From Eubacteriales bacterium (lineage in GTDB: Bacteria > Bacillota > Clostridia > Monoglobales > UMGS1388), in assembly GCA_029004515.1 (NCBI GenBank), contig JAQVYH010000011.1, forward strand, positions 1 to 41,974: DNA of 41,974 nt, read 5' to 3'. Positions 1 through 41,974 of this stretch are shown here, one piece after another. The notes beneath the pieces were generated by a model, which saw nothing but the letters and a program-made list of their open reading frames with translations, was not told the origin of the DNA and did not search any database. Positions within the stretch are counted from its first letter, which is position 1; each line of letters starts with the position of its first letter. Position numbers and translations under genes: made by a program.

Positions 1-1
1 A

Positions 2-796
2 GAGATGATGCTTAAATATTTCCTTGATAAGATATGTCGTCACAGAATCGTTAAACCAAGAATCATTGTTTGTGTTCCAAGCGGTGTTACAGAGGTTGAA
101 GAACGAGCTGTCCGTGATGCGGCCCTTCAGGCAGGTGCAAGCCGAACTCATCTTATTGAGGAGCCTATGGCTGCGGCAATCGGTGCTGATTTAGATATCT
201 CAAAACCTTGCGGCAGACTTGTTGTAGACATCGGTGGCGGTACAACTGATATCGCAGTTATCTCTCTTGGTGGCATTGTAACAAGTGTATCCATTAAGGT
301 AGCCGGTGATAAATTTGATGATGCAATCATAAAATACGCAAGAAAGCGGTTTAATATACTAATTGGTGAAAGAACCGCCGAGGCGATCAAGCACAGAGTA
401 GGAACAGTATATAGCCAAGGCGAGGCAAGCTCCATTGATAACATTATGGAGTCAAGGGGAAGAAGCCTTGTTACGGGTCTTCCAAAGAGCTTTACAATAT
501 GCTCTGCTGACATTCTGGATATCCTTACTGAAACAGCAATGGAGATTGTTGAGGCAGTGAAGCTTGTGGTGGAGGAAACACCACCGGAGCTTGTCGGAGA
601 TATCAGTACAAATGGTATTGTCATGACAGGCGGTGGCGCACTTCTTAAGGGGCTTGACAAGCTTATCACTCATGAAACAGGTATAGACTGTCATATTGCA
701 GAAAATGCAATTTCATGTGTAGCTATCGGTACAGGCAGAGCCCTTGACAATATCGAGCAACTAAAGGATGATTATCCAAGATATTATAGAAGATAA
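2..796 (+). CDS. mreB: Rod-shape-determining protein MreB/Mbl, 5'-truncated by window
   Basis: Actin-like ATPase that forms membrane-associated filaments directing lateral cell-wall synthesis. The open frame runs in from the window edge, so the first Met here is not the true start; about 264 residues of an expected 330-340 are visible, and the N-terminal phosphate-1 loop is missing. Visible motifs are VPSGVTEVEERAV, the E-E-P-M-A-A-A-I-G segment, the phosphate-2 loop VVDIGGGTTDIAVI and the adenosine motif MTGGGALLKGLD. The C-terminus ends YPRYYRR. A membrane protein gene follows 40 bp downstream. Assignment to the MreB/Mbl family is secure. Which paralogue it is (MreB, Mbl or MreBH) cannot be decided from this fragment. 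Confidence 0.93.
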   Translation, partial: EMMLKYFLDKICRHRIVKPRIIVCVPSGVTEVEERAVRDAALQAGASRTHLIEEPMAAAIGADLDISKPCGRLVVDIGGGTTDIAVISLGGIVTSVSIKVAGDKFDDAIIKYARKRFNILIGERTAEAIKHRVGTVYSQGEASSIDNIMESRGRSLVTGLPKSFTICSADILDILTETAMEIVEAVKLVVEETPPELVGDISTNGIVMTGGGALLKGLDKLITHETGIDCHIAENAISCVAIGTGRALDNIEQLKDDYPRYYRR

Positions 797-836
797 TCAT
801 TTGATCTGCATAAGTTTCACAAGAAGGTTTTAGTAT

Positions 837-1618
837 ATGAATTGTAAAAACAGCAGGCAATCTAGTATGCATGCCTTGTATGGTATAAAACTGGCATATC
901 GTATGGTACTGTTAATCCTGTTTGCAGTTGCATATGTGTTAAGTCATCTGCATATCGAAACAGGTTTATTTGTTATGCTTGAAGAAAGTTATATCCTTAT
1001 TGCCGGCGTTTGGATTATTTTCATGGTTGAGATGCTTTTAAGGGCGTTTCCTTCTAAATTTGAAAGCATCGGTTGTCAAAAACAATTTGCAAGAAATTAT
1101 AAACCGGCACAGGAAAGTCCAAATGCAAAAATTATAGAGCAGGATCTGTTCTTCTGATTGGTATTATATGGGTAATTCTCACGGCTATTCAGGGCGTTTT
1201 GTATTATGCAGGTATTATTGATGAGGGCATGCTGCTTCTTATTTCTCTTGTGTATTCTGTTCTGGATATAGTTTTTATTTTATTCTTTTGCCCTTTTCAG
1301 ACTTGGTTTATGAATAACAAATGCTGTGCAACCTGTCGAATATTCAATTGGGATTATCTGATGATGTTTTCCCCTATTGTGTTTATTAAGAGTGTTTATA
1401 CCTTGTCGTTGTTTGGCGTGGCGTTTATACTTTTTATCAGATGGGAAATGACAGTATACAAACATCCTGATTGGTTTAGTGAAGGTACTAATTGCAATTT
1501 AACATGTGATAATTGCACAGAGCGGTTGTGTGCATACAAGAGACGTCTTCGTAAGATGTTTGCGAAGAATCATAAGAATAATATGATTATGTTTACTACC
1601 GATGAAAATAATTTTTAG
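837..1618 (+). pseudogene. Cys-rich polytopic membrane protein, split by a one-base frameshift
   Basis: Two consecutive open frames (837-1157, and the frame ending at 1618) read as one protein if a single base is restored near the A5 run at 1127-1131. The total of 782 nt is one short of a multiple of three. In the second frame the coding potential extends upstream of any Met, reading R-A-G-S-V-L-L-I-G-I-I-W, which joins the first frame smoothly. The repaired product would be about 260 aa with five or six hydrophobic segments, an NKCCATC motif and a Cys-rich tail with C-N-L-T-C-D-N-C. I recall similar uncharacterised membrane proteins in Clostridia, but no function is known to me. The start at 837 has an AGAAGG site 9 bp upstream. 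Real mutation and sequencing or assembly error are both possible. Confidence 0.75.
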
Positions 1619-1625
1619 AAAACTC

Positions 1626-1654
1626 TTGACATTAGTTGGGATGTGTGATATATT
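1626..1654 (+). promoter_or_regulatory. Sigma-A promoter of the infC operon
   Basis: A perfect TTGACA (1626-1631) and TATATT (1649-1654) are separated by exactly 17 bp. Transcription would begin near 1661, just upstream of the leader and attenuator, so this promoter serves infC-rpmI-rplT. Confidence 0.88.
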
Positions 1655-1660
1655 TCTTTA

Positions 1661-1761
1661 GTAAAGAAGAAGTTATCCGCTTCTCACCCTTCAGCAAATG
1701 AGCCAACGGGTTACTTATAAATGGTATTTTATGCGGATGACTCTTGTTGTCCGCATTTTTT
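1661..1761 (+). promoter_or_regulatory. L20-type leader with transcription attenuator upstream of infC
   Basis: The leader between the promoter and infC contains a hairpin-prone GAAGAAG...CTTCTC segment, an ACCC...GGGT segment (1687-1711) and, at the end, a clear intrinsic terminator. ATCCGC at 1675-1680 can pair with GCGGAT at 1733-1738 in the terminator's 5' arm, giving a competing antiterminator. Firmicute infC-rpmI-rplT operons are known to be autoregulated by ribosomal protein L20 through such leaders (Rfam L20_leader). The identification rests on position, architecture and recalled sequence features; a covariance-model search was not run. Confidence 0.75.
1731..1761 (+). terminator. Attenuator terminator in the infC leader
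   Basis: A 7-bp stem ATGCGGA (1731-1737) / TCCGCAT (1750-1756) is followed directly by a T run. It lies upstream of the infC start, so it terminates early unless the antiterminator pairing forms. Confidence 0.88.
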
Positions 1762-1798
1762 ATTTTGCGGAAATATTAAATTAAAAGAAGGTGTTTTT

Positions 1799-2308
1799 AT
1801 CAGCAAGGAACTTATGATCAATGAGGAAATCCGTGACAAGGAAGTTCGACTTATTGGTTCTGATGGTGAACAGCTTGGCGTTGTGTCACTTAGCGAGGCT
1901 ATGGAAAGAGCCATTGCACTGAATCTTGACCTTGTAAAAATTGCTCCCGGGGCACAGCCTCCTGCGTGCAAGATTATGGATTATGGTAAGTATAAGTTTG
2001 AAGCGGCAAAGAGGGAAAAGGAAAACCGCAAGAATCAGAAAACGGTTACCCTTAAGGAAGTGCGCATCACACCTAATATCGATGACCACGACCTCGAAAC
2101 TAAGCTGAATAATGCTGCTAAATTCCTTAAGGACGGAGACAAGGTTAAAGTTACTGTTCGTTTCCGTGGTAGAGAGGTTAAGCATTCTGCATTGGGTGAA
2201 AAGCTTCTCGTTAGAATCGAAGAACTCATCAAGGATGTAGGCGTTGTAGAAAAGCGTCCAAAACTTGAGGGCAGAAATATGTTTATGATCATTGCGCCAA
2301 AAGCGTAG
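1799..2308 (+). CDS. infC: Translation initiation factor IF-3
   Basis: IF3 binds the 30S subunit, blocks premature 50S joining and checks start codon and initiator tRNA. The N-domain begins ISKELMINEEIRDKEVRLI and continues to PPACKIMDYGKYKFE (an IF3 signature); the linker is Lys/Glu rich; the C-domain contains VTLKEVRITPNID and KVTVRFRGRE. I place the start at an ATC codon (1799-1801). It lies 5 bp after AGAAGGTG, and its IxKELMINEEIR reading aligns with IF3 N-termini that begin at AUU or AUC in other bacteria. The next Met codon (1814) would trim five conserved residues, and the ATG at 1721 lies before the attenuator hairpin. The product is 169 aa, normal for IF3. It is first gene of the infC-rpmI-rplT operon. 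Confidence 0.95.
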   Translation: MSKELMINEEIRDKEVRLIGSDGEQLGVVSLSEAMERAIALNLDLVKIAPGAQPPACKIMDYGKYKFEAAKREKENRKNQKTVTLKEVRITPNIDDHDLETKLNNAAKFLKDGDKVKVTVRFRGREVKHSALGEKLLVRIEELIKDVGVVEKRPKLEGRNMFMIIAPKA

Positions 2309-2364
2309 GATAAATTACAGGCTTATAAGATAAAGGAGCCTATCAACGAAGGGAGTTAATTAAT

Positions 2365-2562
2365 ATGCCTAAAATTAAGACACATAGCGGTGCTTCTAAA
2401 AGATTTAAGGTAACTGCTTCTGGTAAAGTAAAAAGAGCAAAGGCTTGCAAGAGCCATATCCTTAATAAGAAGTCAACAAAGAGAAAAAGAGGACTAAGAA
2501 AGACTTCTTATGCTTCAACAGCAAACGAAGCTACAATCAAGACACTTATTCCATATAAATAA
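2365..2562 (+). CDS. rpmI: 50S ribosomal protein L35
   Basis: Small basic protein of the large ribosomal subunit. The 65-aa length and the start [20 protein letters not shown], followed by a Lys/Arg-rich middle ([12 protein letters not shown]), are characteristic. It has a GAAGGGAG ribosome-binding site and lies between infC and rplT in the conserved order. Its expression is expected to follow the leader-controlled infC transcript. Confidence 0.98.
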
Positions 2563-2581
2563 GCAAAGGAGGAGAAAATAA

Positions 2582-2938
2582 ATGGCTAGAATTAAAGGTG
2601 GCATGACCACCAGAAGAAGACATAAAAAAATATTAAAGTTGGCAAAAGGTTACAGAGGCGGTAGAAGGGTTCTTTTCAAGACTGCTAACGAAGCTGTAAT
2701 GAAGGCTCTCCAGTATGCATATGTTGGCAGAAAGCAGAGAAAGAGAGATTTCCGTCAGCTTTGGATCGCTAGAATCAATGCAGAAGCTCGTGCAAATGGC
2801 ATCAGCTACAGCAAATTTATGAACGGTCTTAAGAAGTGCAACATCACAATCAACAGAAAGATGCTTTCTGAAATTGCTATTAATGACAAGCCTGCTTTTG
2901 CTTCACTTTGCGAAAAGGCTAAGGCTGCACACAATTAA
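2582..2938 (+). CDS. rplT: 50S ribosomal protein L20
   Basis: L20 binds 23S rRNA early in 50S assembly and, in Firmicutes, also represses its own operon by binding the infC leader. The 118-aa length is typical. The sequence starts [20 protein letters not shown] and includes [20 protein letters not shown] and the C-terminal [16 protein letters not shown] core. It is preceded by an AAAGGAGG site 20 bp after rpmI and followed by a strong terminator. Confidence 0.98.
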
Positions 2939-2950
2939 TTATACAAAAGG

Positions 2951-2994
2951 CCTCTGCCGATAGGGAACAAAACATATCGGCAGGGTCTTTTTTT
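2951..2994 (+). terminator. Intrinsic terminator after rplT
   Basis: A 9-bp stem CTGCCGATA (2954-2962) / TATCGGCAG (2975-2983) with a 12-nt loop is followed by a T run at 2988-2994. It closes the infC operon 13 bp before the next start codon. Confidence 0.9.
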
Positions 2995-3007
2995 CCATTT
3001 TATTGAT

Positions 3008-3763
3008 ATGATACAATACATTAAATCTACTGAAAATAGAATAATCAAACTTGTCAAACATCTGTCTAAAAAGGGCGAAAGAGATAAAAATTCTCTGTTT
3101 ATTGCAGAGGGGGTCAGACTTGTCCGTGAAGCTATTGCTGATGGTAAGCCTGAGTTCATTCTCACAACTTCACCTTGCAAGGATTTTGTTGGAACACAGT
3201 ATATTGTAAGTGACGAGTTGTTTGAGAAGCTGTCCGACACCAGAACTCCACAAGGTATAATGGCTTTATGCCCTATGCCAAGGTGGGATGAGGGAATTTT
3301 GTGTTCGGCACGGCTTGTTCTTGTATGTGAAAATATCTCTGACCCGGGCAATCTTGGCACGATGCTTCGCACAGCCGAGGCGGCAGGGGCAGATGCTGTT
3401 ATCCTCGCAGGAAATACAGTGGATTTGTATAATCCAAAGACAGTTCGATCCACAATGGGGTCTGTTTTCAGAGTGCCTGTTTTTGTGGGAGATACATATG
3501 TGGACAAGCTAGGTGAGTATGGATTTACATTGGCTGTTACATGTCTTGATGGGGCAATTGACCTATACAAGGCTGAAACAGTAGGCAAGAAGGTTGCGCT
3601 GGCAATAGGCAGCGAAGCCCATGGCATATCCAAGGCGCTAGAAAATAAAGCTGACCTGAAAATTAAAATCCCCATGTGGGGAAAGGTTGAATCTTTAAAT
3701 GCAGCTATTGCCGCATCAGTTTGTCTTTATGAATGCAGACGACGACTTGAATCCCAAGAATAA
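3008..3763 (+). CDS. SpoU/TrmH-family RNA 2'-O-methyltransferase
   Basis: SAM-dependent SPOUT methyltransferase that methylates ribose in rRNA or tRNA. The N-terminal ~90 residues form the substrate-binding domain (LFIAEGVRLVREAI). The trefoil-knot domain shows motif 1 NISDPGNLGTMLRTAEAAG from about residue 109, motif 2 AIGSEAHGIS and motif 3 ESLNAAIAASVCLYE. The length of 251 aa is usual. The position after rplT resembles many Firmicutes, where this gene is annotated as an RlmB-like rRNA methyltransferase; the exact target is unknown. No convincing Shine-Dalgarno sequence precedes the ATG, which follows the rplT terminator T run by 13 bp. Expression may rely on read-through or an unrecognised promoter. 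Confidence 0.9.
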   Translation: MIQYIKSTENRIIKLVKHLSKKGERDKNSLFIAEGVRLVREAIADGKPEFILTTSPCKDFVGTQYIVSDELFEKLSDTRTPQGIMALCPMPRWDEGILCSARLVLVCENISDPGNLGTMLRTAEAAGADAVILAGNTVDLYNPKTVRSTMGSVFRVPVFVGDTYVDKLGEYGFTLAVTCLDGAIDLYKAETVGKKVALAIGSEAHGISKALENKADLKIKIPMWGKVESLNAAIAASVCLYECRRRLESQE

Positions 3764-3787
3764 TATATAAGTAAGGAGATCTATGCG

Positions 3788-4885
3788 ATGAAGGAAAATA
3801 TCATATATTCCCTATGGCTTACATCTCTTACGGGTATGGGGATTATCCGCCAACATTCAGTTATAGATGCGTTTAAAAATCCTCAAAATGCATATAATGC
3901 AACAAGACAGGATATTGAATGTATGCCAGGTCTTTCCACCACTGAAAAGAAGATTCTGTGCGATAAGGATTTAAGCCGTGCAGAGGCGATTTATAGGGAA
4001 TGCACAGAAAAGGGCATTAAGATAATAAGTTACGAATCTGAGGATTTTCCTCAGTTGCTTTTAGAAATTCCGGATTTCCCAGTAGTGCTGTATGTACTGG
4101 GTACACTTGGAAATATGACAGAAGAATTTCCACTTGCTATGGTTGGTACTCGTCATCCGTCTGTATATGGAAGTAAGATGGCTGAAAAATTTTCTTATGA
4201 AATTGCAGCAGCAGGAATGACTATCGTCAGCGGTATGGCAAGAGGCGTAGACTCGATTTGCCATAAAGGAGCGCTTAAGGCAGGTATGAGAACGATTGCC
4301 GTATTAGGCTGTGGTGTTGATGTGGTTTATCCACCTGAAAATGAGCAGCTTAAAAAGGTTATAGAAAGTAGCGGCGCAGTTATATCCGAGTTCCCACCGG
4401 GGAGCGCACCGCTTGCGTCACACTTCCCCCAAAGAAATAGAATCATCAGCGGTATGAGTCTTGCTACGATGATTGTTGAGTGCGAAGAGACAAGCGGTAC
4501 GATGATCACCGCAGGTTTTGCAAATGAATATAATAGGACAGTGTATACTGTTCCGACTAATCTTGATAACAAGCACGGACTTGGTAATATTGCACTTGCC
4601 AAGGATGGTGCACAGTTTGTATATTCTCCAGAGGATATTTATCGTGATTTCATTCAGTCACAACCCGAGAGGGTTGCTTCTGCGTGGGAGACTAAGGAGA
4701 ACAATCCAATTAACAATTACAACAACTACATACTAGGCATACTAAGCGGCAGTATTCCCACAGGGATTGACCGCATTTGTGAAATGACAGGCCTTTCTAT
4801 CAAGGAGATTAATGCAAAGATGACACTTCTTGAACTTGAGGGAAGGGTAAATTGTCTTTCAGGCCAGAGGTATGTATTGAAATAG
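3788..4885 (+). CDS. dprA: DNA-processing protein DprA
   Basis: DprA (Smf) binds incoming single-stranded DNA during natural transformation and loads RecA. The 365-aa protein has a helical SAM-like N-terminal region and an extended Rossmann fold starting near residue 118 (MVGTRHPSVYGSKMA, GMARGVDSICHKGAL, VLGCGVDVVYPPEN, QRNRIISGMS). A C-terminal winged-helix segment (GIDRICEMTGLSIKEINAKM) is also present. The start has an AAGGAG site 9 bp upstream. It is followed by topA, a conserved pairing in Firmicutes. DprA is also found in bacteria not known to be competent, so transformation should not be assumed. Confidence 0.95.
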   Translation: MKENIIYSLWLTSLTGMGIIRQHSVIDAFKNPQNAYNATRQDIECMPGLSTTEKKILCDKDLSRAEAIYRECTEKGIKIISYESEDFPQLLLEIPDFPVVLYVLGTLGNMTEEFPLAMVGTRHPSVYGSKMAEKFSYEIAAAGMTIVSGMARGVDSICHKGALKAGMRTIAVLGCGVDVVYPPENEQLKKVIESSGAVISEFPPGSAPLASHFPQRNRIISGMSLATMIVECEETSGTMITAGFANEYNRTVYTVPTNLDNKHGLGNIALAKDGAQFVYSPEDIYRDFIQSQPERVASAWETKENNPINNYNNYILGILSGSIPTGIDRICEMTGLSIKEINAKMTLLELEGRVNCLSGQRYVLK

Positions 4886-4944
4886 ACACCTCTGCACATT
4901 TGGTGCAGTAAATTATGATTACCGCATGAAGGAGAAAATAATAA

Positions 4945-7035
4945 ATGTCCCGATATCTTGTAATAGTGGAGTCGCCTGCAAAGGCAAAAACAATAAAAAA
5001 ATACCTGGGAAGCAGTTATACAGTTCAGGCATCGATGGGACACCTACGTGACCTTCCCAAAAGTCAGCTTGGTGTAGATATTGAGAATGACTTTGAACCT
5101 CGTTATATCACTATACGTGGTAAGGGCGACCTTCTTTCTAAACTTAAAAAACATGCGAAGAATGCCGACAAAGTTTTTCTCGCGACTGACCCTGACCGTG
5201 AAGGTGAGGCAATATCATGGCATCTTCAACAGGTGCTTAATATCGAGCCTGAGAAGACCTGTCGTGTAGCTTTTAACGAAATTACTCAGACAGCTGTTAA
5301 AAGTGCAATCAAAGCACCAAGACAGATTGATTTGAATCTCGTTGATGCTCAGCAGGCAAGACGAGTTCTTGACCGTATTGTAGGTTACACCATTAGTCCG
5401 CTCCTTTGGAAGAAGGTTAAAAAGGGACTTTCAGCAGGTCGTGTGCAGTCTGTTGCAACAAGACTTGTTGTTGATCGAGAAAAGGAAATTGAGAATTTCC
5501 AGCCTGTTGAGTTCTGGAGTATTGCGGCTCTTATGTCACAAAAGGATGGCAAACAGGAATTTACGGCTCGTTTCCATGGTGGACTCGACGGAAGAAAAAC
5601 TGAGCTTCATAATAAGGAAAAGGTTGATGAGATTCTCTCAAACATTAAGAATGCAGACTATGTTGTAAAGAATGTTAAAAAGAGCGATAAGTCCAAGACT
5701 CCTGCTGCACCATTTACTACAAGTACACTTCAGCAGGAGGCTTCAAGAAAGCTTAATTATACTTCAAAAAAGACAATGCAGGTAGCACAGATTCTTTATG
5801 AAGGTGTTGATATCAAGGGTAAGGGTACAGTAGGTCTTATTACTTACATGCGTACTGACTCACTTCGTATTTCTGACGAAGCACAGGCATCAGCAAGACA
5901 GTTTATTGCGCAGACCTATGGTGCGGAGTTTAATCCAGCGAAGATAAGACAGTTCCGAACAAAGAAGAATGCACAGGACGCTCATGAAGCTATCCGTCCT
6001 ACTGATGTTGAACTCACCCCACAGATGGCAAAGCAGATTTTAGAACCTTCCCTTTATAGACTATATAAGCTTATCTGGGAAAGATTCGTTGCCAGCCAGA
6101 TGGCAAATGCTATTTATGACACTATTCAGGCTGATATCCAGGCCGATAAATATATATTCAAGGCAAGTGGCTCAAAGATTAAGTTCCAGGGTTTCACAAA
6201 GGTCTATGTTGAAAGCCTTGATGTGACAAATGAGGAAGAACAAGAAGAAAAGGAAGGTAAGCTTCCGCTTCTTGAAAAGGGAGAGAGCCTCGACCTTAAG
6301 AAGCTTGATCCAAAGCAGAGCTTTACACAGCCACCTGCAAGATATACTGAAGCAACTCTTATCAAGGCTATGGAAGATGATGGTATCGGCAGACCAAGTA
6401 CCTATGCTCCTACAATCTCGACTATCCTTGCAAGAGGCTATATTATAAGAGAGGCAAAGTCATTGCTGCCAACAGAGCTTGGCATTGTTGTTACTGACCT
6501 TATGAAGAACTACTTTGCAGATATTGTTAATGTTGAATTTAGCGCCCATATGGAAGACCTACTTGACGGAGTTGAAGAGGGCAGCCAGAAGTGGCGTAAT
6601 GTTATTGCTGACTTCTATGGCCCTTTTGAAACGGTTCTCAAAAAGGCAGAGGACGAAATTGGTAAGATTCAGGTTGCCGATGAGGTTTCTGATGTCCCAT
6701 GTGAAAAGTGTGGCAGAATGATGGTTTACAAGATGGGTCGTTTTGGCAAATTCCTTGCCTGCCCGGGGTTCCCTGAATGTCGCAATACAAAGAATATTGT
6801 TGTTGAGCTTAATGATGTTCCTTGCCCTAAATGTGGTGGCAAAATCCTTATCCGTAATAGCAAAAGAGGTAAGGTTTACTACGGCTGTGAGCACAATCCA
6901 TCCTGTGACTTTATGACATGGGATAAACCTATAAATGAAAAATGCGAAATATGCGGAAGCATCAAGGTAGAAAAGCGTGCAAGAGGTGCGGTAAAGCATA
7001 TTTGCAGTAATAAGGAATGTGAAAATTCAAAATGA
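4945..7035 (+). CDS. topA: DNA topoisomerase I (type IA)
   Basis: Relaxes negatively supercoiled DNA by nicking and passing one strand. The TOPRIM domain opens with [17 protein letters not shown] and includes the acidic [12 protein letters not shown] motif. The catalytic tyrosine is Y301 in [10 protein letters not shown]. Further core motifs are [15 protein letters not shown] and GIGRPSTYA. The C-terminus carries three Cys4 zinc-ribbon segments (CEKCGRMM...[15 protein letters not shown]...C; CEICGS...CSNKEC). At 696 aa it has normal length for a Firmicute TopA. A GAAGGAG site precedes the ATG, and the stop overlaps the trmFO start by ATGA. Confidence 0.98.
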
Positions 7036-8342
7036 TTACTCCAATTAAGATAATCGGCGCAGGTCTTGCCGGCTGCGAGGCAGCATGGCAGATTGCCAGC
7101 AGAGGCATAGCGGTAGAGCTTTATGAGCAGAAACCTGTTAAAATGTCCCCTGCACATAAATCGGAAAACTATGCAGAGCTTGTATGCAGTAATTCTCTGC
7201 GAGCTGACGGCATATCAAATGCTGTAGGGCTTCTTAAGGAAGAGATGCGTATGCTTGGCTCTCTTGTGATGGAAGCGGCAGACAGCACTCGTGTTCCCGC
7301 CGGTGGCGCTCTTGCAGTTGACCGTGATGGATTCTCAAAGTATATAACAGATAAAGTAAAGAGTCATCCTCTTATCAAGGTGATAGAGCAGGAAGTGACC
7401 GCAATTCCGCAGGATGGAATTGTTATAGTTGCTTCAGGTCCGCTTACCGAGGGTGAGCTTTATGAGGATATTCGCCGTAATACAGGGGATTATCTACACT
7501 TCTTCGATGCGGCGGCGCCTATCGTAACATTAGAGAGCATTGATAATGAAAAGGTTTATCGTGCGGCTCGTTATGGTAAGGGTGGGGCGGACTATATTAA
7601 CTGTCCTATGAATAAAGATGAATATGAGCGTTTTTATAATGAACTCATAAATGCAGAGGAAGTTCAGCTACACGGATTTGAAAATAATGTTTTCGAGGGT
7701 TGTATGCCTGTTGAGATTATGGCAAAGAGAGGGCCTCAGACACTTCTTTTTGGAATGCTCAAGCCTGTTGGACTTCCATATCCCGGCACAGACAAATGGC
7801 CTCATGCTGTTGTTCAGCTTAGACAGGATAATAAGGAGGGTACACTCTTTAACCTTGTAGGATTCCAGACTCATCTTAAGTTTGGTGAGCAAAAAAGAGT
7901 GTTCAGTATGATTCCCGGTCTTGAAAATGCCGAGTTTGTAAGATATGGTGTTATGCATCGTAACACATATATAAACTCCCCAAAACTCTTGGATGCAACC
8001 TATCGTATGAGAGATAATGAGCGCATCTATTTTGCGGGGCAGATAACAGGTGTTGAGGGCTATGTCGAGTCAGCCTCAAGCGGAATTGTTGCAGGTATCA
8101 ACGCTGCGATGAGCGTTTTGGGTAAGGAGCAGATTATTTTTGATAATCTCACTGCTACAGGTGCTCTCGCTAATTATGTTTCTTGTGGCTCGCAAGCTGA
8201 TTTTCAGCCGATGAATGTTAACTTTGGTATAATCCCATCCCTTGAGATGAGAATAAGGAACAAAAAAGAAAAGAATGAAATTATTGCAAACAGAGCTATT
8301 AAGGCTCTTGAAAATCAATTGGAAGGATCTGACCTGAAATGA
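7032..8342 (+). CDS. trmFO: Methylenetetrahydrofolate-tRNA-(uracil-54-C5)-methyltransferase
   Basis: Folate- and FAD-dependent enzyme that makes ribothymidine at position 54 of tRNA, the Gram-positive alternative to TrmA. The N-terminal FAD site is [16 protein letters not shown], followed by [19 protein letters not shown] and [12 protein letters not shown], and by the conserved [16 protein letters not shown]. Near the C-terminus [17 protein letters not shown] is diagnostic of the family. The length of 436 aa is typical. It is translationally coupled to topA through the ATGA overlap, an arrangement found in many Firmicutes, and overlaps ddl by four bases. Confidence 0.97.
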
Positions 8343-9373
8343 GTAAGCTTAATGTATGTGTACTTTTCGGTGGGGTATCAAGTGAGCACGATGTTTCACT
8401 TATTACTGCAAAGGGCATTATTGATAACCTTGACAGAGAAAAATACAATGTCTATCCTGTGGGTATCACTAAGGATGGCAGATGGCTTATGTACAGTGGT
8501 GATTCAGAGGGAATCCCATCTAACAGTTGGCTTAAGGAAGGTAGAAAGGCTATTATCTCGCCTGACCGTATTGACGGCGGACTTATAACGGATGATGGGC
8601 TCATTAAGATAGATGTTGTATATCTTGCTCTTCATGGTAAGAATGGCGAGGATGGTACAATTCAGGGACTTTTAGAAATTGCAGGAATAAAATACACAGG
8701 GGCAGGAGTTCTCTCAAGTGCACTTTGTATGGATAAGGCTATGACAAAGGTGTTTCTTGGTGGGTTTGGAATTCCACAGGCAGAAATGCTTTTGTTTATT
8801 AATAAAGCTCCTGATGATATGGTAGAGCAGGTAGAAGGCAAGTTTACATATCCGGTTTTTGTTAAGCCCTCTAATGGCGGTTCATCCTGTGGAGCATATA
8901 AGGTTCGTAGCAGGGAACAGCTTATTTCATCAGTTAATTCAGCCTTTGAATATGACACAAAGGTTATGGTTGAAGAATATATCAATGCATACGAGGTTGA
9001 GTGTGGCATACTCGGTAATGAGGAAACTAATGCAGGAAGTCTTTCAAAGATAGTTATCGAGAGCGAAACCTATGATTACGAAACAAAATATACTCCGGGT
9101 ATGGCTTTTAATGAAATCCCTGCAAAGATTCCACAGGATAAGACGCAGGAAGTAGTTGCCCTTGCAAAGAAGATATATACATGTCTTGATGCATCAGGCT
9201 ATGGCAGAGTTGACTTCTTTATGGAAAAGGCAACAGGTAAGATTTTGTTTAACGAGCTTAATTCACTCCCCGGTTTCACACCATTTAGCGCATATCCCGG
9301 TATGTGGGAAGATAAGGGAGTAAGCTTTTCGCAGCTTCTAGATAAGATTATCACTCTTGCACTTGATAAATGA
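8339..9373 (+). CDS. ddl: D-alanine-D-alanine ligase
   Basis: ATP-grasp ligase that makes the D-Ala-D-Ala dipeptide for peptidoglycan stem peptides in the cytoplasm. The sequence opens with [16 protein letters not shown]. It includes [18 protein letters not shown], the ATP-grasp lysine region [12 protein letters not shown] and the metal/ATP segment [16 protein letters not shown], where the acidic and Asn ligands sit. The length of 344 aa is normal. It overlaps trmFO by ATGA and is followed after 10 bp by murI, so two adjacent genes supply D-amino acids for the cell wall. Confidence 0.97.
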
Positions 9374-9383
9374 GGTGAATATT

Positions 9384-10187
9384 ATGAATCCTAAATCAAA
9401 AGCAATTGGTGTTTTTGACTCAGGTCTTGGTGGACTTTCTGCTGTTAAGAAGATCACCCAGATAATGCCAAATGAGGACATTGTCTATTTTGGTGATACA
9501 GGCAGAGTTCCTTATGGCACAAGGTCGGAGCAGACTATAATTAAATATGCAACTCAGGATGTTGCTTTTCTTATGGAGCATAATATCAAGATGATTATTA
9601 TTGCTTGCGGTACTGTAAGTACAGTTGCCTATCCATTCCTTGAGAAAAGTTGCAAATTGCCCTTGGTTGGCATAACAGGTGCATCAGTTAAGGGTGCTAT
9701 CAAGGCAACCAAGACAAAGCATGTTGCGATAATGGGTACAAATGGTACAATCGGAAGCGGAGTTTTCCAGAAGATGCTTGAGGATAAAGGGGTTAAATCC
9801 CTTGGTATTCCTTGTCCGCTCCTTATACCCTTGGTTGAGAATGATTATATTGACAGGCCTGCAACAAGGCTCATTGTTGAGGACTATTTAAAGCCTGTTA
9901 TGGATAGTGATATTGACACAATTATCCTAGGTTGCACTCATTTCCCATTGTTATCCAATGTAATTTCTGATATAATGGGACCAGAGGTTACGCTTATTAA
10001 CTCGGGTGCGCAGACTGCACAGGCAGCCTACGATGTCCTTAAGAGAGAGAATCTCCTTAATGACAATGGTGGCAAGCACAGCTTTTATGTAAGTGACGAC
10101 CCTGATGGTTTTGGCAGGTTGGCGGGGATATTCCTTGGTAATGAGCTAACAGGCAAGGTTGAGAAAATAGATATTGAAAATTACTAA
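9384..10187 (+). CDS. murI: Glutamate racemase
   Basis: Cofactor-independent racemase that produces D-glutamate for peptidoglycan. The two catalytic cysteines lie in IIACGTVS and LGCTHFPLL, and the N-terminus has the conserved GVFDSGLGGLSAVK and YFGDTGRVPYGTRS segments. I start at ATG 9384, preceded by GAGGTGAAT, instead of an upstream TTG that would lie inside ddl. The product is 267 aa, typical. One variation: CGTVS replaces the more common CNTAS around the first cysteine. Confidence 0.96.
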   Translation: MNPKSKAIGVFDSGLGGLSAVKKITQIMPNEDIVYFGDTGRVPYGTRSEQTIIKYATQDVAFLMEHNIKMIIIACGTVSTVAYPFLEKSCKLPLVGITGASVKGAIKATKTKHVAIMGTNGTIGSGVFQKMLEDKGVKSLGIPCPLLIPLVENDYIDRPATRLIVEDYLKPVMDSDIDTIILGCTHFPLLSNVISDIMGPEVTLINSGAQTAQAAYDVLKRENLLNDNGGKHSFYVSDDPDGFGRLAGIFLGNELTGKVEKIDIENY

Positions 10188-10208
10188 TTTTTGAGAGAAG
10201 AATGCTAC

Positions 10209-10622
10209 TTGACTAATATATTGGTTACTATCCGTGGTGTTCAAGAGTGGGAAGGCGAAGATGTTATTCATTTGGTTATGCCCGGTACACTCCATATAGA
10301 TAACACGGGCTCATATATTACATATGACGAAACAGAAGAGACAGGTATGGCGGGTACAACCACTACCATCTGTGTAAAGGGCAAAAAAGTTGAGATTATC
10401 CGCACAGGCACAAGTAAATCTGTTATCACCCTCGAAAGAGGAAAAAGATACGATTGTGAATATCAGACCCCCCATGGCGCTATGTCAATCAGCACAATTG
10501 CAAGTGAAGTTAAGGCATACATAGGCGACAGTGAGGGCAAGGTCAGAGCAAAATATATGATTACTATCGGGAATCAACCGTCTGGGGAAAATATCTTTGA
10601 TATTTCCTACAAGGTGGTATAA
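10209..10622 (+). CDS. DUF1934 (YwiB-like) beta-barrel protein
   Basis: Small cytoplasmic protein of about 137 aa with alternating beta-strand pattern: LVTIRGVQEWEGEDVIHLVMPGT is avoided here in full, but the segments ITIRG-like start, GSYITYDETEETGM, TSVITLERG-like strand and AKYMITIG match the calycin-like DUF1934 family (B. subtilis YwiB). The family has no established biochemical role, but it very often lies directly upstream of argS, as here. The start is uncertain. TTG at 10209 has GAGAGAAG 8 bp upstream, whereas the TTG at 10191 lies four bases after the murI stop and overlaps that site, so 10209 is preferred. Confidence 0.8.
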   Translation: MTNILVTIRGVQEWEGEDVIHLVMPGTLHIDNTGSYITYDETEETGMAGTTTTICVKGKKVEIIRTGTSKSVITLERGKRYDCEYQTPHGAMSISTIASEVKAYIGDSEGKVRAKYMITIGNQPSGENIFDISYKVV

Positions 10623-10639
10623 CAGGAGGTTTTTTTACT

Positions 10640-12301
10640 ATGATGAAGGATTTAGACGGTCTTATCAGACAGCAAATTAAAGAGGTTATCCGTATGGCGC
10701 TTGCCAAAGCGGAGATTACCTTTGAAGATGAAATCAATATTGAAAGTCCAAGAGATGTGAAGTTTGGTGATTTCTCTGCAAATACTGCTATGCTCCTTGC
10801 AAAGCAGGAAAAGCTTGCTCCAAGAATGATTGCGCAGAAGATTATTGATAATATGTCACTCGAGGATACATATATAGACCGCATTGAGATTGCGGGTGCA
10901 GGCTTTATTAACTTCTACCTTAAGGACGGATGGCAGACTGGTGTTCTCCCAATTATCGAGGAAATGTGTGACAACTACGGTTACACCGATTTTGGTAATG
11001 GCGAGAAGGTTATGATTGAATTCGTTAGTGCCAACCCAACAGGCCCAATGCATATGGGTAATGCTCGTGGTGGTGCTCTTGGCGACAGTCTTGGTAATGT
11101 TATGAAGATGGCTGGCTTTGATGTTACAAAGGAATTCTATCTCAACGATGCCGGCAACCAGATTGAGAAGTTTGCAAAATCGCTTGAGGCAAGATACCTC
11201 CAGCAGTATGACCCCGAGTATCCATTCCCAGAGGACGGATATCACGGTGATGATATAAAGGAAAGAGCAGCACAGTTCACAGAAATCAATGGAGATAAAT
11301 ATGTACAGGCTTCTTCACAGGACAGAAGAAATGCCCTTACAGAATTCTCTCTTGAAAAGAATATTGCTGCTATGAAGGAAACGCTTAATAGCTACCGAGT
11401 TGTTCACGATATCTGGTATCTTGAAAGCGACCTTTACAAGAGCGGTGATGTTGAAAAGACAATCAAGGCTCTTATGGATAGTGGTGAGGCTTATGAACAG
11501 GATGGCACAGTATGGCTAAAGGGTGAAGAAAAGGACGAAGTTCTCGTTCGTAACAACGGAATCCCAACATACTTTGCAGCAGATATTGCATATCACTATA
11601 ATAAGTTCGTGACAAGAGGCTTTGACAGAGTAATCAACATCTGGGGTGCAGACCATCACGGGCATATAGCTCGTATGAAGAACGCTATGGCACTTATTGG
11701 AATCAACCCTGACAGACTTCAGGTTGTTACAATGCAGCTTGTTCGTCTTATGAGGGGTGGCGAGGTTGCTCGTCAGTCCAAGAGAACAGGCGGTGCAATC
11801 ACTCTTACTGAGCTTATCGAGGATATCGGTATCGATGCATCAAGATATTTCTTTAATATGCGTAATGCAGGTAGCCATTTTGACTTTGACCTTGATTTGG
11901 CTGTTCAGCAGAGTAATGATAACCCTGTTTATTATGTTCAGTATGCTCATGCAAGAATATGTTCTATTATAAGACAGATGGCAGAAGAGGGTGTTGCAGT
12001 TCCAAGCTGTAAGGATGTCAATCTTACACTTCTTGACAAGCCTGAGGAAGTCGAGCTTCTTCGTAAGCTTGCACAATTCCCGGGTGAGATTAAGCTGTCT
12101 GCAGAGGTTTTAGAGCCTGCTAAGATTACAAAATATGTTTCTGAGCTTGCAGGACTTTTCCATAGCTTCTACAATGCTCACCGAGTTAAGGGTGAAGATA
12201 AGTCCCTTATGAATGCAAGACTTAAGCTTGTTGACAGCGTTCGTATTACACTTAAGAACGCTCTTGGAATCCTTGCGGTAGACGCACCTGAAAAAATGTG
12301 A
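10640..12301 (+). CDS. argS: Arginine-tRNA ligase
   Basis: Class I aminoacyl-tRNA synthetase charging tRNA-Arg. The N-terminal additional domain is followed by the HIGH-type motif PTGPMHMGNARGG (first His about residue 138), the WGADHHGHIARMKNA segment, and the KMSKS-type loop QSKRTGGAITL near residue 380. The C-terminal anticodon-binding domain includes NPVYYVQYAHARICSI and SFYNAHRV. The 553-aa length is typical. A strong AGGAGG lies upstream; the ATG is doubled, so the start could shift by one codon. It follows DUF1934, a conserved pairing, and overlaps the next frame only if an unlikely GTG start is used there. Confidence 0.97.
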   Translation: MMKDLDGLIRQQIKEVIRMALAKAEITFEDEINIESPRDVKFGDFSANTAMLLAKQEKLAPRMIAQKIIDNMSLEDTYIDRIEIAGAGFINFYLKDGWQTGVLPIIEEMCDNYGYTDFGNGEKVMIEFVSANPTGPMHMGNARGGALGDSLGNVMKMAGFDVTKEFYLNDAGNQIEKFAKSLEARYLQQYDPEYPFPEDGYHGDDIKERAAQFTEINGDKYVQASSQDRRNALTEFSLEKNIAAMKETLNSYRVVHDIWYLESDLYKSGDVEKTIKALMDSGEAYEQDGTVWLKGEEKDEVLVRNNGIPTYFAADIAYHYNKFVTRGFDRVINIWGADHHGHIARMKNAMALIGINPDRLQVVTMQLVRLMRGGEVARQSKRTGGAITLTELIEDIGIDASRYFFNMRNAGSHFDFDLDLAVQQSNDNPVYYVQYAHARICSIIRQMAEEGVAVPSCKDVNLTLLDKPEEVELLRKLAQFPGEIKLSAEVLEPAKITKYVSELAGLFHSFYNAHRVKGEDKSLMNARLKLVDSVRITLKNALGILAVDAPEKM

Positions 12302-12315
12302 AAGGGAAAACCAAT

Positions 12316-13146
12316 ATGAGGCGAATAACAGCATTGGTATTAGTATTTATAATAGCGCTTTCATTTGTTTGTGTATCTGCCGAGGAAAAGGAATACACAA
12401 GACTGGAAGCATTCCATATGGTAGCTGATCTTTTTGGTATTAAGGCAGATGGTGATATTTCACCTCTTCTTTCGTATAGCGATTGGGCGTCTGTCAAAGG
12501 CGCAGACAGATACCTTGTGGCAGCTGTTGTAAAGAGTGGTATTTTTGCTCCTACAACAGACCTTATTGACCTGAATAGTCCAATGAGTTGGGGAGATTAT
12601 GACCGCCTGACCTTTGGTATGAATCTTTACGCACTTAGTACAAAGGGTTATAACTTCATTTCAGGTGAGCTTACATCTGTTAATGTTAAAGGCTGCGTGG
12701 TTACTGTAAATCACACTGACGAATACAAATTCGCGGCAGGTATTCCTGTTATAAAGGGTGAGTCTGTTGACAATGCTTTCTCTGGCATCTCATCAGGTAC
12801 AAGCTTTGAAGTGGTTTATGATGATGAGGGCAAGGCGATAGTTGCGTGGATTAAAAGAGCCAACGGTGCAACAGCCAGATATATCCTTAAAGGTGATTTG
12901 TATCTAAATGATATTATATCAGGCAGACTTATATTTAAGAATACATCTGCTCTTCGTATGGATAAATGGGTTGCAACAAAGGACCCATATTTTACTGCTG
13001 ATATCTGTGAGGAAACAATCCTTGTTTGTGATGACAAGCAGATTATGCTTGCAGATGTGAACGTTAATTACCTTGATAGACCGGTATCAATAATCATAGG
13101 CGAAAAGGCAAACAAGCCTTGCGTATTATATGTTCTGTTTAATTAA
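12316..13146 (+). CDS. Secreted protein of unknown function (SLH-like N-terminus)
   Basis: 276 aa with a clear signal peptide (MRRITALVLVFIIALSFVCVSAEE). After it, residues ~30-110 resemble a degenerate S-layer-homology region (TRLEAFHMVADLFGI, then a second segment with YDRLTFGMNLYALS). The rest is beta-rich with no motif I recognise. The start at 12316 is chosen because AAAGGGAAAA lies just upstream; the in-frame GTG at 12298 overlaps the argS stop. It precedes the S41 protease gene by 26 bp and is probably co-transcribed, suggesting a joint role at the cell surface, but the function is unknown. Confidence 0.75.
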   Translation: MRRITALVLVFIIALSFVCVSAEEKEYTRLEAFHMVADLFGIKADGDISPLLSYSDWASVKGADRYLVAAVVKSGIFAPTTDLIDLNSPMSWGDYDRLTFGMNLYALSTKGYNFISGELTSVNVKGCVVTVNHTDEYKFAAGIPVIKGESVDNAFSGISSGTSFEVVYDDEGKAIVAWIKRANGATARYILKGDLYLNDIISGRLIFKNTSALRMDKWVATKDPYFTADICEETILVCDDKQIMLADVNVNYLDRPVSIIIGEKANKPCVLYVLFN

Positions 13147-13172
13147 ATAACGGAAAGGAATGTGAAACTACA

Positions 13173-14612
13173 ATGAAAAGATTTATTAAAACATCTGCTT
13201 CTTTGGTGCTTGCTTTTACATTGACCTTTACTAATGTTTTTGCAACAACTAATACCGAGAGGATTAACGAGATTATGCGTTCATCCGAAGAGATGAAAAA
13301 TTTCGAATATCTTATCGGGATTGCAGGTATAGACTATTATTTTGATAATCAGGATAGTGACTATCTTCGTGGTGCTTTGGCGAAGATTCTAAAGGACCAC
13401 CCTGAGCTTTTTGAGGATGCGCTGGAGGGTGCTTTCTCTGCACTTGACCCAAACTCCCAGTATATTAAGTCATCTGACTTTGCATCTACAATGGAGGAAG
13501 TTGACGGTAGCTATGTGGGTATCGGTACAACAATCACTGTAGATTTAGGCAAGTTCTTTGTTACACCATTTCCTGATTCTCCTGCGGAAGAGGCAGGACT
13601 TCAGACAGCTGATATTATCACAAGCGTTGATGGCGTTTCGGTTGATGGAATTTCCCTTGATGAACTTGTTTCACGAGTTCGTGGTAAGGCAGGTACATAT
13701 GTTGAGCTTGGTATCAAGAGGGGCGAGGGTACATTTACTGTAAAGTGCGAAAGACGAGAAATCCATGTAAGCCCTATTAGCTATGATTATCTTGAAGATG
13801 GCATTGGTTATTTGCAGATAACATCATTCAATGGTAATATTGAAGAATATCTCCTCCCAGCTCTTGATGATTTGGAGAAGCAGGGTGCAAAGAAGATTAT
13901 TCTTGACCTTCGAGGTAACCTTGGTGGTGAGGTTAAGGGTGCGCTTGTTACAGCAAGCCAGTTTGTCCCCAACAAGGCTCTTATAATGACACAGGATTTT
14001 AAGAACGATTCAAAGAATAGGGCATTTTACTCATCCTCTGATAAGGTTCGATTTAAGCCGATTGTTCTTATTGATGAATATAGTGCTTCTGCTTCAGAAA
14101 TCGTTGCAGGTGCAATTAAGGATAATAAGGCTGGTGTTCTCGTAGGACAGAAGTCCTATGGTAAGGGTACTGTTCAAGGTGTTAAACAAGTATTCACAGG
14201 CGGTGCACTGTGGTACACCGTTGCATCATATCGTCTCCCAAGTGGTGAGTGGATTCACGGCAAGGGCATAACGCCTGATTATGTAGTGGAAAACTCTGTT
14301 TCACCTCTTGATATAAGTGGCATACCAACACTTAGCTATCAGGTGCTCAAAAAAGGTGACACAGGCGATAAGGTTGCTGCATTAAATGCAAGTCTTAACG
14401 CTCTAGGATTCAAAAACGTTAATGATAAGGGAATCTTTGACGATGCTACAGAAAGTGCCGTAACCTATGTTCAGAGCAGCAAGGAACTGTTTCCCTACGG
14501 TGTAGCAGACATTAATACTCAGATTGCAATCGCAACTATGCTTGAAGAAGCAGAAGTTGTTAATGATGATCAGCTTGCGAAAGCTTTAGAAATTGCAAGA
14601 AATATAAAATAA
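13173..14612 (+). CDS. S41-family C-terminal processing protease with PDZ and peptidoglycan-binding-like domain
   Basis: Secreted or membrane-anchored serine protease (479 aa). The order is: signal peptide (residues 1-25), helical N-region, PDZ domain about 100-185 (GSYVGIGTTI, SPAEEAGLQTADIITSVDG), S41 core about 195-375 and a C-terminal PG_binding_1-like segment (LKKGDTGDKVAALNASLNALG...GIFDDATESAV) about 385-455. The Ser/Lys dyad is visible as S306 in the YSASASEI stretch and K331 in SYGKGTVQ, spaced 25 residues as in Tsp/CtpA. B. subtilis CtpB and related proteins have the same domain order and act in sporulation signalling. Whether this one does is unknown. Confidence 0.92.
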   Translation: MKRFIKTSASLVLAFTLTFTNVFATTNTERINEIMRSSEEMKNFEYLIGIAGIDYYFDNQDSDYLRGALAKILKDHPELFEDALEGAFSALDPNSQYIKSSDFASTMEEVDGSYVGIGTTITVDLGKFFVTPFPDSPAEEAGLQTADIITSVDGVSVDGISLDELVSRVRGKAGTYVELGIKRGEGTFTVKCERREIHVSPISYDYLEDGIGYLQITSFNGNIEEYLLPALDDLEKQGAKKIILDLRGNLGGEVKGALVTASQFVPNKALIMTQDFKNDSKNRAFYSSSDKVRFKPIVLIDEYSASASEIVAGAIKDNKAGVLVGQKSYGKGTVQGVKQVFTGGALWYTVASYRLPSGEWIHGKGITPDYVVENSVSPLDISGIPTLSYQVLKKGDTGDKVAALNASLNALGFKNVNDKGIFDDATESAVTYVQSSKELFPYGVADINTQIAIATMLEEAEVVNDDQLAKALEIARNIK

Positions 14613-14627
14613 ACTTGCAAAAAAGAC

Positions 14628-14656
14628 TTGACTTATCTCCCCGCTTCGGTTAAAAT
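14628..14656 (+). promoter_or_regulatory. Sigma-A promoter of the citrate synthase gene
   Basis: TTGACT (14628-14633) and TAAAAT (14651-14656) are separated by 17 bp, 15 bp after the protease stop. The spacer and -10 lie within a long inverted repeat listed separately. Confidence 0.8.
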
Positions 14657-14683
14657 AGTAACATACTATTTAATGAAGCGGGG
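14638..14683. promoter_or_regulatory. Nested palindrome across the citrate synthase promoter, candidate operator
   Basis: Outer arms CCCCGCTTC (14638-14646) and GAAGCGGGG (14675-14683) are perfect 9-bp inverted repeats. Inside them AAATAGT/ACTATTT forms a second dyad over the -10 box. The left outer arm is upstream of the predicted transcript start, so the full stem cannot form in RNA. That favours a protein-binding DNA site. The right arm also supplies the purine-rich ribosome-binding site (AAGCGGGG), so its sequence is under two constraints. The identity of any regulator is unknown. Confidence 0.55.
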
Positions 14684-14690
14684 ATTTATT

Positions 14691-16049
14691 ATGGACAGAA
14701 TGAGTGAATACTACGGTTTCTTGAGTGAAATCGCACAATCTATGAAGGCGAGAGAGGTAATTAATACTGAACTCTATAAGAAGTATAATGTAAAAAGAGG
14801 GCTTCGTAATGCTGATGGCACAGGTGTTTTAGTTGGTCTTACAGCAATTGGCGAAGTGCACGGATACATAGTTGATGAAAATGAAAAAGTAGATGTTGAG
14901 GGTAAGCTTTACTATCGTGGTATAGATGTTGAAGACCTTATCGCGAGGAAAGAGGCTGAAAATAGATTCGGTTTTGAAGAAACAATATTCTTGCTCCTTT
15001 TTGGCACTCTTCCTACAAAGGACGAACTTGAACACTTTAACAAGATGATGCAAGTTGCAAGAAATCTTCCTCGTGGTTTTGCAGAGGATATGATTATCCG
15101 TGTGCCATCAAAGGATATTATGAACAAGCTTGCTACCAGCGTTCTTGGACTTTATTGTTATGATGATAATCCTGATGAGAGAACAGTTGCTAATGTTCTT
15201 CGCCAGTCAGCAGAGCTTATTGCAAGAATGCCTGCTATGATTGCATATTGTTATAATGCAAAGCAGCATTATCTTGATAAAGAGAGCCTTCACATCCACG
15301 AACAGGATCCTTCACTCTCACTAGTGGAGAATTTTTTAAGCCTTATTCGTCCTGATAGAAAGTTTACAGACGAAGAAGCAAAGCTACTTGACACATGCCT
15401 TATCCTCCATGCTGAGCATGGTGGTGGTAACAACTCATCATTCACAGCCCATGTTATTTCATCAACAGGCACAGATACTTATTCGGCAGTTTCGGCATCA
15501 ATAGGTGCTCTTAAAGGACCTCGTCATGGCGGTGCTAATAAGGCTGTTATGGCAATGATGGATGACATCGAGGCTAATGTCAAGGATTGGAATAGCGATG
15601 ATGAAGTAGCAGCATATCTTGAAAAGATTCTCCGTAAGGAGGCTAATGATAATTCAGGTCTTATATATGGTATGGGTCATGCGGTTTATACCGTTTCCGA
15701 CCCACGCACAACCATTCTTAGGCAAAATGCAGAGCGCCTTGCATATGAGCGAGGATTTGAAAAGGAATATCAGCTTTATACTAATATTGAGCGCCTTTCA
15801 CCAGAAGTATTTTCAAAGGTTAGAGGTATGGATAAGAAAATCTGCGCAAATGTTGACCTTTATTCAGGCTTTGTATACAAGATTCTGGGTATCGACCCAG
15901 CTCTTTATACACCAATGTTTGCAATGGGACGTAGTGTTGGCTGGTGTGCCCATGTTATTGAAGAGGTTGCATTTGGCGGTAAGATTATTCGCCCAGCGTA
16001 TAAGAGTGTATGCAAAAGGGCGCAGTATATACCTTTAGAAGATAGATAA
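14691..16049 (+). CDS. gltA: Citrate synthase
   Basis: Condenses acetyl-CoA and oxaloacetate to citrate, feeding glutamate synthesis in an anaerobe. The start at ATG 14691 is used because AAGCGGGG sits 7 bp upstream and the promoter lies between 14628 and 14656, which excludes the longer frame. The product is 452 aa. Catalytic residues by family comparison are H243 (AEHGGGN), H330 (GMGHAVYTVSDPR) and D389 (ANVDLYSGF); GPRHGGANK carries a further conserved His (H279). The length is somewhat above the ~375 aa of compact Gram-positive enzymes, with an N-terminal extension. No aconitase or isocitrate dehydrogenase gene is adjacent. Confidence 0.95.
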   Translation: MDRMSEYYGFLSEIAQSMKAREVINTELYKKYNVKRGLRNADGTGVLVGLTAIGEVHGYIVDENEKVDVEGKLYYRGIDVEDLIARKEAENRFGFEETIFLLLFGTLPTKDELEHFNKMMQVARNLPRGFAEDMIIRVPSKDIMNKLATSVLGLYCYDDNPDERTVANVLRQSAELIARMPAMIAYCYNAKQHYLDKESLHIHEQDPSLSLVENFLSLIRPDRKFTDEEAKLLDTCLILHAEHGGGNNSSFTAHVISSTGTDTYSAVSASIGALKGPRHGGANKAVMAMMDDIEANVKDWNSDDEVAAYLEKILRKEANDNSGLIYGMGHAVYTVSDPRTTILRQNAERLAYERGFEKEYQLYTNIERLSPEVFSKVRGMDKKICANVDLYSGFVYKILGIDPALYTPMFAMGRSVGWCAHVIEEVAFGGKIIRPAYKSVCKRAQYIPLEDR

Positions 16050-16052
16050 ATC

Positions 16053-16176
16053 TTACGGGAGTGATAAAATGCACATAACATCTAAACCTCACCGCTCGTA
16101 GTATCTTAATACAACTTCGGGACGGGCAAAGCCCTTTCGGTTTAACTGCTATGCACTATTTTCTTGCACCCTTTTA
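16053..16176. repeat. Palindromic repeat element, unit A
   Basis: A 124-bp unit bounded by TTACGGGAGTGATAAAATGCAC at the left (22 bp, one short of being split here: TTACGGGAGTGATAAA then ATGCAC) and by GCACTATTTTCTTGCACC at the right, which are imperfect inverted repeats of each other. The interior has a GGGCAAAGCCC hairpin and AAACC/GGTTT arms. It is followed without a gap by unit B. No protein-coding frame is credible. Confidence 0.75.
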
Positions 16177-16302
16177 CGGGAGCGATAAAATGCACCGAAT
16201 GAACGAACTTCGGCTCTCGGAGCATCTTTATACACCGTCGGCAACGGCTTTTTTAAAGCCTCTCAGTTCGTCCCTTCTGCACTATTTTCTCGCACCCTTT
16301 TA
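16174..16302. repeat. Palindromic repeat element, unit B
   Basis: A 129-bp unit with the same left and right ends as unit A (one base different in each). The interior folds as an outer stem GAACGAACT (16201-16209) / AGTTCGTCC (16265-16273). Within it are the hairpins GCTCTCGGAGC and CCGTCGGCAACGG and a GGCTTTTTTAAAGCC stem. A homologous interior is present at 40925-40989 on the opposite strand. A short open frame across it encodes only low-complexity sequence and is not considered a gene. Confidence 0.78.
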
Positions 16303-16325
16303 TTGTAATGAATGTATGGTCACAG

Positions 16326-16412
16326 TGTACTATTAATTGCCTTTGGCATGAATTGCACTTGTGAAATGAATTAAAACCTGCGGTTTCATGAATTGCCAAG
16401 TGGAAATTGTTG
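16326..16412. repeat. Array of short palindromes separated by ATGAATT
   Basis: ATGAATT occurs at 16348, 16366 and 16388. Each is followed by a different short inverted repeat: GCACTTGTG, AAACCTGCGGTTT and CCAAGTGG. A related AATTGCCTTTGGC unit precedes them at about 16335. The constant linker with changing palindromes suggests a small hairpin array of unknown role. The stretch 16413-16500 shows nothing further that I can interpret. Confidence 0.5.
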
Positions 16413-16504
16413 AAGAGAATCCTAGGCAAATTCAACCATTATTAATTTGAAAGTAATTCGATTCATAGAGCTGTAGCGAGAATTTATTTAAGTTACCCCC
16501 AATT

Positions 16505-16526
16505 ATTGACAACAATAGTTGTCAAT
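16505..16526. repeat. Perfect 9-bp inverted repeat
   Basis: ATTGACAAC and GTTGTCAAT flank a 4-nt AATA loop. There is no T run after it, so it is not a typical terminator; it could be a protein site or part of the repeat cluster. Confidence 0.5.
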
Positions 16527-16548
16527 TCATATTTAGCAATGCAATAGC

Positions 16549-16578
16549 AAAAAGCCGATGCAACCGCATCGGCTTTTT
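16549..16578. terminator. Bidirectional terminator beside the 517-aa secreted protein
   Basis: GCCGATGC (16554-16561) and GCATCGGC (16566-16573) form an 8-bp stem with A5 on the left and T5 on the right. It serves the minus-strand gene ending at 16582 and can also stop plus-strand transcription. Confidence 0.88.
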
Positions 16579-16581
16579 GTT

Positions 16582-18135
16582 TTAATTCATATATTCTATA
16601 TAGTCCTTTATCATATTACTATAGTCTGCAAGGACGGGGGTTTTGTTATCATATAAATCATTTTCAAACGCCCACATAATTCCGTCGAGGTCATATTTTT
16701 TCATTCTGTCAAAGCACAACTGCATATTGGCAAGTGTTCCACCGCCTGTGTTCTCACCCATTATTTTGAGGTTATGCGGATTCTTCTTTGCATAGTATGC
16801 CATATAGTGAACAGGGGAGAAGTTATTGCTCTCGGATGGGATAGTCTGGTCATCGTTATAAGTCCATTCTGCATTGGCATCAATCCATGTGCAATATACA
16901 ATTACTTTTGGATTATCTAAGCCCATAATAAGCTTTTCAAAGTCAAAGCCCCTTTGCACTTCGCCATTTTTTTCAGGGGCGGTTGAGCCATTTAGGTTAA
17001 CAGCAATAGCCTTTTCTACCTGTCCTGTTCGTGTGCCCCATGATGGATAGAGCATTGCCATTTCACCGGTAAAATACTTTTCACAGGTGTCAATCTGCCA
17101 TGTCTGGTAGTTGAGGAGTGCGTCAAAATACCAATTTGTAAAGGCATATGCCTCTCCATTTGGCGATGGATTGCCAGGCTTCCAACCAACTGTGGGGCAT
17201 ACAGTAATTCCTTGTGGTAGTCCCGCTGTTTTGCCCTGTGCAATATCGTCAAATGCCCAATAGGAGTTGGTCTTACCATTAAATGTCGGATGAGGATATC
17301 CAATCTCGCCATATCGTGCAAGACCAAGACGCACAATGTCAAAATCACTGCCAAGCTCACTTGAAATATCCGCCATGTAGCTTTCAATCTTTTGCCTTAT
17401 TAGATTGTTAAACACAGCATTTATACAGGTATCACCGATTGTTGTTGTGGTGTATACATCCCCATACTGATTTTTATATCGACTGTTTGCATAATTATAA
17501 ATCCAATCGGGGGTGTACTGTGTGCCAAGCCCAAGCATTACCTTGTAGCCAAGGCTTCTCATATTTTCAAGTTCTTCTTTTTTACGATTGATATATGATG
17601 TGTTCTTTTGACCCTCGGAGATATAAAAGCTATTCCATGAAAGCTCTAATAGGACTGTATTCATTCCTGCATCAAGGTTTGCGGCGTAATGGTCAGCACT
17701 GCTTTGAAGCGCACCAAATACCAAAGGACGATTGTCTTGGCGATATATGGTTTTGGATGGCACTATGCCGACATTGCTATTTTTACCCCACACCATAACC
17801 TTGATAGAGGTTGCTTCAGGCAGATTTGTGGTATTATATGTATTGCGTACCTCGGTTGTAGCATAAGGACTTATGCTGCCATGTGTAAGCTGAATGTCAA
17901 AAAGGGTGTCCCCGTTGTAAATAGCGGTAACAATGATTATCCCGTCTTCAACTGATGACGGATTGCTTGCTGTAACCGATGCAGTTACAATGCTATCTGC
18001 CGAAAAGGTTTCGATTTTACCGCCAACAGCATTGGCAAAGTCGTTTATAGTGATTGACAGCTCATCTCGTGCATAAACAGGGCAGAGGGGGAGGACAATG
18101 CAAATTGCAAGTAGTAAACATAGTAGCTTTTTCAT
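16582..18135 (-). CDS. Secreted putative glycoside hydrolase, TIM-barrel-like, family unassigned
   Basis: 517 aa starting at ATG 18135 (MKKLLCLLLAICIVLPLCPVYA signal peptide), with GGAGATGG upstream. Residues ~25-125 form a beta-sandwich ending IKVMVWGKNSNVGIVPS, like modules in two other secreted proteins here. The remainder reads as a (beta/alpha)8 hydrolase: NTVLLELSWNSFY, GYKVMLGLG, FDIVRLGLARYGEIGYP, GEMAMLYPSWGTR, VIVYCTWIDANAEW and GIMWAFENDLYDN. The glutamate in RYGEIGYP and an acidic residue in a later strand are candidate catalytic residues by analogy with clan GH-A and GH42-like enzymes. I cannot assign a GH family. It lies downstream of the GH3 gene but is separated by a terminator. 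Confidence 0.72.
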   Translation of the reverse strand: MKKLLCLLLAICIVLPLCPVYARDELSITINDFANAVGGKIETFSADSIVTASVTASNPSSVEDGIIIVTAIYNGDTLFDIQLTHGSISPYATTEVRNTYNTTNLPEATSIKVMVWGKNSNVGIVPSKTIYRQDNRPLVFGALQSSADHYAANLDAGMNTVLLELSWNSFYISEGQKNTSYINRKKEELENMRSLGYKVMLGLGTQYTPDWIYNYANSRYKNQYGDVYTTTTIGDTCINAVFNNLIRQKIESYMADISSELGSDFDIVRLGLARYGEIGYPHPTFNGKTNSYWAFDDIAQGKTAGLPQGITVCPTVGWKPGNPSPNGEAYAFTNWYFDALLNYQTWQIDTCEKYFTGEMAMLYPSWGTRTGQVEKAIAVNLNGSTAPEKNGEVQRGFDFEKLIMGLDNPKVIVYCTWIDANAEWTYNDDQTIPSESNNFSPVHYMAYYAKKNPHNLKIMGENTGGGTLANMQLCFDRMKKYDLDGIMWAFENDLYDNKTPVLADYSNMIKDYIEYMN

Positions 18136-18154
18136 TATTACCATCTCCATTAAT

Positions 18155-18195
18155 AAAAAAGTAGGACTTGAGCCTACAGGATATAGGTCAAGTCC
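18155..18195 (-). terminator. Terminator after the GH3 lipoprotein gene
   Basis: Read on the minus strand, GGACTTGA (18195-18188) and TCAAGTCC (18171-18164) form an 8-bp stem. The loop has a further CTA/TAG pairing, and a T6 run follows. It lies between the GH3 stop and the start of the 517-aa protein. Confidence 0.82.
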
Positions 18196-18205
18196 CCGTT
18201 GGGTT

Positions 18206-20008
18206 TTATTCTTCGGTATTTTCAGTCATTGCTTCCGTTTCTTCGGTATCCTCAATCGGTTGCGTGTCCGCTTCGGATTCTTCCTCAACATCAGGTGTTT
18301 CAGTGATGATTATTTCTGCATCAAGATTTACAGGAAGTACACCTGAGACCCCATATTCACCCTTGAGCACAGCGGCGATACCTCTAATAGATGATGGGAC
18401 ACCACTATACGCACAAAGATAAGTTGAGCTATTTAACACTCGGTTATCATAAGGTGATGCAATTGAGATTATGATTGAGTTGGAATTTGCGCTCATAAGA
18501 CGCCTAATAAATGATGCATCGCTCTCGTTAAAGAACGCAGAACGGGATAGGATAACTACCCTCTTTGCTCCTTTTACTCCTTGCACGACAGCCTCGTTAT
18601 CAAATGTTTTTTTCTTAAGATTATATGTATAACCTTTTGCTCCTATAAGATTTGCAAGATACTGCGCAGCAGTTGTGTTTTTGCCATCTATACTGATTTG
18701 GTTGCTATCAGATACTACAACGCATTCTTCAAGATTTTCAATTGGGAGAAGCCCTTTGCTATCCTTAACCAGCGTTATACTCTCTCTTGCAATCTTATCG
18801 GCAAAGGCCTCATGTTCATCCTCTTTATATGTTGGAGGAGTATCCGCCCATTCATAAGTAGGATTTATATACTCAAAAAGGCCGTATCTATGCTTATAGT
18901 AAAGAACGCGATAAACCTTATCATATATATCTGCGTGTGATACGGAGCCATTCTTGATTCCTTGAAGTACTGCATTGTATGCATCGAGCTGTTTTTGCAG
19001 TGTGGTATCAGTTGTACCTGCGCCACCCATAACAACCATATCTGCACCGCTATCAAGTGCTGCAACTGCGGCATCACTTATTGAGTAGTTATTGGTGATA
19101 GCACCCATGCTTACGCTATCTGTTACGATAAGACCCTGAAAACCATATTCATCTCTTAATAAATCCTTAAGGAAATAATCGGAAATTGTTGCAGGCTCTC
19201 TTGTGTCATGTATGTTAGGATAGAGGATATGTGCTGTCATAATACCATCTACACCATTTCTTATTGCCCAATCAAAGGGGATAAGGTCGCTTGACTTAAG
19301 CTCGTCAATTGTTTTGTTGATGGTAACAAGACCGTTGTGCGTATCAGCACTTGTCCCGCCGTGGCCCGGATAATGCTTTGCACAGGCAAGTACTTGCTGC
19401 GCTTGTATACCCTTAATCATACCCTCTGAGAAGGATACAACCTTTGCAAAATCGTCACCATAAGAGCGAGTGCCGATAACGGGGTTTGCCGGGTTTGTAT
19501 TAATGTCAACATCAGGCGCAAAGTTCATATTGAAGCCTAGGTTTCTTAATTCTTCGCCCATATAGTTGCCAACAGTTTCTGCATTTTCGGGTTTGTTTGT
19601 TGCCGCTACTGCCATAGCGGATGTGAAGTATGTTGCACCGTCGGTTGCTCTTACAACTGAGCCGCCCTCTTGGTCAATAGCAATAAATGCAGGCGCCTGG
19701 GTGTTTGCAATTATCTCCTGCTGAAGAGCCTTGTTAAGATCAAAGGTCTGCTGTCTGTCAGTTATATTGTCATTATAAAGAATGATATTTCCTGCGCGTG
19801 TTTTGGATAGGAAATTCTGTACATCAGGGGTAATTTTTTTACCCGGTATGCTGAAGATAAAAAGCTGTCCAACCTTTTCTTCAAGTGTCATGCCTGATAT
19901 TACATTTTCAATCTGCTCTTCGACAGTCAATTCCTTTTCGGTTATGCTACAAGAAGACGTTGAAATCATAATTAATAGAGCAAGAAAAAGTGCTATTGTT
20001 TTTTTCAA
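18206..20008 (-). CDS. GH3 beta-N-acetylhexosaminidase/glycosidase lipoprotein (NagZ-like)
   Basis: Glycoside hydrolase family 3 enzyme of about 600 aa. It has a signal peptide and likely lipidation Cys at residue 20 (ISTSSC), so it should be anchored outside the membrane. The (beta/alpha)8 domain includes IAIDQEGGSVVRA, FAPDVDINTNP and the NagZ-type loop KHYPGHGGTSADTHNG with its His-Asp pair. The nucleophile Asp is in IVTDSVSMGAI. A second alpha/beta domain and an acidic C-terminal tail follow. The start is TTG at 20008, with GGGAG 8 bp upstream; in-frame ATG further upstream has no ribosome-binding site. The NagZ loop suggests N-acetylglucosaminide substrates such as cell-wall or chitin-derived material, though other GH3 activities are possible. 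Confidence 0.9.
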   Translation of the reverse strand: MKKTIALFLALLIMISTSSCSITEKELTVEEQIENVISGMTLEEKVGQLFIFSIPGKKITPDVQNFLSKTRAGNIILYNDNITDRQQTFDLNKALQQEIIANTQAPAFIAIDQEGGSVVRATDGATYFTSAMAVAATNKPENAETVGNYMGEELRNLGFNMNFAPDVDINTNPANPVIGTRSYGDDFAKVVSFSEGMIKGIQAQQVLACAKHYPGHGGTSADTHNGLVTINKTIDELKSSDLIPFDWAIRNGVDGIMTAHILYPNIHDTREPATISDYFLKDLLRDEYGFQGLIVTDSVSMGAITNNYSISDAAVAALDSGADMVVMGGAGTTDTTLQKQLDAYNAVLQGIKNGSVSHADIYDKVYRVLYYKHRYGLFEYINPTYEWADTPPTYKEDEHEAFADKIARESITLVKDSKGLLPIENLEECVVVSDSNQISIDGKNTTAAQYLANLIGAKGYTYNLKKKTFDNEAVVQGVKGAKRVVILSRSAFFNESDASFIRRLMSANSNSIIISIASPYDNRVLNSSTYLCAYSGVPSSIRGIAAVLKGEYGVSGVLPVNLDAEIIITETPDVEEESEADTQPIEDTEETEAMTENTEE

Positions 20009-20041
20009 GTACTTCACTCCCCACATAATATGTATATCCAG

Positions 20042-20047
20042 ATTATA
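20042..20047 (-). promoter_or_regulatory. Extended -10 promoter upstream of the GH3 gene
   Basis: TATAAT on the minus strand is preceded by TGG, giving an extended -10 (TGnTATAAT); no good -35 is seen at 17 bp. It would allow expression independent of the upstream SDR gene. Confidence 0.5.
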
Positions 20048-20102
20048 CCATATAGATTTATACAATTGGACAAAGTGCGATTTATTTAAAATAATCGTAA
20101 TA

Positions 20103-20822
20103 TTAGTTAATTACAATGCCGCCATTAGGGCTTATAATTTGCCCTGTGATAAAGTCGCTACCCGTTGATGCAAGGAACAGCATTACCTGTGCAATATCAT
20201 CAGGAGTGCCGATTCTGCAAAGAGGGGTTTCCTCCTTAAGCTCGTCCAACGCCTCTTTAGTAAGAGCTATGTTCATCTCTGTTCCAATAACCCCCGGTGC
20301 AATGCAGTTTACTGTTATTCCTGATGGACCAAGCTCTTTTGCAAGAGCTTTTGTAAAGCCCTCAACCGCTGACTTAGATGCGGAGTAATGCACTTCGCAC
20401 GATGCTCCAACCGTTCCCCAAATGGACGAGACGTTTATTATCTTGCCCTGCTTCTCATGAACCATCATTGGAACAGCCTGTTTGCAGATGTTGAACATTC
20501 CCTTAACATTTACATCAAACATCCTGTCCCATTCAGCTTCGGTGATGTCGGTAAATAGTTTTTGCTGGGCAATCCCGGCATTGTTGATTACTACATCAAG
20601 CTTGCCGTATCTGTCTTTGATTAGCTCAAACATTTTCTCAACACTTTTGCTATCTCCTACGTCTGCCTGAATCACATCACCGCCTGTAAGGTCTGCAACC
20701 TCATCTGCCGCTTGACGATTCTGGTTATAATTTATAATTACCTTGTAGCCTTCTTTTGCAAAAAGCATTGCCGCCGCTCTGCCGATTCCTCGTGATCCGC
20801 CTGTTATAAGAACTGTTTTCAT
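20103..20822 (-). CDS. fabG: SDR-family 3-oxoacyl-ACP reductase-like enzyme
   Basis: NAD(P)H-dependent short-chain dehydrogenase of 239 aa. The nucleotide-binding motif is TGGSRGIGRA (residues 7-16), the NNAG motif spans 80-83, and the catalytic residues are S133 (NVSSIWG), Y146 and K150 (YSASK). The sequence most resembles FabG, which reduces 3-oxoacyl-ACP in fatty acid synthesis. No other fab genes are adjacent, so it may act on another carbonyl substrate. A CAGGAG site precedes the ATG, and the lipoprotein gene lies 20 bp upstream, so the two are probably co-transcribed. Confidence 0.88.
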   Translation of the reverse strand: MKTVLITGGSRGIGRAAAMLFAKEGYKVIINYNQNRQAADEVADLTGGDVIQADVGDSKSVEKMFELIKDRYGKLDVVINNAGIAQQKLFTDITEAEWDRMFDVNVKGMFNICKQAVPMMVHEKQGKIINVSSIWGTVGASCEVHYSASKSAVEGFTKALAKELGPSGITVNCIAPGVIGTEMNIALTKEALDELKEETPLCRIGTPDDIAQVMLFLASTGSDFITGQIISPNGGIVIN

Positions 20823-20842
20823 ATTTTATCTCCTGTATAATT

Positions 20843-21424
20843 TTAGTCTACTGTGTTATCCTTAAGCTGAATGTGTGTGATAGTTGCTTCACTATTATAA
20901 TTATTAGATGTTATGATATACAGGTATGGTGCAGAGGTAGAATCGGTCTGCTTAGGATTTTTTATTATCTCTCCATCCTTATCAATACAGAAGGTCATTC
21001 TGAAAAATCCGATGTCTTTCTGCTCTTCTACAAAGTAGTCCTCTGCTTCGACCTCGGACTTGAATTTTTCTACGCTCATACCAATTTTTGAATCATTATA
21101 GCCTTTGAACTCTTCGCCCTTGACTGTTATCATATTAACAGTGTCTTTAAGGTATACAGTAATACCGTCATAGTGCATGGAGAACTCTCTTACTTCTTCA
21201 GGCTCACCCAGCTCTTTGATGACTGCATCCTTGCTGTCACCAATCGTGACAGTCTTATTGCCCTTTTTTATTGATAGGATTGAGTTTTCCTTTTTGGGTT
21301 GCTCGATCTCCTGTTGTGGGTTTTTTGTTCCAACTATTTCTTTATTGTCATTGCCCTTTTTGCTACACGCCCCAAGGGTGAATATAATAATCATTGCCAT
21401 AATAAAAGATAATAATTTCTTCAT
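20843..21424 (-). CDS. Lipoprotein of unknown function
   Basis: 193 aa with a signal peptide and lipobox (FTLGACSKKG), so predicted to be lipid-anchored on the outer face of the membrane. After a Lys/Glu-rich linker the segment KTVTIGDSKDAVIKELGEPEE resembles the SmpA/BLIP-like beta-alpha fold found in many small bacterial lipoproteins. A second similar segment follows (SKIGMSVEKFKSEV). An AAGGAG site and a consensus promoter lie upstream. It is first gene of a short operon with the SDR reductase. No specific function can be given. Confidence 0.85.
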   Translation of the reverse strand: MKKLLSFIMAMIIIFTLGACSKKGNDNKEIVGTKNPQQEIEQPKKENSILSIKKGNKTVTIGDSKDAVIKELGEPEEVREFSMHYDGITVYLKDTVNMITVKGEEFKGYNDSKIGMSVEKFKSEVEAEDYFVEEQKDIGFFRMTFCIDKDGEIIKNPKQTDSTSAPYLYIITSNNYNSEATITHIQLKDNTVD

Positions 21425-21449
21425 AATAAGTCAACTCCTTTTTATATTG

Positions 21450-21478
21450 ATTATACAACAATGCTGTGTGGTTTTCAA
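21450..21478 (-). promoter_or_regulatory. Sigma-A promoter of the lipoprotein-SDR operon
   Basis: On the minus strand TTGAAA (21478-21473) and TATAAT (21455-21450) are separated by 17 bp. It lies 26 bp upstream of the lipoprotein ATG. Confidence 0.85.
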
Positions 21479-21502
21479 TGCTTTGATTCAAAAATAATTT
21501 GG

Positions 21503-21531
21503 TTGCGCTAAATTGTAAGTTGTGCTAAAAT
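21503..21531 (+). promoter_or_regulatory. Promoter upstream of the DUF5054 remnant and GH5 gene
   Basis: TTGCGC (21503-21508) and TAAAAT (21526-21531) are separated by 17 bp. The region diverges from the lipoprotein promoter. With the first gene decayed, this promoter may now mainly serve the GH5 gene. Confidence 0.6.
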
Positions 21532-21573
21532 ATTGCTAGAATATTGTATATAAGATAATAGGGATTGATAGGT

Positions 21574-22223
21574 ATGAAAAAAGAGGTATTAGTAATTTTT
21601 AAAACCCATTTAGATATAGGGTTTACAGATTTCGCGGAAAATATAGTCGATAATTACCTTAATAAATTTATACCCAATGCGATAAAGGTTGGATATGAGT
21701 TAAAGGATAGCAATTCACCATTTGTAGGTACAACAGGCTCGTGGCTTATTAATAAGGCGCTTAAAGCTGATAACGCGGATGTTGTATCAAAGGCTATAGA
21801 GGATGGAGTAATTGCTTGGCACGGACTACCCTTTACAACTCATACAGAGCTGATGAATTAGGAGCTTTTCGAGTGCGGCTTAAAAAGCCATTGCGACTTC
21901 CTAATGCCTTCTGGCTTAAGCTTAAGGGAATGTATGAAGAGTGGGAGATCAACAAATTGGGAAGGTGGATTTCTCCGGATAGTATAGTTGGCAGTCCTTT
22001 GATTACAGCTATAGATAAGGGAATAAGAAATGATAGTGTAGAGATTACATCTCTTGATGCACTTCTTGTCGCCCCCTATGGACGCAGACTTCTTGATTAT
22101 GATTTATCTGTTAAGAAGCAAAATATGTATTTTAATCTGTATAATAATATTTGGAACACTAACTTTCCTATGTGGTATAGTGATGATTCTAAATTTAGAT
22201 TTATAATAAATAAGAGAGGATGA
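21574..22223 (+). pseudogene. DUF5054 (GH38-like) glycosidase remnant with internal deletion
   Basis: The 5' part (21574-21861) encodes MKKEVLVIFKTHLDIGFTDF through GLPFTTHTELMN, then a stop. This matches the N-terminus of DUF5054 proteins, whose HLDIGFTD segment resembles the GH38 metal site. The 3' part, in another frame up to 22223, encodes ELGAFRVRLKKPLRLPNAFW and ends NMYFNLYNNIWNTNFPMWYS, the family's C-terminus. Family members are roughly 650-700 aa by recollection; only ~220 residues remain, so most of the middle is gone. The junction is near 21850-21865. The stop overlaps the region just upstream of the GH5 gene. Confidence 0.8.
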
Positions 22224-22228
22224 GAATT

Positions 22229-25200
22229 ATGAAAAGATTATTGGCGTTTTTATTGTGCGTAGTTATGATTATTGGCATTGCACCTGTTGTGTATGCAGAT
22301 GTTGATGCCCCTGTTAATCTTTCTCGTCAGTTGGCAGTTAATGGTAATAAGATTGTGTATCTTGATGACCCTGATACAGCAGTAAGGCTTGCAGGTGTTA
22401 ATATACCCAGTCTTGAGTGGAGTGATAATGGAGAGCATATGTTTGAATCTCTCACCGAGGGATGTGATGGGTGGAATGCGAATGTCGTACGTCTGCCTGT
22501 AACTCCCTCAAGGTGGTTTAGTGAAACCACAGGTGCAAATTATCAGAATATAGTAAAGGAAATTATAGAGGGTATAACAGCAAGGGGCAAGTATATTATT
22601 ATTGATTGCCATACATATGTTATGCCAACACAGGATGTTTATGACTTCTGGATGGATGTGTGTGATAAATATGGTAACAATCCCGGTGTACTCTTTGGCC
22701 TTTGCAATGAGCCTCACGGCATTGTTGGTATGAATGAGGATGAAGGCAAGAGCCAATGGGAATTATGGCGCAACGGCGGTACAATCAAGATCAATGATCA
22801 GCCAACCCTTGGAATAGGTCATCAGCAGCTTGTTGAGGCAATCAGAGATAAGGGCGTGAAAAATATCCTTATCGCAGCAGGACTTAACTGGGGCTATAGC
22901 CTTGATGGTATCACAAAGGGCTATGCCCTTATAGACCAAGGCTCAGATGGTGATACAACCAAAACTGGTTTCGGTATTATGTACGATTCACATATTTACC
23001 CTTCAAAGGGTTTAAGGTCCTCATGGGATAAGGCATCAGGCGAGGTAAGAAAGATTGCACCTCTATTAATCGGTGAAATGGGATGGGACCCAAAGGATAA
23101 CGTAATCTCCAATGACACTAGTGTATATAACCTGTGGATGCCTGATCTTCTTGATTGGATTGATGATAAGGACGGCACATATGGTGCCCCTGCCAACTGG
23201 ACAGCATGGTGCTTCCATCCGGCGGCATCACCAAGAGTTATCACTTCTTGGAAGTATATCCCTACATATTTCAACGGTGTATATGTTAAGGAGCGTCTTT
23301 TAAGCTATCCTGATACAGGTTATTATAGTGACCGTGTCTATGAAAACACCTTTTCTCCTGATATGTTTACAAAATATACAGCTCTTACAAAGGGCATAGA
23401 AACAGGAAAGAAAGCTACTGTTACTAATGGCGCAGTTGACTTTAATTTCAAGAGAAGTGCAGATAGCCAATATGTTGGTTATAATATGCAGGTGCCATCT
23501 GATTGGTGCTTTGAGGGTTTGCAGACACTTGAGATGGACATAACGCCAAAGAGTACTGCCATTACCGGAGGGATGAATCTTGAGGTTGGCTTTGTAGGCT
23601 CGGATACAGAAATATGGGGTAAGACTATTGCCCTTCCTGATACTAATAAAATACGTGTTTCAATCGGTGTAGATGAGCTTAAAAATCTTGCTCCTGCTAT
23701 CAACGCTGATAATAAATTTACATATGGAATAATTGGTGTTTATGTTGGCGCAGCAAAGGCAGATACTCTTGTTAAGGGTGATGTGACAGTTGATAATATA
23801 AAGATTACTACATCTGCAAACCCGACCCGTCCAATGCCTGCACCATATATAAGACCAGAGAACAACCCACAATACCTTTTTGATAATGATTCTGAAACTT
23901 CAAAAATGATTGTTAAGAAGAATGATAATGGTCCTGGCTCTTCGCAGGGCGACTATTTCAAAACAACTATCGAAGATGGTGTTGGATACAATGGTACAAC
24001 AGGTATTCATGTAACATACAACAGAATAAATGGTATATGGGGCGGTTTTACACAGCTTAGCTATCCTGCAGGTAGTGATTTTGCTGATGCGGTGTATGCA
24101 TCCTTTATGCTAAAGGGCAATGGGGTTAGACAGCAGATGTCTATGAAAATTGGCACCGCCACAGCAACTATTGTCTTGGATGAAGGTGATACTGATTGGC
24201 ATCAATACACCGTCCGTCTTGCTCAGCTAGGATGTATGTCACCTGAGGATATTCAGTACTTTGAATTCCACGCAGACAGCAAGCTTGAATCCGAACTGTG
24301 GGCGGATAATATACAGGTTACCAAGGAGTACCCACAGGTTTTTGTAAGGGCTGAAAACCTTGTTTTTGAGAATGGATTTGAGGATGGCCTTGTTGGCTTT
24401 GAGGCAATCAATGGAGAGTCCAGCACCGTTAAGAGCGGATATTATGACGGAGGATTCAACAGCCAAAGAGCCTATAAACTTACATATAACAATGCAAATG
24501 ATGGCGGCGCTACCGCAAAACTTAAAATCCCAACCGATTGGGATGTAACAGGCACAGATGTATTTACATTTGATGCAAGGACATTGGGTGGCGAGCCTGC
24601 CCATATCGAGCTTGGACTACTTGATAAGGTCGGTGTCGCTGCATATACTGGTGAGAAACATACCCTTACAAGTGAGTGGCAAAGATTCATCGTACCGATT
24701 TATGATTACAAGCTAAATGATGTTGCTATAATAAATTCAAGAATAAGGGGTATGCATATTAAAGCTGATGCCCTTGGCACACAGGAGATTCTTATTGATA
24801 ATATTTCCTTCTCAAACTATATAGTGGAAGTGCCTGTTGCTAACTCGGTTAATTATATAAATACCTTTGATGATGATGTTTACGGAAGTTACACTTCTGT
24901 TGGAAATGATGCTACCAATTACATAAATGCGGCTGTTACCACGAATGTGGGATACAAGGACTCCACAGGTCTTGTGATTGATACAGTAGGTGCTCAGGGA
25001 ACTAACAGATATATTGATATAAAGGGACTTCCTGCTGATTGGGACTTTAGCAAGGCGAAGTATGCATCATTTATGGTGAAGGGCAATAACCCGGTGGTTA
25101 CAAGTGGATATCAAGTAAATGGCAACAGGTTCGTGATGGAATGGTATTATGATATGGAAAATGGTGATGGCAGTATAACATCAATTAAAACCGCCACTAT

Positions 25201-26221
25201 TAGTTTTGATGCTTATCGTGATATGTGGAGTAATATTATTACTCCTGTTGTTCCAAATACAACTAATAATGCATATCTTAAAGGGACGAACAGAATCAAG
25301 ATTTATTCAACCCAAAAGGTAAACGGTGGTATTATCCTTGATAACCTTGGATTTTATGATATGATTCCCAAAAGAGAGATTCCACAAGGGAAGACGGAGT
25401 TTATAGAAACTTTTGATAGCAGCGGTAATCTCTATGTTAGATTCCTGGGTGGATATTACTTAGATCAGGATAATTATCTTCATAAAAACGATGGCGGTGG
25501 TTATAAGCATTGGGGATTCACTCTCCAAAGTGCACATGTAAATCCTGGTGTACAGACTCCTGCAAATGGAACAGACTATGTTCAGGCGAGCCTGCCAATG
25601 TCATGGGAAATATTCAGAACAACTCATATGGTCTTTAAGGCAAGGCTTAATACCGGTTGGAAAGCGAAGAATTATGAAGAAATTTTCACGGCTCTTCCAG
25701 CTGGCGGACTTACCCAGACTACACTTACAGTATCACTTCTTGATGAGCAGCTAAAGGAATACTCTGCATCGGTCGAGCTGACAAGTCAAAAGTACGGTGA
25801 CTTCACAATTCCACTTAATACCTTTGAGGATAGTGAGGGGAACAAGGTCGACTTAACCAAGGTGAAGCATATCCGTTTGTATGCAGATGCAGACCTTACA
25901 CAGTCGGGCTTTAATTTGGACGATTTGGGCTTTATCACTGCAACTCCTGTTGTGACATCTCTTACTGCTACACCAAGTACGCTTGTAAAGGGTAATATGG
26001 AGATTAATTGCACCCTTGAGGACGCAGTATATGAGCTTACAATGTACGTCGCACTTTATAAGGGTAATACTCTTTGCGATTTGACAGCGGCTACATCGGT
26101 GGGCAATTCCATCACAGGTAACATAACGATTCCTGATAATCCTGAGGAATATAGACTTAAGGTATTTGTGTGGGATAGAGCGAATTTACTCCCCATAACT
26201 AATGGATACTTGGAACTATAA
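22229..26221 (+). CDS. Secreted multidomain GH5 glycoside hydrolase
   Basis: 1330 aa starting at ATG 22229, with AGAGAGGA 8 bp upstream. Order: signal peptide (residues 1-23, ending VVYADV); GH5 clan-A catalytic domain ~30-370 with VVRLPVTPSRWF, IIIDCHTY, acid/base E161 in FGLCNEPHG, YDSHIYP and nucleophile E283 in LIGEMGW. Five successive beta-sandwich modules follow, each closing with a D-N/D-I/L strand near residues 521, 692, 856, 1037 and 1230; they resemble carbohydrate-binding or jelly-roll modules. The last ~90 residues form an Ig-like module with KVFVWDRANLLPI. GH5 covers endoglucanases, mannanases, xyloglucanases and others; substrate is not deducible. No cell-wall anchor (LPXTG, SLH or dockerin) is seen. 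Confidence 0.87.
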   Translation: MKRLLAFLLCVVMIIGIAPVVYADVDAPVNLSRQLAVNGNKIVYLDDPDTAVRLAGVNIPSLEWSDNGEHMFESLTEGCDGWNANVVRLPVTPSRWFSETTGANYQNIVKEIIEGITARGKYIIIDCHTYVMPTQDVYDFWMDVCDKYGNNPGVLFGLCNEPHGIVGMNEDEGKSQWELWRNGGTIKINDQPTLGIGHQQLVEAIRDKGVKNILIAAGLNWGYSLDGITKGYALIDQGSDGDTTKTGFGIMYDSHIYPSKGLRSSWDKASGEVRKIAPLLIGEMGWDPKDNVISNDTSVYNLWMPDLLDWIDDKDGTYGAPANWTAWCFHPAASPRVITSWKYIPTYFNGVYVKERLLSYPDTGYYSDRVYENTFSPDMFTKYTALTKGIETGKKATVTNGAVDFNFKRSADSQYVGYNMQVPSDWCFEGLQTLEMDITPKSTAITGGMNLEVGFVGSDTEIWGKTIALPDTNKIRVSIGVDELKNLAPAINADNKFTYGIIGVYVGAAKADTLVKGDVTVDNIKITTSANPTRPMPAPYIRPENNPQYLFDNDSETSKMIVKKNDNGPGSSQGDYFKTTIEDGVGYNGTTGIHVTYNRINGIWGGFTQLSYPAGSDFADAVYASFMLKGNGVRQQMSMKIGTATATIVLDEGDTDWHQYTVRLAQLGCMSPEDIQYFEFHADSKLESELWADNIQVTKEYPQVFVRAENLVFENGFEDGLVGFEAINGESSTVKSGYYDGGFNSQRAYKLTYNNANDGGATAKLKIPTDWDVTGTDVFTFDARTLGGEPAHIELGLLDKVGVAAYTGEKHTLTSEWQRFIVPIYDYKLNDVAIINSRIRGMHIKADALGTQEILIDNISFSNYIVEVPVANSVNYINTFDDDVYGSYTSVGNDATNYINAAVTTNVGYKDSTGLVIDTVGAQGTNRYIDIKGLPADWDFSKAKYASFMVKGNNPVVTSGYQVNGNRFVMEWYYDMENGDGSITSIKTATISFDAYRDMWSNIITPVVPNTTNNAYLKGTNRIKIYSTQKVNGGIILDNLGFYDMIPKREIPQGKTEFIETFDSSGNLYVRFLGGYYLDQDNYLHKNDGGGYKHWGFTLQSAHVNPGVQTPANGTDYVQASLPMSWEIFRTTHMVFKARLNTGWKAKNYEEIFTALPAGGLTQTTLTVSLLDEQLKEYSASVELTSQKYGDFTIPLNTFEDSEGNKVDLTKVKHIRLYADADLTQSGFNLDDLGFITATPVVTSLTATPSTLVKGNMEINCTLEDAVYELTMYVALYKGNTLCDLTAATSVGNSITGNITIPDNPEEYRLKVFVWDRANLLPITNGYLEL

Positions 26222-26232
26222 GCGTAATAAAA

Positions 26233-26258
26233 GGGAAAGAAGTTAATTCTTCTTTCCC
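26233..26258. terminator. Terminator hairpin copy 1 (functional on minus strand)
   Basis: GGGAAAGAAG and CTTCTTTCCC form a perfect 10-bp stem around TTAATT. On the left an A4 run gives a U tract for minus-strand transcripts from the esterase gene side; on the right there is no T run. Confidence 0.75.
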
Positions 26259-26504
26259 TCAGACCGTCGAAAAAGTCGTTCAACCACAAGCAAAACAGAA
26301 AATATTTATCTCTTGCTTGTTCTATAAAAAATAATAATATATAATTATAATGGCGTAGGTTTTTCGATAAAACCTACGCCATTGCTTGCTTTCACCCTTC
26401 CCGACCTCTACCGTACCCTCGTACGCCGACGATGTCGGGAATGTCGAATTTAACTTCCTTTTTCGCAGTCTGCCAGCGTGTCTATAGGTTTATCTACACG
26501 CTGA
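26259..26504. mobile_element. Palindrome-rich MITE-like insertion between duplicated terminators
   Basis: A 246-bp AT/GC-mixed segment starting TCAGACCGTCGAAAAAG and ending CTACACGCTGA, with similar inverted ends: CAGACCGTCGAAAAAG at left and CTTTTTCGCAGTCTG at 26459-26473. Internal hairpins include ACAAGCAA/TTGCTTGT (26286-26320) and a 15-bp perfect stem AATGGCGTAGGTTTT with its complement (26349-26383). Two more are CCCGAC/GTCGGG enclosing CGTAC/GTACG (26400-26439) and AGCGTGT/ACACGCT at the right end. It carries no credible gene. Its flanks are identical copies of a terminator hairpin. Non-autonomous element is an inference; no transposase is nearby. Confidence 0.6.
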
Positions 26505-26536
26505 GGGAAAGAAGTTAATTCTTCTTTCCCTTTTTT
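26505..26536 (+). terminator. Terminator hairpin copy 2 (functional on plus strand)
   Basis: The same 26-bp hairpin as at 26233-26258, here followed by T6, giving a strong intrinsic terminator for plus-strand transcripts from the GH5 gene. Confidence 0.88.
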
Positions 26537-26624
26537 GTTTCCTTAACGTTCAAGATAATATATTGAATCAATAAACTGATTTCATCAATTCTTTATGCGG
26601 TCTGTGCCTTTTTATTAGCCCCAG

Positions 26625-29600
26625 TTAGTTGCCCATTACAGATATTTCAGATAACGCTAAGTTACCCGGTTTTGTTTTGATAACTCTAACATATCTGTAG
26701 CCATCTGTATATTTGTTTCGGCAAATAAAGCTTGACTTTTGGTAATATACAATATCTTCGTTATTACCGATTGTTACATAGTCATTGAAATTAGGATCGT
26801 TCGAAAGCTGTAGTGCAAACCATTGCCTTGTCTCGTTTGTCATATCACTCTGCTTATCTGTTATAGATACATAGTTGATATTAGCTTGCCTGCCAAGGTC
26901 AAGGATATAATATGGCATATCAGTTATTGCATCGCCTGTCTTGTATGCCTGCCAATATGTTGATGTGCTGTCGTCCTTACCATTACTCGGGGTATATGTT
27001 GAATATGACGCAGAAGCTGATGGAGTTGCATCAAGAGCAAGGTTTACATTGCCTTCTTCAAATACTCTTCCTGTGATACCATAGTTCATACGGAGAATCT
27101 CTGTTGCATATCTCTGACCGAGGATTCTCTGGCTAGGCGCGTCAAAGTGCGTTCCGTCAATTGTTGAAAGGTCATCAGCCTTTGCGTATGATGAATATGG
27201 AATATGCTGTGAAATTGTAGCAATCATTGTATTGAAGCTTGCTTTGCTTTCAGTACTTGGATTAAGCTGACCTGCAATAAATGGGATTGTATCATCACCA
27301 AGGTCTGCTCGAAGATCTGCTACCATCTGCTGAAGCTGTGGCATATATTCATTCCATTTGCTGGCGTTTGAACAACCCTGATGCCAAATGATGCCCTTAA
27401 GATTGCCGTATTTCATAGCTTCCTTTGCCTTTGCGACGGAGTTTTCATAGTAGAATGTACCCTTCATCCACTGGGCAATAGCACTACCACCCTTTGCGTT
27501 AACTACAAGTCCAAGCTGTGTGTCGGGAAGATACTGTGTAAGTGTCTTTGCAAATGTGTAGCTCGGTCCCATAGCAATCTGGCTTGAGCTATCACCAAGA
27601 GTTGAGTACTTATTAAGCGGGTTGCTTGCTACATCCCATCTGTTGCTGTTGTTAAAGAGGTAGGTCCTGTCCATTTGAGCTGCTTCGGCTGTTGTATAAG
27701 GGGCTCTGCCTGACATATTTGACTGACCCATAAGCAGGTAGATGTCAAGCTCCTTATCACCAATGATATCCCTCTCAAGCTGTGATGTAGCTGCCTTTAT
27801 ATGTGGAGTGAGCGTTTCAATATCCCATGCAAAGGCCTTTAGATAAGCGGCACTTTTTTCTAGTTCATCTGTAATTGCAAGAGGAGTGAGGATTTCCTTT
27901 GTTTCACCGTCCGCAAGGGTGAATGCTTCGCTTGAGTTAATTGCAAGAAGTTTGTTATTTTCATCGTATGCACCGATGAGAAGTGCAACGCTCTTTGGAC
28001 CACTTATTATAGTTTTCGCAGATACCTTTGTGTTGCCTGCAAGGATGTTGTCAAACTGCGAAACATCGTCTTCCTTAAGGAAACTGATTGTGGATTCCTC
28101 ACGGCTGATAACGATATCGTCAAATTCAAGTGTTGCATTTGAAAGAGGAGCCATAAAGCCCTTGCTGTTACCGTCAAAGCCGATTGCAGCAATCTTTGTT
28201 GCCCTTGTAAATGTGCCTGTTGTAGACGCATCAGCCTTTGTTGAGTTAGCATAGAAGTTAAGGTCATAGCCTGCGAGGTTGCTATTAAATGGAATAAATT
28301 CCTCTGAGCCATACGGTTTCATCCAGAACTTAACCTTCTGTGTGTCAAGGTTTACGCTAATTTTAAAGTCCATCCAATGTCCTGTAGGAGGATTAGTGGT
28401 TGATGTGTTACCTGTTGCATCGCCTCTTGATGAATCTGTCTTCCAAGGCCAAGAATATCTGATTCTGCCACCTGCTGAAACCTTTGTAATTCTTATTTCA
28501 AATACTTTTTTAGGTGAGCTTGCGTATCCTATGAACATATCATCATAGAAAGAGATTGATGTTGGATAATCTCCTGATGATGGTGGTGAGAAGTTCATAC
28601 GAAGGTCAAGGTTCACGATGCCTGATGCAATTTCTTCATCAAGGTTGTGCCATACCTTAACACCGTCAGTATGCCTACCCCCAAGGGTGAAATATTTTGA
28701 GCCATTCTCTGATGCTGTAACTATGCTATCTGCTACAAAGCTATCTGTTGGGAATGTATCTGAGAAGGCATCTGTACCGCTCTTTGCAATTGTCCACTGA
28801 AGCTTACCATCCTTGTAAACCTCCTTGTAGTGGTTGCCTGATGCCTCGGTGCCCTGTGTAACGGTATATACACCTGTTTCAAAGTCATCCTTAAAGAGTA
28901 TCTTTGCGCCCTCTTCAGTCTCTTCCTGAGTTGGGTCATAATACTGAATACTTATATATGAAGTTTCCGACTGTGTTGACTGCCCGAGGTTGTTGTATGC
29001 AATTGCATAGATTGCATAGTCCTCAAGCTCATCACTCATCCACTCTGCGCTAAAAGGTGCTTGGGTAGATGTTGCAATAAGCTCATCATTTGCATAATAC
29101 TCAACCTTTGTAATGCTTGCATTATCACAAGATGCATCTACCGAGAGGAAGATTGTCGCCCCCTGCCATGCATTTGAGTTGTTAGTTGGTGTGATGAGTG
29201 TAACAACAGGCTTCGTCTGTGGAACACGGACTACGCCATCAACTACTGCGAATACATCTTCGCCAATAGGGAGGTCTATAGCGCCATTTTTTGGAGTTAT
29301 ACCGAAGCGGATATATCTGCCAACTTCATTTTCTGTAACGGTATAGGTAGATGTATTGCCAGCTGTGATAGCCTCTGTTTTAAGAGTTACAACATTTGCT
29401 GTGAAGTCCTTGTCATCAGCTGCGTACCATGTTGCAACAGAGCCTAGCTCCTCGTCGCCATTGCTGTCTGTATATGTGCCGTATGTTCCAGTAAGAGTTG
29501 AACCCGGGTATGGATTGCCTGTTACTGTAACATCAGATGCAACAGGAGCAACCTCACTTATCTCATGTGTTACTAAAATATCGTCGAGCGCAAGCCAAGT

Positions 29601-30371
29601 GTCACCATCAATGAAGAAACCGCTTACGCCATCCGCCATGTAGAATGAGCCTGCAGTACCATTAGCATACCAGTTTGCGTTTTCTGTGCCGAGAAGGGCG
29701 TATGAGCCAGCCGATGTTGCATAGTATGTAGAGATTGTTTTGTTGTTAATATCAACTACGAATCTAAAGTATGGCCAGCCTTTAGCCTCTGCAACTTCTT
29801 TGTAAGCGGTGCTTGATGATGTGCTCTCATCAGTATAACTCTGATAATATCTGAATCTTGAGCGGTATGATGAGTTAACATTATATTCAAAATTATTGAT
29901 ATAATCTCCATTATAGTCATAACCAGTAATAGGATCGGAAGTGATATATAAACGGTTGGTTGTGCTATTTGTCATTCTCCTCATACGAAGGTCAATAGTT
30001 ATTTTGCCCTTTGTATATTTCTGTCCAAAGTTAATATATGCCTTTGTGTTGTCAAGCTCACAACTTGATGTTGTCTCAAAAACCTTTGTATTGTTAAGAG
30101 GTGCGTTGGTCGTAGCATCAACAATTATCGGTGTTTCATCAGGGAATCCTGAGAATGTTGTGCCTGACTTCTTTGCAAAGGTCATTACAAGATTTCCGTC
30201 TTTTTTGAGCTGCTTTATATTATTGTCTGTGTTAGTCTCTACTGTAAATGTCCCCGTTTCAAAATCCTCTGATAAAACAGTTGCTATTGTGCTTTCGCCA
30301 AATACAGTAAGCGCCCCAAAACTGCTAAGAAGAATCACAGCAGTAAGGATTAAGCTGAGTACCCTTTTCAT
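26625..30371 (-). CDS. Secreted multidomain SGNH carbohydrate esterase with CBM32
   Basis: 1248 aa from ATG 30371, with AAGGAG upstream. Order: signal peptide (1-26, MKRVLSLILTAVILLSSFG...); LamG-like beta-sandwich ~30-270; Ig-like repeat ~275-365; Big_9-type Ig ~375-465 (ITKVEYYANDELIATSTQAPF); second LamG-like module ~480-775; a module with LKAFAWDIETLTPH ~790-870. The SASA-type SGNH esterase domain spans ~878-1105, with nucleophile S884 in LMGQSNMSGR, KGGSAIAQW, IIWHQGCSNA and the DGTHFD block. A C-terminal F5/8-type C (CBM32) domain has YWQAYKTGD and YRYVRVIKT. SASA-family enzymes remove O-acetyl groups from sialic acid or from plant xylan and pectin; the latter fits the neighbours. Convergent with GH5. 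Confidence 0.87.
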   Translation of the reverse strand: MKRVLSLILTAVILLSSFGALTVFGESTIATVLSEDFETGTFTVETNTDNNIKQLKKDGNLVMTFAKKSGTTFSGFPDETPIIVDATTNAPLNNTKVFETTSSCELDNTKAYINFGQKYTKGKITIDLRMRRMTNSTTNRLYITSDPITGYDYNGDYINNFEYNVNSSYRSRFRYYQSYTDESTSSSTAYKEVAEAKGWPYFRFVVDINNKTISTYYATSAGSYALLGTENANWYANGTAGSFYMADGVSGFFIDGDTWLALDDILVTHEISEVAPVASDVTVTGNPYPGSTLTGTYGTYTDSNGDEELGSVATWYAADDKDFTANVVTLKTEAITAGNTSTYTVTENEVGRYIRFGITPKNGAIDLPIGEDVFAVVDGVVRVPQTKPVVTLITPTNNSNAWQGATIFLSVDASCDNASITKVEYYANDELIATSTQAPFSAEWMSDELEDYAIYAIAYNNLGQSTQSETSYISIQYYDPTQEETEEGAKILFKDDFETGVYTVTQGTEASGNHYKEVYKDGKLQWTIAKSGTDAFSDTFPTDSFVADSIVTASENGSKYFTLGGRHTDGVKVWHNLDEEIASGIVNLDLRMNFSPPSSGDYPTSISFYDDMFIGYASSPKKVFEIRITKVSAGGRIRYSWPWKTDSSRGDATGNTSTTNPPTGHWMDFKISVNLDTQKVKFWMKPYGSEEFIPFNSNLAGYDLNFYANSTKADASTTGTFTRATKIAAIGFDGNSKGFMAPLSNATLEFDDIVISREESTISFLKEDDVSQFDNILAGNTKVSAKTIISGPKSVALLIGAYDENNKLLAINSSEAFTLADGETKEILTPLAITDELEKSAAYLKAFAWDIETLTPHIKAATSQLERDIIGDKELDIYLLMGQSNMSGRAPYTTAEAAQMDRTYLFNNSNRWDVASNPLNKYSTLGDSSSQIAMGPSYTFAKTLTQYLPDTQLGLVVNAKGGSAIAQWMKGTFYYENSVAKAKEAMKYGNLKGIIWHQGCSNASKWNEYMPQLQQMVADLRADLGDDTIPFIAGQLNPSTESKASFNTMIATISQHIPYSSYAKADDLSTIDGTHFDAPSQRILGQRYATEILRMNYGITGRVFEEGNVNLALDATPSASASYSTYTPSNGKDDSTSTYWQAYKTGDAITDMPYYILDLGRQANINYVSITDKQSDMTNETRQWFALQLSNDPNFNDYVTIGNNEDIVYYQKSSFICRNKYTDGYRYVRVIKTKPGNLALSEISVMGN

Positions 30372-30392
30372 GTATACCACTCCTTTCCCTAC

Positions 30393-30421
30393 ATTATATA
30401 TTAAAGCAGTCTTATAATCTA
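30393..30421 (-). promoter_or_regulatory. Possible promoter of the esterase gene
   Basis: On the minus strand TAGATT (30421-30416) and TATAAT (30398-30393) are 17 bp apart. The -10 is good and the -35 weak. Confidence 0.4.
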
Positions 30422-30466
30422 TTCTTTATTTTACTGCTGCGTGCTATTGTGTTATATACATGACAA

Positions 30467-30495
30467 TTGTATTTTGAGGGGTTTTATGTTACAAT
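30467..30495 (+). promoter_or_regulatory. Promoter of the GH127 gene
   Basis: TTGTAT (30467-30472) and TACAAT (30490-30495) are separated by 17 bp, 38 bp upstream of the GH127 start. It is divergent from the esterase promoter. Confidence 0.55.
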
Positions 30496-30533
30496 ATTTG
30501 GGTATTGGCATTTCTTTGCAAAGGAAGATGAAT

Positions 30534-32498
30534 ATGAAAAAGACAGTTGAAAATATGTATGCAAATTACCCTGCGGATTGTCCTAAACTTAATACGGACA
30601 AGCTGTTTGTAAATTATGATAATAAATATTTCTACAAAGGGTTTATTGATGAGGGCTATAATTTTATAGAGGACTTTCAGCTTCTGAATTCTACTTTATG
30701 GAGAAGATTCGTTCAGCAGTTTCGTGAGGATGCGGACTACGACGCTGGATGGCGTGGTGAATATTGGGGCAAGATGATGCGTGGAGCGTGTTTTGTTTAT
30801 TCATATACCAAGAATCCACAGCTCTATTCTGTACTGACCCAGACTGTTCGGGATATGATTGATAGTGCTGATGAAACAGGTAGAATAAGCAGTTACGGAG
30901 TAAATCATGAATTTGATGCATGGGATACCTGGAGTAGAAAATATGTCCTTTTAGGAATGGAATACTTCATTGAAATATGCAATGATGGGGATTTTGTCAA
31001 AGAGATTATCCAATCTATGATAGGACAGGTTGATTATATAATATCCAAAATTGGTGACGGAGAGGGGAAGACTCCAATAACCAAAGCTACAAGGCATTGG
31101 AGAGGGCTTAATTCCTCATCACTTCTTGAACCTGTTGTAAGGTTATATTCAATTACAAAAGAAAAAAGATTCCTTGACTTTGCCCGCTACATAGTGGATT
31201 GTGGCGGTACAGATGTGGAAAATATCTTTGACCTTGCCTATGAGGGCAAGATGTATCCATATCAGTATCCCGTTACCAAAGCATACGAGATGACCTCTTG
31301 CTTTGAGGGACTATTGGAGTATTATCGAATCACAGGGAACGAAAGATATAAAACTGCAATTATCAACTATGCTAATATGATTCTGGAAAGTGATTTCACA
31401 GTTATTGGCAGTAGCGGTTGTACCCATGAGCTTTTTGACCATTCAACTGTAAGACAGGCAAATACCACTAATGGTAATATTCAACAGGAAACTTGTGTTA
31501 CAGTTACCCTGATGAAGTTTTTCTATCAGCTTAATCTACTTACAGGTGATTCTAAATATGTTGATGCCTTTGAGAGGGCCTTGTATAATGGGTATCTTGG
31601 GGCAATCAATACCCAGATGGTTATTGAGCCTATGATAGAGCGTGATCATCCTGATTGGGAGGTTGAGCCTTTGCCCTTTGATAGCTACAGTCCACTAACT
31701 GCCGGCACAAGGGGTAATGGAATCGGTGGGCTTAAGTCTATGTCGGATAATCACTATTACGGTTGCTGCGCATGTATTGGTGCCGCAGGGATAGGTCTTG
31801 TCAGCAGAATAAACCTTCCATTGACAAAAGATTCCCTTGTTGTGAATCTGTTTATCCGTGGCATAGTTCATACAAAGACCCCCAATGGTAGGAACTTAAC
31901 ACTCATTTTTGATACGGACTATCCTGCTAATGGCAAGGTTAAAATTACAATTGATTCTGATGTTGAAGAAGAGTTTGAAATGCTTGTAAGAAACCCCGAG
32001 TGGTCTGCATCTACTCAGATTAAGGTTAATAACAGGGATGTTGATGTTTGCGAGGGATACATCCCCATAAGACACCTTTGGCAAAAAGGTGATGTGGTGG
32101 AAATTGATTTTGATATGAGGACAAGGGTCATTCGTCCTATCCCCTATGGCTCACAGATACTTATGAATAAGGTGGTTTGGGGCGCAAATACCATTGTACC
32201 TACATATGATAGTGAAGACCCCCTTGCCCACAAGCATATAGCCTTGCAAAGAGGACCTATAATGCTCGCCCAGGATAATCGTTTGGGATATAGCGTTGAT
32301 GATGCTATTGATATCAAGGTAGATGATGGTTATGTTGATTTGGAAATCCTTGATACAAGCATTGCACCATATAAGAGTATTATATTTGCTAAAGTTCCAC
32401 TAACTGATGGAGGGCATATAGCTGTTACTGACTATGCCTCAGCAGGGAAGCTGTGGACAGAGGAAAGCAAGATGGCTGTGTGGATGTATATAAAATAA
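30534..32498 (+). CDS. GH127 (DUF1680) beta-L-arabinofuranosidase-like enzyme
   Basis: 654 aa starting at ATG 30534, chosen because AAGGAAG is 6 bp upstream; an ATG two codons earlier touches that site. There is no signal peptide, so it is cytoplasmic. The N-terminal (alpha/alpha)6 barrel has YWGKMMRGAC and CFEGLLEYYRITGNERY. E319 and C321 (QETCVTV) and C411-C412 (GCCAC) match the Glu-x-Cys and Cys-Cys zinc/nucleophile pattern known in HypBA1, where a cysteine is the nucleophile. The C-terminal beta-sandwiches follow (LQRGPIML). A likely role is removal of beta-L-arabinofuranose from imported oligosaccharides; other GH127/GH146-type specificities are possible. Confidence 0.87.
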   Translation: MKKTVENMYANYPADCPKLNTDKLFVNYDNKYFYKGFIDEGYNFIEDFQLLNSTLWRRFVQQFREDADYDAGWRGEYWGKMMRGACFVYSYTKNPQLYSVLTQTVRDMIDSADETGRISSYGVNHEFDAWDTWSRKYVLLGMEYFIEICNDGDFVKEIIQSMIGQVDYIISKIGDGEGKTPITKATRHWRGLNSSSLLEPVVRLYSITKEKRFLDFARYIVDCGGTDVENIFDLAYEGKMYPYQYPVTKAYEMTSCFEGLLEYYRITGNERYKTAIINYANMILESDFTVIGSSGCTHELFDHSTVRQANTTNGNIQQETCVTVTLMKFFYQLNLLTGDSKYVDAFERALYNGYLGAINTQMVIEPMIERDHPDWEVEPLPFDSYSPLTAGTRGNGIGGLKSMSDNHYYGCCACIGAAGIGLVSRINLPLTKDSLVVNLFIRGIVHTKTPNGRNLTLIFDTDYPANGKVKITIDSDVEEEFEMLVRNPEWSASTQIKVNNRDVDVCEGYIPIRHLWQKGDVVEIDFDMRTRVIRPIPYGSQILMNKVVWGANTIVPTYDSEDPLAHKHIALQRGPIMLAQDNRLGYSVDDAIDIKVDDGYVDLEILDTSIAPYKSIIFAKVPLTDGGHIAVTDYASAGKLWTEESKMAVWMYIK

Positions 32499-32517
32499 AG
32501 AAATGGAAGAAGTATTC

Positions 32518-33174
32518 ATGACAAAAAAAGAAACTGTAAAAAGATACATATTATTTTTGGTAGGAATGTTTTTTATCAGCTGTGGCGTAGCCATTGCAAA
32601 GCATAGTGAATTGGGAGTTACAACTATTTCATCTGTTGCAAATGTAGTGAGTATTAAGTTTGATTTTATTTCTATTGGTAGTTGGATATTCATATGGAAT
32701 ATGATACTTATTATGGTGCAAATGGCAATCCTTCGTAAGGATTTTAAGTCTATGGACTTTATGCAGATTGGTGTAGCTTTTACCCTTGGATATGCTACAG
32801 ATTTGTGTCTGCTCTTTGTTTCGCTTATTCCCTTGCCAAATTACTATGCAAGGCTTGCAACAGTTATTGTTGGTATCATCGTTCTTTCATTTGGAATCTC
32901 CATCACATTCATTGCCGACACACTCCTGAACGCTGCCGAAGCATTTGTAAAAGTAATTGGGCTGAAAACAGGTAAGAATCTTGGAAATATCAAGATGGCT
33001 TTGGACGCCTCAACTGTATCTCTTGCAATTATCCTGTCGCTCATCTTCTTTGATGGACAAGTTATAGGCGTAAGAGAAGGCACAATTATAGCTGTTTTCC
33101 TTATCGGTCCAATTGTGAAAAGGTGCAATAAACTACTAGAAGACCCCCTTAATAGATTGATAAGAGGCTCTTAA
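32518..33174 (+). CDS. YczE/YitT-like integral membrane protein (DUF6198-type)
   Basis: 218 aa from ATG 32518 (GGAAGAAG upstream), 20 bp after GH127 and probably in the same transcript. There are about five hydrophobic segments: YILFLVGMFFISCGVAIA, ISIGSWIFIWNMILIMVQMA, a third near LCLLFVSLIPL, VIVGIIVLSFGISITF and SLAIILSLIFF. The KHSELGVTTISSV stretch after the first segment is characteristic of this uncharacterised membrane family. Function is unknown; its position beside GH127 raises a role in sugar movement, but nothing in the sequence shows that. A terminator follows at 33237. Confidence 0.75.
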   Translation: MTKKETVKRYILFLVGMFFISCGVAIAKHSELGVTTISSVANVVSIKFDFISIGSWIFIWNMILIMVQMAILRKDFKSMDFMQIGVAFTLGYATDLCLLFVSLIPLPNYYARLATVIVGIIVLSFGISITFIADTLLNAAEAFVKVIGLKTGKNLGNIKMALDASTVSLAIILSLIFFDGQVIGVREGTIIAVFLIGPIVKRCNKLLEDPLNRLIRGS

Positions 33175-33236
33175 GAAGCTACAGAAAGTGCTTTAGCGGA
33201 TACAAAACTAAGGGTGTATTATATAGAATTGTGCAG

Positions 33237-33265
33237 GAGAATCCTTTGGGGTTCTCTTTTGTTTT
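33237..33265 (+). terminator. Terminator after the GH127-membrane protein pair
   Basis: GAGAATCC (33237-33244) pairs with GGGTTCTC (33249-33256), eight pairs including one G-T, around a TTTG loop, followed by TTTTGTTTT. Confidence 0.82.
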
Positions 33266-33292
33266 ATGTGTAATTGTTTACCCTCCCACTAC

Positions 33293-33321
33293 TTGACAAA
33301 ATACCCATTAAGTGCGATAAT
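33293..33321 (+). promoter_or_regulatory. Sigma-A promoter of valS-folC
   Basis: A perfect TTGACA (33293-33298) and GATAAT (33316-33321) are 17 bp apart, with transcription expected to start near 33328. This places the valS start downstream of 33328. Confidence 0.82.
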
Positions 33322-33357
33322 AAAGCAGTATATGCCGATATAGAAAGGAAGATTAAG

Positions 33358-35973
33358 TTGGATAATCTGGAAAAAAGATACGAGCCCAACAAAGTTGAGA
33401 AGAAAATATATGATTTCTGGCAGGAGAACAACTGCTTCCACGCAGTTCCTGATAAGAATAAGAAGCCTTATACAATAGTTATTCCACCACCAAATGTTAC
33501 AGGTCAGCTCCATATGGGACATGCCCTTGACGAAACTCTTCAGGATATCCTTATTCGCCTTAAGAGAATGCAGGGTTATTCGGCTCTTTGGATGCCGGGT
33601 ACTGACCATGCCGGTATCGCTACACAGATTAAGGTTGAAGAAAATCTTCGCAAGGAAGGTCTTACAAGACATGACCTTGGCAGAGAAAAGTTCCTTGAAA
33701 AGGTTTGGGAATGGAAGCACCAGTACGGTAGCCGTATTGTTGAACAGCTCAAGAGCCTTGGCTCATCATGTGATTGGGAGCGCGAGCGCTTCACAATGGA
33801 CGAGGGCTACTCAAAGGCGGTTAAAGAAGTATTTGTTAACCTTTATAATAAAGACCTTATCTATCAGGGCAGCAGAATTATCAATTGGTGTCCAAGCTGT
33901 ACAACAGCTCTTTCTGATGCAGAGGTTGAATACTCACCAGAGCAGGGTAATTTTTGGCACATTAAGTATCCAATAAAGGATTCTGACGGTTTTGTTATCA
34001 TTGCAACAACAAGACCTGAAACTCTTCTTGGTGATACAGCTGTTGCAGTAAACCCTGAAGATGAAAGATATCAGAGCCTTGTGGGAAAGATGCTTATCCT
34101 CCCGCTTGTTGATAGGGAAATCCCTGTTATTGCAGATGATTATGTAGATAAAGAATTCGGTACAGGCTGTGTTAAGATTACACCTGCACATGACCCTAAC
34201 GACTTTGAGGTTGGACTTCGTCATGACCTTGAGCAGATTCGTGTTATGGATGATAATGGTGCAATTAATAATCTTGGCGGCAAGTACGCAGGTATGGATA
34301 GATACGAGGCAAGAAAGGCAATAGTTGCTGACCTTGAGGAGCTTGGACTCCTTGTTAAGGTTGAGCCTCATGAACATAATGTTGGTAAGTGTTATCGTTG
34401 TGGTACAACAGTTGAACCTATCACATCAAAGCAGTGGTTTGTTAAAATGGCACCTCTTGCAGAGGATGCAATCCGTGTTGTAAAAGAGGGCGAGATAGAA
34501 TTCGTTCCACCTAGATTTGCAAAGACATATCTTAACTGGATGGAAAATATCCACGATTGGTGTATTTCTCGTCAGCTTTGGTGGGGACACAGAATCCCTG
34601 CGTTCTACTGCCAGGACTGTGGCGAAACAACAGTTTCAAAGGATGAAGTTACAACCTGTCCAAAATGCGGCGGCAGGGTTATACAGGATAATGATGTTCT
34701 TGATACATGGTTCTCGTCAGCACTTTGGCCATTTGCTACATTGGGCTGGCCTGACAAGACAGAGGAGCTTGAATATTTCTATCCAACAAGTACTCTTGTA
34801 ACCGGTTATGATATTATCTTCTTCTGGGTTGCAAGAATGATTTTCAGTGGTCTTGAACATATGGGACAGGTTCCATTCAAAAAGGTGTTTATCCACGGTA
34901 TCGTTCGTGACTCACAGGGTAGAAAGATGTCCAAGTCATTGGGCAATGGTATCGACCCACTTGAAGTTATTGACCAGTATGGTGCAGATGCACTTAGATT
35001 TACTCTTGCAACAGGTAATGCACCTGGTAATGATATGCGTTTCTATAGCGAAAGAGTAGAGGCTAGCCGTAACTTTGCAAACAAGCTTTGGAACGCCGCA
35101 AGATTCGTTCTTATGAATCTTCCTGAGGATATGCCTGAGGTTGCATCTCTTCCGGAAAATCTTCGTATTGAGGATAAGTGGATTGTAAGCAAGCTCAATC
35201 GTCTTGCAAAGGAAGTTACAGATAATCTTGATAAGTTCGAGCTCGGTATTGCTGTACAGAAGCTTTATGACTTTATCTGGGACGAACTATGTGACTGGTA
35301 TATCGAAATGGTTAAGCCAAGACTTATGGAGGAAGAAGGCACAGATGCACAGCAGGTGCTTGTGTATGTTCTTTCACAGACACTCAAGCTTCTCCATCCA
35401 TTTATGCCATATATCACAGAGGAGATTTATTCACATCTTCCTGTTGAAAAGGGCAGCATAATGCTCAAGGATTATCCCAAGTATGATGAAGCGCTTAACT
35501 TTGAAACAGAAGAAAACAGCACAGAGGTTATTAAGAGTGCTATCCGTGCTATCAGAAATCTTCGTTCAGAGATGAATGTTCCACCATCAAAGAAGGCAAA
35601 GCTTATCATCGTTACAGATAAGACAGACATTTTCAGTCAGGGCGAAGCATTCTTCAAGAAGCTCGCTTGGGCAAGTGATGTTGTTGTTTCAAATAATAAG
35701 GATGAAGTTCCTGAAAACGCCATCATTGTTGTAACAGAGGGCGCAGAAATCTTTATGCCACAGGGTGACCTTGTAGATAAGGAAAAGGAACTTGAAAGAC
35801 TTAATAAAGAAAAAGAAAAGCTCATTGGCGAGATTAAGAGAGTTGAAGGTAAGCTTTCTAACCAAGGCTTTATCGCAAAAGCTCCTGACAAGGTAATCGA
35901 AGAAGAAAAAGCCAAGGGCGAAAAGTATAAAGAAATGCTTGAAAAAATAGAAGGACAGATTGCAAGCTTATGA
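33358..35973 (+). CDS. valS: Valine-tRNA ligase
   Basis: Class I synthetase charging tRNA-Val, with editing of misactivated threonine. The start is TTG 33358 (reading [21 protein letters not shown]) with AAAGGAAG 7 bp upstream; longer frames would start before the promoter. The product is 871 aa, normal. The HIGH motif is QLHMGHAL with His52; the CP1 editing domain includes [17 protein letters not shown]; zinc-knuckle-like CYRCGTT and CPKCGG segments are present. [12 protein letters not shown] begins at K523. A C-terminal coiled coil rich in Lys/Glu follows. No T-box leader is seen. The stop overlaps the folC start by ATGA, a conserved Firmicute pairing. Confidence 0.97.
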
Positions 35974-37190
35974 TGTATAATGAGGCTATAGAGTATATCC
36001 ACACTCGTAATATGTATGCTAAAAAGGACGGTCTTAATAATATCACCGCCCTATGCCAAGCCTTGGGTAATCCACAGGACAGGCTAAAGATTATTCATAT
36101 TGCAGGGACTAATGGGAAAGGCTCTGTTGCCGCTTTTATATCAACTTCACTAAAAATGGCGGGATACAGGGTAGGTACTTGTATATCGCCTTTTATTACG
36201 ATTTTTAATGAGCGTATCCAGATAAATGGCGAGTATATCTCGGATAGTGACCTAGCAGATTATACAACAAGGCTTGCCGATATCAATGTAGCCGTTACCG
36301 AGTTTGAATTTATTACAGCACTTGCGTTTATGTACTTTGCGGAAAAGGGTTGTGACTATGTGGTTTTGGAAGCAGGTATGGGTGGCAGATTTGATGCGAC
36401 AAATGTGATTAAAACCTCCGTTGCTTCGGTTCTTACCCTTATTGACTATGACCATATGCAGTTTCTTGGTGAAACAATCGAGGAGATTGCCAATCACAAG
36501 TGCGGAATAATCAAAAATGGTGGCAGGGTGTATTCGTATTATCCCCAGAGGGAAGAGGTGCAATCTGCTATAAAAAATACCTGTGAGCAGATGGATGCGA
36601 CTTTAACATATGCAAAACCAGTTGAAGATGCAGAATTTATCCTTGGGAAAACCACATTCAATTATGATGGTGATGTGTGGGAGCTTGGTATGGATGGGAA
36701 GTATCAGCCATATAACGGAGCGCTAGCGATTGAAGTATTAAAAGGATTGGGTATTGAAAAAAAGCATATCAAGGACGGACTGAAGACCGCCTTTATGCCT
36801 TGCCGATTCCAAGTTGCAGGGACTGATCCATATCTTATTTTCGATGGTGCACACAACATAAGCGGTTGTATGGCTCTTAGGGAGTCTATTGAGAAATATA
36901 TTGATACAAAACCTGTTATAATCTTTGGTATGTCTAGTGATAAGCAGTATAAGGAGTGCATAAAGATACTTGCGCCTCTTGCCAGCACCTTTGTTGTAAC
37001 TGGGTTTGAAAATATCCGTTCAACAGATAAGGATGTCCTTAGGTTAGCAGCAGAGGAGTATTGCGATAGTGTGATTTGCACCGATACAATTGCCCAAGCG
37101 ATGAAGCTGGATTTTTCGGGTCGTGACAGAATTGTTTGCGGTTCTCTCTATCTTGTGAGTGAGGGTGCAAGTCAGGTGGAAATGTCATGA
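35970..37190 (+). CDS. folC: Folylpolyglutamate synthase/dihydrofolate synthase
   Basis: Mur-ligase-type enzyme adding glutamate to folates in the cytoplasm. The 406-aa protein has the P-loop [16 protein letters not shown], the FISPH-like [34 protein letters not shown] and the C-terminal domain with [11 protein letters not shown]. The ATG is doubled and overlaps the valS stop. It ends before a bidirectional terminator. Confidence 0.95.
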
Positions 37191-37205
37191 TGAATACGAA
37201 AAAAA

Positions 37206-37257
37206 GGGGCTGTAGCAAAACGATTTTTATAATCGGGTTGACTACAGCCTTTTTTTA
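37206..37257. terminator. Bidirectional terminator between folC and the cation exporter
   Basis: GGCTGTAG (37208-37215) and CTACAGCC (37242-37249) form the stem, with A7 on the left and T8 on the right. It separates two convergent genes. Confidence 0.88.
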
Positions 37258-37266
37258 TGGCAAGTA

Positions 37267-38163
37267 TTAATGATGGTGGTGATGATGATGACTACATTCA
37301 AATGCGTGACTGTTAGTATCACAGTGAGTATCATCACAAATTTCACCGATGTTTTCAAATTCTATGGTTGAATGTGAGATTCCGTGTTCTGTCAATTCTT
37401 CTTTAATATGCTTTTTGATGGTAGCAATGTCTGAATCTGTCACAACATGGAGTGTTGCTGCATTTTTATATCCATCCATACTCCAAAGATGGAGATGATG
37501 CACATCAGTAACACCCTCTACAGAGAGCAGATGTGCTTTGATTTCGTTCAAATCTATGCCGTTTGGTGTCTTTTCGAGAAAAATATTCAAAACGGATTTT
37601 AAGTTCTTAAGGGCATTAATGATAATAAAAATTGCAAGACCTATAGAAAGTATCGAGTCTAAAAACGACCAATCTGTAAATTTCATTACAACAGCGCCAA
37701 TAAGAACTATCGCCCATCCTATAACATCCTCTAGCATATGAAGATTTATGGATTTTTGGTTAAGAGATTCCCCACCGGAGGTAAAATACGCTGCGGCGAA
37801 ATTCACGACAAAACCAATAATACCAATAATAATCATTCCGTCATAATTGATTGGTTTAGGGTTTATCAAACGCAGCACCGCATTGTAGGCAACAAAAACA
37901 GAGCCACATAACAAAATTGTAGATTGAATGACGCTTCCTAAAACAGAATAACGATAATACCCAAAGGTGTATTTATCATCAGGTTTTTTCATACTTATTT
38001 TCTCAAATATGAATGATGTACCGATGCTAAGGCAATCTCCAAAGTCGTGAATGGAATCTGAAATAATCGCAATACTTCCTGTGATAGCACCGCCTATAAA
38101 TTCTATAATCGAAAATGTTAAATTAAGAAGAAATGCTAGAAGGATTTTTTTGTCCGTTTTCAT
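37267..38163 (-). CDS. Cation diffusion facilitator (zinc-type efflux) transporter
   Basis: 298-aa six-helix membrane antiporter that exports divalent metal ions in exchange for protons. CDF features are: SISIISDSIHDFGDCLSIG-like site in helix II (SDSIHDFGD), the second metal site HMLEDVIGWA in helix V, and a cytoplasmic C-terminal domain with VTDVHHLHLWSMDGYK. The very end is metal-rich: CDDTHCDT, then a C-terminal run of seven histidines. The H/D-x3-D pattern favours Zn or Cd/Co, not Mn or Fe, but specificity is not certain. AGGGGTG precedes the start. It diverges from an ArsR-AraC regulator, the likely controller. Confidence 0.92.
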   Translation of the reverse strand: MKTDKKILLAFLLNLTFSIIEFIGGAITGSIAIISDSIHDFGDCLSIGTSFIFEKISMKKPDDKYTFGYYRYSVLGSVIQSTILLCGSVFVAYNAVLRLINPKPINYDGMIIIGIIGFVVNFAAAYFTSGGESLNQKSINLHMLEDVIGWAIVLIGAVVMKFTDWSFLDSILSIGLAIFIIINALKNLKSVLNIFLEKTPNGIDLNEIKAHLLSVEGVTDVHHLHLWSMDGYKNAATLHVVTDSDIATIKKHIKEELTEHGISHSTIEFENIGEICDDTHCDTNSHAFECSHHHHHHH

Positions 38164-38194
38164 AAAAACACCCCTGAAATAATTATTGGATTAA

Positions 38195-38227
38195 ACAATT
38201 GCTTAATCGTTGTATTTATGATATTAT
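38195..38227. promoter_or_regulatory. Candidate ArsR-type operator overlapping the regulator promoter
   Basis: ACAATTGCTTAATCGTTGT (38195-38213) is an imperfect dyad with ACAA/TTGT ends, similar in length and AT-richness to ArsR/SmtB-family operators. A plausible plus-strand promoter, TTGCTT (38199-38204) with TATTAT (38222-38227) at 17 bp, runs through it. Binding here would repress the regulator gene and, by position, the divergent exporter. Confidence 0.5.
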
Positions 38228-38313
38228 ATTTATATTGAAAAATCAACACCATATGGCATAATACTTCCAATATGGAAAAAAAGATTTCCAAAAAGAACAA
38301 AAAGGAGTATAAG

Positions 38314-39051
38314 ATGAATAGAATATTACCACACAACCATTCCAGGGACAGCTTGATAAACAAAATTAACGAAAGTATGCCGACCACGGATGATTTTTAT
38401 ATCGTCGCAGAGCTTTTTAAATTGCTCAGTGATGCAAGTCGCCTTAATATATTCTGGACTCTTTGCCATGTAGAAGAATGTGTAATCAATCTTGCGGCTA
38501 TGCTTGATATGACAAGCCCTGCGCTTTCACATCATTTGAAAATTCTAAAGGTAAATAAGCTTATTACCAGTCGGCGTGAGGGTAAGGAGGTTTATTATAA
38601 AGCCGGTGATAGCGAACAAGTAAAAGTGCTGCATATGTTTGTTGAGAAAATCATGGAAATATCCTGCCCTGAGCGTACAAAAGCCAGCTGTGTGGAAAGT
38701 ACAAGTGAAGAAAAATTATCAGAACAGGAAAAAACCATATATGAAGTTCATAAGTATCTTGCAAATAATCTTGACAAACGCATCACTATAGAAGAACTGG
38801 CAAAAAAGTTTTTAATAAACACAACAACACTCAAGGATACATTTAAAGCGGTGTATGGCTGTTCTATAGCGGCACACATCAAGGAGCATAGAATGGAAAA
38901 GGCAGCAGAGCTTCTCGCAGAAACAAAGTACAGCGTTGATAGCATCTCTAAAATGGTTGGCTATGCAACTCAAAGTAAGTTCACAGTAGTATTTAATGAG
39001 TTCTACAAAATGGCGCCTTCTGAGTACCGCAGAAAACATACAGAGTTATAG
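38314..39051 (+). CDS. ArsR-AraC fusion transcriptional regulator
   Basis: 245 aa from ATG 38314, with AAAGGAG 7 bp upstream. Residues ~20-105 are an ArsR/SmtB winged helix: FKLLSDASRLNIFWTL, SPALSHHLKILKVNKLI, then SRREGKEVYYKAGD. The EECVINLA helix has one Cys where ArsR/CadC sensors have more. Candidate C-terminal helix ligands lie in EQVKVLHMFVEKIME. After a linker, residues ~150-243 are an AraC-type double HTH: ITIEELAKKFLINTTTLKDTFKAVYG, then YSVDSISKMVGYATQSKFTVVF and MAPSEYRRKH. Fusion of a metal-sensing repressor module to an AraC DNA-binding domain is uncommon; its divergent neighbour is the metal exporter. Sensed ligand is inferred to be a metal. Confidence 0.88.
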   Translation: MNRILPHNHSRDSLINKINESMPTTDDFYIVAELFKLLSDASRLNIFWTLCHVEECVINLAAMLDMTSPALSHHLKILKVNKLITSRREGKEVYYKAGDSEQVKVLHMFVEKIMEISCPERTKASCVESTSEEKLSEQEKTIYEVHKYLANNLDKRITIEELAKKFLINTTTLKDTFKAVYGCSIAAHIKEHRMEKAAELLAETKYSVDSISKMVGYATQSKFTVVFNEFYKMAPSEYRRKHTEL

Positions 39052-39173
39052 CAGAATATTACTCCTTGCAAATCGTATGACAAATTGTGACAGGGTAGTA
39101 CTTGGCTTTCTCTATCTTATGCGAAAGAGAGCGAATCAAGAGAGAATTTGACGATGAAAAGACATATTTCATC

Positions 39174-39203
39174 AAAGGAAAATAATGTATAATAATTGAA
39201 CTA
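39174..39203 (+). promoter_or_regulatory. Sigma-H-like promoter of the spoIIA operon
   Basis: AAAGGAAAA (39174-39182) matches the sigma-H -35 pattern RNAGGAWWW. After 12 bp ATTGAACTA (39195-39203) matches RNNGAATWW with one mismatch. B. subtilis spoIIA is transcribed by sigma-H, which supports the call. Confidence 0.7.
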
Positions 39204-39234
39204 ATAAAGAGCAAAGAATGCTCTTTATTTTTTT
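39203..39234 (+). terminator. Terminator hairpin upstream of spoIIAA
   Basis: AATAAAGAGCA (39203-39213) and TGCTCTTTATT (39219-39229) form a perfect 11-bp stem with a 5-nt loop and a T run. It sits on the predicted spoIIA transcription start, so it should stop read-through from the regulator gene without affecting spoIIA transcripts. Confidence 0.85.
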
Positions 39235-39261
39235 GACTAAATTTCAGGAAGGAATCAGCTT

Positions 39262-39609
39262 ATGAAGGTAATTATGGAAACGATTGACAAAAGCCTAATA
39301 ATCCATATGTTCGGAGAGCTTGACCATCACTATTCAGAAGAAATCCGTGATAAGATAGATGCGAAAATTTGCGCTACCGATGTGAGTACACTTATACTTG
39401 AACTTTCAAATGTAGCATTTATGGATAGCTCTGGTATTGGTGTTCTTATGGGACGATACAGATTGATGCAAGCGCAGGGTGGCAGGGTTGTCATCGCAGG
39501 GATAAGCAAAAGCATTGAAAAGATATGGGATGTTTCTGGTCTTGGAAAGATTATCCCAAGATATTCGGATATCGCTCAGGCTTTGGGAGGAATGGAGGTA
39601 TTAAGGTGA
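39262..39609 (+). CDS. spoIIAA: Anti-sigma-F factor antagonist SpoIIAA
   Basis: STAS-domain protein (115 aa) that frees sigma-F in the forespore by binding SpoIIAB when unphosphorylated. The phosphorylation motif FMDSSGIGVLMGRY places the likely target Ser at residue 57. AGGAAGGAA lies upstream of the ATG. It is first of three overlapping genes in the conserved order; the stop overlaps the spoIIAB GTG by four bases. Confidence 0.96.
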   Translation: MKVIMETIDKSLIIHMFGELDHHYSEEIRDKIDAKICATDVSTLILELSNVAFMDSSGIGVLMGRYRLMQAQGGRVVIAGISKSIEKIWDVSGLGKIIPRYSDIAQALGGMEVLR

Positions 39610-40031
39610 CTAATGAAATGAAAGTACAATTTTTAAGTCGCTCGGTGAACGAGGGATTTGCTCGTCTGGCTGCGGCGGCGATGGTTATGCAATGCGATCC
39701 GACTCTTGAGGAGCTTTCGGACATAAAGGTTGCGGTATCAGAGGCGGTTACAAATTCTATTGTACATGGTTATCCGGGAGTTACAGGGTTTATCAATATG
39801 GAATGCAGACTCTTTGAGGACGGACTTGTGGAAATATCTGTTATAGACTATGGCAGGGGGATTGAGGATGTTGATAAGGCTCGTCAGCCACTCTTCACAA
39901 CGAATTCGGATGGAGAGAGGTCAGGAATGGGCTTTACTGTTATGGAAACTTTTATGGATAGCGTACAGGTGGAATCTGCCTTGGGGCGCGGCACAAGGGT
40001 TGTTATGCAAAAGCGACTGACCCCTCGATGA
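39606..40031 (+). CDS. spoIIAB: Anti-sigma-F factor and serine kinase SpoIIAB
   Basis: GHKL-type ATPase (141 aa) that binds and holds sigma-F and phosphorylates SpoIIAA. The start is GTG 39606 (MTNEMKVQFLSRSVNEGFAR), aligning with SpoIIAB N-termini and preceded by GGAGG; an upstream in-frame start would extend far into spoIIAA. N-box EAVTNSIVHGY, G1 DYGRGI and G2 SGMGFTVME are present. It overlaps spoIIAA and sigF by GTGA and ATGA respectively. Confidence 0.96.
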   Translation: MTNEMKVQFLSRSVNEGFARLAAAAMVMQCDPTLEELSDIKVAVSEAVTNSIVHGYPGVTGFINMECRLFEDGLVEISVIDYGRGIEDVDKARQPLFTTNSDGERSGMGFTVMETFMDSVQVESALGRGTRVVMQKRLTPR

Positions 40032-40738
40032 ATAGTTATGACACAATCCGTCTTGCCACAACAGGAGATGTGGATGCGAGAGAACAGCTTGTAAGTGATA
40101 ACTCACCCCTTGTGTGGAGCATCGTTAGGCGATTTATGGGGCGAGGCTATGAGGTTGATGACCTCTTTCAGGTAGGATGTATGGGCCTTATAAAGGCGAT
40201 TGACCGCTTTGACTTTAGCTACGGTGTGCAGTTTTCTACATATGCAGTTCCCATGATTACAGGTGAGATAAAAAGATATATCCGTGATGATGGGGTGATT
40301 AAGGTAAGTCGTCATCTTAAGGAGTTATGGATTAAGATTTGCTCTGCTCGAGAGCAATATATAAAAGTAAATGACTGCGAGCCACCTACATCATATCTTG
40401 CACAGCTACTTGAGGTCAGCGAGGATGAAATCATCCTTGCAACTGACGCTTCCCGTCCTTGTGACTCCTTTGACCGAGAGCTTGGTGACAAAGGCAAGAA
40501 CACACTCGGAGATACTATAGAAAGCAAAACAGATACTGAAAACTCAACCATAAGTCGCCTTGTTATCAGGGAGGCTATGGGCTCTTTTACTGTGCGTGAA
40601 CAACAGATAATTGCAATGAGGTATTTCTATGACAAAACTCAAACCCAGGTTGCCCATGCCCTTGGAATCTCGCAGGTGCAGGTTTCTCGTATAGAGAAGC
40701 GGTTACTGCTCCGTATGAGAGAAATGCTTGCGGAGTAG
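40028..40738 (+). CDS. sigF: Forespore-specific RNA polymerase sigma-F factor
   Basis: Sporulation sigma factor (236 aa) that directs the first forespore gene set after septation. Region 2 shows YEVDDLFQVGCMGLIKAIDRFD and FSTYAVPMITGEIKRYIRD. Region 3 has the conserved SRHLKEL, and region 4 ends with MRYFYDKTQTQVAHALGISQVQVSRIEKR-type HTH (cited in parts: TQTQVAHALGISQ, QVSRIEKRLL). It is last gene of the spoIIA operon, followed by a terminator palindrome. This is strong evidence that the organism forms spores or recently did. Confidence 0.96.
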   Translation: MNSYDTIRLATTGDVDAREQLVSDNSPLVWSIVRRFMGRGYEVDDLFQVGCMGLIKAIDRFDFSYGVQFSTYAVPMITGEIKRYIRDDGVIKVSRHLKELWIKICSAREQYIKVNDCEPPTSYLAQLLEVSEDEIILATDASRPCDSFDRELGDKGKNTLGDTIESKTDTENSTISRLVIREAMGSFTVREQQIIAMRYFYDKTQTQVAHALGISQVQVSRIEKRLLLRMREMLAE

Positions 40739-40784
40739 AGCTGATTAAAATGTAAAATAAAAAATGTATAATGTAAAATTAATG

Positions 40785-40812
40785 AAGGGAATTGCATATG
40801 CAATTCCCTTTT
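40785..40812 (+). terminator. Terminator palindrome after sigF
   Basis: A perfect 26-bp palindrome centred on GCATATGC (AAGGGAATTGCAT / ATGCAATTCCCTT) followed by TT; the T run is short, so strength is uncertain. Confidence 0.7.
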
Positions 40813-40820
40813 ATCATATT

Positions 40821-40900
40821 CTTAAATTCACACATTATCATTATGCGTCCTACACTATGTCTTAAATCTATACATTCCCATTATGCGTCCTACACTTTAG
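40821..40900. repeat. Two tandem ~40-bp repeats with an 18-bp identical core
   Basis: CTTAAAT...CATTATGCGTCCTACACT occurs twice in a row (cores at 40839-40856 and 40879-40896). A third copy of the 18-bp core is at 41070-41087. The surroundings are AT-rich and non-coding. Confidence 0.75.
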
Positions 40901-40913
40901 GGAATAGGTAAAA

Positions 40914-40999
40914 ATGCGTAGGATGGACAAACTGAGCCAACGGGTTATCCGAAGGTGTACACAGGTACACCGAGAGACGAAGTTTGTTCATAGCATAAT
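40914..40999 (-). repeat. Palindromic repeat element, third copy (related to unit B)
   Basis: On the minus strand GAACAAACTTCGTCTCTCGG (40989-40970) matches unit B at 18 of 20 bases, and CTCAGTTTGTCC (40936-40925) matches at 11 of 12. The outer stem GAACAAACT/AGTTTGTCC and a GGTGTAC/GTACACC hairpin can form. The middle differs from unit B. A 60-aa open frame across it is rejected as a gene. The element sits between copies 2 and 3 of the 18-bp repeat. Confidence 0.72.
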
Positions 41000-41016
41000 G
41001 GTAGTAATAATAAATA

Positions 41017-41040
41017 AGGATTTGCATTTTTGCAAATCCT
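41017..41040. terminator. Hairpin, possible terminator downstream of ylmH
   Basis: AGGATTTGCA (41017-41026) and TGCAAATCCT (41031-41040) form a perfect 10-bp stem around TTTT. The minus-strand side runs into T-rich sequence. It lies about 80 bp beyond the ylmH stop, so assignment is uncertain. Confidence 0.45.
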
Positions 41041-41069
41041 AACACTATCTTTTTTAATTTCCACATTAC

Positions 41070-41087
41070 CATTATGCGTCCTACACT
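41070..41087. repeat. Third copy of the 18-bp CATTATGCGTCCTACACT core
   Basis: Identical to the cores at 40839-40856 and 40879-40896. The flanks (TTTAATTTCCACATTAC) also resemble those copies. The rest of the 380-bp gap between sigF and ylmH holds no gene that I can support. Confidence 0.75.
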
Positions 41088-41118
41088 TTTTTAACATTCC
41101 CTATTAACATTCCATATC

Positions 41119-41856
41119 TTATTTGGGGGCTTTTATTGTTATAACCGTTCTGCCTTTTTTGGTAGTTCCATCAATTGATTCAATGATGAATCTGCCTCCG
41201 CCACGCAGGGAGATAATATCCCCTTGATTAACCATTTTGGACAGATTATTGCAGATGGTATGGTTTATCTGCACTTTGTCCGAATTAATCTTATCTGCCC
41301 CATCATTTCGAGATAGGTTATAAACACCGGAGATTATGCAATCAAGGCGCATTGATGAAATTATAACGGTTTTAGTATCAAATTCTGTTTCGCTTCTGCG
41401 AAGCTGTCTTATGCTCCTTTGGCTACAACTTGCATTCTGTCTGCCGATTTTAGTGAGATTCTGGAGAATATAGTTTGTAATTTCGCAAAGTACAACCATA
41501 TCACAACCATTATCATATACAACCATATCGCCGATTCTGTCACGCTTGATTCCAAGACCCATAACAGAACCCAGATAATCCCTGTGAGTGAGGGGCTTAT
41601 TGCCGCTTACTGCCACACGGATAACACAGATGGTGTCCTCAATATCCGCATTTGTGTATTCATCAGGCATTATAAAAAGCACCTTTCGTTCTGCTTCCTC
41701 ATAGCCTCCCTCAAAGGTGTGGCTAACTCCAATAAGCTGTGGCTGTGCCACAGCCTGCTGGCTGGGATCCAGAAACTCCGTGTGCATAGTAGTATAGTAT
41801 TTTTCGCTGTGGGCAATCTTGCCCTTAATGTTTGAAATTAATATTTTATCTTCCAT
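41119..41856 (-). CDS. ylmH: YlmH-like RNA-binding protein (S4 domain)
   Basis: 245 aa from ATG 41856. YlmH-family proteins have an N-terminal region with HTEFLDPSQQAVAQ (here intact), a central RRM-like domain and a C-terminal S4 RNA-binding domain (DKINSDKVQINH, VNQGDIISLRGGGRFIIES). YlmH works in ribosome rescue or late cell-division context in Firmicutes, often beside divIVA and sepF, which are absent here. No Shine-Dalgarno sequence is seen; the promoter ends 9 nt before the ATG, so the mRNA may be leaderless. An in-frame ATG at 41883 would give nine extra residues but lies inside the promoter. Confidence 0.85.
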   Translation of the reverse strand: MEDKILISNIKGKIAHSEKYYTTMHTEFLDPSQQAVAQPQLIGVSHTFEGGYEEAERKVLFIMPDEYTNADIEDTICVIRVAVSGNKPLTHRDYLGSVMGLGIKRDRIGDMVVYDNGCDMVVLCEITNYILQNLTKIGRQNASCSQRSIRQLRRSETEFDTKTVIISSMRLDCIISGVYNLSRNDGADKINSDKVQINHTICNNLSKMVNQGDIISLRGGGRFIIESIDGTTKKGRTVITIKAPK

Positions 41857-41865
41857 AATAAAATT

Positions 41866-41894
41866 ATTATAACAAATTATCATCCATAGTTCAA
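41866..41894 (-). promoter_or_regulatory. Promoter of ylmH, close to the start codon
   Basis: On the minus strand TTGAAC (41894-41889) and TATAAT (41871-41866) are 17 bp apart. The ATG follows nine bases after the -10 box. Confidence 0.72.
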
Positions 41895-41922
41895 TGTATA
41901 TTAAGCCTCTTTCTGTAAAAAA

Positions 41923-41931
41923 TATTATAAT
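41923..41931 (+). promoter_or_regulatory. Possible -10 region of the gene at the window end
   Basis: Overlapping TATTAT and TATAAT lie 22-25 bp before the ATG at 41953; no good -35 is visible. Confidence 0.3.
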
Positions 41932-41952
41932 AATATGCTTAGGAGTGATTAA

Positions 41953-41974
41953 TATGCAAAGAAGAACGGATTTG
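41953..41974 (+). CDS. Start of a gene truncated by the window end
   Basis: ATG at 41953 is preceded by TAGGAGTGATTAAT, a good ribosome-binding site, and opens M-Q-R-R-T-D-L before the window ends. The product cannot be identified from seven residues. It diverges from ylmH. Confidence 0.6.

What the first reader, a model, noticed from the sequence alone, without database searches (positions are those of the whole stretch)
40914..40999. A distant third copy shares the interior fold with a G-C to A-T pair swap
Minus-strand 40989-40925 matches unit B at both ends of the inner stem, 24.7 kb away. The fifth stem pair is G16205-C16269 in unit B and A-T (40985/40929) in this copy, a double compensatory change. 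With the unit A/B end covariation, this supports a dispersed structured repeat family, possibly an unnamed ncRNA or REP/MITE-like element.
Basis: partly seen in the sequence, partly recalled or inferred. Interest (0 to 1): 0.65.

Follow-up and report, generated by a model that had tools for sequence, protein, structure and literature searches.

The report
Folded repeat inserted after stop codons
A roughly 120-300 letter piece of non-coding DNA, conserved in its folded shape rather than its letters, has spread to dozens of gene ends in gut Clostridia genomes, nearly always the same way round and almost touching a stop codon; it matches no catalogued RNA family and its spreading machinery is unknown.

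Summary
The A-T/G-C swap belongs to a dispersed family: 40 good copies in this 2.67 Mb draft genome, copies in 17 of 59 order/class relatives, none in 149 other genomes of the phylum, and at least 80 contigs of ruminant-gut Clostridia MAGs. The true element (window 40900-41102) is a three-way junction: closing stem P1, long arm P2, and core stem P3 carrying hairpin P4 and a variable hairpin P5. Covariation beats all 500 shuffles. The folding strand is the CGAGAG strand (window + strand for this copy). Copies sit in a fixed orientation a median 5 nt after the stop codon of a gene transcribed on the opposite strand, usually beside a palindromic terminator that often shares its end sequence. Near-identical 285-295 bp units recur within single genomes, and the rpoD copy of one species is missing from 29 relatives, so the element spreads. 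No Rfam, phage or plasmid match, no ISL3 transposase; Y1/RAYT transposases are absent from several copy-rich genomes. Best reading: a new BOX/ERIC-like non-autonomous repeat that occupies the terminator slot and moves through a folded single strand. The mobilising machinery and the nature of that strand (RNA or ssDNA) are not shown.

The parts
40900..41102 (+). Whole third copy: module M (P1-P3/P4/P5-P2-P1), read on its folding (CGAGAG) strand
   Evidence: sequence; boundaries from P1 pairing and alignment A3
40900..40922 (+). P1 5' strand GGGAATAGGTAAAAATGCGTAGG, pairs with 41080-41102
   Evidence: sequence; P1 helix
40923..40992 (+). Core P3/P4/P5: P3 = 40923-40933 with 40981-40991; tandem G.A 40934-40935/40979-40980; covarying pair 40936-40978; P4 = 40954-40960 with 40965-40971; internal loop CGAA 40950-40953 / GAGA 40972-40975
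   Evidence: CM hit, 79 bits; pair counts
40993..41077 (+). P2 arm: GCATAATGG 40993-41001 pairs with CCATTATGC 41069-41077; inner hairpin 41017-41040
   Evidence: sequence; P2 helix, 8 of 10 pairs with double changes
41080..41102 (+). P1 3' strand CCTACACTTTTTTAACATTCCC; this end faces the ylmH stop codon
   Evidence: sequence
40816..40896 (+). Two partial tandem copies of the P2-3'/P1-3' end (41-nt direct repeats of 41047-41087)
   Evidence: the repeat finder family D1
40785..40812 (+). Palindromic terminator-like hairpin AAGGGAATTGCATATGCAATTCCCTTTT after the sigma-factor gene, on the outer side of M
   Evidence: sequence
16053..16176 (-). Unit A: short form without P2 (CM core 16077-16149, - strand), about 6 nt after the citrate synthase stop codon
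   Evidence: (D2/D8)
16174..16302 (-). Unit B: short form without P2 (CM core 16198-16275, - strand), tandem to A
14628..16049 (+). Citrate synthase gene; its stop codon abuts unit A
   Evidence: Pfam PF00285
40028..40738 (+). Sporulation-type sigma factor gene upstream of copy C (likely sigF; it follows an anti-sigma-like ATPase ORF 39525-40031)
   Evidence: Pfam Sigma70 r2/r3/r4, HATPase_c_2
41119..41883 (-). ylmH-like gene; its stop codon is 16 nt from the end of copy C
   Evidence: Pfam YlmH_RBD
37206..37256 (+). Solo T1 palindromic terminator repeat GGGGCTGTAGCAAAACG...GACTACAGCC + T-run after the stop codon of ORF 35970-37190

Best explanation
It is a non-autonomous dispersed repeat (module M, about 120-260 bp, often moving with a palindromic terminator T1 as a 285-295 bp unit). 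One strand folds into a conserved three-way junction: P1 closes it; P3 carries tandem G.A pairs (probably sheared), the fixed hairpin P4 with a CGAA/GAGA internal loop, and a free-to-vary hairpin P5; P2 carries an inner hairpin. Copies occupy the slot of the intrinsic terminator just 3' of a stop codon, with the folding strand antisense to that gene. I infer that an unidentified trans-acting machinery recognises the folded strand, more likely single-stranded DNA than RNA, and places new copies at palindromic terminators. Once there the element becomes part of the gene's 3' UTR and terminator region. Shown: family, structure, folding strand, placement, orientation, within-genome spread, species-level presence/absence. 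Inferred: terminator targeting, single-strand recognition, movement in trans.
For: 40 copies here, 17 of 59 relatives with up to about 40 copies each, 0 of 149 other phylum genomes. Covariation above all shuffles in core and full element. Folding strand: G.U 34 vs A.C 5, replicated in 91 other copies for P2+P3 (122 vs 11); lower energy in 55 of 56 copies. Placement: stop codon to element start, median 5 nt, 44 of 50 within 20 nt; native terminators lie at a median 9 nt; neighbouring gene antisense to the folding strand in 57 of 64. T1-like hairpin next to the far end in 36 of 51 copies vs 2.4 expected, sharing the element's end in 23 vs 0.76 expected. Copies about 94-97% identical over 277-295 bp within genomes with sharp ends. 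rpoD copy present in G040, absent in 29 relatives. No promoter excess upstream on the folding strand (6 vs 4.4 expected).
Against: No mobilising gene identified; no target-site duplication seen; no precise filled/empty pair at one site between near-identical genomes. Some copies break the simple rule: 6 of 50 start more than 20 nt from a stop, 7 of 64 are in the other gene arrangement, and G040's rpoD copy has no end-matched T1. The strand asymmetry fits RNA as well as ssDNA; DNA parameters also favour the same strand in 53 of 56 copies, so this does not discriminate. A weak promoter excess inside M on the folding strand (21 vs 11.2, shuffle maximum 18) is unexplained.
Confidence: 0.52

Rival explanations
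1. A structured RNA made from the folding strand, antisense to the 3' end of the neighbouring gene, that works as a regulator or as a terminator/insulator for convergent transcription; copies spread by ordinary recombination.
For: G.U-rich pairing, tandem G.A motifs and conserved loops look like RNA. The folding-strand 3' end is a GC clamp followed by T-rich DNA, like an intrinsic terminator (60% T over 8 nt). 39 of 64 copies have an upstream gene in that sense.
Against: No promoter excess upstream; a terminator hairpin usually lies just upstream and would block readthrough; 25 of 64 copies have no upstream gene in that sense; patchy distribution and recent near-identical copies suggest a selfish or mobile origin.
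Confidence: 0.22
2. A classical MITE of a DDE-transposase insertion sequence, bounded by AAGGGGCYGTAGCAAAATG-type terminal inverted repeats of the M+T1 unit.
For: Units end in near-perfect 19-bp inverted repeats in SUG1177 and similar ends elsewhere; bacterial MITEs are small, structured and dispersed (PMC2229807).
Against: No target duplications visible; no pair of such ends around an ORF in this genome; no ISL3 transposase in 12 genomes; fixed placement and orientation at stop codons, and multi-helix covariation on one strand, are not expected of a MITE.
Confidence: 0.15
3. A REP/BIME-type element moved by a RAYT (Y1 transposase).
For: All six genomes with long RAYT-like proteins (G000, G013, G026, G040, G045, G059) carry the repeat, and 0 of 42 repeat-free genomes have one.
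Against: Copy-rich G006 (17 copies) and its genus-mates G011 and G020, plus G048 and G050, have no Y1_Tnp match at all. RAYT genes of this genome are flanked by their own inverted repeats (GGGGACGTGCC..., GGGGACGGTACG...), and no copy of the element lies on that contig. The element is far larger than a REP.
Confidence: 0.07
4. Chance similarity or a shared coding sequence.
Against: 0 reversed-control hits, 0 of 149 phylum controls, copies lie at gene ends outside long reading frames.
Confidence: 0.01

Closest known systems
BOX elements of Streptococcus pneumoniae (PMC3049150)
   Same: Modular, dispersed, intergenic, strongly folded small repeats with a variable internal module; no own transposase
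   Different: Different host group; no direct model comparison made; ours is a three-way junction with one constrained strand, fixed orientation, and a median 5 nt from a stop codon
SPRITE repeats of S. pneumoniae (PMC3049150)
   Same: Terminator-like dispersed repeats enriched downstream of genes; our T1 palindromes resemble this kind
   Different: SPRITE is a single hairpin with a T-rich tract; M is a multi-helix structure next to such a terminator
ERIC/IRU, NEMIS, RUP and other bacterial MITEs (PMC2229807)
   Same: 100-200 bp non-autonomous repeats with inverted-repeat ends and folded transcripts
   Different: No target duplication seen here; one strand carries the conserved fold; strict placement and orientation
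REP/BIME with RAYT (PMC2817692)
   Same: Palindromes dispersed in intergenic regions; tandem arrays occur
   Different: No dependence on Y1 transposase; size and structure differ
Integron attC sites (own knowledge, lead only)
   Same: Lie just after stop codons; the bottom strand folds and carries the constraint; variable terminal loop
   Different: No RYYYAAC/GTTRRRY ends seen by eye; copies lie singly beside chromosomal housekeeping genes, not in cassette arrays; no integrase link tested

Membership tests
REP element with RAYT | Presence of a RAYT (Y1_Tnp) in carrier genomes | tested here: not met
   G006, G011, G020, G048 and G050 carry copies and have no PF01797 match; genomes are 70-89% complete
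REP element with RAYT | Repeats flank the RAYT gene | tested here: not met
   Own RAYTs on contig C78 have their own inverted repeats; no copy of the element on that contig
MITE of a DDE insertion sequence | Terminal inverted repeats | tested here: met
   M+T1 units in SUG1177: AAGGAGCCGTAGCAAAATG ... CATTTTGCTACGGCTCCTT
MITE of a DDE insertion sequence | Target-site duplication | tested here: not met
   None seen by inspection at the ends of near-identical copies; no exact empty sites available
MITE of a DDE insertion sequence | Parental IS with the same ends in the genome | tested here: inconclusive
   No end pair enclosing an ORF in this draft genome; ISL3 absent in 12 genomes; other IS families not tested; draft assemblies break at repeats
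Described RNA family (Rfam 15) | Match at gathering score | tested here: not met
   No match in the window or to the element in 20 further loci
Structured nucleic acid of one strand | Covariation above controls and strand asymmetry | tested here: met
Intrinsic terminator | GC-rich hairpin followed by a T tract in the gene's own sense | tested here: inconclusive
   A hairpin lies next to M in 36 of 51 copies; the end of M itself in gene sense is followed by A-rich DNA, and by T-rich DNA only in the antisense direction
Integron attC | R''/R' ends RYYYAAC ... GTTRRRY recombined by IntI | not tested
   Only looked at by eye; no integrase search done
BOX/ERIC-like small dispersed repeat (as a kind) | Multi-copy, intergenic, non-coding, folded, no own transposase | tested here: met

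The most novel reading that the evidence does not exclude
A mobile element without a protein whose moving form is the folded bottom strand of a gene's 3' end (single-stranded DNA, or cDNA of an mRNA 3' UTR). It hops from terminator to terminator and thereby lands right after stop codons in the same orientation, using a machinery not linked to any known transposase family.
Probability: 0.22. Interest if true: 0.82.

Novelty: new variant of a known kind. Interest (0 to 1): 0.6.

Why it matters
Small dispersed repeats such as ERIC and BOX have been known for decades without a clear mechanism of spread. This family combines an unusually well defined fold, one clearly constrained strand and a strict landing place at gene ends, so hypotheses about single-strand movement and terminator targeting become testable. 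It also alters the 3' ends of dozens of genes per genome, including rpoD in one species and a citrate synthase gene here, in common ruminant-gut bacteria, and is a repeat near which many draft contigs of these genomes end.

Tried and rejected
Known RNA family: rejected. RAYT/REP: tested, not required. ISL3 transposase, suggested by the GGGGCTGTAGCAAAATG-like ends: none in 12 genomes. Phage or plasmid carriage: no match in phage or plasmid records, one viral-contig hit. Own promoter upstream on the folding strand: not enriched. RNA versus ssDNA by energy parameters: does not discriminate. An early pairing 47-78 in P4a was wrong; 14-78 (A-U 14, G-C 9, no exception) replaces it. Hammerhead-like and attC readings were considered by eye only. 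Literature: five term searches returned no description of such a repeat in Clostridia; one further query was malformed. The 3161 candidate structured RNAs of PMC8040213 could not be compared by sequence.

Full report
Check of the observation. The bases are as stated: G16205-C16269 in unit B, and A40985-T40929 (minus-strand letters) in the third copy. The arm pattern GAACRAACTTCGNCTCTCGG with up to 3 mismatches occurs 26 times in the window's genome (2.67 Mb, 215 contigs), with no hit for the reversed control. A covariance model of the core finds 40 copies at E<5e-6, including all three in the window. The swapped pair is column 7/85 of the alignment: A-U 13, G-C 9, one exception.

Structure. 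In 23 copies of this genome, 96.9% of the cells of the refined core structure pair; 51 cells show changes on both sides against 14.8 in shuffles, 0 of 500 shuffles reaching it, and sliding the partners destroys the pairing. One pair (columns 14/78) is A-U in 14 and G-C in 9 copies without exception. Next to it lie two nearly invariant G.A/A.G positions in the 5'-YGAR-3' context typical of sheared tandem G.A pairs (established knowledge; geometry not tested here). RNAalifold on 17 full elements from many genomes finds the whole three-way junction unaided: P1, P3, P2, P4, P5, with 22 pairs showing double changes. A count on 36 fixed pairs gives 98.8% paired and 63 double-change cells against 16.4. 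P5 varies freely in length and sequence; P4 with its CGAA/GAGA internal loop is nearly fixed. Short forms lacking P2 exist (units A and B).

Which strand. On the CGAGAG strand the core has 34 G.U wobbles and 5 A.C mismatches. In 91 further copies P3 and P2 together have 122 G.U and 11 A.C. The computed folding energy is lower on this strand in 55 of 56 full elements, by 10.9 kcal/mol on average. DNA parameters give the same sign in 53 of 56, so RNA and ssDNA cannot be told apart this way.

Placement. In genome-contig loci the gene next to the P1 3' end runs antisense to the folding strand in 57 of 64 usable cases. From the stop codon of a long ORF to the element start the median is 5 nt, and 44 of 50 lie within 20 nt. 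Native terminator-like hairpins of genes without the element lie at a median 9 nt (46 of 479 genes had one by a strict test). So the element sits where terminators sit. In this genome most of 30 copies show the same, including unit A after citrate synthase and copy C after ylmH; copy C lies between convergent sigF-like and ylmH-like genes. On the far side, 36 of 51 copies have a hairpin (2.4 expected), and in 23 of 51 the flank shares the element's own end sequence (0.76 expected). That palindrome, T1, also occurs alone after stop codons, for example at window 37206-37256.

Spread. Carriers: 17 of 59 relatives in the order and class, patchily, with up to about 40 copies; none of 149 other genomes drawn from the phylum; at least 80 contigs of ruminant-gut Clostridia MAGs, the scan having stopped at its limit; one viral contig; no phage or plasmid record. 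Within single genomes copies are about 94-97% identical over 277-295 bp with sharp ends, while flanks are unrelated: own L005/L006, RGIG3042 and SUG1177. Tandem modules occur (L117, L141, L198, L080). After rpoD, G040 has a copy and 29 relatives do not; one of them (G050) has a bare T1 there.

Mechanism. Shown: a dispersed, folded, strand-constrained, gene-end-specific repeat that varies in presence between species. Inferred: new copies land at palindromic terminators, which explains both the stop-codon proximity and the fixed orientation relative to T1. Because the gene-sense strand is the one surely transcribed (the element lies between stop codon and terminator) yet the opposite strand carries the fold, and because no promoter excess is seen upstream on that strand, single-stranded DNA is the more economical substrate. 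This last step is the weakest. Some copies do not fit the terminator-targeting rule neatly: G040's rpoD copy lacks an end-matched T1, and 6 of 50 starts lie more than 20 nt from a stop.

Rivals. RAYT/REP: six genomes with long RAYTs all carry the repeat, a suggestive association, but copy-rich genomes lack any Y1 transposase, and the RAYTs here have their own inverted repeats. DDE MITE: inverted-repeat ends exist, but no target duplication was seen, no end pair encloses an ORF and there is no ISL3 transposase. Structured RNA gene: possible; needs RNA-seq.

Comparison with the known. By behaviour it is closest to BOX, SPRITE and ERIC-type repeats (PMC3049150, PMC2229807). Membership in none of these was established here, and it has no Rfam match. 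The combination of a three-way junction, a single constrained strand and strict stop-codon proximity is, to my knowledge and in the literature searched, not described.

Noticed in passing
L245 (C82), L246 (C10), L247 (C110), L010: A second repeat (about 90 nt, AACATTTACTATAGTAAATGTT...GCCTGAACGCAAGTGTTTTGCGAAGCAAAAAGTGCGATAGTGAAGGC) is nested inside or next to copies of the element, in several cases inside P4.
   Followed up: partly
window 16336-16530 and L022: A third multi-hairpin repeat with recurring ATGAATTG spacers between small hairpins follows unit B and a truncated copy on contig C8.
   Followed up: no
window 26232-26259 and 26504-26531: Two identical 28-nt palindromes AGGGAAAGAAGTTAATTCTTCTTTCCCT, 272 nt apart start to start, between two convergent genes.
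   Followed up: no
L030 (contig C78) 5536-6486 and 7982-8855; L028 (contig C17): Two RAYT-like genes, each flanked by its own inverted repeats, and a third with an in-frame stop; they look like a separate REP/RAYT system of this genome.
   Followed up: partly
L007, L025, L247: Ends of what looks like an insertion sequence (CTGAACAAGTCCAGTAAAAACGGACAA...) lie in or beside copies of the element three times, near contig ends.
   Followed up: no
All six relatives with long RAYT-like proteins carry the element and none of the 42 element-free genomes has one; possibly shared ecology, possibly a mechanistic link.
   Followed up: partly
inside M, folding strand (56 elements): Promoter-like hexamer pairs are found in 21 of 56 elements against 11.2 expected (shuffle maximum 18).
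   Followed up: no
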